In this document: positions 1 to 64,000 of the stretch, piece by piece
How positions within the stretch are numbered: position 1 is the stretch's first letter
Layout: each line of letters opens with the position of its first letter
Assembly (NCBI GenBank): GCA_036925085.1
Contig: JAUPFP010000003.1
Span: 1,364,001 to 1,428,000, forward strand
DNA: 64,000 bases
Source of the DNA: Brachycybe producta
Taxonomy: Eukaryota; Arthropoda; Diplopoda; Playtdesmida; Andrognathidae
Direction of reading: 5' to 3'
Program-made: the position numbers and the translations under genes
The notes under the pieces: model-generated
The model's input: only the letters and a program-made list of their open reading frames with translations
What the model was told of the DNA's origin: nothing
Database searches by the model: none

Positions 1-540
1 TTGTGTTTGGTGACACTTATTTCTGTTTGTGACATTCTCTTGTATGTTCGTGACACATATCCTGTGTTCATGTGACATTCATTTGTATATTTGTGATACT
101 GATCACACTTATCTGTATGTTAGTGACATTCACTTGTAGTTGTGACACTGGTTCAAAGTTTGTGTGACACTAATGTAAAGGAATGTGTCACAGTGTGTTA
201 ATAACACTCAATTGTGTTTGTTTGGGACATTTGTACGTTTGAGACACTTGTACGTTTGAGACACTTGTACGTTTGTGACACTTGTATGTTCGTGACGTTT
301 GTATGTTTGTGACACTTGTATGTTTGTGACACTTGTATGTTTGTGACACTTGTATGTTTGTGACACTTGTATGTTTGTGACACTTGTATGTTTGTGACAC
401 TTGTATGTTTGTGACACTTGTATGTTTGTGACATTTGTATGTTTGAGACGTTTGTATGTTTGTGACATTTATATGACATCCATTTGTACTTTTGTGATAT
501 TTATCCGTTAGTGACAAATTTGTCTGTGACAATCAGATGA
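1..540. repeat. 17-bp minisatellite (TTTGTGACACTTGTATG)
   Basis: A tandem array with a unit close to TTTGTGACACTTGTATG (17 bp). It is almost perfect between about 290 and 440 and decays towards both sides, where GTGACA and TGTATG words recur at irregular spacing. The array runs off the left window edge. Because 17 is not a multiple of 3 and the minus strand of the unit has no stop, all three minus frames stay open; these are not genes. Confidence 0.93.
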
Positions 541-1447
541 CAGTATGTGACACTTTGTTACACCTTGAAAATAAAGACTCAAAATTTAAGGAAGCTAACT
601 AAATTATATTTAGAAATAACCACTCATTTGTCATAAATTAATCACATCTTCCCACTCACACCAGTGACTCCACACACATAAACGGAACCCGGTTCATTTA
701 TTTAAGACTGGTTAACTTTCGTTAAGACTTTAATAAATAATAATAAAAAAAAACATTTTGTCGCCATTAGAAATTTACACAATTAAATATGATGAAGGTG
801 TGGTCCTAATTTATTCAATTTGAAATAACATTAACCCTTTCAGTAACCTCATTAATAAGCCATAAATATTTTTCATTTTGAAAAAAGTTGAAAATAAAAA
901 ATTGGTTCAGTTTTTCAACTTGTTCACAAATTGTAATTAAATTTCAGGCAATTTCGAATGTTTGATTTTGATAAATTCAATATGACAAACGAGTGTGTAT
1001 GGGGTGGAGGGAGGGGGGGGGGGGGGGGCACACCACTTAACTAAAATGAAATTAACCCCCCCCCCCTTTATTTTTTCAATTATTGTGAAATATTCAATAC
1101 CAAAAAAAATAAATGCAAATTAGGGGTTTTTCCATCACAACCAATATGGAAATTTTAACTTCACATTGAATTTTGTTTTCTAATTTGAAAAAATGATTAA
1201 AATCAATATTTATAAAACCAGACATTTGTGACAAGCATATTTATGCAAATTTATAATATTTGGTCATTTTAACATCTGTTCATTTTTTTTTCTTAAAAAC
1301 AAACGACTTAATAAGTGAAAAACTCTTAAAAAATAAATTGGTCGTTGTTTGGGCCAATTAACAACCAAAAAATAACGTGTTTTTCTAACCTTCAACTCTA
1401 CCTATACAGCATGAGTACAGATGGGCCACAAAAAATGTTTACACATT
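541..1447. other. AT-rich intergenic stretch with G and C homopolymers
   Basis: No gene or recognisable element seen. It holds a G run at about 1013-1028 and a C run of 11 at 1056-1066, which may be of uncertain length in the assembly, and otherwise simple AT-rich sequence. Confidence 0.6.
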
Positions 1448-2019
1448 TTAAGGTGGCTGAATAGATATTTATTTTGCTTTTGCTCCCCCCCCCCCCACCC
1501 CACACCAACACTTTTTTTTCTGGGTCGTCGTTCCTGCAATGGCCATTTTTTTTTGTAAAATTTGGACGCAAAAACGTCAAGCAAACGTTTTTTTTTTTTA
1601 GAAACAACATTACGAAAAAAAATTCAAATTGTTTTCAAAACTAGAATGGTAAAAGATTATGTTAAAAGTTTCTTCATGACAATATCTTACAAAATAAACA
1701 ATTTTATAGTTCAGTTTGAAAAATGACCCTTTTTTTTAGATTTTTCCATTGAAATTTCATGAAAAAAGTATTTTCGCCTTTTTTTTTCAAACTGTCATAA
1801 AAAGTTTATTTTGAAAGATATTATCAAGAAAAAAACTGTTAACATAATCACCAACTATTCTAGTTTCTAAAACAGCTTTGAATTTTTTCGTAATGTTTCT
1901 TCTGAAAAACGTTCGCTTGAAAAATATAAATTTTCTCAAAAGAGACCTCCTCCTATAGAACATACTCGTCACTACAAGTGGTGCCATCTGAAGGAACAAA
2001 AACAAAATTCCGCCACCAT
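1448..2019. mobile_element. Family E foldback element, copy 1
   Basis: Starts with TTAAGGTGGCT and ends with a degraded complement (CCGCCACCATA). The arms contain the paired words GTGGCGCCATCTG, AACGTTCGCTTGA, GAAACTAGAATGGT and AAAGTTTATTTTGAAAGATA in opposite orientations, so the whole 570 bp folds back on itself. No protein is encoded. Other copies lie near 3053, 24820 and 29748. Confidence 0.8.
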
Positions 2020-2051
2020 AAGAGTGGTCACCCACCTACCCAAATATAATG

Positions 2052-2249
2052 ACAGGCAATTAGAAAACGGGATGAACAGAAGTTGGCGGAGTGACGACCG
2101 CGGCAACTTCTAATTGGTTTATTGTGTGGTTAGACGTAGAAAAGGGCGGAGCATGTGACGTCAGACTACATAACCAACCAATTAGAAGTTGCGTTCGTCA
2201 TAAAAAAGGCGGAGCCAACTTCTATTCGTCCCGATTTCTAATTGCCTGT
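2052..2249. mobile_element. Family D MITE, copy 1, with 9-bp target duplication
   Basis: Ends are ACAGGCAATTAG and CTAATTGCCTGT, with long inverted repeats through the GTTGGCGGAG and GACGACC words. The flanks are identical 9-mers, AATATAATG at 2043-2051 and 2250-2258, which fix the boundaries. Inside are a CRE-type TGACGTCA at 2156-2163, GGGCGG-type GC boxes and CCAAT words. An 8-9-bp duplication fits Mutator- or Merlin-type transposases; the source element is not in the window. Confidence 0.88.
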
Positions 2250-2259
2250 AATATAATGC

Positions 2260-3052
2260 CTTTGCCCAGTTTACTTGAAAGTTGGTTTAGGACAAAAGCC
2301 TTCTTCTAACATGAACTTATTTTAAATCTCAATTACCAATAAATTAGTTAAAATCCTTGAAACAATCAAACATCATTGGCACTTGCTGCATCTGCAGACC
2401 CAATGCTAAAAGTGAAATTTGACGTGTCCCCCCCCCCCAAAAAAAAACATGGCCTCGATTTTAACCACAAATCTCTCTTCAAACTTCATTTTTAACAATA
2501 ATTTAAGTTGCAATCGCTTCTTGAATGTTGTGGCCGTCTTTCGGTTGCAATATTCAAAGCAGTTTTTATTTTATACAATTTTTAATTATGCTAATTTGTT
2601 CAACCCATGTTAAAGGGTCATAGACCTCAAAAAGGGCCAGTTTGCTAACTAACTCCTGTTCTTCAGACAAATGTTTCAGCTTTAAGAAAAATTGTGTGAA
2701 TTCATTCCTGTATATTTTTCTCGGGTTTTAAGGTAATTTCATTACGTTTATCTAATTGCCATTTGGTTGCTAGAGCAATTTGAGCAACTTTGGAGCTGCC
2801 CACAATTCAACCACGTCTCATTTCACATAAAACTCTGGAGTGTCTCTAGGCTTTTAAGCAGGCATTTTGTACATTGACGTGCGTAAACATACACTTTAAG
2901 CCTCACTGTGTATATAATAAAAACAACGAAACAATTAAAAACAAGACCATAAAATTTATATTGGATTTTCTAAATAATATCTTTTGTCGGTTACTTTATA
3001 GGAAAATTCCAGTAGTTAAAAAAGTAAACGAATATATGACGTCAGCAGTGAA
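2260..3052. other. Intergenic stretch, no element recognised
   Basis: Simple AT-rich DNA with a C run near 2429-2438. Two short open frames (around 2419 and 2874) show no protein-like composition and no family resemblance, and I do not call them. Confidence 0.5.
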
Positions 3053-3658
3053 CAAGTGGCTTTATACTGATATATTTTGTTCTTGTCCTCCAGATGGCGC
3101 GCCTGCGTGGCTATTATGTTCTATAGGAGGTCTCTCTTTCTCTCACCTGCGGTTTTTTGAGAAAATTTATATTTTTCAATTTATATTGCGATTTATATTT
3201 TTCTTCAGGAGAAACATTACGAAAAAAAAGTTCAAAGTATTTTAGAAACTAGAATAGTTGGTGATAATGCTAATAGTTTTTTTTATGATGATATCTTTCA
3301 AAATAAAACTTTTTATGACAAGTTTGAAAAAAAAAAGGCGAAAATAGTTTTTCATGAAATTTCAATAGAAAAACCAAAAAACGGGTCATTTTTCAAACTG
3401 AACTATAAAATTGTTTATTTTTTAAGATATTGCAATGAAAAACCTTTTAACATAATCTTTTACCATTCTAGTTTAGAAAACAATTTGAATTTTTTTCCCG
3501 TAATGTTGCTTCTAAAAAAACGTTCGCTTGACGTTTTTGCGTCCAAATTTTACAAAAAAAAACCATCTATGGAGAATAGCATTAGCAGTGCTGGAAATAG
3601 ACCTCCTACAGCGCCATCTAGGGAGACTAAAACCAAATAAATATCTATTGAGCCACCT
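3053..3658. mobile_element. Family E foldback element, copy 2
   Basis: The left end is decayed (AAGTGGCTTTATACTG), followed by the CAGATGGCGC word. The inner arms carry GAAACTAGAATAGTTGG and TACCATTCTAGTTT, and the right end reads AAATATCTATTGAGCCACCT. Open frames inside (around 2874-3245 and 3528-3797) are read-through of the element, not genes. Confidence 0.78.
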
Positions 3659-4032
3659 GTTTTCAATTGTGTGTTTTGAAATAAATAACAAATTTCACAA
3701 TAATAAAATTTTAAGCAAGTTTATGAAGTTAGATGAAATAAATCTGTACTTTTTATTGCGTCCAATAATAACTACAAATTTATTTAATCTACTTTAATAA
3801 ACTTGCTCAAATTTAAATATTGTGAAATTTATTAATAATTTAAATTTGAATGATTTGAGTGCATACTAGCTTCTGGTTTATTTTTATTGATATAAGTTTT
3901 GAAATGTACTTTATTTTTTCACACATTAAAAGTTTACAACATTCCAGAACTATGTTAATGTCATTCAATGACATGATTTAATTGAACTCAATTATTAAAG
4001 AGCACTTAAGGGGAGGAGAGGGGGGCCTCCCA

Positions 4033-4063
<31 letters not shown>

Positions 4064-4374
4064 CAATTAAGGTGAATTTCACCTGATGATAAAAATGTAT
4101 TGGTCAGTGAGAGAGAGAGAGAGAGAGAGAGACACCCTTGTAATGAGGTTCACATTTCAGAAGAAATTTGATAATGGTTTTTAATGTGTCATTGCAAACT
4201 ACCTGAAAATCAATTTAAAAAAAAGGTGCTGTTTTTTATTATGTTTTTTTTTTAATTCAGTGTCATTTTAATATCAGAAAAATCATTTTTATTGCTTTCA
4301 ATCTGTGAACAAACATGGGCAATATTTGTTTGTATCTGGTTTTCAGAAGTCTGTATTCAATATTTAATTATTAT
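3659..4374. repeat. Intergenic with GAT and GA microsatellites
   Basis: A (GAT)n tract lies at about 4033-4062 and a (GA)n tract at about 4108-4132. The remainder is AT-rich with no gene seen. Confidence 0.85.
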
Positions 4375-4647
4375 TAGAGCTCGGATTTTTCTATGCAAAA
4401 TCAAGCAAATGTTTCTCAATCTATGAACCAAAGTACCAATTGTGAAGTAATCAAAAACACCTATTTAGAGGCTAGAACTTTCTTGTTGCCAACTGATAGT
4501 AACCAGGCATCTAGCCTCTTTTCATTAAAAAAAGCATAATTTCAGTTGCTCTAATTAATGGTGAAATGATTACTTCACAATTGGCACTTAGGAGCCACAA
4601 ATTGAGAAACACTTTGTTTTGATATTTGCATAAAAATCCGAGCTCTA
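4375..4647. mobile_element. Family B MITE, copy 1
   Basis: Terminal inverted repeat TAGAGCTCGGATTTTT... with complement ending AATCCGAGCTCTA. Internal paired words include GTTTCTCAAT, CAATTGTGAAGTAATC and a near-palindromic GGCTAGA/TCTAGCC centre. About 270 bp and noncoding. It is the first of three copies in a row. Confidence 0.85.
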
Positions 4648-4705
4648 ATAATAATTAATTGTTGTATAAAATTGGAACCTAATTGTGAAAAAATTCATCC
4701 TCAAA

Positions 4706-5023
4706 TAGGGTTCGGATTTTTATGAAAAATCAAGCAAATGTTTCTCAATCTGTGGCCCAAGTACCAATTGTGACGTAATCATCATCATCATCATTATAGC
4801 AACTGCAATTATGCTTTTTCTAATCAAAACACTGATTAGAGGCTAGAATTATAGCTGATAACTGATAGTAACCAAGGCATCTAGCCTCTAACCATCCTCT
4901 TTGCATTAGAAAAAACACAATTGCAGTTGCTCTAATGATGAAAACTTCACAATCGGCAAATTGAGCCACAAATTTGGAAACGTTTTACTTTGAATTGGTA
5001 TTTGCATAAAAATCCGAGCTGTA
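4706..5023. mobile_element. Family B MITE, copy 2
   Basis: Starts TAGGGTTCGGATTTTTATG and ends AATCCGAGCTGTA, with the same internal order as its neighbours (ATCATCATCAT, TTAGAGGCTAGA, CATCTAGCCTCTAACC). The minus-strand open frame at 4906-5121 is noise across copies 2 and 3. Confidence 0.85.
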
Positions 5024-5057
5024 ATAATAAATGTCGATAAAAATGGATTATAATGAA

Positions 5058-5379
5058 TAAAGCTTAGATTTTTATGCAAAATTAGGCAATTATTTCTCAA
5101 TATGTGGCCCAATTGAGCCAATTGTGAAGTAACAACCCTCGTTTACATCAACCAACAATTAAGTTTTTTTTAATCAAAAACACTGGTTAAAGGCTAGAAC
5201 TCTAGTTGATAACAGATAGCAACCAAGGCATCTAGCCTCTAACCATCCTCTTTTCTTAAGAAAAAACACAATTGCAGTTGCTCTAATAATGGTGATGATG
5301 ATTACTTCACAATTGGCTCTTAGGGGGCCACAAATTGAGAAACATTTGCTTATGTTATTGCATAAAAATCCGAGTCCTA
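5058..5379. mobile_element. Family B MITE, copy 3
   Basis: Begins TAAAGCTTAGATTTTTATGC and ends AAAATCCGAGTCCTA. It contains GTGGCCCAATTGAGCC, GGCTAGAACTCTAGTTG and TCTAGCCTCTAACC. It lies 35 bp after copy 2, giving a cluster of three. Confidence 0.83.
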
Positions 5380-5639
5380 ATTATATTTACATGACTATTT
5401 CTTCAAAGTCATAATATAATTAATTAATCAGGCTTTTTTAAAATATATATCAGAAATCTTAAACGACCTTATATCGAAATGTCTATAAAAAGGATTTGAA
5501 TTTTATTGCCTCTTAATTTAATTTTGATTGATTTAGGGCAACAAGAAATTTAATATTGATTAACTTAAGACACAAACAAAAAAATAAACATATTCATCTA
5601 ATATTTCAAAATATTAGTTGAATTTGTGTGTCAATTAAT

Positions 5640-5930
5640 TTAAAAAGGTAACAGTGAAGGAGAAATTGAAAGTGTGTTAGAAACTAGAACGGTTCATAGT
5701 AATTTCATGTTGATATCTTTCAAAATGAACTTTTTAAAGAACGAACATTTTTACAAAAATATTGTCAGCTTAAAGTTGGATCATTTTAAAACTGACATAA
5801 AAAGTTTATTTTGAAAAATATCAAGACATAAAATACACTAAATTGATTGAGCTACCCTTCTAGTTTCTAAAACACCTTCTTCAAGTTTCTCTTCATTTTG
5901 CCGTTTACACTTTAAAACCAACTTAACTTT
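5640..5930. mobile_element. Family A foldback element
   Basis: The left arm has GTGTGTTAGAAACTAGAACGG, with the variant of CTCAATCACTT and then TGTTGATATCTTTCAAAATG. The right arm is the complement (AAGTTTATTTTGAAAAATAT, GCTACCCTTCTAGTTTC, AGTTTCTCTTCATTTTG). This is the most abundant repeat of the window. Confidence 0.82.
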
Positions 5931-6902
5931 GTTGAGAAGTAATTTACCAAAAATAATTAGCAACTCGCCTCATTGTATAATTTGTAATTGTAAATAATTA
6001 TATTTTAAATTGAAACATCTAATTAATTTTCCATATAATTATTTTATTTAAATATTCTCAATTCTAATTTACTTCTTTTAAAAATCTAATTCTAATTCTA
6101 ATTAATTATTCTTTCGCTAATGTAATTAAGAAAAGTAATTTGTTAAAAACATTGACTATCATATGACAGTAAATTGTCATATCTAGCTCGATAGCCTTGT
6201 AACAAGTCACCAAAAGCAAATTACAAAATATTATTATGACAAATAAATGTCATATGACTACTACCATTGACTGGTATACTGATTATTATAAAAATCATAA
6301 AATAATAGCGCACAAGCAGTGACATTATAAAATATGATTATCACATCTTTATGACTTTTTCATACATTTATTAAAAAAAATTACACAGTCAAGTTCTAAA
6401 AATGTGCACTTGTTAATTAAATAAATGACCGATAAAATAAAATGTATGCATAAATTTGCATAAATTAAAGTCAACTAAAAAAATTATAATTAGCTTTAAA
6501 AAAAGAAGTAATTACCTCTAATGATGATTAAGAGTTTCAAGAAAGGTTAGGTACTTAAAAAGGGTTAAAGAAAGAGCTATTTATCAATTGTAAACAACTT
6601 TTTACGAAAACCTGTAGGTCTTTTTTTTTAAATAGTCCATATTTTTTAAAACTTGTTTTGATTTAATTTTAATTTTAATGTTCATTACCTTAAGACAATT
6701 TAGCCATGTAACAAAATAAGTATAATAATGATTTCATATTTAGAAGGTGTGGGGGGCATCATATATCCATCCTTGTTTATTTTAAAACATCTTCTCATTC
6801 ATTTTGAGGGGAAAATAACTAATAATAAATGCGTTTTGATGTTTTACCGCTAATTAATCCAAAATGAATAATTTACTTTTAAGATGGTTTCAAATCGTAA
6901 AT
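5931..6902. other. AT-rich intergenic, nothing recognised
   Basis: Very AT-rich, with scattered TAATTA words and ATATGACA/TGTCATAT words near 6160-6250. I see no gene or element boundary. Confidence 0.5.
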
Positions 6903-7150
6903 GCCTCTCGAACTGTTAATTATTCTGTCTTTCAGAAACAAAATGTAGTGTTTTAGAAACTAGAAGGGTAACTTCAATCACTTCATTGTATTTTTATGTT
7001 GATATCTTTCAAAATAAACTTTTTATGTCAGTTTCAAAATGACTGAACTTTAAGCAGACATTATTTTTTAATTTTTATCCATAAAAAGTTTATATTGAAA
7101 GACATCGATTAAGTTACCCGTTCTAGTTTTTAACACACAAAATATTTGAA
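6903..7150. mobile_element. Family A foldback element
   Basis: Begins at TCTCGAACTGTTAATTATTC and TGTCTTTCAG, the outer arm of the family, then AGAAACTAGAAGGGTAAC and GTTGATATCTTTCAAAATAA. The right arm ends near GTTACCCGTTCTAG and is shortened. Confidence 0.82.
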
Positions 7151-7377
7151 TTTCTATATCAGGTATCTAATTAAGTCTTAAAGCAAAAACCAACATAAAA
7201 AGCTCCAGTCCTTCCTTAATTAGATAAGGCAATTGTCAGTTAAGCAATTAGCAAAAAAAAAACCTTAAGAGCCCTTATGATTAGGGTCCTTTGAAATATG
7301 AAACATCTTCCTTAAAACATCATGTGATCCTTTCTAAAAAAAATAGGGTCTTTTTTCTCATCCAAACTGTTGACAAA

Positions 7378-7463
7378 ACATAAAATCATCAGATTGAAAT
7401 TTAAATACACCCTGGGTTTAAATACCCAGGGTGCATTTCAATTTTAATCTGATGATTTCATGT
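7378..7463. repeat. Long hairpin (about 40-bp arms)
   Basis: The left arm runs from ACATAAAATCATCAGATT through ACACCCTGGGT. The right arm is its complement, from ACCCAGGGTGC through AATCTGATGATTTCATGT. The loop is only a few bases. It may be a tiny foldback element or the remains of one; no other copy was seen. Confidence 0.85.
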
Positions 7464-7742
7464 TTTTTGCAATGGAATTTCAACACAAGTTAAAAATATG
7501 CTTTTTAATTTATCAAAAAAAAAATGTTTAGCAAAATTTATTTTGCAATTTTTTTTATTATATTCATTAAAATTTACTATTTAATTTTATATATTTTTTT
7601 AATATTTATATATTTTTATATCTCGATTTTTAATTTTTAATTTCGAATGTGAGGAAAAAAAATTTTAAGTTTTCAATTTTTGAGGTTCTTATGAGAAATA
7701 TTTTCATTAATAGTTCTCAGAATTTATTAATCAGATTTATTA
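7464..7742. other. AT-rich intergenic
   Basis: Simple A/T-rich sequence (TTTTTAATATTTATATATTT and similar). No feature supported. Confidence 0.5.
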
Positions 7743-7995
7743 ATACGGAATTCAGTTAAGGACACGAACACCAAATAAAAATTGACTTTATTATTAATAT
7801 TTTAAATTGAAATACTAAATCAATATTTTAATGTCAATAGTTTATATATTTATATTTAAGTATTAACTCAATATTTTCAGATTATTAACTGAATAAATTG
7901 AGAATTCGACATACTGTTCGTTTGTCCTTCACGGGGCTCTGTAGAACACGTTTATTATTTAAATGCATTTAAATTATCAGGTGTGTACTAGGTAT
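7743..7995. mobile_element. Family C element, left-truncated
   Basis: Begins inside the family at ACGGAATTCAGTTAAGGACA, keeps the middle TCAATATTTTCAGATTATTA and the conserved TCCTTCACGGGGCTCTGTAG, and ends with the intact GTGTGTACTAGGTAT terminus. The first 50 or so bases of a full copy are missing. Confidence 0.83.
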
Positions 7996-8629
7996 TATAT
8001 GCTAGTTCGACCTCTAGCCTCAGGTTTATAGCCTCTAACCAGATACATTTAACTGTAAAATGCATTCTTCTGGTTACCATAATAAGACAATCTATGCAAC
8101 TCCTTAATAATTGACCACAGTGACGTCAGAGTTTCTTAAATACTCAATATAAATATGTTGACTCATGGAGTCATGATGCATTTTAGAATTTTAACTTTCT
8201 TTTTGTTTAAATTTCACAATAAATAATTAGCAAACAAAAAAAAACCGTTTTCTCCCCTTTTTTTCCGATCAATGTGAAATTCTTACCATAGCTTTCCATT
8301 ATTCTTGTTCAATGAGAGCAAAAAAACAACAACAAAATGAAGGTTAAAAACACACCTTCAAATAATTTTTCAAACAAGTCTATATTAATAATTATTAAAT
8401 TATTAATATTATTACTATTTTAAAAAAGAAATACCAGTATGCAAAACAATTAAAACTGAAACATTTTTCTTTTGTTTCCTTTCCTAATTAGTAATTAGTT
8501 TAATTAATAAGTGTGTATTAGAACTCCCATTCATGGATTTTTAATTAATTAATTAGAAAACTAACAAGACAACATTCCAGATTTATTTATTTTATAAATA
8601 GCTGAATTTAAAACTCTTCATTATTTTCC

Positions 8630-8822
8630 ATTTCAGTAAAGAAACAACACTACGGAGAAATTTAAAGTGTGTTAAAAACTAGAAAAGAATAATTTTCATG
8701 TTGATGATATTTTTCGAAATTAAACTTTTTATAGACCAAAAAAAATTAAAAGTAATTTTCAAAATGATATAAAAAGTTTATTTTAAAAGATATCAAAAAC
8801 CTGAAAATACTCTAAGTGAGTA
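8630..8822. mobile_element. Family A element cut short by a family C copy
   Basis: The left arm (ACTACGGAGAAATTTAAAGTG, TAAAAACTAGAAAAG) and the inner right arm (AAAAGTTTATTTTAAAAG, TATCAAAAACCTGAAAATAC) are present. The outer right arm is missing where the family C copy begins. Confidence 0.75.
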
Positions 8823-9091
8823 ATTCAAATTAAATGTGTTTAGGTGAATTATACGGAATCCAGTTAAGGACATATGAACCCAAATAAAAATTGACTGTAT
8901 TAATATTTTAAATTAAAATACTAAATCAACAGTTTATATAATTTATATTTAAGTATTAATCTCAATATTTTCAGATTATTAACCTGAATAAATTGAATTC
9001 GACGACATATTGTTTGTTTGTCCTTCACGGGGCTCTGTAGAACACATTTATTATTTAAATGCATTTAAATTATCATGTGTCTACTAGGTAT
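8823..9091. mobile_element. Family C element, left end missing
   Basis: Starts at AATTCAAATTAAATGTGTTT and carries GAATTATACGGAATCCAG, TCCTTCACGGGGCTCTGTAG and the end CTACTAGGTAT. It abuts the truncated family A element, so the junction probably marks an insertion or a deletion. Confidence 0.82.
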
Positions 9092-9658
9092 AAGACCCCT
9101 ATTTTTCCCCAGTAAGACATTAGAACCAACCATAGTTGAAAAGACACTTCCACTTTAAAAAAACCCCCACAAAAGTGAAGTTTCAACAATGGTCAAGGGC
9201 TACTTGATGACAATAAAAATTACATATATTTATGGCTCTTATTAAAAACGCAGGAGTTTCCAAAATTTTAATATATTTCTAAAAAAAATATAATAAAAAT
9301 GTTCTCCACCCATATATAAATGTTAGATAAAAAGATTTTGACAAAAAATTCACATTAATTGTTGAGGGTGGGTGGGTGTAATTATTATAACGAAATTTTA
9401 AGACAAAAAAAATTTCAAGGTAGAAAGACAGAGAGAAATAACGAAAAAAAAAGAGACAAAAACAACATTAACTCCTTTGAGTTTTCTTATTTGTTGCCAA
9501 TTTCGAAAAGGGTTTTCCCACTTAAAATCAAAGTCTATGTGATATTATGGGTATGACGTTCGAAATATTAATTTAGAAGCAAACTGCATACTTTCTGATC
9601 AAGATTAACAACAGTTCTAAACAATTATTTTGGATTTTTCTATAGAATCAAACTTTTT
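9092..9658. other. Intergenic, nothing recognised
   Basis: AT-rich sequence. The 65-codon open frame near 9359 is Lys/Asn-rich with no recognisable domain and is not called. Confidence 0.5.
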
Positions 9659-10115
9659 AGGCCCTTGGCACACGCAGACCACTTTTGGTGGTTGATTTCG
9701 AATGTAAAACTAAGTTGCAAGACGTGGTTGCAATGTATTTGTTATGAGAAAGATTCGAAGTGGTCGATTTTAACGACAACCCCCACAACTGCAAAATGAA
9801 ATTGCAGGTGGTTGAAATGTGGTTGCAATCCGATTTTATTTTACAGTCGTAATCGACCACCAAAAGTGGTCTGTGTGTTCCAACTTCAAAACCCTAAGGG
9901 TCTTGGCACACAGACCACATTTTGGTGGTCGATTACAACTGCAAAATGAAATCGGATGGCAACCACCTGCAACGTCATTTTGCATTCGAAATCAACCACC
10001 AAAAGAGGTCTGTGTGTTTTGACTTCAAACCAGAAGGGTCTTGGCACACAGACCACTTTTGGTGGTCGATTTCGAATGTAAAATGAAATTGCATGTGTTT
10101 TAAAGGTGGTTTTAG
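9659..10115. mobile_element. Family G cluster: three adjacent inverted-repeat units
   Basis: Three consecutive units begin CTTGGCACAC(G)CAGACCAC at about 9663, 9901 and 10038. Units one and two end with the complement (CACCAAAAGTGGTCTGTGTG near 9860, CACCAAAAGAGGTCTGTGTG near 9996); the third lacks its right half. Paired inner words are GGTGGTCGATTTCGAATGTA and its complement, and TGAAATTGCA/TGCAATTTCA. Short open frames here are read-through of the repeats. Confidence 0.78.
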
Positions 10116-10139
10116 TGTAAATACCACTTGTGATCTCAA

Positions 10140-10362
10140 TTTTCTATCTTCCAGGTGTAAAATTAAGAAAAACGCGAAAGTGTTTTAGAAACTAGGAGGT
10201 TAGTTCAATCACTTAAAAGGTATTTTCATACTTAATATCTTTCAAAATAAAATTTTTGAGTGAGTAAAAAGTTTCTTTTGAAAGATATCAACATAAAAAT
10301 TATATATTTAAGCTACCGCTCTAGTTTCTAAAAAAACACTTTCTAGTTTCTCTTAAAATAAC
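10140..10362. mobile_element. Family A foldback element
   Basis: The left arm is TATCTTCCAGGTGTAAAATT then GTGTTTTAGAAACTAGGAGG. The right arm is AAGATATCAACATAAAAATT then GCTACCGCTCTAGTTTC and AGTTTCTCTT. The centre is internally deleted relative to longer copies. Confidence 0.8.
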
Positions 10363-10804
10363 TGAAACAATTCTAAAATCGCGGCCAAACTGATCAGAAA
10401 ATAGCCATAAATTAAAAGACAAATTCTTAGAAGTCGTAAAAATTCTACTTTTCTTTCATAAAATTCAGGCTGTGCTTATTATTAGTGGTACTTAAAACAT
10501 TACACAAAAGCTTACTATATTATTTAACCTTAGAAAAACAATCAAATATCCAATGTAGCACAATTGACTTTAAAACCAATTTAAATTGCCTTTTTTTAAA
10601 AAAAAAACGTTATTTAAACATTTGATTGTAGTTTAAATCCTTTTTAAAAGCTTACTTTTAAAAAAAACTTCACTACCTTGATATTGATTCATAACCATTT
10701 AAGTACAAATTAGGACATTTTTCGAAGTAGCCATTTGCAAAATATGCAAATGAAGCAACGAAACAATGAAATAATTCTTTCTCTGAATACACATTCAGAA
10801 ATAA

Positions 10805-11705
10805 CACTCTGAACTCTTGGATTATTCCGTCTTTCACTTGTAAAAATGAAGAGAAACTTCAATTTGTTTTAGAAACTAGAAGGGTAGCTCAATCACTTAA
10901 GGAGGTATTTTTAAGTTTGATAACTTTCAAAATAAACTTTTTTTTTGTTCGTTTGAAAATGATGCAACTTTTAATAAACAGATGATATATTTTTTTTAAA
11001 TTTTTGTTTCGAAAAAGTTTATTTTGAAAGATATCAACATGAAAATACCCACTTAAAGTAATTGAGTTTTACCCTTGTAGTTTCTAAAACGCTTTCTAGT
11101 TTCTTTTAATTTCGCTCATGAATGGCAGAAAGTGTGTTAAAAATTATAAAGGTAACTTAGTCACTTAAGATGATTTTTCATGTTGATGATATCTTTCAAA
11201 ATATACTTTTTATATGGAAAAGAATTAAAATAGCATATTCCTGTCCATCTGCAAGTTATGTCATTTCTAAACGAACATAAGTTTATTTTGAAAGATCTTA
11301 ACATAAAATACTTTTCACCTTGTGATTAAGCTACCTTTCTAATTTTTAACACACTTTCTGCCATTCATGTGCGAAATTAAAACTAGAAAGTGTTTTAGAA
11401 ACTACAAGAGTAAAACTCAATTGCTTTAAGAGGGTATTTTCATGTTGATATCTTTCAAAATAAACTTTTTCGAAACAGAAATTTAAAAAATATATATCAT
11501 CTGTTTATTAAAAGTTGCATCATTTTTAAACTAACATAAAAAAAAAGTTTATTTTTAAAGATATCAAACATAAAAATACCTCCTTTAAGTGATTGAGCTA
11601 TAACCCCTTCTAGTTTTTGAAACACATTGAAGTTTCTCTTCATTTTGCACCTGAAAAAAAAACAGACATAACCGAAGCTTGAGAAGCGTTTACATTTTAT
11701 AACCA
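10805..11705. mobile_element. Chain of three fused family A elements
   Basis: Starts CTGAACTCTTGGATTATTCC and ends GAGAAGCGTTTACATTTTAT, the two outer ends expected of one element, but contains three left-arm/right-arm pairs. The internal joints carry the word ATGAATGGCAGAAAGTGTG at 11124 and its complement near 11355. The same joint word recurs in the chain at 50.3-50.6 kb, so the fusion looks like an inherited form. Confidence 0.83.
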
Positions 11706-12719
11706 AGATTAAACCCAATTTTCACCTAAAATATATATATTTTCACCTCAAATATTTCTTTACCTAAAAAAAAACCATACAAATTCTAGGTTAAGTGACC
11801 TAGAACCATTTGACCTGTGGTCACCACCTTAAATAATAAAAAAGAGCGAAATTTATTTCAGTGTAATTCCAGAGAGAGCGAAATAGCTTTTAAAAATAAG
11901 TTGACCACTAGGATTTGACCATGAAGGAATTTTAATTCTATAGTCTTTTAATTCAGCATCTTGCTCTAAATTTTTCTAGTTTTTATTCGATTCTTATCTC
12001 TCTTTTCTTAAGAAAACCAGACAGAATCCCCATAGACTTCTCTCTCTCAGTGCCATTAACCACTCCCAAAACTTATTCTTGAATCACATTTGAGGACGAG
12101 GTTAAAAAAAGCGTCATCCTTTTATTTTATTTTTTGCTTAGCTTGACCATTGTCCATTACGAAAACCCTGTAATTTCATATTTGGTCAGTTTTTCTTACC
12201 TGAACTTAATAATAATAATAATATCTTGAAAAAGTCATTTGCTAAGAAATTTCTATGAAATTTTTTTCTGACCCTGTTTTTTTGTGTGTGTAATAAAAAT
12301 TGCTTCTTTTTTTGTTGAAATTTTGAAGGATTTCATTTTTTTTCTTCTAAATCTACAAAAAAATAATAATCAATGAACAAATTTTGACATTGGATATTTT
12401 ATTATAGTTATTTGATCAACTTTTTTTTATATAATTATATTTATACAAATAAAAAAAAGTAACTGATAATTTGTCTTTTGAAGTCTTTTTTTTCTTTGTT
12501 TTTATCTTATTTTAATCAGAAATTAATTTGATATTTGTCCCAGTTTTTTTGGGTTTAACTGACCAGTGGCTATTTGCAATTATTCACTACTTACTGCCTC
12601 TGACCGTATGTTGCGTATGTGTTTTTGTGACTCATCCGCCACCTATAAATTTTTTAATGTTAATAATATAAAAGTTATTACAAACATTAAAAAAGTAATA
12701 AAAAAGCAAGTTTAGTTAC
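11706..12719. other. Intergenic, nothing recognised
   Basis: AT-rich, with a short ATA/ATT run at about 12209-12222. No coding region or element boundary supported. Confidence 0.5.
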
Positions 12720-13130
12720 TTGAAGAAATATTTACATTTGACGAGTAGATAATTAAGAAATTAATTTCTAGAAAGTTACTTGCAATTTCTGTTACTTTTA
12801 CAAAGTTACAATCGAAGTTACTTTCAGAAAGCTATTTGCAATTTCTGTTATTTTTAGAAAGTCATTTGCAATTTCAATTACTTTTTTCGAAAGTTACGGA
12901 CAAATGAAGTTACTTTTAAAAAGTTATTTGCAATTTAAGTTTCTTTTAAAAAAATTACTAGCAATTTAAGTTACTTTTAGAAAGTTACTTGGAATTTAAA
13001 TTACTTTTAGAAAGTTACTTGCAATTTAAATTACTTTTAGAAAGTTACTTGCAATTTAAGTTACTTTTAGAAATATATTTGCAATTTAAGTTACTTTTAG
13101 AAAGTTACAATTGAAGCTACTTTCAACTTA
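12720..13130. repeat. About 30-bp tandem repeat (AGTTACTTTTAGAAAGTTAC)
   Basis: Degenerate tandem units of AAGTTACTTTTAGAAAGTTA plus CTTGCAATTT. The best stretch is about 12950-13110, where successive units differ at one or two bases. The words TTACTTTTAGAAAG and TGCAATTTAA repeat at a regular spacing. Noncoding. Confidence 0.88.
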
Positions 13131-14060
13131 TATTTTTCTAGTTTTTAACAAACTTAAAATTGTTCCTTTTTTATAATAAAAAATGTTGCTTCTAAATTTA
13201 AAAAGTTTTAAAGTTTCCAACAACTTTATACCACACATTATAAAATAAGAGCAAACAATAGAAATGTTTAACAACCCACCAGAAATTGTAAACCATTTTG
13301 TTGTTTGTGTTTTTTTTTAAACAACCTTAACTAATTTATGATCAATAATTTTCTTCTAGTTTTAACTGAATTGTACCCTCTCAACAGGAGGTCATCTGTA
13401 TAATTTAAAAAGGAAAATTGATCCAAATTTCAGATATTATTCAAAACCATCACCCTGTACAACACACAAAGACACACACCCTTTAATTTCAATGCTAAAC
13501 AACCTTTCATCTTTTTTAAATATGACCCCAAATATCATTGATCAATTTTTAAAACGTTTTGACTTGTCAAGATGACACCCTAAGGGCACACATCCCACAC
13601 ACCTTTTGAAAACAAGGTTTCTTCTTCTCTTAAAACTAAACAAACACAATTTTGTTAAAAAGTCCACTGATCTTTCATCTATTATTGATATTAGTACCGC
13701 ATGGTTGGTCATTGAATAATTAACAAAAAAAGAGAGTAATTAATCATCATAACACACTTTAAAAGCAAAGTAATTTGCTTGCATAATAAGTGAGGTCTGA
13801 AAAGGGTTATCAGGTGATCTGATCACTTAGTCCATCAACCATTTTTCAAGGTATTTGAATTTTACAACTGTCTTAATATTTTTAGCCCCTGTTTACACGA
13901 GCTAACAGTGCTGGAAAGTAGCCACATGACATACTGGCCAACACAACATGCTAAATAAGTAAATGTAGGACAGGGGGGTTTAAACGCCTCAAAGTGCCAA
14001 TATTTGTTCATCAGAAAATATTGGGCAGTGTAAACGTAGCTCTAAACAGCTCAAGCATTT
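13131..14060. other. Intergenic with possible decayed element
   Basis: No gene seen. Between about 13890 and 14050 the words TGTTTACACGAGCT and GTGTAAACGTAGCTC form a weak inverted pair like the termini of other short elements here. I cannot fix its ends. Confidence 0.4.
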
Positions 14061-14620
14061 TACTTCACACTAAAGGTGTCTTCAGTGTGTGTTTGCCCTC
14101 ACTCTGTTCTCACACTTGAGTGTTCTGATCTTTACTCTTGTCATTTGAGTTCGTTCACTCAAGTGTGTTATCACATCTCACTCAGTGTGTGTTTTACCCT
14201 CAGTGTTTTACTCTCACTCAGTTTGTGTTCTCACAATGTGTGTTTTCACACCAACTCAGAACTCAAGTGTGTTCTCACATCAACTCAGAACTCAAGTGCG
14301 TTCTCACACTAACTCAAGTGTGTTCTCACACCAACTCAGAACTCAAGTGTGTTCTCACTCTCGCTCAGTGTGTTCTCAATCTCGCTCTCAGCTTCTCAAG
14401 TGTGTGTTCCCACTCTAATTCTCAGTGGGTGCACGCACTCTCACCCTCAGTATGTAAACACTCACTCCATGTGGTCTCGATCTAAATCAGTGTGGTCACA
14501 CTCAGTGGGTTCTTACTCTCAAGTGTGCGTTCACAGTCACACTCAAATGTTTTCATTCTAAGTGTGTGTGTTCTCATTCTACAACTTTGCGTGTTTCTCA
14601 AGTGTTACCAGAAGTTGTGC
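14061..14620. repeat. Minisatellite of CTCAAGTGTGTTCTCACAC units
   Basis: Degenerate tandem array built from CTCAAGTGTGTTCTCACAC and CAACTCAGAA words with variable unit length, clearest between 14230 and 14400. Several overlapping plus-strand frames stay open through it. They are Ser/Val/Cys/His-rich artefacts of the repeat and are not genes. Confidence 0.88.
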
Positions 14621-15239
14621 GTGAGTCCTAATATGCAAATTTTCATTTGGACACTCATAACAAGAGGGTCATAACCAAAAAAAAACCCTATTTTCAACAT
14701 CGCGAATAATTGAATTGCTAATAAACTAATTAATAATTTCACAATCTAAATAAAGTGATAATTACCATTTTAACCACATGAAATAAAGAAGTTTATGTAA
14801 ATGTTAATTTTTTTGTTACCTTCAGAAAAATTCGCATTTTTTTTTATAAATTAAAATTAAATTCTAAATAAGTAAATAAAATTTCCCAAAACTTCTGTTT
14901 TTCTTAATCAACTCGTTAGTTAGTTAACACTTTTTTTAAAATTATTTTAGTCTATTGATAAGAATCAGGGTCGTGAGAAGAAAAAAAAACTATTCAAAAT
15001 TAACAACATTAATTAAAATTTATACAATTCTCATATTTGAGAAATGTAAAAATAATAATAAAAATTCCTTTGTTTTTTATGTTTCATTTTGAACTTTTTT
15101 TAAAAAAAAATCAAATGAAATAATGGTAAGATAATAATCTTAACACTCAATTAAACAACTTTTTATATGTATTTTATAGAATAAAATATCATTTTTATTG
15201 TTAACAACTTGTAATAACATTTAAGTTGGTGGTTTTTAA
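14621..15239. other. AT-rich intergenic
   Basis: Nothing recognised apart from simple A/T-rich words. Confidence 0.5.
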
Positions 15240-15835
15240 AGTTTAAACACCTCTACTTACTATGTGATTATTCTGTATTTCAGCTTCGAAGAAACTAGGT
15301 AAGTGTGTTAGAAACTAGAAAGGTAGCTCAATCACTGAAGCATGTTGATATCTTTCAAAATAAGCTTTTCATGTAAGTTTGAAAAATGATCCAATTTCTG
15401 TCAAGCTTATTTAAATATATGAAAATACCCTCCCTTAAGTGTTTGAACTACCCTTCTAGTTTCTAAAACACTTAAAATTTATTTTACAATTTTTTTTTTT
15501 TGGAATCGCTAAGATAGTTTATAAAAACAGATGGCTTTCGAAGAAAAATTAAGAGAAACTTGAAAGTGTTTTAGAAACTAGAAGTCCCTTAAGGACACAT
15601 TTTCATGTTGATATCTTTTAAAATACAGTTTTTATACAAACAATAATAATAAAATATCGTCTGCTTAAAAGTTTGATTATTTTCAAACTTCACATAAAAA
15701 GCTTATTTTAAAAAAATATCAATATGAAAATATCCATAAGTGATTGAGTTACCTTTCTAGTTTCTAAAACACTTTCAAGTTTCTTTTCATTGAAGAGAGG
15801 CGAGAGGCGTGTTTACACTTTAAAACCAACTTTAA
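15240..15835. mobile_element. Two adjacent family A elements
   Basis: The first (about 15240-15480) starts ATTATTCTGTATTTCAGC and ends at CTACCCTTCTAGTTTC. The second (about 15540-15835) starts AGAGAAACTTGAAAGTG and ends GGCGTGTTTACACTTTAAA. Each has its own inner pair TGATATCTTT/AAAGATATCA, partly decayed. Confidence 0.82.
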
Positions 15836-15845
15836 AGTAATTTTA

Positions 15846-15973
15846 ACAGGCAGTTCTGCCCAGAACTAAAATTTCGTTTGCCCCGCCCTTTTATGATGAA
15901 ACCAATTAGAAATTAATGGCGCTCATAAAAGGGCGGAGCAAACGAAATTTTAGTGCTGGGCTGATCTGCCTGT
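15846..15973. mobile_element. Family D' MITE with 8-bp target duplication
   Basis: Ends are ACAGGCAG and CTGCCTGT. Inner arms are ACTAAAATTTCGTTTGCCCC and its complement GAGCAAACGAAATTTTAGTG. The flanks TAATTTTA at 15838-15845 and 15974-15981 are identical. It contains CCGCCC boxes and AACCAATTAG, shared with family D. Confidence 0.86.
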
Positions 15974-16060
15974 TAATTTTACATGTTGTTATCTTTCAAA
16001 GTAAGCGTTTTATGTCACAATATGCAAATGAAGCTACTGTTCCAACGTACTCAATTGCAC

Positions 16061-16125
16061 TGCAGGTACGTTTACACTGTTATTACACTAATACTGTAGT
16101 GTGATAACAGTGTAAACGTACTGCA
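16061..16125. repeat. Hairpin with about 28-bp arms
   Basis: TACGTTTACACTGTTATTAC pairs with GTGATAACAGTGTAAACGTA across a six-base centre (ATACTG). The pairing extends outward through CTGCAG/CTGCAC. Possibly a minimal foldback element. Confidence 0.88.
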
Positions 16126-16529
16126 CAAACATAAGATTATCATTCTTAATAAAAGCCGGAGTGAGAATTACAAATAGGGAGAACACAAACACTAAATAAA
16201 AAACGAGATAGAAATTGATGTTAATTGTTTTACAGCAAAACAATAAATTCCATTGTGAATTGTGGTATTTTGTAAATTTGTAGAATGTTTGAAGTTTTTT
16301 TTCAGGAAATCCAATTCTAACCGGAAAAGGGATGTCAGAATTTCCTAATCAGACATTATATTTTGCAATATAATGTGTATAGTAGAAAATAGCTAAATAT
16401 AAACTATTTTAACACCAAGTGCTGCTAATTTGTTGCATTTCCCCCCCTTAATTCACTTTATTTTCCGTTCTAATTTGTAAAATTGTGAATTTTTTATTTA
16501 AAAAAACCCTAATTTTTAGGTGAATAAAA

Positions 16530-17050
16530 ATCGATGGAAAACTTTTTAAAACATTATTAGAAACTAGAAAAGTTATTTCATATTTTATAATTATTTATTA
16601 TTACATTTTCTCTGAAGTTGAATGAAAAATATTCAAACTTTAAATTAAAATTTCTCCAAATAGTTTAATTTTAAAGATATCATCATAAAGAATTTTTCAT
16701 TAAATTCGCCTATTCTAGTTTTTAAAAATAAATTCGAATTTTTTCTTCTTAAAACTGCTTTTAAAAACCGTTTTTTAAAGTGTAAAACACCCCCCCTCGA
16801 ACTCTGGTTATTTTGTCTTTCAAGAACAAAACCAAGAGAAACTTGAAAATGTTTTAGAAACTAGAAGGGTAACTCAATCACTTAAGGTGTATGTTGCACG
16901 TTGATATTTTTTAAAATAAACTTTTTTTGTCAGTTTTAAAGCTGGCAGTTTTTTAAATTTCTTTTTCTAAAACGTTTATTTTGAAAGATATTAACATGAA
17001 AATACTATAATAAGTAATTCAAATATCATTCTAGTTTTTAACACACCTTA
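16530..17050. mobile_element. Two family A elements, the first decayed
   Basis: The first (about 16530-16780) is diverged (TTAGAAACTAGAAAAGTTAT ... CTATTCTAGTTTTTAAAAAT). The second (about 16780-17050) shows the outer arm TAAAACACCCCCCCTCGAAC, TTTTGTCTTTCAAG and the standard inner arms, ending near TCATTCTAGTTTTTAACACA. Confidence 0.76.
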
Positions 17051-17056
17051 TACATA

Positions 17057-17491
17057 GTTTCCACTACAAAAATTAAATTCAGTTAAATAACCAAGATTAC
17101 TTAACTGCAGATAAGCTAGAAATAGTAATTTTGTGTGTTTCCATATAAAGAGACTTTACCTGCGGATAAACAATATTGTTGACGTCACTTGCTGTTAAAC
17201 AGTTGTGCATTTTGTACAATTTTCACTCGTCATTCAGTTAAAACTTGAATGCTGTCACTTATCCGCCATGTTGTTTGTAGACTAAATTTGGTTTGAACCA
17301 CAGGAAGTGACGTTTTTAACCATTCAATAATCATAATAAATTTAATAACCACATTTGAGTGGCAATGAAAGCAGAGTTAACTCTATTGTTCAGAAATTTA
17401 ACCATGGTTAATGTAACTCCACATTTGTTTCCACTAGAAAATTAACTGTGGTTAACTTTTTAACTGCAATTAATTTATTTATAGTGGAAAC
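17057..17491. mobile_element. Unassigned MITE with GTTTCCACTA ends
   Basis: GTTTCCACTACAAAAATTAA at the left and TTAATTTATTTATAGTGGAA at the right are approximate complements. AACTGCAG and AACTGCAATTAA words are paired further in. No second copy was seen in the window, so this is a single-copy inference. Confidence 0.6.
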
Positions 17492-18169
17492 GAGGGTATT
17501 AGTAGTTAGTTCTTGCTGAAAACACAATAACCTCCGAATTCCAAATTATCCATAATAAAACACATCTTAGATTTTTAATTTGAACAGAAGTAGAATAAAT
17601 TCTATTAATTATGCAGAATATTAAGAAATAACCGATTATTATTCATATATTTTTGTTGTTGTTTCAGTCATTTTGTCTCCCTTAATAACAAGTTACAATA
17701 ATTATTCTAAATGGAGAGATTAAGAAGGGGTTTTAAGGGGGTGTTAAATATCCAGTTAGAAACATGTTTTTTCGTCTTTAAAAAGTGTAAAATAAACAAG
17801 AACAAACCACAACATTGCCCCCCCCCCTCACCCCTACTTCTTATCTCTCTTTAGTCAAAATGTCTTTTATTTTTCTCTCAAAAAGTCGGAGTAATAAATG
17901 AGTTCCATTAATTAACAAGGTTTTGTAACAATGGACTCAATTTTCTTTCCCACCTTGAAATTAGCACAAAAGCTTACTTTCATACTTAATGTTGTCTATT
18001 ACCTTCAAATTGCAATGGTCCTCTTTATGCTAATTAAACAGGGTGACAAAATCGGATTTTGAGTAGGTGAGCGCGCGTCTAGAATTTCCGCAAACATTTT
18101 TTTTGGGTATAGAATACCGCGTTTATAGTCGACATTTCAAGATTACATCCCATATTGCGATTTGTACAA
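17492..18169. other. Intergenic with a C run
   Basis: A C run lies at about 17818-17827. I see no gene or element in the remaining AT-rich sequence. Confidence 0.5.
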
Positions 18170-18700
18170 TAGAACTCTTGTTGTTACTCTTCAAGTTCCG
18201 TTTTAAAAACAACATTGAAAGTGTTTTAGAAACTAAAAGAGTGGTCTCAGTCACATAATACCTTGTACACACATGAGTTAAATGAATTCAAATTAAATGT
18301 GTTTAGGTGAATTATACGGAATCCAGTTAAGGACATGAACACCAAATAAAAATGGACTTTTAATTATTAATATTTTAAATTGAAATACTAAATCAATATT
18401 TTAATGTCAATAATTTATTGAATTATATTTAAGTATTAACTCAATATTTTCAGATTAATTAACTAAATAAATTGAATTCGACATATTGTTTGTTTGCCCT
18501 TCACGGGGCTCTGTAGAACACGTTTATTATTTAAATGCATTTAAATTATCAGGTGTGTACTAGGTATAAAGACATTTCCATGTTAATATATTTCAAAATA
18601 AATTTTAATGGCAGTTTTGAAATGATTTGCTGTTATATCAGTTCATTTACTATTCTAGTTTCTAATATTTTCTTAATGTTGCTTCTGAAAGTGCATAATA
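18170..18700. mobile_element. Family A element interrupted by family C
   Basis: The left arm GTGTTTTAGAAACTAAAAGA ends at CAGTCACATA (18257). The right part resumes at 18568 with AAAGACATTTCCATGTTAAT and runs to TACTATTCTAGTTTCTAAT. The host is diverged, as expected for an older copy. Confidence 0.78.
18258..18567. mobile_element. Family C element, full length, nested in family A
   Basis: Full copy of about 310 bp from ATACCTTGTACACACATGAG to GGTGTGTACTAGGTAT. It contains GAATTATACGGAATCCAG and CCTTCACGGGGCTCTGTAG. The ends are an imperfect terminal inverted repeat, ACCTWGTACACAC. A TA target duplication would fit the flanks but cannot be proved. Confidence 0.88.
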
Positions 18701-18734
18701 ACCAGAATTCTCTTCAATTGAAATGCCCACTTTA

Positions 18735-18935
18735 AGAAACACCACTCAACTCTAGATTATTCTGCCTTTTCAGGTGCAAAATGAAGAGAAACTTTAAAAT
18801 ATGTTTTAGAAACTAGAAGGGCAACTCAATCACTTCGGGATATATACCGTTCTAGTTTCTAAAACACTTTCTAGTTTCCCTTGATTTTGCTCTTCTGAGA
18901 GGCAGAATAATCAAGAATTCAAAAATTAACTGTTC
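18735..18935. mobile_element. Family A element with its centre deleted
   Basis: The outer arms are well preserved (CTCTAGATTATTCTGCC and TTTTCAGGTGCAAAATGAAG at the left; TTGATTTTGCTCTTCTGAG and GGCAGAATAATCAAGAATTC at the right). After CTCAATCACTTCGG the sequence jumps straight to ACCGTTCTAGTTTC, so the inner arms are lost. Confidence 0.85.
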
Positions 18936-19741
18936 ATAAACCATTTTTAAGGACCAACTGCAAGTTTGCATAAGGACTATTTCCGCTCAAACAGTCATGA
19001 TGATGAGTCTGAGTGGAAAAGTACCTTCTGCGAACAAATCTGCAGAATTGCATTTTCTGCATATAATTAATTTCCTGCAATAATAACCATTCTTAAAGTG
19101 CAAGTAGTAAATCACACACTTTTTTTTAGAATATTATTGTTACAATGTAACCACACACCTTTTGACAGAAGCTGCAGGTGACAATTATTAAACAATATCA
19201 TAAGATATAATCATAACAACATGAATTTTGAAGAAATGTCACCACCATTGTTGTTTATAAATTTTATAAACAATTTATGCACGTAATGACGTCAGTATGA
19301 ACCATTCTCTCACTTTTTTTTTTCTTCTTCCTGAAATCATTATGTAAATCTAAAAAAATTCCTCTCGTTTTCAAGTTTGCAAAGTATTATGGGTAATATG
19401 AAGGAGGAGGAGGAGGTGGAAATATGCCGAACCTTAATATGCCTGATGCCTAGAAATTTGTTTGCCTGAAAACACGTGTAGGCGTTTTTTTAAGACCACA
19501 AAGAACACGTTTTTTTATAAATTTTAAAAACTACAATAGACAGGAAAGGATTTTGACAACATAATGACCAATTGGGCTGAATAATTCCACTGAAGTTCAA
19601 TGACGCTTTTCATATGTTATATATGAATGGAGGAGATTTGTGGCAAAGTGAAAAAAGTTCAATTTGAACTTTTTTTTATTATTATTAAGCGTTTGCTCCT
19701 GTTCGCTCTTGCTCGCTTTTTTGGTGAATATACCCAGCCTA
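18936..19741. other. Intergenic, nothing recognised
   Basis: Only short simple repeats (GGAGGAGGAGG near 19400) and AT-rich sequence seen. Confidence 0.5.
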
Positions 19742-20350
19742 ATACCTTGTACTCACACATGAGTTAAACGAATTCAAATTAAATGTGTTTAGGTGAATTA
19801 TACGGAATCCAGTTAAGGACATAAACCCAAATAAAAATTGACATTATTAATATTTGAAATTGAGATACTAAATCAATATTTTGTCAATAGTTTATATAAT
19901 TATATTTAAGTATTAACTCAATATTTTCAGATTATTAACTGAATAAATTGAGAATTCGACATATTGTTTGTCCTTCACAGGGCTCTGTAGAACACATTTA
20001 TTATTTAAATGCATTTAAATTATTAGGTGTGTGTACTAGGTATAATACCTTGTACACACATAAATTAAATGAATTCAAATTAAATGTTTAGGTGAATTAT
20101 ACGGAATCCAGTTAAGGACATGAATCCAAATAAAAAGTTGACTTTATTATTAATATTTTAAATTGAAATACTAAATCAATATTTTGTCAATAGTTTATAT
20201 AATTATATTTAAGTATTAACTCAATATTTTCAGATTAATTAACTGAATAAATCTGAAAATATTGAGTTGGTCCTTCACAGAGGGCTCTGTAGAACACATT
20301 TATTATTTAAATGCATTTAAATTATCAGGCGTGTGTGTGTACTATTTATA
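19742..20350. mobile_element. Head-to-tail pair of family C elements
   Basis: Copy one spans about 19742-20043 and copy two about 20045-20350, both in the same orientation. They meet at CTAGGTATAATACCTTG with almost no spacer. The right end of copy two is decayed (GTGTGTACTATTTATA) and carries a local rearrangement before TCCTTCACAGAGGGCTC. An equivalent pair occurs at 31.8-32.4 kb. Confidence 0.87.
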
Positions 20351-21183
20351 AAACTACTGTAAAGTAAACTTATTAAAAGTGATTAATTATTGTTGAAAAG
20401 TTTGCAAATATTTTCTGAGAGTTTACTATCAGTGTTTAAACTTTTAACTTTAAAAAAGTTCCTAACAATAAATATTGTTGTGTCTATCATTATTTTAGTA
20501 ATATTCTATTATTCAGCAAACTTTTCTAGTCTTAAAAAACAACCTTCGAAATACAAAACATAGAAAATAAAAGGGTTGAGTCATTCGCTTAACACACAGT
20601 GAGAGTGAACGTTCAGATGTTCTCAATTTTTGCTCAAAAAAAAAAATTATAAATGCAAAACAAACCAAAATGATTACTCTCAACCCAATATTAATGCTAA
20701 TAAGATGACCCAAAGTGAGAATTGACCACTAAACTGCGGGTGTCATTTTCCATTGCAACTGACCACCGCCGCCACTTTAAAACAAAACAAAAAACCTTGC
20801 GCCAACCAAGATATGAGAATCACAAAGGTCGCATATCAAAAGAGACATTTGAGAGGATTTTTGTTATTTGGTGGCCACCAAATAACATTAAGACAAGATT
20901 AGAGAAAACAAATGAAGAAACTAGAAAGGGGCTTGGCCAGAATAATAATAATAATAATCAAAATGCAGATTGCAAAAAAAAAAAAAGCAACCTACATTAA
21001 AAAGAAATGCTAAGATTCAATTTCAACCTTGTCAAGGCTGTTGTTTCTTGTCCATTTTTTGTAAAAAATTTACAACATAATTTTTATCATTAAGAAAATA
21101 AAATGTAACATCCATACTAGAATAACCACATGTGTGATTTGTATATTGCACATTCCCATAAGCATATGGGGGCGTTTCATTAT
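20351..21183. other. Intergenic, no supported gene
   Basis: Open frames of 66 codons (minus, near 20513) and 92 codons (plus, near 20722) exist. Their composition is unconvincing and they show no domain; the latter ends in poly-Asn and poly-Lys from AAT and A runs. Not called. Confidence 0.5.
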
Positions 21184-21728
21184 TAAGGCTCGCGGATTTT
21201 TATGCAAATATCAACGCAAATGTTTTTCAATTTGTGGCTCCAAGTGCCAATTCTGAACTAATCATGATTATCATTAAAGACAGGCAAGTGTGGTCAGTCA
21301 AGCACTAGCTTTTCGTTTACCCCCCCCCCCCGCCCTTTTATGAGCTTCAGACCAAATATCAACCAATTAGAAATAGATAAGAACAAGATATGTGACATCA
21401 TACCAAACCACAAACCATTTAGAAATGGATGACGCTCATAAAAGGGTGTGGAGAAAACGAAATGCTAGTGCTGGCCACACTTGCCTGTTCATTAGAGCAA
21501 CTGCAATAATGCTTTTTTCTAATCAAAAAGATTGGTTAGAGGCTAAGATATATGGTTATTATCAGTTGTCAACTAGATAGTTCTAGCCTCTAACCAGTGT
21601 TTTTATTGAAAGAAAATCATAATTGTTGGTTGATCTAAACAAGAGATTGTTACTTCACATTAATTGGCTCTTGGGCCACATATTGAGAAACATTTGCTTT
21701 GATATTTGCATAAAAATCCGAAGCTCTA
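21184..21728. mobile_element. Family B MITE containing a nested family D' copy
   Basis: Ends are TAAGGCTCGCGGATTTTTAT and AAAATCCGAAGCTCTA. The left part runs to TGATTATCATTAAAG at 21279, and the right part resumes with TCATTAGAGCAACTGCAATA. With the insert removed, the remaining length and order match the other family B copies. Confidence 0.86.
21280..21488. mobile_element. Family D' MITE nested in family B, 9-bp target duplication
   Basis: Ends are ACAGGCAAG and CTTGCCTGT. Flanks are TCATTAAAG (21271-21279) and TCATTAGAG (21489-21497), 8 of 9 identical and lying within a sequence known from other family B copies, so the insertion point is exact. Inside are CTAGCTTTTCGTTTACC and its complement, a C run, and AACCAATTAGAA. 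Confidence 0.9.
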
Positions 21729-22164
21729 GTAATTAGTTATTGTAATTCATTATTTTTAAAAGTAATTTGTTCGAACACTGATGAGTGTTATTGTCCGCAC
21801 AACAAGTGGCGACTGAAACCACAAAGTGGTCCGTGTGAAGCCAGCCTTAAGTGCTTTTAAAGTATAAAACGCCCCTCAAACTCATTTGTAAACACTCTGT
21901 ATATAAATATTGTATAGAAAATTATATAGAAAAGTAGAAATCACGAAGAAGTTCATTGAAGACAAGGAAGTATTATTTCAAAATGGATTTAAAAAAAACA
22001 CTTCCTCAGTTACTTCTTTCTTGGAGATGTTTTGATCGGTTTTTTGTTTCTTCCTTAGAAATTTTCATTGAATTTCGATTTCCTTTCCTTTGCTATTTGC
22101 AAGAAAATTAATTTACATAAATAAATTCTTCAAATTTCAAGATTGTTTATTGAACTGGAGCTGA
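21729..22164. other. Intergenic with a family G fragment
   Basis: About 21790-21850 carries CACAACAAGTGGCGACTGAA and ACCACAAAGTGGTCCGTGTG, resembling the right end of family G. Nothing else recognised. Confidence 0.5.
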
Positions 22165-22510
22165 TTTTTGAAGTCTTTGATTATTTCTGCCTTTCAGAAG
22201 AGCAAAATTAAAAGAAACTAGAAAGTGTTTTAGATACTAGAAGAGATAGCTCAATTACTAAATGCTTAAGTTTCATTTTTGATATTGTTGAAAATAAACT
22301 TTTAATGTCAGTTTGGAAAATTACCAAACCACAAATAGACAATATTTTCGTCAATAAAAAGTTTATTTTGAAAAATATCAAAAACATGAAAATACCTTTA
22401 AGTAATTGAGCTACCCTTCTAGTTTCTAAAACACTTTCTAGTTTCTCTTTATTTCTCTTTTGAAAGACAGAATAATCAAGAGTTCAAAAGTCAGCTGTTC
22501 ATAAACCAAA
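22165..22510. mobile_element. Family A element, near full length
   Basis: A good reference copy. The outer left arm is TTGATTATTTCTGCCTTTCA then GAGCAAAATTAAAAGAAAC; the inner left arm is TAGATACTAGAAGAGATAGC. The centre is about 100 bp. The inner right arm is GAGCTACCCTTCTAGTTTC, and the outer right arm is CTTTTGAAAGACAGAATAAT then CAAGAGTTCAAAAG. A fragmentary further copy follows to about 22660. Confidence 0.87.
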
Positions 22511-22801
22511 TTACAATATGCGATTCCATTTACTCTTCTAGTTTCTAAAACACATTCTAGTTTCTCTTAACGTTGATCCTTAAAAGAAAATCAGCTGTTC
22601 ATAAACCATCTTAAATGATTCATTTTACTATTCTAGTTTATAAAGGACTTTCAAATTCTTCTTAACATCTGAAACTACAGAATAATTTGCAAATTCTCTT
22701 TCCAATTCTTGTTCCTTCATTTTCATATTATGCAAATGACTAATTAAATAATTAATGTAAATGATTTTGGAGATGTGAACTTTTGCAACAAAAAAACTTA
22801 C

Positions 22802-23143
22802 CGTCAAATGATCACATTTTGAAGGCAAAATATAAATGACTGGTGCATTCGAAGATGAAGAAGATTGAAAAGTTGACGGGTGACGTCTCGATGAAGATCT
22901 TCGAAAAGAGGGCCACAAATTCCGTCCAAAAAATGCATTTTGCGTTGTTCCATTACTAGTATTATTCGTATTATTGGTGGACGTGGATTTGGTTTCTTCA
23001 CGTAAGTCCCAAAGTGGTCTACGGTAAGATCCACCACCACCACCGCCGCCTCCAACTCCGCCACTGATGCCGCCGAAATCGTTTAAAATACGGTCTCCAA
23101 CAAAGGGTAACGAACAGCGACGTGGTCCAGCACTTCGCATCAT
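22802..23143 (-). CDS. Gly/Ser/Asn-rich coding exon, possible alternative first exon of an unrecognised gene
   Basis: An open exon of 114 codons beginning ATG-ATG at 23143 and ending in phase 0 at the donor ACG|GTAAGT (intron begins at 22801). An in-frame stop lies just upstream of the ATGs. The only possible acceptor there (CTGATGCCAAG) lacks a pyrimidine tract, so a true start is more likely than an internal exon. The product starts MMRSAGPRRCSLPF, has a run of eight Gly near residues 31-38, a Ser/Thr/Asn-rich stretch near 51-66 and a basic Ser-rich patch near 79-90, and ends ILPSKCDHLT. This looks like the disordered N-terminus of a larger protein whose remaining exons lie left of the window. 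The larger Ser/Pro-rich exon at 37166-38122 has the same design (ATG-ATG, phase-0 donor) on the same strand. I do not recognise the family. Confidence 0.55.
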
Positions 23144-23279
23144 CTTGGCATCAGTTTATGAGTTTACTTTTATCACGAGGAAATTTTCAAACTAAAATAT
23201 ATTGTTCAAATTAAAAGTTTTACATAATGAACGTAAACCTTTTTTTTTTAATTTTAAACAATTTTTAAGAAAAAAACAA

Positions 23280-23600
23280 ATTCCATTGTTTGTTAGAAAC
23301 TAGAATAGTAAGGTCTTGAAAGTATTTTTATGATGATATATCTTTTAAAATAAACTTTTTCACGTCATTTTTAAAAATATTACTAAGATACATTTAGAAT
23401 AATTTTCAATTATTTTAGTTTCCGAAACAACTATCTTTAAAAATAAGTTTCTTAGTGAATAATTTGAAAATGATCAAAATTAAACTTTTTCACTAAATTT
23501 TGCAAAGAAAATCTGATCATAAAAAGTTTATTTTGAAAAATATTATTATGAAAAAATACTTTTAAAACTAACTGATAACTATTCTAGTTTTTAAAAAAGT
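23280..23600. mobile_element. Diverged family A/E element
   Basis: GTTAGAAACTAGAATAGTAA at the left pairs with AACTATTCTAGTTTTTAA at the right, with TATATCTTTTAAAATAAAC and AAAGTTTATTTTGAAAAATA inside. The outer ends are not recognisable. Confidence 0.65.
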
Positions 23601-24819
23601 TTTTAAAGTTATTTTTTAGGTTTTTTTTAAAATTATTTCAATTTAAAAAAAAAACCTAAAAAATAACTTTAAAAACTTTCTTGAAAAAATGATCAAAATT
23701 TCATTTTTCACTAAAATTTTGAATGAAAAATCCGTAATTTTTCAAACTGTCATAAACAATTTTATTTTGAAAATATTTTTCAAAATAAACTTTTTTATTG
23801 GCATCGGTGAAAAAATAACGGCTTACTATAGTCAAGTTTTTGAAAAACTTTCTTCTTAATTTTTGTTTCAAAAATAAAATTTTGAAAAAAAAAAATTGCA
23901 AAATTTCATTTTTCACAAAAAATAAATTTAAATAATTTTCTTAAAAAAAAATTAAAAAGTTTAATTTTTAAGAATCCTGAAGAAAAGAGGAAAAAAAATC
24001 CTTTTTAACATATATTAAAATGCCTGACCATTCCAGTTTCTAACAAAGTTGTTAAAAGTATATAACGTTCACTTTGTAATACCTTACTTGTGTTGTAGAA
24101 AAAATCCACTACTTTTCTGAATAGAAAAATCTAAATAAGTCCTTTCGTGTCAGTTGTCACTCAACTACTAGTAATCAATGGACTCTCAGAAGAACTTTTT
24201 GTTAGTTTTTTCTAAAAGTGGCGCGAGAGTTTATGTCAAACATCACGACACCAATAATATTTTCTTCTTCTTCTTCTTTCCAAATTTTTACGTCACGTTC
24301 TTCCAACAAATGCAATCTGTAGCAACATTTGACGTAAAAATGATTTCGATTGGAAAATCTAGTTAAGATTTTTCTTAAAAAAAATTGTTAAGAATCCACT
24401 TTTTAGTTATAAACTCTTTCTCTCTCTTTCTCTCCATGTGTCCACACAAACACACCTTTTTGTAAATGCAAAACACGTCTTGAAACCGTTTTATCGAGGT
24501 TGTTAATCGTAAACTAGAAGTTTATCTGTCAATTTTTTTCTAACTTGTATATTTTGATTCAAGGGCGTTTGGGTATGTCCGTCCACAGTCTCGAATTTGC
24601 TGGGGAAAAAAAAGCGAGAGAATCCGCTGGCCAATAATCGGGGTATATGACTTCCCAATGAAAAGCAGCACCTTTGTTTTTCCGTCAACCCCACGGGAAG
24701 GAACAAAAAAAAAACTACGGGACTTTATATTTATAGAAGACAAAAAATAACAAAGTCGGAAAACATTCTAGTTTTTTGTTTAAAAAAACATCACCTAAAA
24801 ACACCCTACATAACATTTT
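23601..24819. other. Probable intron or intergenic, no gene seen
   Basis: A/T-rich, with further decayed pieces of the A/E core (AAAATAAACTTTTTTATTGG near 23790). Overlapping minus frames around 24503-24743 have no recognisable protein content and are not called. Confidence 0.45.
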
Positions 24820-25799
24820 TTAAGGTGGCTTTATAGACATTTATTTTGCTTTTGTTCCACCAGACGGCGCCACTGCTGTGGCTAATGCTATGCTCCACAA
24901 AGGTGTTTTTGCACAATTTTGAACGCAAAAACGTCAAGCGTACGTTTTTTTTAGTAACAACATTATGAAAAATTCAATTAAAAATGTTTTAGAAACTAGA
25001 ATAGTTGGTGATAATGTTAAAAGTAGGGAGGGGACATTCGAATCCTCGAATCTTGAAAAAATATTCGAGATTCGAAAACTCGAATCTTCGCCGCTTTTTT
25101 CGTCTTTCGAATCTTTCGAATCCTAACCTAAAAAAACCTGTTAAAAACTTTGGTAAAATTAGTTTTAACTCCAATTGACGTCCAATAGAAGCGTTCACTA
25201 ACAAAACAAACCGGCGATTGTTGCAATTTCGGTGGTGGTATCCGGATCACCAATGGATTACCTTGTGGCGGCGACCCTGAGTGAAGCCACACTTGTTTAT
25301 TATTATTAATTTAATATTTAATAATATTTAATTTATTTGTGTCTTCTTAATGAATAATATAGGATTCTTATATGAAGGATTCGAGAACCATTTATGATCC
25401 GGATTCGAGAAAATTTACGAATCGTCCCCACCTCTAGTTAAAAGTATTTTCGATGATGATATCTTTCAAAATAAACTTTTTATGACAGTTTGAAAAAGGG
25501 CGAAAATAGTTTTCCATGAAATGTCAATGGAAAAACTTAAAAACGGTTCATTTTTCAAACTGAACTATAAAATTGTTTATTTTTTAAGATAATGTCATGA
25601 ACAAACATTTAGCATAATCATTTACCATTCTAGTTTTGAAAACAATTTTAATTTTTTCATAATGTTGTTTTTTAAAAGAACGTTTGCTTGACGTTTTTGC
25701 GTCCAAATTTGACAAAAACGTCTATGGAGCATAACACTAGCCAACAGCAGTGGCGCCGTCCTGTGAGAAAAAGGAAAATGAATATCTATAAAGCTACCC
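24820..25799. mobile_element. Family E foldback element, copy 3, split by a hAT-like insertion
   Basis: Left end TAAGGTGGCTTTATAGACAT, with CAGACGGCGCCACTGC and CGTCAAGCGTACG. The right end mirrors it (CGTTTGCTTGACG, GCAGTGGCGCCGTC, TATCTATAAAGCTACC). The left and right parts join exactly across the element at 25025-25436. Confidence 0.85.
25025..25436. mobile_element. Family F hAT-like non-autonomous element nested in family E
   Basis: Terminal repeats are TAGGGAGGGGAC and GTCCCCACCTCTA. The flanks are GTTAAAAAG (25016-25024) and GTTAAAAG (25437-25444), an 8-bp duplication apart from one A. Subterminal TTCGAATCCTCGAATC words repeat and invert. No transposase. Length, ends and duplication are typical of hAT-derived MITEs. 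The minus open frame near 24989-25204 is inside the element. Confidence 0.88.
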
Positions 25800-26907
25800 G
25801 TTTAAAACGTTATTTTTACAAAATTATTTTCAAAGTAGTAACTGTTACTTAAGTTACTAACTTGTAATACTACTTGTAAATTCAAGTAACTCGTAGAAAG
25901 TAACTGTAACTTAAATTTGGCCTACTTTATAGAAATGAGTGACCTAGGTTGGGGGGGGGGGGGGGGGGGGGTTAATCCCTCCGCCCCCCAAGTTCACTTT
26001 AAAATTTAACATACAACTTTTCTATATTTCTTGTGTTTTTCTCCGGTTTTCTCTTTTTCCCATGTTACAATGAAACGTTACCAAATTTCTAGAAGGAAAG
26101 AAGAAAACCCAAAAAACCCTTCCCAATGGAATCGTTGAAACCCCACATTACCTGAAACCTTAAACAATTTTTCGTGTAGATGTAAAATAGTAGCTGAATC
26201 TGCAAAAAGGATTTTCGTGACGTTATCTTTCAAAATAAACTTTTCATAGCAAAATTTGATCATTTTACAAAATAACAAGAATTGTGTTTAAAAAAAAACT
26301 AAATGTTGTATCATAAGATACATTTCTAGTTTTACCACATCCACCTTATACTATTCTAGTATTTAAGAAACTTTTGATTTATTTTCTCAAAAGTTGATTG
26401 TAATCTATATTTCGAACTCCAAATTTATGCTAAAATTAGAAGCATTTCTTTTGTTTCCAAGTAAAAATGCAGGATTTACATAAAAGGATATCAATAATTG
26501 TTTTTTCCTTTTTAAAATTTACTATTTTGTTAATATTTTATACGTTTGTGCACACCCTGTATATTTTTATGCAGATCATTAATTTTGATTAAATTGAAAT
26601 CTCAATTCAGCCAAAAAGAAGCTTTTTTTTTTCTTTTCTGAACTTGATTGATGCAATTCTGTGGTAATGTGTGTGTGTTCCATTTCTAGAAGGCTAATTG
26701 TGACACACACAATTAATTTATTTCATCTACGATGGATTTTAATTAAAAAGTATACAAAACACAAATCAACTTCTTCATTGGAGTATTTTTTTTAAAAAAA
26801 AATATTATCTGGACATTAAATTATCTAAACTAAATTCGGACTTTTTTTTCCCTTGATGATGATGATGTGTCTTCTCAACTCAACAACTAATCTAACCATG
26901 TAACTCA
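25800..26907. other. Gene-free stretch with a 21-base G run
   Basis: A G run at 25951-25971 may be of uncertain length. Near 25840-25920 there are AAGTAACTGTAACTT words like those at 60.6-61.2 kb. The minus frame near 26078 is not convincing. Confidence 0.5.
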
Positions 26908-27110
26908 ACAGGCAATTAGAAATCGGGACAAACAGAAGTTGGCTCCGCCTTTTTTATGACGACCGGCAACTCCTAATTGGTTTGTGTGGTTCGACGTTGA
27001 AAAAGGCGGAGCATGTAACGGCAGTCTACATAACCAACCAATTAGAAGTTGCCGGTCGTCACAAAAATGGCGGAGCCAACCTCTGTTTGTCCCGATTTCT
27101 AATTGCCGGT
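26908..27110. mobile_element. Family D MITE, copy 2
   Basis: ACAGGCAATTAGAAATCGGG to CCGATTTCTAATTGCCGGT, with paired GTTGGCTCCGCC/GGCGGAGCCAAC. The CRE-like site seen in other copies is mutated here (TGTAACGGCAG). No matching flank duplication. The open frame at 26905-27120 is the element itself. Confidence 0.87.
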
Positions 27111-27214
27111 AAGAAAACACCCTCCCTTAGGTAATCGAATCGCCTTCCAGGAGGCAGAAACGCCCACTTTAGGAAATTAGCCTCTTCAAGGTTCTCTTTA
27201 TTCCACTAAATACC

Positions 27215-27419
27215 ACAGGCAATTAGTAATAGGGACGAACTTCAGTTGGCTCCGCGATTTTTACGACGACCGGCAACTTCTAATTGGTTTGTTGTGTGGT
27301 CCAACGTTGAAACGGCCGGAGCATGTGACGTCAAACTACATTACCAACCAATTAGAAGTTGCCTTCGTCATAAAAAGGGAGGAACCAACTGAAGTTCATT
27401 CCGATTTCTAATTACCTGT
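27215..27419. mobile_element. Family D MITE, copy 3, with 9-bp target duplication
   Basis: Ends are ACAGGCAATTAG and CTAATTACCTGT. Flanks are CTAAATACC (27206-27214) and CTAAATAAC (27420-27428), 8 of 9 identical. TGACGTCA lies at 27326-27333. It is 104 bp from copy 2, in the same orientation. Confidence 0.88.
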
Positions 27420-27451
27420 CTAAATAACCCTTATACTTACACCTAGGTAGA

Positions 27452-27836
27452 TAGAGATGTCAACGGTTCTTCTACCGGATTGCCAATTACTGGAACTTAT
27501 AGAAACGGTTCGCCACTATAAGTCGAACTGATAAGAGCTGGTTAACAACCGAGTAGATTCGGTTCGGTTCTACCCTTAGCTACCTCTAACTAATGTGCTG
27601 TACAAATCTGCTAATGCCAATTGGGAACTGATTCGAACCGGTTTTGATCAGTTCGTCAATTTTGAAGAACTGGTTCAAACGCATTAGCAGATTTGCAATA
27701 TCATTGCGCATCTGCGCATAATGTGCTGCGCAAATCTGATTATGTACATTGGTTACCGGTTCTTCAAGATCTTGAAACGATTATACCGGTTCCGGACCGA
27801 GTAGAAACAGTTTGGTTCTACCCGTTGCCCCCTCTT
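27452..27836. mobile_element. Family H hAT-like element, copy 1
   Basis: Starts TAGAGATGTCAACGGTTC and ends GGTTCTACCCGTTGCCCCCT. Inside are CAAATCTGCTAATGCC and GAACTGGTTCAAACGCATTA, shared with the copy at 46.2 kb. Several GGTTC words are spaced through it. No clear target duplication remains. Confidence 0.78.
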
Positions 27837-27960
27837 ATCGGTGGTAACACAGTGGAGAAAGTCTCTGCATATGGTACTAGTGGTCCTGGGTTCGAATCCT
27901 GGCATGGGCATGGATATCTGTGTTGTCTTCACTTGAATACAATTATACTAGGCCTCTAGG
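27837..27960 (+). mobile_element. Possible tRNA-derived SINE fragment
   Basis: Contains a perfect RNA polymerase III B-box, GGTTCGAATCC, at 27889-27899, flanked by TCCTGG and CCTGGCA that can form a T-stem-like pairing. An A-box-like TGGTAACACAGTGG lies about 45 bp upstream but with the wrong internal spacing. It does not fold into a complete tRNA, so a decayed SINE head is the better reading. No second copy was seen in the window. Confidence 0.45.
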
Positions 27961-28890
27961 AGTGAACCTAAGCCTCTAGGTCCTAGGAGTGTTTCTGAGC
28001 CATAATGATATCGATGTTAACATATTGGATGGCGTTCAGTTTCTAAGCACCTTTTTTATTGCGCTAATTGCTCGTTTGAAGCCGCTAGAAAATTTGAACG
28101 CATAGCTTGCAAAACAAAATATAAAATAGTCTGATAACGTTAAAATAATTAAAAAATATATCTTCGTATTTTTATGCAAAATTGCAACAACAAAAATCGT
28201 AAATAATCAGCTGTATTTCAGGATTTCATCACCAATTTTTAAAATGAAATGATTTATTAAAAAAAATAAAGCATTTGATTTTAAAATTTAAGTTTCTTGA
28301 TTTGCATAATGATGAAATCCTGAAATACCTGATTTTCTTCTGATTTTCTGATTTTTTTGAGCAATTCTACATAAAAATGAGTTTAAGACTAGAAAATAAG
28401 CCCTTGAAGTTAGGATATAATAATAAAAAAAAACCCTTGAACCTTTAGTTAGTAAAACTCTGACTTTAGATGTAAAAGGACCCATAAAATGTCTCATGTT
28501 TGCGTTTTTAGGCAAAAGAAAAACAGGTTAAAAAAGTGTAATTTATGTAATAGAAAGAAAAAAACAGTAAAAGTACCAACAAAAAAACAAAACAAAAGAA
28601 AAATCATCATCATCATCAGTCAGTCATAATGACTAAAGTGTCTTTTGTTGTGATGGTCTCACTTAGGTGTCATATGCGCAATTTACCATTTTATCTTACT
28701 TAAAAATCTTCCATTTTTTTACTTAATGATACATTAAAGCAGTTGGAAAAACCACAAAAAAACACCACACCTGATATAAACTAGAAATAACAAACTTAAC
28801 AACAAATAACTATATATATTGTGACAATCACAATGGTAACCAAATACCATTTGGTAATGGGCAACAACAACCAAGTTAAGATAACCTCCG
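27961..28890. repeat. Gene-free stretch with an inverted repeat
   Basis: GTATTTCAGGATTTCATCA near 28213 is repeated as its complement TGATGAAATCCTGAAATAC near 28309, with about 75 bp between, suggesting a small foldback element at roughly 28208-28333. Nothing else recognised; the minus frame at 28288-28515 overlaps this repeat. Confidence 0.65.
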
Positions 28891-29455
28891 AACTCTTTGA
28901 TTATTTCTGTCTTTTAGAAGCAAAATTAAGATAAACTAGAAAGTGTTTTAGAAACTAGAAGGGTAAGTCAATCACCCATGTTGATATCTTTTAAAATGAG
29001 CTTTTTTAAATGTGAATTTGAAAATTAGTCCATTTTAATTTTTGGTTATAAAAAGTTTATTTTGAAAGATATCAACATGGAAATGCTCTTAACGTGATTT
29101 TAAATTTTAAAACCCCCTTCAAACTCTAATTCTGTCTTTCAGAAGCAAAATTAAGATAAACTAGACAGTGTTTTTAGAAACTAGAAGGGTAGCTAAATCA
29201 CTTACGAGGGTAATTTCATGTTGATATCTTTCAAAATAAGTTTTTTATGTCAATTTGAAAATTATCTAACTTTTAAAAGCAGACAATTTGTTTGTCTATA
29301 AAAAGCTTATTTTAAAAAATAACAACATGAAAATAACCTTAAGTGATTGAGTTACCCTTCTAGTTTCTAAAACACTTCGAAATTTCTGTTAATATTGTTC
29401 CTAAAAAAACAGAATAACGAGGGGTTCGTGAGGTGTTTCCACTTAAAAACCACCT
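28890..29455. mobile_element. Two family A elements
   Basis: The first starts GAACTCTTTGATTATTTCTG and lacks its outer right arm. The second starts near 29112 (CAAACTCTAATTCTGTC) and is complete to GGTGTTTCCACTTAAAAACC. Both have the GTTGATATCTTT/AAAGATATCA type inner pairing. Confidence 0.83.
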
Positions 29456-29747
29456 TAAAGTAAAATTTATTCCAGAAGACTTGAAGAAAAACGGCCAAAA
29501 ATTATGGCAATGAATTCGTGAAGTTTGTTTTTCTAATGGGTTAATGCATTTGACCCCTTTCATCCATCAAACTGACCACTCCTCACCGGTATTATGTCCA
29601 GTCCACACAAAAAGAAACCCAAAAGTTAAAAAAACCAACCCTGACTTTGCTTTTTTAACATAACATAAATAATGTATTTTATGAGCAATAGAGAACGTAC
29701 GAAAAAAATGCCAAAAACTTCATTTCTACCATAAATTACCTGTTCTA

Positions 29748-30321
29748 CTTAAGGTGGTTTCATACATATTTATTTTGCTTTTGTCCAACCAGACGCCGCC
29801 ACTGCAGTGGCTAACGCTATGCTCCATAGACGTTTTTTTTGTAAATTTGAACACAAAAAACGTCAAGCGAACGTTTTTTTTTTTATGAAAACAACATTAA
29901 GAAAAAAAAATTCAAAATGTTTTCCAAACTAGAATGGTAAAAGATTATGTTAATAGTTTTTTCATCTCAATATTTTAATAAACAATTTTATTGTTCAATT
30001 TGTAAAGGACGTGTTTTTAGATTTTTTCCATTGAAATTTCATGAAAAACTATTTTCGCCTTTTTTCAAACTTATCATAAAAAGTTTATTTTGAAAGATAT
30101 CATCGTGAAAAACATATTAGCATTATCGCCAACTATTCTAGTTTCTAAAACAATTTGAATTTTTTCGTAATTTTTATCCTGATAAACGTTCGCTTGAAAA
30201 ATATAAATTTTCGCAAAATTGCGTTAGAAGGGCAAGAGACCTATTATGAAACATAATAGCAACTGCAGTGGCGCCATCTGGAAGGATGTAAATAAAATAT
30301 ATATCTATTCAGCCACCTTAA
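29748..30321. mobile_element. Family E foldback element, copy 4, best preserved
   Basis: Left end CTTAAGGTGGTTTCATACAT and right end ATATCTATTCAGCCACCTTA. CAGACGCCGCCACTGCAGTG pairs with AACTGCAGTGGCGCCATC. The inner arms GAATGGTAAAAGATTATGTT and TTATCGCCAACTATTCTAG match those of family A in position. The ends TTAAGG...CCTTAA could reflect a TTAA or TA target. Confidence 0.86.
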
Positions 30322-31050
30322 GATATAGTCTTTTTCTATATTAACTTCAATAAAGTCTACTGTGTAGCTGTAGGCGAAATGAATTTATACAATTTGCAAC
30401 ATTTTAACGAATCAAGAGACTTGTTTTTTGGGTGGTGGATTTAAATAATAACGGAAAATCCCAAATAATATGACCACCTGGCAATCAAAAGAAATTTAAA
30501 TGTAAAAAAAAATACAAGCCAACAAAATGGCCGCCATTTAAAACGTCCAATTACTCAGCTTTTTTATTCTACTTTTTAAGAATAAAAACAAAATTGAAAG
30601 TGTTTTAGAAACTAAAATGGTAGCTGAATTATTTTCATGTTTTGATATCTTTCAAAATAAACTTTTTAAAGACCAATCTAAAAATAGAAGCTCACAAAAT
30701 GGCTGCCATTTTTGTTTGGGTTTATTACTTCTATATTTCAGAAACTGAAAGTTTTAGAAACTAGAAAGGGTAGTTTAATCATTTAAGAGGGTATTTTTCA
30801 TGTTTTGATATCTTACAAAATACACTTTTTATGTGAGTTTGAAACTGAAACTCAACTTTAAGCAGATGATAATTTGTAATTTTTTGTCTATGAAAAAGTT
30901 TATTTTGAAAGATATCAACATGAAAATACTTTCATTAAGTGATTGGAGCTACCCATCTAGTTTCTAAAACACGTTCGAATTTCTCTACAATATGCTTCTG
31001 AAAGACAGAAGGGGGCGTTGTTTTACACTTTAAACAGACATATAGTTTAT
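30322..31050. mobile_element. Family A fragment and one fuller family A copy
   Basis: A partial left arm lies at about 30590-30670 (GTGTTTTAGAAACTAAAATG). A fuller copy at about 30725-31045 ends with GACAGAAGGGGGCGTTG and TTTACACTTTAAAC. About 250 bp before the first piece is plain sequence. Confidence 0.78.
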
Positions 31051-31788
31051 TTTGACAGATATCAGCATGTTAACAATTACTTTTAGCTTCTAGTTTCTAA
31101 CATTTAGCTTATTTGAGATTGCTTCTAGAAAGCTAATTATTTAAGTACTTTGATCATCAGACCATAAAAGTAGTCATAATTATTCATTTTTATAAAAGAA
31201 AATAGTTAAGTATAAAAAAATGCCTGGTTTTTCCATTATTAAAATATTGAGATAGTAACGCCCTCTATCAGTTTTAACATATTTTATAAAACGAGATTTA
31301 TGCCCTAATTGACATTAAGAAAGCTCATACAATTCAAGGCTAAAATAATGACAGATAAATTCTCAAATGTGATTTCTGTGAAGCCCCCAATCCCCCTTTA
31401 ACAATATGATCATGTGATCAAACACCCACCAAAAGTGTCTCATCATTTTTGGGGAAAAATTCTTAAACCACATAATATAGATTGGAATTCAGTTGAATTA
31501 TCAGTGGTCACCACTACTACTACTACTACCGGAGGTCTGAGGCACACAATTGGGATGGAAAAGTGGTCAAGTTACCAATAAATTCTTTAGCTTCTTGTGG
31601 TTCAATAATGTAGTTGTTTTGTTTTTTTAAAAAATAAGCTACCTCTTAATTTCAACTTTTTTTTCTTTTCAAAATACAGTATGTCTCAGTAACGACACTC
31701 CTATCTATTATTCAAAATGTAACATTGGGTAGCAGAGTTTAAAATTCAATATCTAAGAAACTATAAACCTTACATATATTTGAAACTA
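31051..31788. other. Gene-free stretch
   Basis: A decayed right arm of family A at about 31050-31110 and a short CTA triplet run near 31512-31530. No gene seen. Confidence 0.5.
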
Positions 31789-32405
31789 ATACCTTGTGCA
31801 CACATTAGTTAAATGAATTGAAATTAAATGTGTTTAAGTGAATTATACGGAATCCAGTTAAGGACATTAAACAAATAAAAATTGAATTTATTATTAATAT
31901 TTTAAATTGAAATACTAAATCAATATTTTAATGTCAATAGTTTATATAATTATATTTAAGTTAATTAACTCAATATTTTCAGATTATTAACTGAATAAAT
32001 TGAATTCGACATATTGTTTGTTTGTCCTTCACAGAGCTCTGTAGAACACGTTTATTATTTAAACGCATTTAAATTATCAGGTGTGTGTACTAGGTATTAT
32101 ACATTGTCCACACATGAGTTAAATGAATTCAAATTAAATGTGTTTAGGGTGAATTATACGGAATCCAGTTAAGGACATGAACACCAAATAAAAATTGACT
32201 TTTATTATTATTTTAAATTGAAATACTAAATCAATATTTTAATGTCAATAGTTTATATATTATATTTAAGTATGAACTCAATATTTTCAGATTAATTAAC
32301 TGAATTAAATTGAATTCGAGATATTGTTTGTTTGTCCTTCACAGGGCTCTGTAGAACACGTTTATTATTTAAATGCATTTAAATTATCAGGTGTTTACTA
32401 GGTAT
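31789..32405. mobile_element. Second head-to-tail pair of family C elements
   Basis: Copy one spans 31789-32097 and copy two 32099-32405, in the same orientation, meeting at CTAGGTATTATACATTGTCC. Both are full length (about 308 bp) and keep GAATTATACGGAATCCAG and GCTCTGTAGAACACG. The pair ends 287 bp before the chemoreceptor start codon. Confidence 0.88.
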
Positions 32406-32692
32406 CGGTGTCAATTAATACTTAAGACATTCCGAAAACACTCCAAAGTGTATTTTTTTAAAAAAATTCAATAAATAAGAATTATCAATAGTATATAAAT
32501 ATCAGTATAAACAAATTAGTACCATTTGTAACAAATGGTTACAAATTATTAAGACAAACATTAGTAAAAAAAAAATAACTTTTAAGAAAAACCATGGATA
32601 CAATTTTGTAATAAACATCCGAAATAAATTTGTGACAAAGTTTCCGCACTTTTCTCTCAAACTTTGAAACGGTTTAAGTTTCACGTAAAATA

Positions 32693-34582
32693 ATGGAATT
32701 CACAAGAAAGAATTCCAAAAACCATGAAATAAATTTCATGAAAATGTTAACGCCATTGTTTTTTACGATGCCTTTACGAGGAATTCCGTTAACTGACGAC
32801 GGAAATTCCTCCAGAATTTATAAATATTACAGTATTTTCATGAAAATATTCCTGTTGTTTCTACATGTGTTTATGGTTCTGTTGGGAATTAAATTAATAT
32901 TTTCTACCCTTGACAACCAGATGATAATTAGCACAGTACAAATAACGGTAACAGTGACACAAACGGTTCAATTGGGAATTCTAGATTTGATTTTTATCCT
33001 GAAACAGGACATTCTTTTCTCGACGGTTCGTGCAGCCAACAAAATGAACTTGATGATCCTGAATCAAAAAACTTTAAGGAAATTTCAAACAATTGTTCGA
33101 TGCATAATTTGTTATTGCATTTCAGGTTCAGTCTACACGGTTATAAAAGGAATCGCGATGACAGATCGCGAAAAACTCAAAGCAAAATATGCACTGGAAT
33201 ATCACGATCCAGATATCTGTTTTGCAAACGGAAAATATTGCACAAAATTCACTCACCTACTACAAATATTAGAACATTGGTTTTTTTTTACTAATCCCAT
33301 CCAATTTTTTTCTTACGGTCAACTTCTCACTGTATTGTTACTGTTTAAAATTACTTTTACGGAACTTCGTAAGCAATTTGATTGTAAAAAATCTACTCAA
33401 GAATTACTTCTGTTTTTGAAACATCTTCAAGTGTCGACCGAAGCTGTGAACAAATTCAATACACTTAATCGATTCTTAATAAGCACAGTGTGTTTTGCAT
33501 TCTTATTCTACATTGTGTTCTGCATACGAGCAATGGACGTTTTCGCACAAAAAATAAATTACGATCTCGTTAAATTCTGCACTGCAGTAAGCATGCTATA
33601 TACGACTCTAAGCCTATGTACCATATTGTCAATGGCAAACGTAAACAAAACGGTAAGTCCATGGGCCCACACAGTTTCAATAGGTTTTCGGGAGAGGTTC
33701 CCAGTTACAGCCCAGTTTTAGAGGTTCTGGAGGCCTCCCAGTTTCGAAAGGCTCCAGGAAAGCCTCCCAGTTTCGAAAGGCTCCCAGGAGCTCCTCAGTT
33801 TGGAGAGGCTCCCGGCTATGCTAGATGCATGATTTCACCTTTGAATTCTAGCCTCTCCCCAGGTTTTGTAACTGAAAAACGCAATTTTTCGTTTACTTAT
33901 GAATTTCTATTTAAAAAAAATGTTTGGGGGGGGGGGGCGCACTGAAGATTTTTGCTCCCGGGCGCCAAAAACCTAGCTACGCCACTGCTCAACACCAATT
34001 AAATAATGTCAATATTCTGAAAAGAACACGAAGAAGGTTTCTGTAAGTATAACTAGATCGGAAAACTTTACCGCAATTCCAAACAACGTTTCTCGTTACC
34101 GAATTTGTACCAGAATATCTCTAATTATTATTATTAATAACTAATTTTATTTAAATTAAAATGTTTCTAGATACTGGACTCGATAATACATACGATAGGT
34201 GTTCAAAACGTAAGAGGAAAACAGATGGAAAAAGCTTCATATAAAGTACGATATAATATTTGCAATAATTTCAGCATGTTATTGCAAAACTTAAATTATT
34301 CCGCTTTTTGTTTTTATTTTTCTGCAAAGGTTAATGAACAATTGTTGGTCTACGTGGAAAACGTATCGATTGATCCACCTCAATTGAAACTAATGGTTGT
34401 CGGAGCCGTGAGTACGGAACTCATATTTACGGTAATTTAATGGAATTTATACGGATCTGTATTTATATTATCTGTATATATTATCTGTAATTTATATGGA
34501 TCCGTAATATAAAATCGGAAATTTTGTTTTTCAGGCTGCTTTGACTGTTCTGTCTTATGTCACTGTTGTGTATGGACTTTAA
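32693..34582 (+). CDS. Gustatory-receptor-like chemoreceptor, three exons, 422 aa
   Basis: Predicted exons are 32693-33652, 34171-34431 and 34535-34582, all joined in phase 0. Donors are ACG|GTAAGT and ACG|GTAATT; acceptors are TTTCTAG and TTTTTCAG. The 422-aa product is multi-pass: hydrophobic segments include FLLFLHVFMVLLGIKLIF near residues 54-71, a Thr/Val-rich second segment, LLTVLLLFKITF near 210, FLISTVCFAFLFYIVF near 262-277, and a last segment split by the final intron. It ends AALTVLSYVTVVYGL*, where insect gustatory receptors carry the TYhhhhhQF motif. Length, a phase-0 intron before the short last exon and the hydrophobic pattern all fit that family. These proteins are ligand-gated channels of sensory neurons; the ligand cannot be inferred. 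The Gln-Phe of the motif is not conserved. Reading through the first donor gives a spurious 342-aa frame. The first intron carries a decayed transposon. Confidence 0.75.
33660..34000. mobile_element. Decayed transposon inside the chemoreceptor intron 1
   Basis: A GC-richer patch in an AT-rich intron. It has repeated CCCAGTTTCGAAAGGCTCC words (33738-33790), a G run at 33926-33937, and the terminal-like complement of CAGTGGCGTAGCTAGG at about 33972-33988. CAGTGGCG ends are common on hAT-type elements. The left boundary is not clear. Confidence 0.5.
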
Positions 34583-34750
34583 GTAGTTACTGTATATTGA
34601 CAATGCATCTTGAAGCACCTTAAAAGTCCCTCTGTCATAGGCCTAATGGACTGTTTGCAGAGTATTTTTTTGTACATTAATTGTAATAGGATCTAGTTAA
34701 GTTTTCTCTTGAATTTCAATAATTACTCTTCAAGTAGGCTCTTAAGGTAG

Positions 34751-35220
34751 AATACCTTAGGAGCGACTGGAACTGCAGTCTTGTTCGCGACCCACAGTGA
34801 TTCCTGGGAGGTCGTTGTTGTGCGACTCGCGATCGTCAGTCTTGAGTCAATTTGTCTGTTGTTCAGATCGTTTTACCATCACGACTTGTGACCAAACTGT
34901 TCTTCGAGCAGAATAGTTGCAGTCGTCAGTCGCACAATAGAGACGCCCGTCACGCATTCTGGTCGCCAGTCGCGTCACAAGCAAGTAAAGGCGACAGTTC
35001 CTGTCGGCAATACAGTCATTTGCCCCGCTCTTTTATTAGCGTCAGACCAAATCTCAACCAATAGGAAACTGAAAAGGGCGGTGGCATGTGATGTCAGACC
35101 AAATAACAAACCAATTAGAAGTTGCCATTCCTCATAAAAAAGGGCGGGGCAAACAACTGTATCTTACTGTCTTTACTTGCTGTATCAAGTCCGGTCGCTG
35201 GATCGCGGTCGCTCCTAGGG
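34751..35220. mobile_element. Composite short element with CCTAGGAGCGAC ends
   Basis: Left end CCTTAGGAGCGACTGGAA and right end GGATCGCGGTCGCTCCTAGG form a terminal inverted repeat. AGCAAGTAAAG and CTTTACTTGCT pair further in. The centre (about 35015-35160) resembles a family D' MITE: TTTGCCCCGCTCTTTTATTA, a degenerate CRE (TGATGTCA), ACCAATTAGAAG and GGGCGGGGCAAA. It lies 170 bp after the chemoreceptor stop. Confidence 0.72.
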
Positions 35221-35689
35221 AATTCCAACTGGGCTTAATTTTCCTTGACTTTCCTTAATTTTCCCTGAGTTTTCAGGTGATTGGTTGTTGTGAACCCTGA
35301 GTTTTCTTAATTATTTGCCACATTTTGTCGTAAAAATCAAATTAAAATATTTTAAAATGTAAAATATTCGGTTTTTTTCTTCTTCGGCTAAATCTAGTTT
35401 TATAAAAAGTATATGGATTAAGGTATTGCATGTTCTTAATGGAAACATTTCAAGCACCGAAAACGCAAAAAACCCAAAATTAAACAAATGAATATGTCCT
35501 TGACTAAAATACATCACGATTAATATAACTAAAAATGAATGTTAACACACAAAGGTAGGTATTTTTTTTTTGTTCACCTGTTTGTCTACCTGTCAATCAT
35601 AATAGTTGATCAATGATGGTGTCTCATAGAATAACCATTATTAATTAATCCATTTCATAACCAAACAACATACTTAACCGTTTTATATG
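35221..35689. other. Gene-free stretch
   Basis: TTTTCCTTGACTTTCCTTAA simple repeat near 35240-35280; nothing else recognised. Confidence 0.5.
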
Positions 35690-36905
35690 AAAAGAGAGCT
35701 GATTTTAAAACTTTTTTTTTTATTCTGTCCTTTCAGATGAGAAACTAGAAAGTGTGTTTAGAAACTAGAAGGGTAACTCAATCACTTAATTGGTATTTTT
35801 CATGTTGAGATCTTTCAAGTTAAACTTTTTATTGGAGGAAAAAGTTGGATCATTTTCCAAACTAACATAAAAAGCTTATTTTAAAACCCATACGTGATTG
35901 AACCACCCTTCTAGTTTCTAAAAACACATTCAAGTTTACCTTAATTTCACATCTGAAAGGCAGAATAACCAAAGTTCGATAATCCAGTTGTTTCTTAAAT
36001 CTTAATTAAAGTGGTTTAAAAAATGTAAACGCCAATTGAACTCTTGTTTATTTAATTTTTTTTGTAAGCAAAATGAAGAGAAACTGGAATGTGTTTTAAA
36101 AACTAGAACGGTAACTCAATAACTTACGGGTATTTTAATGTTGAAGTCTTTTAAAATAAACTTTTTATGGGCAAAAATGATAAAATGTCATCTGATTAAA
36201 ATTGAATTATTTTCATAAAAAAGCTTATTTTGAAAGATTAGATATTAAACATGAAATTACCCTTTAAGTGATTGAGCTACCCTTCTAGTTTTGAAAACAC
36301 ATGAAAGTTTCTCTTACGTTTGCTCTTCTGAAAAACAAAAAGTGTGAAAGTTCAAAGTGTGTTAGAAACTAGATGGGTACTCAATCATTTAAAGATATTT
36401 TCATATTTGATATCTTTCAAAATAAACCTTTTATAGATAAAAAATATATATATATTTACTTAAAAGTTATATCATTTTCAAACTATCTTAAAATAGTTTA
36501 TTTTGAAATATATCAAATATGAAATTACCCTTTAAGTGATTGAGCTACCCTTCTAGTTCCTAACACACTTTGAACTTTCACACTTTCTGTTTTTTTCAGA
36601 AGAGCAAAATTAAGAAAAAACTTACATGTGTTTACAAAACTAGAAGGGTAATTTCATGTTTGATATTCTAATCTTTCAAAATAAGCTTTTTTATGAAAAT
36701 AATCCAATTTTAAGCAGATGACATTTTATCATTTTTGCTTATAAAAAGTTTATTTCAAAAGACTTCAACATTAAAATACCCTTAAGTTATTGAGTTACCG
36801 TTCTAGTTTTTAAAACACATTCTTATTTCTCTTCATTTTGCACTCTTGATTAAAAAGGCAGAAATAATTCAAAAGTTTGAGGAACGTTTTGCACTTTTAA
36901 ACCCC
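35690..36905. mobile_element. Cluster of four family A elements
   Basis: Copies at about 35690-35990, 36035-36340, 36340-36600 and 36590-36905. Each has an AGAAACTAGAAGGGTA-type left arm (the third AGATGGGTAC) and CTACCCTTCTAGTTTC-type right arm. The second, third and fourth share outer arms back to back (GTTTCTCTTACGTTTGCTCT, GAGCAAAATTAAGAAAAAAC). The last ends GAGGAACGTTTTGCACTTTT. Confidence 0.83.
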
Positions 36906-37165
36906 ATCTTAAATACGGTTTCCATCCAAATTTATATAACAAATTCCACTTAAAAAACAACATTTTCAGTATTGTTTCAAAATGACTCGAAGGTCTTAAA
37001 CCAGATTTAAGGTTCTTTTTATGTTTTCTTCTAACCTTCAAGGTCTAAAATATATTTTTCACACACATTTTTCTTTCTAATTTTCACCTTAACCTTTCAA
37101 CATTAAAAAAAAAGAAATTCCCCCAAAAAAACGCTTCAAAAGAAAATAAAAAATGCGTTTCGTAC

Positions 37166-38122
37166 CTGGACCACGTTCTGCTGTCCACTCAAAGTGACCG
37201 TACTGACCCTACGACTCGTAGGTAGCTCCCTTTCACTCAACGTAATCGACACTGGAGACGATGGACATGTTCCACTGGACTCACCCATTTGTCTTAATGT
37301 TTCAACTGATAGAAAATTACCATTCTGACGACCACTTCCTCGTCCGCCTCCTCCTTCTGAACCTTGATCGTTAGAGGCTAAACCATTAAAAACTAAAGAG
37401 TTACAAGGAGAAACTGTTCGGTTATTAGAAGAAATTAACCGTGACGTCGTTGGTGTTAGAACCGTGCTCGATCTATTGCTTCGAGGGGTGGAAAGATCGT
37501 AATGATCTCGTGCAATCGACGACGAAGAACCGCCGCAATAACTATGACAGTAACCTTGAGAAGATGATGGATTTACGATAAAACGATGATATCCACCATC
37601 GTAATCTGAATCATCCATCATGCCGTAATTACTAGAATACGGTGGTGCCCAACTGTGCCGTTTATTAGAATGTTCGATGTAGCACGGTTCACCGTCACGA
37701 TTAAACAAAGTACGAGAATTCGTAACATCGATTCCAGATGTGGAATCGACATCACGAAGATTTTGATGGAACGAACTTTCGATAAACTTCGAAGAATCGT
37801 CGTTAAAACTCGAACTACGGTTCATTTCGCTCTTTAAGTCGACAAAACTACGAACTCTTCGTAAGCCAGTCGTTGTATCATCGGCAGTTACCATCATCCG
37901 AGGTCCATCATGGTCTCGAGGAGAAGGATCTTCGTAAACTTGATTACAATTTGTAGTTTGTACAGGAGGAGGTGATGGCCACTGGTCAGTAACATCATTT
38001 TGGTCAGCATTGATAGATGGAATGATTTTCAGTTGAGGATGAGGAAGAGGAGGAGGAGGAGGCAAAGGTGGTGATGAAACGCAGCCGTTTCTATTTTCTG
38101 ATGAGATTTTTTCGTCCATCAT
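37166..38122 (-). CDS. Ser/Pro-rich N-terminal coding exon of an unrecognised gene
   Basis: One long exon of 319 codons. It opens ATG-ATG at 38122 after an in-frame upstream TGA and ends in phase 0 at CAG|GTACG (intron starts at 37165). The product starts MMDEKISSENRNGC, has a proline run (about residues 19-28), Ser-rich stretches (about 104-116 and 186-204), a TDQWPSPPPV block, a Gly-rich patch near 257-266 and a basic RRVST (a PKA-type site in form) near 304-308. No globular domain is visible, so it is probably the disordered cytoplasmic N-terminus of a larger signalling, scaffold or channel protein. The next exon would be to the left. The phase-0 exon at 22802-23143 on the same strand may be a second first exon of the same gene. 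Codon use is much less AT-biased than the surrounding DNA, supporting real coding. Family not recognised. Confidence 0.65.
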
Positions 38123-38693
38123 TTTTCGTAAAAATTTCAGAACTTTTTCTCGAGAAGATAATTTCTCTTCCTTTCGTAGTCAGAAATCGCAAAAGAAATA
38201 AAACCGTTGATTAGATTTTTTCGAAGTTGTTTTCCAACGACGATGATTTCCGAACAAACATATTGACGACAACAAAGTCTTTCAATCTTGATTTAGGTCC
38301 ATCACAACACAAATTCGATAATTCCATGGATTAAAAAATCTTTCAAAAATCCATCCCTGTATAAAATAAGATTTAAATATCTAAGAAATTAGGCAATAAC
38401 ACATGTATTTACAGTATGCTTCAAAAACATATTTCCAATATACAACTGAAATTAAATTCAAAAATTTTTTTTTAGAAGCAAATTCAATTTTTAATAAAAA
38501 ATTTTTTAGAAAAAATTTCGATTTTTTTAAAATCAAAATTCGATATTTTACAAAATCAGCTTCAAAAATATTGAAAAATTCGTTATCTTTTTATACTTTC
38601 TGCTAAATAAATTTCAATTTTTACTAAAAAGTTGTTTCTAAAAAGTTTCAAACTAAAATTCAGTAAAAATTGAAACTGAAATTTTTATATAAG
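38123..38693. other. 5' flank of the Ser/Pro-rich exon
   Basis: Probable 5' UTR and promoter for the minus-strand exon in the first couple of hundred bases, becoming A/T-rich beyond about 38340. No defined promoter motif seen. Confidence 0.4.
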
Positions 38694-39009
38694 TAGGGTT
38701 CGGATTTATGCAAATATCAAATCAAATATTTCTCAATTTGTGGCCCAAGTGCCAATTATGAAGTAATCATCATCATTAGAGTAACTGCAATTATGCCTAT
38801 TCTAATCAAAAAGGTTAGTTAGAGGCTAGATGTCCGGTTACTATCAGTTGTCAACTAGTGTTCTAGCCTCTAACAAGTGTTCTTTTTATTAAAAAAATCC
38901 TTAATTGTTGTTTGATCTAAACACCCCCTGATTGTAATTTCACAATTTGGCCCTTGAGCCACAGATTGAGAAACATTTGCTTGATATTTGCATAAAAATC
39001 CGAGCTCTA
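38694..39009. mobile_element. Family B MITE with near-perfect 8-bp target duplication
   Basis: TAGGGTTCGGATTTATGC to AAAAATCCGAGCTCTA. Flanks are TATATAAG (38686-38693) and TTTATAAG (39010-39017), 7 of 8 identical. Confidence 0.88.
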
Positions 39010-39039
39010 TTTATAAGCAATTTCAGGCGTGTCATAGTG

Positions 39040-39420
39040 TGAATACGCCTCTGAAACTCTTTGATTAGTCTGTCTTTTAGGTTGTAAAAATGAAGGGAAA
39101 CTTGAATGTCTTTTAGAAACTAGAAGGGTAATTCAATCAATTTAAAAGTATTTTCATGTTTGGCATCTTTCAAAGTAAGCTTTTTTTGTTAGTTTGAAAA
39201 TGACCCAAACAGGAGGTTTCAAAGTGTAAACGAATCTCGAAATCGAGAAACCTGAATGTTTTTTACAAACTAGAAGGGTTGTAGACTAACTTTAAAGATA
39301 TTTTCATGTTAATATCTTTCAAAATAAACTTTTTGTAGACAAAAATAAAATAAATATCAGTCTTGTGAAAGACAGAATAACCAGAGTTCGAGGGTCATTT
39401 GCAAATTAAAAGCTGCTTCT
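39040..39420. mobile_element. Two partial family A elements
   Basis: The first starts GAAACTCTTTGATTAGTCTG and has a left arm with AGAAACTAGAAGGGTAATTC. The second left arm is CAAACTAGAAGGGTTG. Both lack most of the right arm; only GAAAGACAGAATAACCAGAG (39368-39387) remains. Confidence 0.75.
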
Positions 39421-39779
39421 AAAAATCGCTACACTTTTTTTAGAAGCAAATTTCATGAAATAAATTCAATTGTCCCATAAAATTGCATAAAAAAACGTAA
39501 AAATGAACTTTTCGAGTAATTAATTCATGTTTCCAATGAGTACTTCATTAGTTTCATTGAAATTACATTGGAGACACCCTGTACAATATTAGCCTACATA
39601 TTGTTATTGCCAACTAACAAATTTATGCTAAGGATTACTTTAAAGCTACACTTAAAAGTTGGATCCGAACACAACTATCGATGTAGTCAAGAAAAAACTA
39701 CAAAAACGATTAAAAACTAAATCCCAACTTGTTCAAAAACAAGAAAATATACAAATGAGCCCCTGAAGATGATTTATTA

Positions 39780-40560
39780 AAAACTAGAAAGCGTTTTAGA
39801 AACTAGAAGGGTAACACAATCACTTAATGGTACTTTTCATGTTGATGTCTTTCAAAATAAACCTTCTAGTTTCTAAAACACTTTCGGGTTTTTAATTAGT
39901 GTTTTAAATACTAGAAGGGTAGTTCAAGGATAATTTCATGCTGATATTTTTTTTTAAAATAATAAGCTTTTTATATTAAGTTTGAAAATTACCTCAACTT
40001 TAATCAGAGAGTATTCATTCATTAAAAGTTTATTTTGAAAGATATCAACGTGAAAATATTAAAAAAAAACCGATTCTGCTACCGTTTTTAGTTGATATCT
40101 TAAAAAATAAACATTTTACAGACAGATATTTTCAAACTCACACAAAAAGTTAATTTGAAAAATAGCCAAATATTAAGTGATTGAGCTACTATTCTAGTTT
40201 CTAAGACACCTTCAAGTTTCTCTTCATTTTTCACCTGAAAGACAAAATAATAACAGGTTTTTTACAGCTTTAAAATTACCTGAGAAACTAGAAGGGTAAG
40301 CTAATAGTATTTTCATGATGATATCTTTTAAAATAATCTTTTTATAGACAAAAATTAAAACAATATCGTCTGTTTAAAGTTGTATAATTTTCAAGCTGAC
40401 ATAAAAAGTTTATTTTGAAAGATTTCAACATGAAAATACTCCTTAAGTGAATGAACTACCCTTCTAGTTTTTTAAACACCTTCAAATTTCTCTTCATTTT
40501 GCACCTGAAAAACAGAATAATCAGAGTTCGAAAGGCGTTTACACTTAAAAGTAGAGATTA
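39780..40560. mobile_element. Cluster of rearranged family A elements
   Basis: At least three left arms (near 39797, 39903 and 40284) and three right arms (near 39860, 40192 and 40458). The final outer right arm is CAGAATAATCAGAGTTCG then GGCGTTTACACTTAAAAG. A C-to-A or G-to-A style decay affects the middle copy. Confidence 0.78.
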
Positions 40561-40918
40561 TGATGAAAAATATTAAGAATATCACATATTAAATTATTAA
40601 TTAAACAAATTACGTCCATATCGTTAATGAAAACAAGCCACTGACCCATTAGTGACCACAAGGTCTCAATATTTACCAAGTTATGATAATAAAATGATTC
40701 CTTTTCGATTAGAAACTTTCTTCGAAAGGGTTTTTTTTTACAGGGGGTTAAAATGTCAATGTTACATATTTGATTTTAAACGATTTTTTTATGTAATTTC
40801 TAAAGAGAGACCAGCAAAAAAAACTGATAAAAACCTTGACGTTACCCTTGAAATAGTTTCAATGAGAACGCCTTAAATATTAACATTGACCAACGTTTAT
40901 TCTACGAATGGCCAATAT
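40561..40918. other. Gene-free stretch
   Basis: A 74-codon plus frame at 40652 has no recognisable protein features and is not called. Confidence 0.45.
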
Positions 40919-41238
40919 TAAAGCTCGGATTTGTATGCAATATCAAGCAAACGTTTCTCAATCTGTGGCCCAAGAGCCAATTGTGAAGTAACAACCCTTC
41001 GTTTAGATCCATCGACAATTTATGGTTTTTTTAAAATCAAAACCACTGGTTAGAGGCTAGAACTTTTTAGTTGACAACTGATATTAAGCAGACATCTAGT
41101 CTCTAACCAACCTTTTTGATTAGAAAATGCAATAATTGTAGTTGCACTCTAATGATGAGATGATTACTTCACAATTGGCACTTGGGCAACAAATAGAGAA
41201 ACATTTCCTTTGATATTTGCATAAAAATCCGAGCCCTA
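40919..41238. mobile_element. Family B MITE
   Basis: TAAAGCTCGGATTTGTATGC to AAAAATCCGAGCCCTA, with CTCAATCTGTGGCCCAAG, GGTTAGAGGCTAGAAC and ACATCTAGTCTCTAACC inside. No target duplication visible. Confidence 0.86.
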
Positions 41239-41413
41239 AAAAATTATATTTGAAAATAATTCTAAATTTTTTTAGAGTTACTTTTTATAGAAAAATCAAT
41301 AGTTTCAAACTAGAAGAGTAAAGAAATTTAATAGAGGCAAGCAATGAGATTATTTTCATTACAAAATCTTTGAAAATAAACTTTTTGTAAAAGATTGTAA
41401 ATGATGAAAATGT

Positions 41414-41618
41414 TGAGGTAATTAGAAATCGGGACGAACAGAAGTTGGCTCCACCCTTTTTATGACGACCGGCAACTTCTAATTGGTTTGTTGTGTGGTT
41501 CGACGTTGAAAAGGGCGGAGCTTGTGACGTCAGACTACATAACCAACCAATTAGAAGTTGTGTTCGTCATAAAAAGGGCAGAGCCAACTTCTGCTCGTCC
41601 CGATTTCTAATTGCCCGT
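41414..41618. mobile_element. Family D MITE, copy 4, with 9-bp target duplication
   Basis: The left end is mutated (TGAGGTAATTAG), the right end is CTAATTGCCCGT. Flanks are TGAAAATGT (41405-41413) and TGAAAATTT (41619-41627). TGACGTCA lies at 41525-41532, GGGCGGAGC lies just before it, and ACCAATTAGAAG after it. Confidence 0.88.
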
Positions 41619-41674
41619 TGAAAATTTATGTTTTTGATGGCTGATTTGTCAACTTCAAAAGATTATTTTAAACT

Positions 41675-42100
41675 GTAAATGAATCTTTTAGAAGGTAAAA
41701 TTAAGAAAAACTTGAAAATGTTTTAGAAACTAGAAAGGTAGTTCAAATGTTGGCACCTTTCAAAATAAGCTATTTATAGACAAAAATTAAAAAAAAATAT
41801 TATCAGCTTAAAATTGTGTCATTTACATAATATTGACAAAAAAAAAAGCTTATTTAGAAAGATATCAAACATGAAAATACAACCGTCAGTGATTGAACTA
41901 CCCTTCTAGTTTCTAAAACACCTTCTAGTTTCTCTTAATTTTGCGCCTAAAAGATAAAAATAACCTGAGAAGTTCTAAAATCAGCTGTTCTTAAACCATT
42001 CTAGTTTCTAACACACTTTAAATTTCTCCTTAGTTGTTACTCTTTTGAAACTACAGAATAAATAAAGAGTTTCAAAATCAGCTTTTCATAAAACATCTTA
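41675..42100. mobile_element. Family A element and a second partial copy
   Basis: The first copy starts GAAGGTAAAATTAAGAAAAA and ends with AGTTTCTCTTAATTTTGCGC. A following half-copy carries only right-arm sequence twice (CCATTCTAGTTTCTAACACA and AGAATAAATAAAGAGTTTCA) and the alternative end AATCAGCTTTTCATAAAACA. Confidence 0.8.
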
Positions 42101-42720
42101 AGAAAACCTTTCAAAACCTAAAACAAAGACTTTGAAATAAACATTTCGGGGTCCAAGTTGTCCAAGGGCTCAACAAAAACCCTGCAGGTGGGCCACCTCC
42201 CCCACCCCACTTACAATACCTCTAATTGGTAGAAATTGTAACTGAGAGGTTTTCCCCAAATCAAAATGTTCACTTTGAACATTTTTTTAACAATATAACA
42301 AGAAAACCCCACAGTTTGTACCATTGGAAACCAACCACACATCATTTTGAAGCCGACACATCACGAACTGACTTTACCTTGACAAATGGTTGCCATTTTT
42401 TTTGCCACCCAACTGAAATAGGGAAGAATAAAAATTCAAACTACATGGAATAACCCTTTCAATTGTTACAAAACTACAAAATAAAGTTATAATTAAATGT
42501 TTCTATTATTTCGATGTAGAACCTTAAAGTAATCGCAGCATTATATGTCGTAACATGCCATAAGAAGTGGCAAGATTAACTCGTGACAAATGATTGTCCA
42601 TTTTGACATTAGTAAGAATTTAGAGGACCATAAGTTGGCTCTCATATACAATAAAGTAATGCAAGTTGTCAAGCTTTTGAAAGTTAATCGTAACTTCTAA
42701 CAGCATGTTGACAAAAATTC
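42101..42720. other. Gene-free stretch
   Basis: A 75-codon plus frame at 42226 shows no recognisable features. No element boundaries seen. Confidence 0.45.
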
Positions 42721-42975
42721 TGTTTTTAAGCTGTTTCACACAAACCACTTTGGGTGGTTGAATACAACTCGGCACGAAAAAAAACTTATTGGGCCCAGAC
42801 AATGCAAGGATTGACAGATTGAAAGCTCTTTCATGACAGACCGTTGGAGTGCAGTTGTTGTATACTCAACAACACTAGGACCACTTTTCAACCACAGTAG
42901 TCGAGAGTCCAGTGGTCGGTTTCGTCAACAATGACGTCGAACTCGACCATCAAAAGTGGTTCAAAGGGGTTTTTA
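42721..42975. mobile_element. Family G element
   Basis: TTCACACAAACCACTTTGGG and TGGTTGAATACAACTCG at the left pair with CGAACTCGACCATCAAAAG and TGGTTCAAAGG at the right. The middle is unrelated to the copies at 9.7-10.1 kb. Confidence 0.6.
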
Positions 42976-43310
42976 AAGTGTAAACGTCCCTTGTACTCTG
43001 ATCATTTTATCACTTAGAAGCAAAAGAAACCTAAAAGTGTTTTAGAAAGTAGAATGGTAACTCAATCCCTTAAAGGTATTTTCATGTTGATATCTTTCAA
43101 AATAAGCTTTTTATACGCAAAAATTAGACAATATTACCTGTTTAAATAAGCAACTTTAAGCAGGTAATATTGTCTACTTTTTGCGTATAAAAAGTTTATT
43201 TTGAAAGATATCAACATTAAAATACTCTAGTTTCCAACACTTTCAATTGCTCTTCTGAAACGCAGAATCAGAGTTGGAAAATCAGCTGTTTATAAAACAT
43301 CTTAAGACTG
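42976..43310. mobile_element. Family A element
   Basis: Starts AAAGTGTAAACGTCCCTTGT, the outer end. The left arm is AGAAAGTAGAATGGTAACTC, and the inner arms AGACAATATTACCTG/CAGGTAATATTGTCT pair perfectly around the centre. The right end is the alternative AATCAGCTGTTTATAAAACA. Confidence 0.84.
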
Positions 43311-44127
43311 TCATTAACTGATTTAGCGCTGAATCATAATTAAATGTAATTATATATAATTATAAGATTAAAAGCCATTTATTATCTAGAATCTAATAAT
43401 GGATATGCTCGTTTTTTTGTGCCTAAGTATTGAAACACACAGGCAACTATTTGACGACAAAATGAAGTCGAAAAGACGCCAACCTTGGCACACAGTTAGT
43501 CGCCTGTGTGCGAAGGTTGCCATCTTTCCATATAAAATACATTGCATCTCAAAGACGTGTGTTCCAAGGGCTCGAATATTAATATTTCTAGAAACTCTTT
43601 CTTCAAATGTTCGAAAAAAATGCCTTTTTTATGAGCATCTTTAATGAAAAAAATTAAATGTCAGTTTGATATATCGTCATTTTCTTATTTGTTGCTTCTC
43701 ACGGTATAAAGGGCCTAGTCAAAGTGTAAAAAAAGAAATCTTTCATAAAAACTATATAAGAAAAAAACATTATACATAATGAGCCAATCAGCTAAGGGGC
43801 CTTAAGTTTTTTTTGTTAAATTTAATTAATGCACTAAAATATTAATAAAAAAAATGACGAAATTTTCTTCGTTATGAGCCAACAAAGCAAATCGCATTGT
43901 AATAGTTATTAAAATGCATTAAAATCAAACGAAATTTAAATTTTTATTGCTGAGAAAAATTGTTTCCCATGATAAAAAAATTAAGAATTTTCATTACAAA
44001 GAAATTCAGTAAATTCTTCGAAAGATAAAATTAAATTTTGAATAAGATTGAAATTTCTTTCATTTTTAAAGATTTCATTATTCGAGGTCCCATCTCTCCC
44101 TTGTATACAATTTTTTCTGTCATTATC
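43311..44127. other. Gene-free stretch with a family G-like fragment
   Basis: At about 43430-43565, ACACACAGGCAACTATTTG and TTGGCACACAGTTAGTCGCC resemble decayed family G ends. The 81-codon frame at 43399 crosses it and is not called. Confidence 0.45.
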
Positions 44128-44205
44128 ACAGGCATTTAGAAATCGGGACGAACACAAGTTGGCTCCGCCCTTTTTATGACGAGCGACAACTTCTAATTGG
44201 TTGAC
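44128..44205. mobile_element. Family D MITE, truncated
   Basis: The left 78 bp only: ACAGGCATTTAGAAATCGGG through CAACTTCTAATTGGTTGACG. The rest is missing. Confidence 0.8.
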
Positions 44206-44214
44206 GCTTAGCAG

Positions 44215-45010
44215 ACGATATATTTTAATTTATTTTTATAAAAAGTTTATTTTGAAAGATATCATCAACATGAAAATAACCTTAATAGATTTAGCTACCC
44301 TTCTAGTTTTTAAAACACTTAATTTCTTCTTAAGTTGGTTTAACGTCTCTTAAATTCTAGTTATTCTTCCTTTCAGGAGCAAAAATTAAAAAGAAACATG
44401 AAAGTGTTTTAGAAACTAGAAGGGTAACTCAATCACTTAACGGGTATTTTCATGATGATATCTTTCAAAATAAGCTTTTTATGCCAGTTTGAAAATGACT
44501 CAACTTTAAGCAAGGTGATATTTTTTTTAATTTTTCGTCTATAAAAAGTTTATTTTGAAAGATATCAACATGAAAATAGCGTTAAGTGATTTAGCTACCC
44601 TTCTAGTTTATAAAACACTTAATTTCCCCTTAAGTTGGTTTTAAGGTGTAAACGTCTCTTAAATTCTAGTTATTCTTCCTTTCAGGAGCAAAAATTAAGA
44701 GAAACTTGAAATATTTTTAGAAACTAGAAGGGTAGCTCAATCACAGAACATTTTCATGATGATATATTTCAAAATAAACTTTTTATTTTAGTTTGAAAAT
44801 GACTCGACTTTAAGCAGAAAACATTCTTTTTAAATTTTTCTCTATAAAAAGTTTATTTTAAAAAATATCAACACGAAAATATCTTGAAGAGATGAAGCTA
44901 CTTTTCTAGTTTCTAAAACACTTTCCAGTTTCTTTTAATTTTGCTCTTGAGCTCGAAAATCAGCTGTTTATAAACCATTTTAAAGACACTTAAAAGTCCT
45001 TGACAAAGAC
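44215..45010. mobile_element. Three family A elements in a row
   Basis: A right half at about 44235-44355, a full copy at about 44340-44660 and another at about 44635-44995. The two junctions both read AAACGTCTCTTAAATTCTAG then TTATTCTTCCTTTCAGGAGC, identical over more than 40 bases, so the middle copy looks recently duplicated as a block. Confidence 0.84.
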
Positions 45011-45790
45011 TTTGATTATTAACTACAGGTAGTACAGGGTTTTTTTGTAAGAAAAGTACGCGTAAATTACAGGAGCCTCGACAACATTTCAAAAAAAAGT
45101 TCAGAATTTACTAATTCGTGAAACACCTTCAATTATCACAGAATGGAAGTCAAAAAAAAAACCTGCAAACCTTAATCACGCCACATGCTGATAATTAATT
45201 TTCAAAGAATTTACTTACAGTACCGTTATCATAATAAGATTTTATGTCCGATAATTACGTCAGTCAATGTGTATATTACTTGTTTATGTTTGTTGTTTCT
45301 ATTAATACTTCTACTTTTTAGAAAAAAATCGCACGTAAATTCACTTTACGGCGGCTCAAGGGTACTTTTTACGTGTATAAAGTAGAAAATATAAGACTTG
45401 TTTTGAAAGCAAATTTTGACGAGAAAAAAAACGGCAAAGTTTGTTAAAAACTAGAATAGAAAACTTAGCTGAAAGTAATGATCATGAATATATTTTTCAA
45501 AATGAAACTTTGAAACAAAAAAAAAGACATTTTGAAAACAAATTTTGATTTTTCACTAAACTTGAAATTTCAATATTTTTACAAAGTTGTAAAAAGTTTA
45601 TTTTAAAAGATATATTCAATTAAACCAATAAAATTAAAGTTTATGTATTTTCTAAAAAATATTTTCAAAATATCTTTAAAAATAAACTTTTATGTCACTT
45701 TGCGCAGTTAAACGTTACGTCTAGGGCCAGCCTAGTTACGGAAAATTATCCTCAAATTGAATTCGTCGTAAGACAGAAATTATGTACTGG
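45011..45790. other. Gene-free stretch with decayed A/E core
   Basis: At about 45440-45690 words such as AAAACTAGAATAGAAAAC and AAAGTTTATTTTAAAAG recall the A/E core, but no ends are visible. Confidence 0.5.
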
Positions 45791-46030
45791 AGAGGTAAAC
45801 TGTGTTAAGTCACACATCCTAAATTTTACAGGTGAGTGAGTCATTTGAAAGTTTTTGTCTTCATTGAACTGAATAGGACTTAACATGGTATACCACCGAC
45901 TAGCAGCCGATGTGTAAAACGGTGTACTTAACACTGTTTACCACTGATAGAACTTGATAAGCTTCATCATAATATGCAAAAATAGAGTTATTTTTTTTTA
46001 AAAAAAGGTGACTTAACACAGTTTACCTCT
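45791..46030. mobile_element. Unassigned 240-bp MITE with 23-bp inverted ends
   Basis: The first 23 bases (AGAGGTAAACTGTGTTAAGT...) are perfectly complementary to the last 23 (46008-46030). Further in, TTAACAT and CTTAACAC words recur. Noncoding; the minus frame crossing it is noise. Confidence 0.85.
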
Positions 46031-46222
46031 GAGGCACTGTAATTCATTTAGAAAGACCACAAATATGCATCCGTTCTAGCTCTTATTTTCTTTAGTAAGC
46101 TTCGGATGGCCATGTCTACTTATATGGCAGTTTCTAGTAAGAATTCCATCTAACAAATGCTCTGTTTGCTGCAGCTAGCAAGCGTTCAAGAAGGGCAAGG
46201 CTTTGCTCAGCTCTACGGTTTG

Positions 46223-46584
46223 CAGAGATGGCAATGGTTCAGAACCATTAGAACTGGTTCGCCAATTCCAATTTGCCAGTATAGGTCGAACTGATTCTGA
46301 ACTGAGTATATTCGGTTCCACCCTTTGCCATCTCTAACTAACGCACTGCACAAATCTGCCAATGCATATTGGGAACCAGTTCTGATCAGTTCGTCGATCT
46401 TAACGAACCGATTCAAACGCATTAGCAGATTGTGCTGCACAAATCTGCGCATCTGCACATAATTTGCTGCGCAAATCTGCTAATGCATACTGGGAACCGG
46501 TTAGTCAAGATTCACGAACTGATCAAAAACGGTTTCCAAAAAATTGCGAACCAATTAAACCGGTTCTACCCATTGACACTTCTA
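46223..46584. mobile_element. Family H hAT-like element, copy 2, with 8-bp target duplication
   Basis: Ends are CAGAGATGGCAATGGTTC and ACCCATTGACACTTCTA. Flanks are ACGGTTTG (46215-46222) and ACGGTTTA (46585-46592), 7 of 8 identical. It shares CAAATCTGCCAATGC, TGGGAACCAGTTCTGATC and related words with the copy at 27.45 kb. Confidence 0.84.
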
Positions 46585-47049
46585 ACGGTTTAATTGCCAG
46601 TGATTCCCACTGTAGACTTAATAGAGACTGTAGAATTTAACCCTTCTTTTGGAGCCTGTAATTTTCAGTTACGAGCCATTACGAATTTACGAAGTTTTAC
46701 AAATTTACGAGTTGTATTTATGTGAAATTTCTTAACATGGGTTTTCTAAAAGAATATAATTTGTATTTAATTATACTTTGAAACCACATGTGAAGTAGAG
46801 AAGAAAATAAAAACAACACACTAGAATAAGATTTTATCTAAAATATTCTCATTTCGACATAGAAATGAGATTTTTTTTTTTACTTGTTTTGTATTTTCTT
46901 CACATAATATTTTAAGTAGAGTCCATATTTTTAAATGTCATTTAGATAATTTAAGTACAATGTCTGAATACAGAAAAAGGTGTGTGAGGGAATATACCAA
47001 AAGGGTATAATAACCTCCCTTGTAAAAAAAAGGTAAGTTTATGAATTAG
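46585..47049. other. Gene-free stretch
   Basis: Short ACGAATTTACGAAGTTTAC repeats near 46680-46715; otherwise AT-rich. Confidence 0.5.
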
Positions 47050-47880
47050 CTGATTTTGGAAATCTGTGGTTAATTCTGCGTTTCAGGAGAGCAACACTAA
47101 GGAGAAATTGAAAGTTGGTTAGAAACTAGAAGGGTAGCTAAATCACTTAATAGTATTTTCATGTTGATATCTTTCAAAATAAACATTTTATTGACAAAAA
47201 TGGAATATCATCATCTGCTTAAAGTTGGGTCATTTTTAATCTGACATAAAAAGCATATTTTGAAAAATATTAAAATGAATTATTAAGTGATTAAGTTACC
47301 CTTCTAGTTTCTAAAACACATTCACGTTTCTCTTTAATTTTGCTCTTCTGAAAGACAGAATAACCACAGATTAAGGAGAAATTGAAGGGTGTTAGAAACT
47401 AGAATGTTAGCTAAACTCAGAACTCGGAAAATTTAGAAGAAGAAAAAATTAAGAGAAACTAGAAAGTGGTTTAGAAACTAGAAGGGTAGCTAAATTCATT
47501 AGTATTTTCATGTTGATTGAGCTACCATCCTTGGTTTCTAAAACACTTTCAAGTTTCTCTTTAAAAAAAATCTTTTAAATGGAATCGCATGAACAGCTGA
47601 TTTTCGAATTCGGAAAATTTAGAGAAATAAACTAGAAAGTGTTTTAGAAACTAGAAGGGTAGCTTAATCACATAAAACTATTTTCATGTTGATATATTTC
47701 AAAATAAACTTTTTACTGACAAAAATGAAACCTGTTTAAAAGTTAGATCCTTTTCAAACTGACATAAGTTTATTTTAAACGATATCAACATTAAATACCC
47801 TTATAAGCTACCCTTCTAGTTTCTAAAGCCTCTGAAATCCAGAATCATTATCAGAGTTCAAAGGGCGTTTACACTTCAAC
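47050..47880. mobile_element. Cluster of four family A elements, several deleted
   Basis: A full copy at about 47060-47370, a left-arm scrap at 47375-47415, a shortened copy at 47440-47570 (centre lost) and a further copy at 47625-47880 ending AAGGGCGTTTACACTTCAAC. Left arms AGAAACTAGAAGGGTAGCT are almost identical, pointing to recent local spread. Confidence 0.82.
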
Positions 47881-48265
47881 ATTATAACAAGAAGGAGAGA
47901 AAAAAAAGTAACTTAAAGAAATCTTCTTCCATAATTTCATTTCATACTTGGACTGAATTCAACTTAAATGATTTTAAGCTAAGCTTCGAAGTTACGAAGG
48001 AATGTAGTTTACGCACCGAGAACGACTAAATAGTAATCGATAAGAACCACATTCTAATTGGCGCTATTAGAAATGACTTATTGACGTCAAAGACAACTAA
48101 AAAATCGACCTATTAAAGAGTAATAACTCCATAATTCAAGGGGATTTTTGAGGGCGAACACAATCGACATGAGGTGGAAATTAAACCTCATACAGAAGCA
48201 CCTTAAAAATAATTTACCTTCCAAAATAGCTTTGAAAAAAGTACCATTAGATCAAGTTTAATTAT

Positions 48266-48587
48266 TAGAGCTAGGATTTTTATGCAAAATATCAAGCAAA
48301 TGTTTCTCAATCTGTGGCCCCCAAGTACCAATTGCAAAGTAATCATTCTTCATCATTAGAACAACTGCAATTATGCTTTTTCTAATTAAAAAAGGATGGT
48401 TAGAGGCTAGATGTCTGGCTACTATTACTTGTCAACTAGAAAATTCTAGCCTCTAACCAGATGTTTTGATTTAAAAAAAAAAACAATTGTTAGTTGATCT
48501 AAATGGGGGGATTGTTACTTCACAATTGGCTCTTGGGCCACAGATTGAAAAACATTTGCTTGGTTTTGCATAAAAATCCGAGCCCTG
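48266..48587. mobile_element. Family B MITE with perfect 8-bp target duplication
   Basis: TAGAGCTAGGATTTTTATGC to AAAATCCGAGCCCTG. The flanks TTAATTAT at 48258-48265 and 48588-48595 are identical, the clearest evidence that family B is hAT-like. Confidence 0.92.
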
Positions 48588-48610
48588 TTAATTATATTTT
48601 AGTAGCAATT

Positions 48611-48720
48611 TTGAGGTGGCTCCATAGATATTTTTGGATGCAACAACACTAAAAAAACTATTTTAGAAACAAAATGACAAAAAAAAATTGAAATTGTTAA
48701 ATTCGTTTACAAGCGATTTT
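48611..48720. mobile_element. Family E fragment
   Basis: GGTGGCTCCATAGATATTTT followed by AACAACACTAAAAAAACTA. Only the outer left part remains. Confidence 0.55.
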
Positions 48721-48769
48721 TTTGCATTCCTGCGATAAGGAATTTTAACTCTGGAGCCGTTATAAAAAG

Positions 48770-49500
48770 ATTCTACCAATTTAGTCTTTTTCAAATGAAG
48801 TCTTACTCCTACTAATGTATAAGAAGCTCAAAAGTGGAACTTGTCATGTTACAGTCAAACTAAAACTTGTCGTGTTAGGCTTAATCGCACGAATTTCGGC
48901 GTTTTTGAATTAAGTCTAACTCATATTGATGTACGAGAAGCTCATAAGCTGTGTCTAAAACCCAAACTAGAACTTGTCACGTTAGCGTAATTGTACGAAC
49001 TTAGACGTTTTCAATTAAATCTTACTATTACACAACCACTCCTAGGATTTTTCTGCTGCTTTTCGTAATAATTTTACCTGTTTCAATCGTCTTACTTACA
49101 GGAAGATTTGAAATTGAATTCAAACTGACAGACGTTTGACAAAGTCTACTGAAAAACCCGATCCTACAAATTTAGATGTTTTCAAATAAAGTCTCTTACA
49201 TCTTCTGACTGATTTACAAGAAGCTCATAATCTTGTCGATACAGTATACCTAAATCAGCCGTTTTCAAACTAAATCTTACTCTTACACAGAGTAAGTTCT
49301 TTAGGAAATTCCTCCTGCTTTTCGTAATAATTTTACCTGTTTCAATCGTCTTACTTACAGGAGTAACTGAAATTAAATTCAAACAAACTTCTTCACGTTA
49401 TGAAACGTCTAACGAACAATGTCGTTAAGCAATCGTAACAATTTAGGCATTTTCAAATGAAGCCCAAATATTATTAATGCACAAGAAGCTCAAAAAGCTC
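48770..49500. repeat. Degenerate array downstream of Nup54
   Basis: Words like TTTTCAAATGAAGTCTTACT and ACAAGAAGCTCATAA recur at least five times. A 47-bp segment at 49057-49103 is repeated exactly at 49316-49362 (offset 259). The short frame at 49182-49382 is part of it. Confidence 0.8.
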
Positions 49501-49534
49501 TTATGACGATCTCCGCACAATAAAAATTCACACA

Positions 49535-49540
49535 TTTATT
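49535..49540 (-). promoter_or_regulatory. Candidate polyadenylation signal of Nup54
   Basis: AATAAA on the minus strand, 169 bp beyond the Nup54 stop codon. Confidence 0.5.
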
Positions 49541-49708
49541 CGTTAAATTTATAACCCAAAACAACTGACGTTTTCCACTCCCGATTTCACCCTCCGACTT
49601 CCAAAAAACGATCAAGATTCACTTTAACAAGTCAATTTTGCACGTACAGCAAAAAAAGAACCGCGCGCGCGTTATTCCTTACCGTCTCCAAAACGAAACA
49701 CTTTTGTT

Positions 49709-52700
49709 TCATTTCCTTTGCCGAGATTCGCCGCTTAAACCGCCTTCGATTATCTTAAGACATTCGAGATCTTCTCGTACGACGGCAACTAAATGAGAAA
49801 TTCCTTCTTGCTGAACTCGTAAATGCTTAAAACAACAAGAAAACCAAATAAAAAAATTAGTAAAAAAAACCAGAGCTTGAAACTCACAGATTTAGTCGAT
49901 TACGGTTACCTGTTTTAATTCCGTCTGTAAAGCGGGATCGATGGCGTACCTTTCGATCGTATGGGCCAACATGTGCTCCCTTTGAAGGCGTATTTGTGAC
50001 ATCAGTTCGTTCAAACGACCCTGAAACGAATTCTCTTATTAAGATGGGTTTAGAGCTGAATTTTTCCAAAATTCTTTTATTATTTCTGCCTTTCAGATGA
50101 GCAAAATTAAGAAAAACTAGAAAGTGTTTTTTTAGAAACTAGAAAAGGGTAGCTCAATCACTTAAGTGGGTATTTTCATGTTTGATATGTTTCAAAATAA
50201 ACGTTTTATAGACAAAAATTAATAAAAAAAAATATCACAAAAAGCTTATTTTGAAAGATATCAAACATGAAAATACCTTTAAATGTGATTGAGCTACATT
50301 TCTAGTATTTAAAACACTTTCTGCCATTCATGGGCAAAATTAAAAGAAACTAGAGTGTTTTAAAAACTAGAAAGGTAGCTCAATCACATCTAAAGGTATT
50401 TTCATGTTGTCATCTTTCAAAATAAACTTTTTCATGTCGGTTTGAAAATGAACTGAATTTAAGTAGCTGATATTTTTTTAAATCTTTGTCTTTAAAAAGC
50501 TTATTTTGAAAGATATCGACATGAAAACACTAGAAAATGGTTAAACTACCTTTCTAGTTTTTAACACACTTTCTGCCATTCATGAGCAAAATTAAAAGAA
50601 ACTACAAACTGTTTTAAAAACTAGAAGGATCGCTCAATCACTTAATAGTATTTTCATGTTGATATCTTTTAAAATAAGCTTTTTATTTTACTTTGAAAAT
50701 GACTCAACCTTAAATAGAGAATAATTTTAAATTTACGTCTATCAAAAGTTTATTTTGAAAGATTTCGACATGAAAATAACATTAAATGTTTCAGTTACCC
50801 CTTCTAGTTTCTAAAACACTTTCTAGTTTCTCTTCATTTTGCACCTGAAAGGCAGATATAATCAAGAGTCCGAGAAGCTTTTCCACTTTTAAAACTAATT
50901 AAAGAAGCACATTGTCCAAAATTGAAAAATACAAAACAGAAAAACGATGAATGTTCTCGGTTACCTTTGCCTGGTTCGGAGCACTGAGCTCATTGTTGAT
51001 GGCTTCCAATTGAACTCGAAGCTGTTCTTCGTCAGCCTGTATTGCAAGGCCCAGTTTACGACCGATTTCTTGTCGTACCATCACCTAAAAACGTAGAGAA
51101 CAAACACTTTCGGTCAGTTTCGCCTTTGAAACACAAACGGAAGAAAGAAACCAACGACTTCACCTTTAATATACGTCGAGACAGTTCCAAATGTCTACGT
51201 TTCTGTTCGCTTATTTTGGCCACCGTGTTCGAATGATTATGTTGTAGATTATTGATCTCGCCGATGATCACCTGAAACGAACATGAAACAAACCCTCAAA
51301 ATCGTCGCTTTTTGATGATTTCAAAACCATCTTACATTCAACCGGCCCTGATGCACTTTGGTTTCTTCATCTTGACACTTGAGTCGTCTTTGAAGTTCGG
51401 CAAAACCGACCATCGGAACCGGAATCAAACGTTCCGGATCAGGATTATCGAGCCGGGCTTGTTGCCACAAGAGCGGATCGATTCCGGATGGTGGATTATC
51501 CATGTAATATGATAACTGTTCTGCCGTCGGTGCGGCTTTCGGAACAACGGTTTCAATTCCTAAAGTAGCCATTTGCTGACGGACGTTCGCTTGGCTAAAG
51601 TACGTAAAAACTTCCGAAGTCGGAATACGGCGTGAAACTCCCGTATGAGATCTCTCCAGTATGTAGATCGTTACTTCGGACCTGCGTTCGTATTTATGAT
51701 AAAACTATTTGTTATTCAGTGTTTTAGAAACAATAACAACAATTTTGACCGAACAAACAAAAAACAAGATTTCATTTAAAAAACAACTCACTTGTTGTCC
51801 AATGCGGGTTTCACTCCTTCGACGCAGGCCAATAACGTCGGCCGACTTCCCAACAGCCTCTGAAGTCCTTCGACCAACTGATGCTGTTGAGCTCGTACTT
51901 CAACGTCCTTCCTATTGATGATCAACGATACGAAACCATCTTCGTTCTTTGAAGTTGGTAAACAGCTGTATCCGACAGCCTAAAAAAAGCAAGAAAGAAA
52001 AATTGTACCGAAAAAGCGCCACCAATCATCTTCTCTTCTTACTTTGAACTTGCAGAATGGATTATTCGGTGTGAATTCGATCGGTGGCGCACTGATCGAA
52101 TAGAAGCCTTTGCCAGTACCCCAAAATGCTTGTAACTGATTCCATTTAGCAACGATCGTGTCGCGTTCGTCGCCGTACAACACGGGACAACATAAAGCGG
52201 CCGTTAAATTCGATAAACTCGCATCTGCCGAGAATGGAGAAACGCCGATCGCAGAAGGAGCTATGAATAAAATATAAGCTATTTACATCTGTCGCTCCAA
52301 AAAAAAAACCTCGGAAATTTATTATGCCCGATCCACATCAATACAAAACCACAACAAATTTGTAACAAAACATAAATGGTCCGAATCCATCCCAACAGTG
52401 CTACCCATTCCAATAAGAATCATAGATTTCGCACTGTCCCATGAATCACCCTGTATGTCCCGTCCCACCCGGGTCCCATGAGATCCACTCATATTAACCG
52501 ATCCCGCCCATCCTTCATCAGTTCCACCCGTTCCCTTCAATCTCCATTCCAGTACGTTTACCTGGTCCTAATGTTGTCATTCCGACCATCGGCTTTCCGA
52601 ACATTCCCGATCCACTCTGATTCGCTCCTAAAGTGGTTCCGATTCCTTTAAAAACAAACACAAAAAAAAACCTTTAAGTAAAGAAATAACTTAAGTTTCG

Positions 52701-55700
52701 AGCGACTCTTACCCGTGGTCAATCCACCTCCGAAATTGAATCCGGACGAGGCCGGAGCGGAAGTCGTCGTTCCAAATCCACCGAATCCAAATCCAGTTCC
52801 AGGAGCTCCGATACCAGAAGCGCTTGTGGTGGTCGTCGTACCAAAACCGGTTCCTAGTCCGAATCCGGACGTGGCCGTCGTCGGTGTCGTTCCGAAACCA
52901 CCGAACTGAAATCCGGTAGACGCTGCCGTTGCAGCTACTTTAGCAGCAGGAAGACCGAAGTCGGCGAAACCACCCATTCCACCAGACGATGTGGTTGTCG
53001 TCGTAGCCGGGTTAGTACCGAATCCTCCGAACCCCGTACTACCTCCACCAAAGTTAAAACCAGACGCTGCCGTTGTGGCCGAAGGCTGAGTTCCGAATCC
53101 ACCCAAAGTTAAACCACCTTTCAGTTAAGAAAACAAACAGAAGAAATTCAGAATTATCTAAGATAAAATCTAGCTTCCGGTTTCTAAGAGCAATTTTCAA
53201 GAATTTATTGAAAGTTTATTAGAAACTAGAAGGGTAATTGAATCACATAACGATATATTTTCACGTTGACATCTTACAAAATAAACTTTTTATAAAAAAA
53301 AGCTTATTTTGAAAGATATCAAACATGAAAACAACCTTAAATGATTGACCTACCTGTAACCTTTCTAGTTTTTAACACTCTCTGCCATTTATTTATGAGC
53401 AAAATTAAGAGTAACTTGAAAGTATTTTAGAAACTAGAAGTATAGCTCAATTTAAGGTTATTTTCAAGTTCACTATCTTTTAAAATAAGCTTTTTATGGT
53501 TAGTTTGAAAATGACCCAACGATTTTTACAGAAAAATAACTTCTACTTGAAGTTGGGCCCATTTTGAAACTTACATAAAAAGCTTATTTTAAAAGATAGT
53601 GAACTTGAAAATACTCTTTAAATGATTGAGATACCCTTCTAGTTTCTAAAACACATTCAAGTTTCTCTTTAATTTGCACTTAAAAGACAGAAATAATCAC
53701 GAGTTCGAGAGACCCCGTTTACACTTTAAAACCCCATTAATAGGGCTCGGATTTTAATGAAAAATCAAGCAAAATGTTTCTCAATTTGTGGCCCCCTAAG
53801 AGCCAATTTTGAAGTATCAATCTTATTATGGTTTTTTTAAATCAAAAAGGCTGGTTAGAGACTAGAATTGTCTAGTTGACAGTTGATAGCAACCGGACAT
53901 CTAGCCTCTAACCAGCCTTTTTGATTAGAAAAAAGCATAATTGTAGTTGCTCTAATGATGAAGAATGATTACTTCACAATTGGCTCTTATGGGGGCCACA
54001 AATTGAGAAACATTTTGCTTGATTTTTTCATAAAAATCCGAGCCCTATTGCTTTTTCTTGAAGCTAAAACACCAAATTTAATCAATAATTATAATTGTCA
54101 CTCATGTAATATTGAAGAACTGACAACAAGAAAACCCATTTGAAATATTTGTTGAAGTTTCGATTGAACGGGAAGTTCTTCGGAAAAAAGAACCCATTTT
54201 TATTTCCAAAAGGAGGAGATTACGTAACTCGGAAACAAACGACATCCTAGGTGATTTTTCATTTTGTTTCTCTGTTTCTCCACAAAGGAAATACCAACAA
54301 AAAAGGCAGATTTTACTCGCAAGGAAACAACTCTCAGGAAGTTAAAAAGACGTCATTCGAGAAGTAGAAAAACCAAATGATTCAGGAAACCAAAAGACTA
54401 GAAATAAACTTAAAAAAACCCAAGACTTCTCGAACAAAGATAAAACAATATTCTCCTAGTTACTCGGTAACCGAAACGACATTCAAATATCGTAACGAAT
54501 AAACATCGCTCGGTGTTTTTACTTTCAATCGGCCGAAGAAAATGAGACGAATCGAAGGATAAAACTGAAAATATCGTAAATTTTGTAAGTAGAATTCACA
54601 AACAAACAACGAAAAAGCTTACAACCTTTTGAAATCCGGTTAATTCTGTCTTACAGAAGAGCCAAATGAATGTGTTTTAGAAACTAGAAGGGTAGACCAT
54701 TCGCTTAAAAGTGGATATCTTTCAAAATAAGCTTTTTATCTGTCCCTTCTAGTTTCTAAAACACTAATTTCTCCCCTTAGAACTCTATTTGTATTCTGTA
54801 TGTCGAGTTTGTAAATTAAGAAGGACTTGAAAGTACTTTAAAAACTAGAAAGGTAGCTCAATCATTTAAGTATATATTTTCATACCTGATATCTTTCAAA
54901 ATAAACTTTTGACGTGAGTTTGAAAATTGACCTTAATTTAAGCAAATGATGTTTTTTAATTTCTGTTTGTAAAAAGTTTATTTTGAAAGATATCCAAACA
55001 TGAAAAATATTTTAAGAGATTCAGCTACCATTTCTAGTTTTTAAAACACTTTCAACTTTCCCACTTTCAGTATAACTGTGTTGTACTTCTGAAAACGCAA
55101 ACTTTTCCAACGGAAATGAATGTGAAAATGCATTTTCGAGACATGTTCACAGTGAAAACTGAAACACTTTTTTACTTTTACTTGAAATTAGGTAAAAATG
55201 GAACGAATAACATCATCAAACTTATTCGTTATCCTCGTCATCGGCGCCGTAATCTTGCGACACGGATACGCCGCCACGTGTCAGAGTGGTTGCACGTGCA
55301 CGGACACGACCTCGACACTGACGTGTATCGGAATCCCCGATTCCATTTCGAAGACGACAAACAACCTCACAGTGATTGGAAAGTCGTTGTTCGAATTCGA
55401 AACGAAATCGGTTGCTTCGTTTGTCGAATTACGAACTCTCGTATTGAACGATCTCGAGATATCGTCGATAAAACACGAAACGACTATCGATTCGATCCGT
55501 CTCGATCAACTTCATTCGCTGTCGCTACGCAACAACGACATTGTCCAACTAGCGACAGGCATTTTCTCGTGGTGTCCGAACGTCGAAGAACTGAGACTTT
55601 CATCGAATAAAATCAAAAACATTCATAAAGATGTTTTTGTTTCTCTGAAGTTTCTCAAGACGTTAGATCTTGCGAATAACAATCTTCAGACAAACGATTT

Positions 55701-57803
55701 CGATATACCGATATCTATCGAAGTTCTCGATTTGACCAACAATCAAATTTACGAATTGCAAAATGCCGTAATGCCGAAACTTCACGAACTTCGTCTTTGC
55801 GGAAATCACTTCATAAATCCATCATCTCTCGACAAATTTGACATTCCTAAAGTGAATTCGCTCTGTATCGGAGATACGATAACTTCGATCGATTCATTTA
55901 CGTTTACGAAAACGCCAGATATAACCAGCCTAGAACTCGTCGGAAAAACTCTTCTCGATGTTAAGTTAATGGACGAAATCAAAATTTTAGATCAACTTCA
56001 AGTTCTGACGTTATCTTTCTTTCATTACGGAGCTTTAACGTCGGAAGTGTTTCGAGGATTCGACCGATTAATCGAACTACATCTCGATAACATCGATACC
56101 GAAACTATCGAACACGATGCTTTCGAACCGCTTAAGAATCTACGGCTTTTAGACCTTCACGGAAGTACGAAGCTCGTTGCAAGTATTCTAGCGAAAGAAA
56201 ACCTCGCGATACTCGAAACCGTTAAAAAATTATCGTTATCAGAAACAAAACTGACTACGATCGATCCGAAGACAGTTTTAAGATTCGTACCGAACCTAAT
56301 CAACTTGGATATCAGTTCGAATCCGATCGAATGTGACGATAACATGAGAAAATTGGTCAGAACGGTTCTACGAAGCGAACTTTCGATGCTCAACGTCGAG
56401 AATACAAAATGCGAAAGTCCGAAGTCACTTCGAGGTAAAGAAGTATTCGAAGATTCATCTGTAATCAAAATACTTCGAGGAGAAAATCGTCAGAATGTAA
56501 CTTCGGAAACAACGAACACAAAAGGAACGATAAATTTGATCTTAAAAGCTTTAGGATTCACTTCAGAGCATCTTTTTTATATCGTTATCGGTCTTTTGTT
56601 GTTAGTTTTCATTCTGACGGCCTTAGTCATTGTATTTCATAGCAAACTAACGGTGAAAACGCGTCGTCGCAAATACAATACGAGAAGAGACGGATCAACA
56701 GAGAGTTTTGTGAGAGCAAATAACGAATACACTTTCGATAATTTCACTCTGTCTGAAACTCTAGCCGAATGTCGGCGACCTCCGTGTCCGAAATAACTTG
56801 TATTCAACATATCCGAACTAAAACGGAAGCTGAACCATAATTTCTATTCGATGCTACGAAGAATTCGTGAGAAAATAAGTGAGAAAAAAAAATGCGGTTG
56901 TGAAAATTTAAATTGTAAATTTGTAATAAAAACTTTCTATAAAATCGATTTGTTTCATTTTTAAGTAAGATTTCGACTTGAGAGATCAGAATTCGTCAGA
57001 AACGAAAGAAATTTAAAGAATTACATGAGCAATAGAACACAACGATCAGAATTCGTCGTAAAATAACCAGACATTCAAATGATCAGAATTGGTGTAAAGT
57101 TAACCAGAAATAGCCAACAAAATGATCCGAATTCTTCAAAACGTTAAGAATTGGTCAACAGGTAATCAGAAACGTTCATCAAAATGATCCGAATTCCTTA
57201 AAATGCCAAAAAAATGAAACGTCGAAACTGTCAGAATCAGTCAAACCAATCAGAAATGGTCAAAGGAAACCAGAATGGGCACCAAAATGATCAGAATTCG
57301 TCAGAACAATGAGAATTAGTCAAAATAAACCTTAAATGGCCAACAAAATGATGAGAATTCCTTAAAATGACTGGAGATAAGACAGCGAAACGGTCAGAAT
57401 CCATTCAAACCAATCAGAAATGGTGAAAATTAACCATCAAAATGATCAGAATTCACGAAAATGAAGACAACGGAACTTCAAAACAACGAAAATTCGTCAG
57501 CAACACGAAGAGAACGTGCAAAGCCAACCTAAAAACCTAAAAAGAATGACTAAATAAAGGTTAATTCCATGAAAAACGGTGTAATTTTTAAGTCAACTTT
57601 CCCGCCACTTCTTTTCCCGATGGAATCAAGACTAAAAAGATCGGAAAACGGCCCCATTGGGAACCACACGACCCACCCACCTTCGACCGTCACTTACAGA
57701 CTAACAAATATGAATCAATTTGTCATTACAGGTGTTTATTTTTACCTGTTTGTTGTGATGTTGCTTGACCGAAAGTACTCGTTGGCAACCCAAACGACGC
57801 CAT
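49709..57803 (-). CDS. Nup54: Nucleoporin Nup54, ten exons, 584 aa
   Basis: Nup54 is part of the Nup62-Nup58-Nup54 channel complex of the nuclear pore, and its FG repeats form the transport barrier. Coding exons in transcript order: 57746-57803, 52713-53117, 52562-52645, 52043-52260, 51792-51979, 51336-51681, 51164-51271, 50965-51084, 49910-50020 and 49709-49825. All junctions are GT-AG and every phase agrees, giving 1,755 nt. Exon 1 encodes MASFGLPTSTFGQATSQQT, and residues 20 to about 180 are Gly/Phe/Thr-rich FG repeats. The conserved Nup54 domain follows, with LYGDERD (about 210-216) and WNQLQAFWGTGKG. After it come coiled-coil segments (KISEQKRRHLELSRRI; ADEEQLRVQLEAINNEL) and the C-terminal HLRVQQEGISHLV helix. 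The length is between the vertebrate (507 aa) and fly (about 610 aa) proteins. Introns are mostly 63-110 bp; introns 3 (301 bp, G-rich on the coding strand) and 8 (944 bp, three family A elements) are longer. Intron 1 is 4.6 kb and encloses another gene. Exon 1 was found from phase and FG content only. Confidence 0.93.
50080..50900. mobile_element. Chain of three family A elements in Nup54 intron 8
   Basis: Outer ends are TTATTTCTGCCTTTCAGATG and CTGAAAGGCAGATATAATCA. The internal joints at about 50315 and 50570 both read CACTTTCTGCCATTCATG. The inner arms TTGATATCTTT/AAAGATATC are present in all three. The chain fills most of the 944-bp intron. Confidence 0.87.
53170..53730. mobile_element. 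Two fused family A elements in Nup54 intron 1
   Basis: Left arm AGAAACTAGAAGGGTAATTG; the joint near 53385 is CTCTCTGCCATTTATTTATG, a variant of the recurrent joint word. The right end is AAAAGACAGAAATAATCACG then CCCGTTTACACTTTAAAACC. Confidence 0.83.
53741..54047. mobile_element. Family B MITE in Nup54 intron 1
   Basis: TAGGGCTCGGATTTTAATG to AAAAATCCGAGCCCTA. The inner inverted words are well preserved (TTGATTAGAAAAAAGC and complement), suggesting a young copy, although no clean flank duplication is seen. Confidence 0.88.
54048..54634. other. Nup54 intron 1, no element recognised
   Basis: Purine-rich on the plus strand (GGAAACAACTCTCAGGAAG and similar). No coding signal supported. Confidence 0.45.
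54635..55095. mobile_element. Two family A elements just upstream of the LRR gene
   Basis: A copy with its centre deleted (about 54640-54790) and a fuller copy (about 54800-55095). The second ends within about 100 bp of the LRR start codon, so its right arm lies where the promoter or 5' UTR should be. Confidence 0.82.
55198..56796 (+). CDS. Leucine-rich-repeat type I membrane protein, intronless, 532 aa
   Basis: A single open frame with the layout of a cell-surface LRR receptor or adhesion protein. Residues 1-26 form a signal peptide (hydrophobic NLFVILVIGAVIL). An LRRNT-type cysteine cluster follows (C28, C32, C34, C43), then about 13 leucine-rich repeats from roughly 77 to 377, for example LRTLVLNDLEISS, VEELRLSSNKIKNI and LKTLDLANNNLQ. 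The LRRCT-like cap has NPIECD (C379) and C405. A stalk leads to a transmembrane helix near 459-480 and a 52-residue cytoplasmic tail starting with basic TRRRK. No TIR, kinase or immunoglobulin domain is present, so it is not a Toll receptor. Ligand and pathway are unknown. The gene lies within intron 1 of Nup54, on the opposite strand. AATAAA follows at 56925. The frame is intact and its codons are richer in C and G than the flanks, so it appears to be under selection. An intronless gene could be an old retrocopy. Confidence 0.9.
   Translation: MERITSSNLFVILVIGAVILRHGYAATCQSGCTCTDTTSTLTCIGIPDSISKTTNNLTVIGKSLFEFETKSVASFVELRTLVLNDLEISSIKHETTIDSIRLDQLHSLSLRNNDIVQLATGIFSWCPNVEELRLSSNKIKNIHKDVFVSLKFLKTLDLANNNLQTNDFDIPISIEVLDLTNNQIYELQNAVMPKLHELRLCGNHFINPSSLDKFDIPKVNSLCIGDTITSIDSFTFTKTPDITSLELVGKTLLDVKLMDEIKILDQLQVLTLSFFHYGALTSEVFRGFDRLIELHLDNIDTETIEHDAFEPLKNLRLLDLHGSTKLVASILAKENLAILETVKKLSLSETKLTTIDPKTVLRFVPNLINLDISSNPIECDDNMRKLVRTVLRSELSMLNVENTKCESPKSLRGKEVFEDSSVIKILRGENRQNVTSETTNTKGTINLILKALGFTSEHLFYIVIGLLLLVFILTALVIVFHSKLTVKTRRRKYNTRRDGSTESFVRANNEYTFDNFTLSETLAECRRPPCPK
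56925..56930 (+). promoter_or_regulatory. Candidate polyadenylation signal of the LRR gene
   Basis: AATAAA 128 bp after the LRR gene stop codon, followed by T-rich sequence (TTTGTTTCATTTTT) about 20 bp on. Confidence 0.65.
56980..57510. repeat. GATCAGAATTCGTC minisatellite in Nup54 intron 1
   Basis: At least eight degenerate units of about 50-60 bp containing AAATGATCAGAATTCGTC and ACCAGAAATGGTCAAC words, between the LRR 3' end and Nup54 exon 1. Noncoding on both strands. Confidence 0.83.
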
Positions 57804-57850
57804 TTTTTTTTACTTCCGACACCTACAACAACAATGATGACGTCATCAAT
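57804..57850 (-). promoter_or_regulatory. Nup54 proximal promoter with CRE palindrome and ETS site
   Basis: GATGACGTCATC, a perfect 12-bp palindrome containing the CREB/ATF consensus TGACGTCA, lies at 57836-57847, about 33 bp upstream of the Nup54 start codon. CGGAAGT (an ETS-type core on the minus strand) lies at 57812-57818. No TATA box is evident, as is usual for housekeeping genes. The transcription start is not known, so either motif could be in the 5' UTR. Confidence 0.5.
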
Positions 57851-57956
57851 TATGCGAAATAACAACGAAAATCGATGACCTCATAAAAAGTTGTTACATA
57901 TTTAGTCACTAGATGGCAATAGCATCTATGGAAAGCTGAAATAACTAGACATCATT

Positions 57957-58475
57957 AAAATGTATTAATTTTTAAGTTAATTAAAATTTACTAATTTTTT
58001 AAGTAAATTAAAATTCATTAATTTTTAAGTTAATTAAAATTTATTAATTTTTTAAGTAAATTAAAATTTATTAATTTTTTAGTTAATTAAAATTTATTTT
58101 TTAAGTTAATTAAGATTTACTAATTTTTTAAGTAAATTAAAATTTATTAATTTTTAAGTAAATTAAAATTTAATAATTTTTTAAGTTAATTAAAATCTAT
58201 TAATTTTTAAGTAAATTAAAATTCATTAATTTTTTAAGTTAATTAAAATTTATTATTTTTAAGTTAATTAAAATTTATTAATTTTTTAAGTTAATTAAAA
58301 TATATTAATTTTTTAAGTTAATTAAAATTTACTGATTTTTTTAAGTAAATTAAAATTTATTAATTTTTTTAATTAATTTTAATTTATTAATTTTTTAAGT
58401 AAATTAAAATTTATTATTTTTTTTAAGTTAATTTTAATTTATTAATTTTTAAGTAAATTAAAATTTATTTTTTTA
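57957..58475. repeat. About 27-bp AT-rich tandem array upstream of Nup54
   Basis: About 19 units of TTAATTTTTTAAGTTAATTA plus AAATTTA, varying in T-run length and in TTAA versus AAAT. It begins about 150 bp upstream of the Nup54 start codon. Confidence 0.92.
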
Positions 58476-58684
58476 AAATAAAATTCGTACAGTCTAAACG
58501 TTACGTTTAGGCCCGACCTCAGAAAGTTCAAGTGACAAATTTCCTTCTTGAATTTTGACCTTATTATATTCGTGGGAGGGAGAAAAAATAATCCAATTTT
58601 TTTCTGATAATATTATGACTAAAAAATGAAGTGTAACTTTGAAGTCATTTGACTCATTTAATCTTATGCAATAATAATAAGCAG

Positions 58685-58950
58685 GGGCTCGGATTTTTAT
58701 GCCAAATCAAGTAAATGTTTCTCAATCGGTGGCCCAAGAGCCAAATTGTGAAGCAGCCATTCTTCATCATTAGAACAACTGCAATCATGCTTTTTCTAAT
58801 AAAAAAAGGATGGTTAGAGGCTAGATGTCTTGTTGTTATCAATCGTCGACTTGAGTTCTAGCCTCTAACCAGTGTGCCATTATTTTTCTTCACAAATGGC
58901 TCTTGGGTCACAGATTGAGAAACTTTTGCTGAATATTGGCATAAAAAAAC
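58685..58950. mobile_element. Family B MITE with decayed right end
   Basis: GGGGCTCGGATTTTTATGCC at the left, GGTTAGAGGCTAGATG and TTCTAGCCTCTAACCAG in the middle. The right end has lost the CCGAGCCC part. CAATAATAAG occurs on both sides (near 58670 and 58950) and may be a target duplication. Confidence 0.78.
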
Positions 58951-59424
58951 CAATAATAAGTTACACCTCAAATAAATTGAACTAAATTGTAGTATTTTTG
59001 TCACACTTTTCAAATGATACATTAAAATTTTATCTTTCATATATTTTTCTCCTATCAGTGAAATATTATGCGTAACTTTATAAGAATTTCATAGGTTTTT
59101 ATTAGCAAAAAAAAATTGATAACATTTTGTGTTTTCCTATTTATGATTGGATAACAATGGAAATATAAATGGGTGTATTATTTTTTTACTGATAATTGCC
59201 ATAACATTTTTTTAATCAAATATTGAATTTAATCACAAAAAATAAATGTATTTTTGTGTCTTTGTTTCATATTTAAAATAAGAACATTTTTTCATAGTTT
59301 GCGATTGAAAATAGTGAGAAAACAACGTAATATTTTATGTTTTATAATTTGAAAAAAAAATTTATAATTTAGTTTAAAAAAATAATATTTTGTGAATTTG
59401 GTTTTAAAATAAACCCACTTCAAA
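58951..59424. other. 5' flank of mesh
   Basis: AT-rich sequence that should contain the mesh promoter and 5' UTR. I see no confident core promoter motif. Confidence 0.4.
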
Positions 59425-62400
59425 ATGGCGCCAAATTCCATTTGGATGATGGTGGTGGCCATTGTGATTTTTATGGGACTTTCATGTTTAGGACAGAATT
59501 CTCCAATTCGACGAAACATACAAAATGGTAGAAAATCGTTTATTTTGAAACATTGTTTTCATTTTTGAAATTTGTAATAATTTTGTATTTTTGTTTTGCT
59601 TTATAATGTCATATTTATTATTATCTTGAAAGAAACTCTGCAATTTTAATGGGGTTTCTTTATAAACTAGAAGAGTAACTGAATCACTACAAAATGTTTT
59701 ACAGTTCTTATCTTTAAAAATAAACTTTTTTCTGAAACTGAAGTAAAAAAATTGAAAATCGTGAATTTCTAATTGTCATAAAAAGTTTATTTTTAAAGAT
59801 ATTCACTTGAAAATCTACTCAAGTGATTCAATAACTCTTCTAGTTTCTAAAACACTTTCAATTTTTTTCTTCCTGTTGCCTTCTGAAACGCAGAAATAAC
59901 TAGATTTTTCTGTTTCCATTGTTCTTTTTACATATTTTGATGTAAATATAACAAAATTATATTAATATTAACTATATATTTCAAATTAAAAACTTCCATA
60001 AATATTAAATATTATTAAAATATAAAAGATGGCTGCCAGTTTTAGGAGTAATTTCAGGGCGTGGCAAGATTAAACCGTTATAAATAATAAGCTTATCAAT
60101 TTTGTAATTTATCTTCAAGGAAACTACAAAGTAACTGTAACTTTAAAGGACTTTAAAATTAAATAATATATTAAATTGCAACAGAATTATTTCTTTAAAA
60201 GTTGTTTTAACATTTTAAATTTTAAACGCCTCTCAGGTGCAAAATGAAGAGAAACTTGAAAGTGTTTTTTTTAGAAACTAGAAGGGTAGCTCAATCACTT
60301 AAGCGTGTTTTTCATATTGAAATCTTTCAAAATAAACTTTTTATGACAGATTTAAAACGCCTCAACTTGAAGCAGACGATATTTTTAAATTTTTGGATTA
60401 TAAAAAGTTTATTTTGAAAGATATCAACATGAAAATACTCTTTAAGTGATTGGTTTACCCCTCTAGTTTTGTAAAACAATTTCTAGTTTCTCTTAATTTT
60501 GCTCTTCTGAAATTGACAGAATAATCAAGAGTTTTAAAATCCGCTGTTCATAAACCACCTTAAGTTACTCCCCCTCGAAAAAGTAAAATAGTAACTTAAA
60601 AAAAGTAACTGTAACTTGAAGTACTTATTTAAAATTAAATTCCTATTTTAACTCGAACCATTTTTCTTTCAAATTTCTTTTAAGTTACTCCTCGTAAGTA
60701 ACTGTAACTTGGTGCGTTAATATTAATTTGTTAATATTAATTAAATAGAATTATTTCATTAAAAATGTATTTAATTTAAGTTACTCTTAAAAAGTAACTG
60801 TAACTTGAAACAATTATTTTAAAGAACAATTCCTGTCGTAATATTAAATTGTGATTAGAAAATTATTTATATAAAATTTGTTTTACTCTTCGAAAGTGAA
60901 AGAGTAACTTCAGAAAAGTAACTGTAACTGTACTTATTTAAAGTTGAAATTTCTTTATAAGTTACTCCTCGAAAAAAACTGCAATTTGAAAAAAAGTAAC
61001 TGTAACTTGAAACAATTATTTTAAAGTACAATTCCTTGCGTAATATTACGCAAGGTTAAAACAAATTTTATATGAAATAATTCTAATTACAATTTAATAT
61101 TAAATTTAATCTGTTTCTTTTTAAAAGTGAAAAGAGTAAAATTTCAGAAAAGTAACTGTAACTTAAAAAAGTACTTGTTAGTTTATATTACAAAATAGTT
61201 ACAAAATACATTATTCATTCAGACTTTTAATACAAAAAAATAAAAGATATTTATAAATATCTTTTACATTTTTGTTGCAATTTTCAATGCAATTCAATGA
61301 AATTTTCATAATCAATGAAAAATTTCGTAAAAAATAAAAAGGAAGTTGTTCAAAATACAAAGTCCAAAAATAAAAATGATATTGACTCATGATGTCAAAA
61401 GAGAAGAAAAGAATTGTTTTATCAAAATAACAATAAAGATTACATACATTGTTACCTTAACAACAACAAACAAGTTACTAACTTATCAAATGAATATTAC
61501 TCAGAAGAAAATCCTTATTTGAAGAAGTTGAATATTATTATTAGGGATGGGCCATTCGAATCCTCGAATCCCGCGAATCTTGAAACAATATTCGAGATTC
61601 GAAAACTCGAATCTTCGCGATTTTTTCGTCTTTTCGAATTTTGAAAAATATTCGAAATTCTAAAACTCGAATCTTCGCGCTTTTTTCGTCTTTTCGAATC
61701 TTTCGAATCCGGCAAATCTTTAAAAACATTCGAGATTCGAAAACTCGAATCTTCGCCGCTTTTTTCGTCTTTTCGAATCTTTCGAATCCTAACCTTAAAA
61801 AAATCTGTTGAAGCTTTCACTAACAAAAAAAAAACGGCGATTGTTGTAATTTCGGTTGGTATCCGGATCACCAATGGATCACCTTGTGGCCTGACCCTGA
61901 GTGCCGCCACATTGTGTTTTTTATTATTTAATATTTAATATTATTTCATTTATTTGGATTTTCTTAATGAATAATATAGGATTCTTATATGAAGGATTCG
62001 TGAGATTCGAAAACTCGAATCTTCGAAGCTTTTTTCGTCTTTTTCGAATCCTAACCTTAAAAAAATCTGTTAAAACTTTGGTAAAATTAGTTTTAACTCC
62101 ACTGAAGTCCAATAGAAGCGATCACTAACAAAAAAAAACCGGCGATTGTTGTAATTTCGGTGGTATCCGGATCACCAATATCACCTTGTGGTGATATTGT
62201 GCTGCCACACTGTGTTTTTTATTATTAATAATTTAATATTTAATATTATTTCATTTATTTGTATCTTCTTAATGAATAATAATATAGGATTTTCTTATAT
62301 GAAGGATTCGAGAGATTCGAAGGATTCGAGAACCTTTTAGGATTCGTCCCACCTCTAACTATTATATTAGGGACTCGGCAATACCAAGCAACTGTTTCTC

Positions 62401-64000
62401 AATCTGTGGCCCCAAGTGCTAATTGTAAAATAATGATCATCCTCATTACTGCAACTAACAATTATCCTTTTTCTGATACAAAAAAAATGGCTGTTTTGAG
62501 GCTAATGTCTGGTTATCTAGCCTCTAACCAGTGTTTTTGATTAATAAAACACTTAATTGTTGGTTTGATTTCTAAACGGGATTTTCACTTCACAATTGGC
62601 TCGTGGGCCACTGATTGAGAAACATCTGCATAAAAATTCCGGTCTAAAATTATTAAAATTGGAAACAAAAAACTACAAAAAGTTCGAACTTTGGTTCTTC
62701 TGTCTTTCAGAAGAGCAAAATTAAGAGAGAAAAAAAACTAGAAAGTGATTTAGTAACTAGAAACTCAATCACTTAATACTATTTTTATGTTGATATCGTT
62801 CAAAATAAACTTTTTATAAACAAAAAATCAAAAAAAAAAATATCGCTTGCTTTAAAATTCGGTCATTTTCAACTTCACATAAAAAGCTTATTTTGAAAAA
62901 TATCAACATAAAAATAGGCTTAAATGGCTGAGCTGCCCCTTCTAGTTTCTAAAATTCACTCTTATTCGTTCTGGCTTTATTTTTTTAAAAAATTACGCCC
63001 ATTCGTCTGTATTTCTCTCTGGAAGTAAATTCCATGGTCTAAAACGCCATTTTGAATTTTAATTAATTTTTCTACAAGCAACTCAGATAGAGCCTATGGC
63101 AGAGGGACAATTTATTCCAACAACATAATTTACTTATGTATAAAATTAATATATTCCAGTCGTTGATAAAAATGCTCCAGTACAAGAAAACATTCGAAGG
63201 ATCCGAGACAGTCTCATGTATCCTTACGAACAGTTCACAGTAACGAACATCGCAGATATGATCGTATTAGTACAGTACAATCTTAGGTTTCCGTTACCAT
63301 TCTACGGATTTTACTTCAATTACACATGGGTAAACATAGAAACTTTTTTTTAAAGTAATACTTAAGTAAATGAAAAGTCCAGTAACTTTTGACTTTTTAA
63401 CTTCAAGGTTTCGTTACATGGACACATAGCTTTCAGTCAGTCACCTGCCAGTACTTTACGGCCGTTGAAACTACCAGTAGACGACTGGCCCAGTAAACCA
63501 GATCCATCTTTCATTGGTCCTTTCCATATGGAAGCCGCAATTGGAGAAAAAGTGGATTCTGCGGATTTAGATCCCGGTGTTTACGTTAGGTACGAATAAT
63601 TCTACAACATTACGGGTCATTTATTAACGGTACAATTTTCAATAGAATTATTCCAGACATTGGAAGTGCCAGTGGTAATGTAAAACCTCCTGATTGGGAT
63701 CCGGATCAAATCCGTAACGAAGAAGCTGCCATCAAAGAGGCACTGACCGAAGATATTCAAGCTGGAATAATCGGAGCCGAATACTTCACACCGAAACACG
63801 TCATCATAATAACTTGGAGGAATGTTACGTTCAACGGTGGATCCGCTGGAACTAAAAAGATTGTCAGTCTTACAGAAAATTCCGATAACCGAAAAGCTGT
63901 AAACTTCATTTTTAACCCGTTTTTGTTCGTTTCAGACAAACACTTTTCAAACGGTGATTGCGACAGATGAAATTCTGACCTACTGTATGTTTAATTACGA
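59425..64000 (+). CDS. mesh: mesh, 5' part (septate-junction protein), partial
   Basis: Mesh is a transmembrane component of smooth septate junctions in arthropod gut, with NIDO, AMOP, vWD and Sushi domains. Predicted exons: 59425-59527, 63160-63329, 63408-63589, 63646-63862, and 63936 to beyond the window. Exon 1 encodes a start Met and signal peptide (MAPNSIWMMVVAIVIFMG, then SCLGQ). Its phase-1 donor G|GTAGAA fits the phase of the 63160 exon, giving a continuous product. Downstream exons encode the region leading into the NIDO domain: PLPFYGFYFNYTW, HGHIAFSQSPA, FIGPFHMEAAIGEKVD and ITWRNVTFNGG, then TFQTVIATDE. I assigned mesh from this order of motifs. The exon 4 donor is the unusual ATT|GTCAGT; the alternative GCT|GTAAAC would leave a 37-bp intron, which is too short. 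Intron 1 is 3.6 kb and full of transposons. All later domains lie outside the window. Confidence 0.82.
59640..59905. mobile_element. Family A element in mesh intron 1
   Basis: TTTATAAACTAGAAGAGTAAC and CTTATCTTTAAAAATAAAC at the left; AAAGTTTATTTTTAAAGATA and AACTCTTCTAGTTTCTAAAA at the right, ending CTTCTGAAACGCAGAAATAA. Confidence 0.82.
60230..60570. mobile_element. Family A element, near full length, in mesh intron 1
   Basis: Starts AAACGCCTCTCAGGTGCAAA with the left arm AGAAACTAGAAGGGTAGCTC. The right outer arm is TTCTGAAATTGACAGAATAA and the alternative end is CCGCTGTTCATAAACC then ACCTTAAG. That CCACCTTAAG end matches the terminus of family E. Confidence 0.86.
60571..61170. repeat. AAGTAACTGTAACTTGAA repeats and a long inverted repeat
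   Basis: AAAGTAACTGTAACTTGAA recurs about eight times at irregular spacing. The segment near 60838-60887 (TAATATTAAATTGTGATTAG...) returns inverted near 61055-61105. A perfect 22-bp palindrome with half-site CCTTGCGTAAT sits at 61033-61054, where the two copies meet. Confidence 0.78.
61542..62357. mobile_element. Family F hAT-like element, long form, in mesh intron 1
   Basis: TAGGGATGGGCCATTCGAAT to GATTCGTCCCACCTCTA. Flanks are ATTATTAT (61534-61541) and ACTATTAT (62358-62365), 7 of 8 identical. It is twice as long as the copy at 25.0 kb because the subterminal TTCGAATC block is multiplied and the middle (GTATCCGGATCACCAAT) is duplicated. The 131-codon minus frame inside is read-through of these repeats, not a transposase. 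Confidence 0.87.
62368..62646. mobile_element. Family B MITE in mesh intron 1
   Basis: TAGGGACTCGGCAATACC to AAAAATTCCGGTCTA. It lies only 10 bp after the family F element and is more diverged than other family B copies. Confidence 0.83.
62685..62960. mobile_element. Family A element in mesh intron 1
   Basis: GAACTTTGGTTCTTCTGTC and TTTCAGAAGAGCAAAATTAA at the left, AACTAGAAACTCAATCACTT as left inner arm. The right inner arm is GCCCCTTCTAGTTTCTAAAA; the outer right arm is missing. It ends about 200 bp before mesh exon 2. Confidence 0.82.

Follow-up and report, generated by a model that had tools for sequence, protein, structure and literature searches.

Several LRR genes are known to lie within other genes, among them OMG in NF1, FLRT3 in MACROD2 and LRRN3 in IMMP2L. 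An arrangement of the same kind is that of 2mit, which encodes a putative LRR transmembrane receptor and is found antisense in an intron of timeless2 (PMC3786989). According to that study, 21 Drosophila species and the honey bee share the nest and four Lepidoptera lack it, and no functional link between 2mit and its host was found by the authors (PMC3786989). Antisense nested genes are common, and the same study puts the intronic share of Drosophila genes at about 6% (PMC3786989). A second set comes from jawed vertebrates, where LRRTM1, LRRTM2 and LRRTM3 lie antisense in introns of the alpha-catenin genes CTNNA2, CTNNA1 and CTNNA3, respectively (PMC3933685). The paper that describes them has LRRTMs as reported from vertebrates only, names LRRC4 as another vertebrate nested LRR gene, and counts 19 conserved nested structures that were lost in frog or chicken, in 12 of which the inner gene encodes a protein of the LRR superfamily (PMC3933685). 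With regard to expression, a further paper recounts that nested pairs did not differ in their correlations from other genes of the chromosome in early microarray work, and that later RNA-seq in Drosophila found nested pairs to be more divergent, which was taken as interference (PMC8467205).

The locus considered here lies within a 64-kb window, the term window being used for the whole stretch of DNA that was analysed, and consists of an LRR membrane-protein gene that appears to sit antisense within the first intron of the pore gene Nup54. LRRC4, OMG, FLRT3 and LRRN3 are similar to it in that they too are LRR membrane-protein genes within the introns of unrelated hosts. In the 2mit/timeless2 pair of Drosophila and Apis, too, an unrelated gene harbours a putative LRR receptor gene antisense in one of its introns, but the host is timeless2 rather than Nup54, and 2MIT is credited with 1141 amino acids, 16 repeats and two exons, whereas the protein here is 532 amino acids long, ends in a short tail and is encoded by a single exon (PMC3786989). 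The LRRTM/CTNNA nests likewise combine a conserved host with an intronic LRR transmembrane gene on the opposite strand, and differ in host family, in lineage and in the size of the intron, put at about 50–450 kb in human (PMC3933685).

In the open-licence papers that were searched, no LRR gene was found in Nup54, and as far as these searches go the two genes are new as a pair and ordinary as a kind. The first-pass annotation of this DNA had treated as something special the presence of a probable surface-receptor gene within a host of broad expression. Since LRR genes recur amongst nested genes, this contrast is itself a recurrent one, and the claim falls away against the antisense-nested LRR genes of vertebrates and 2mit in timeless2 (PMC3933685, PMC3786989).

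The Nup54 host gene and its first exon

Nup54 runs along the minus strand from 57803 to 49709 and has 10 exons which, once joined, give 584 codons and a stop in a frame without any inner stop, with GT-AG boundaries at all nine introns. The gene is presumably broadly expressed, and its product matches the Pfam families Nup54 (PF13874, 2.3e-46) and Nup54_C, the C-terminal interacting domain (PF18437, 2.6e-13). The top solved chain for the product is 5ijn_F of the Protein Data Bank (E 6.9e-159), which covers residues 73–577. The putative exon 1 (57746–57803, 58 nt) comprises MASFGLPTSTFGQATSQQT plus one base, with a donor that reads CAG/GTAAAA, and is followed by intron 1 (53118–57745; 4,628 nt, phase 1) and an FG-rich exon 2 (52713–53117). 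The joined reading frame continues through exons 3–6 (52645–52562, 52260–52043, 51979–51792 and 51681–51336) and exons 7–10 (51271–51164, 51084–50965, 50020–49910 and 49825–49709), the last of which holds the stop, and on the same strand there is an AATAAA 3' of the stop with its first base at 49540. The eight introns other than intron 1 measure 63, 64, 67, 79, 84, 110, 301 and 944 nt.

Exon 1 stands outside the region of homology, as the best solved chain begins at residue 73. The open frame of exon 2 starts at 53124, two codons 5' of the acceptor, with no Met ahead of the acceptor, and the first in-frame Met within the exon is residue 67. Because this frame has no earlier Met, Nup54 requires an upstream coding exon unless translation starts at Met-67 itself. 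A scan from 53118 to 60000 for all ATGs whose reading frame stays open as far as a GT of matching phase gave 95 combinations in all, 76 of them with five or more codons. Donors with at least six of the nine consensus places are present in six of these 76, and the exon at 57803 alone scores 7/9, the best value; it is also the only one of the six to contain FG dipeptides, of which it has two. Two FG are likewise present in two combinations that start at 56345, on the strand opposite to the LRR frame; their donors score 2 and 4. A control of 425,830 strand-bases, taken from other sequence of the same genome, produced 6,549 combinations, with two or more FG in 12, a donor of 7 or more in 222 and both traits in none. 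The start context of the 57803 exon is AAAAAAAATGG. The CRE-like palindrome TGACGTCA (57838–57845, minus strand) lies just 5' of the exon, although it is weak evidence because nine copies are present in the 64-kb window.

These results bear directly on the alternative that Nup54 starts elsewhere, either inside exon 2 or in a first exon that separates it from the LRR gene, which would then be merely a neighbour. Met-67 could provide a start within exon 2, and there are five other phase-1 start exons with 6/9 donors, one of which, at 54482, falls in the interval from exon 2 to the LRR gene. However, not one of these five has an FG, whereas the exon at 57803 combines two FG and the context AAAAAAAATGG with the best donor, a combination of FG and donor that is equalled by none of the 6,549 background combinations. 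A start elsewhere is consequently regarded as very unlikely. The placement of exon 1 at 57803–57746, although inferred, is well founded, the evidence that points to this 58-nt exon consisting of its FG content, its start context and its donor. Such a placement agrees with the first-pass reading, in which 19 codons plus one base at 57746–57803 fit in phase with exon 2 at 53117 across a 4.6-kb intron: the result would be a ten-exon Nup54 of 584 amino acids, with a phase 1 intron 1 of 4,628 nt and a first exon that has the best donor among the 76 candidates.

The LRR gene, its product and its relatives

The LRR membrane-protein gene has a single, intact coding exon on the plus strand (55198–56796), with 532 codons and a stop. 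In 200 second-order Markov sequences of the length of the intron, the longest ORF reached 154 codons with the composition of the intron and 212 codons with that of the LRR ORF, and the idea of a chance ORF was rejected on comparison of these maxima with the 532 codons of the real frame. Codon preference, when correlated with that of Nup54, gives 0.67 for the true frame and 0.14–0.50 for the other five, a margin that is modest and depends on a small reference gene.

The topology predicted for the protein from its hydropathy peaks is that of a leader and one membrane helix. The probable signal peptide, at residues of about 1–26 (55198–55275), was assigned by eye and coincides with a peak in hydropathy (1.85) that starts at residue 9. 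The transmembrane helix is predicted at residues 462–480 (56581–56637), with a mean hydropathy of 3.36, and after it comes a short tail of around 50 amino acids. Seven LRR-like motifs were found in residues 105–390; an eighth pattern match, at residue 466, was dropped as it falls in the membrane helix. Pfam returned LRR_8 (1.8e-23, 82.5 bits against a cut-off of 27), with its best stretch at residues 104–163 (55507–55686), and LRR_4 (9e-19), and the solved relatives, amongst the best 60 of 188, include the LRR ectodomains of 8suf, LGR4 and TLR3. The cysteines at positions 28, 32, 34 and 43, together with those at 379 and 405, look cap-like by eye; in Pfam, LRRCT appears with an E value of 0.18, under its cut-off, and LRRNT is unlisted. 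Unlike the Toll-like receptors, which have a TIR domain, the protein has a short tail and no TIR domain amongst the 11 Pfam families that it matches at E values of up to 1.

The intact 532-codon antisense LRR membrane-protein gene put forward in the first-pass annotation is thus upheld by the LRR_8 match (1.8e-23), the membrane helix and an ORF longer than the Markov maxima. The polyadenylation signal that had been ascribed to it is also present, an AATAAA at 56925–56930, 129 bases 3' of the stop. The 5' end of the transcript is a more delicate matter, with ATGs at 55116, 55120, 55128 and 55143 preceding the start codon, the first of which opens a 164-codon ORF that overlaps the LRR frame. Because of these upstream ATGs, the transcript would start very near 55198 or have a spliced leader, and with a spliced leader the first exon could sit outside Nup54 intron 1. 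The earlier statement that the gene is wholly inside the intron therefore holds for its coding sequence and poly(A) signal and is too broad for the rest of the transcript.

In the 295-Mb assembly, 24 matches to the LRR protein are listed, one of which is the protein itself while the other 23 fall at 18 places; these totals form a lower bound, as 81 of the 112 first-look candidates were scored. The 23 others are 26–38% identical over partial stretches only, and the best relative among the matches listed is 30% identical over residues 96–376. Open frames at the 18 listed places range from 414 to 1415 codons, and those at L005 and L007, for example, have both leader-like and membrane-helix-like hydropathy peaks. 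Other frames, those at L002 and L003 for example, end within a repeat or a cap, and hence belong to intron-bearing genes. A cluster of several similar LRR frames within about 30 kb is also seen at L045–L047 (contig C83, about 283–313 kb). The Toll-like character of the LRR frames, together with a Nup54 of metazoan type, makes an invertebrate animal the probable source of the DNA.

The lack of introns in the LRR coding sequence could be taken to mean that the gene was recently retrocopied from an LRR gene at another site in the genome. However, the long frames at the 18 listed places indicate that long intron-free LRR exons are common in this genome, though some of the genes carry introns, and so a single coding exon on its own is weak evidence of retrocopying. 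Moreover, neither the best listed relative nor the partial matches to the 23 others provide a likely parent at their levels of identity, and a poly(A) tract was not seen by eye after 56930. With no close relative amongst the 81 of 112 candidates that were scored, and with 18 other places that also have long frames, a recent retrocopy was set aside as extremely improbable, although an old one could still be compatible with these observations.

A possible habit of nesting was looked for in flanks of about 10 kb around 8 of the 18 LRR places, two of the eight sharing a flank within one cluster. The flanks contain 75 listed coding stretches, 10 of which were run against Pfam with a single match, to Peptidase_M16; the left side of the same place resembles, by eye, a laminin coil and gave no Pfam match. 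The flanks of these 8 of 18 places revealed no recognisable host gene that extends across both sides, in a comparison of low power.

Repeats and other frames in the window

Dispersed repeats make up much of Nup54 intron 1 outside the LRR gene. They include a palindromic repeat element (53736–54049) with many genomic copies, the best copies listed being about 78–82% identical, a further repeated stretch at about 53397–53733, and a second dispersed repeat family (54813–55059) that ends around 140 bases 5' of the LRR start codon. For the interval 53118–55197 as a whole there are at least 162 matches in the genome. Related elements are found in Nup54 intron 8, at about 50068–50875, and RNA transcribed from either strand could fold into long hairpins across the dense palindromic repeats of introns 1 and 8 (53213–55059 and 50068–50875).

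Tandem repeats are present on both sides of Nup54 exon 1. A degenerate one with a period of 164 and 2.1 copies (57082–57428) occupies part of the interval from the LRR poly(A) signal to the exon, and a period of 62 was also called inside it, at 57085–57203. An AT-rich repeat with a period of 27 (or 53) and 19.5 copies (57954–58469) lies directly 5' of the presumed Nup54 promoter.

Three other frames in the window deserve mention. The 347-codon frame at 37139–38179 on the minus strand is proline-rich near its start and has a high coding score of 55.6, with no Pfam family above cut-off. Another of 347 codons, at 32678–33718 on the plus strand, has hydrophobic stretches and is invertebrate chemoreceptor-like by eye, with no Pfam match. 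Near the end of the window, at 63590–63967, there is a frame that matches the nidogen-like NIDO domain (E 7.5e-07; 29.8 bits, cut-off 25).

The nesting and its possible consequences

Given exon 1 as placed above, the LRR ORF (55198–56796, plus strand) falls entirely within the intron of Nup54 (57745–53118, minus strand), and at the level of sequence the nesting appears to be real. It is highly probable that Nup54 and the LRR gene form an ordinary antisense nested pair made up of two separate protein-coding genes. The LRR gene would have arrived in intron 1 at some point, and would be transcribed from its own intronic promoter at roughly 55.06–55.19 kb, giving a product that may be a type I surface receptor or an adhesion protein. 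Each Nup54 pre-mRNA would be antisense to the LRR gene, with the LRR sequence being removed along with the intron, and any interaction between the two genes would probably be limited to mild transcriptional interference.

A different reading is that the nesting is functional, with transcription of Nup54 across the LRR gene, or the reverse, setting the expression of the other gene. The geometry of the locus lends itself to this, as the two putative promoters would point towards one another across about 2.7 kb and the whole of the LRR gene would be spanned by the Nup54 pre-mRNA; these are points of geometry only. The 2mit/timeless2 nest argues against it, no functional relation having been found between the two genes (PMC3786989), and the functional reading is given the same low probability as a Nup54 start elsewhere. 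The first-pass annotation had raised the prospect that convergent transcription couples the expression of the two genes, which is conjecture. The published comparisons do not favour it, no functional relation of 2mit to its host having been found and Drosophila RNA-seq pointing to interference and divergence (PMC3786989, PMC8467205). Less probable still than a functional nest is the view that selection keeps the nesting because Nup54 transcription gates the LRR receptor, which would make the pore gene a cis-regulator across an animal lineage.

As an ordinary nested pair, the two genes have a practical consequence for gene annotation, where unstranded RNA data would blur Nup54 and the LRR gene. 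More generally, Nup54 together with an LRR receptor that has no close relative amongst the scored candidates of its genome would add a further pair to the recurrent pattern of antisense LRR nesting, and the pair would be informative as to why nesting persists only if it is conserved across a lineage.
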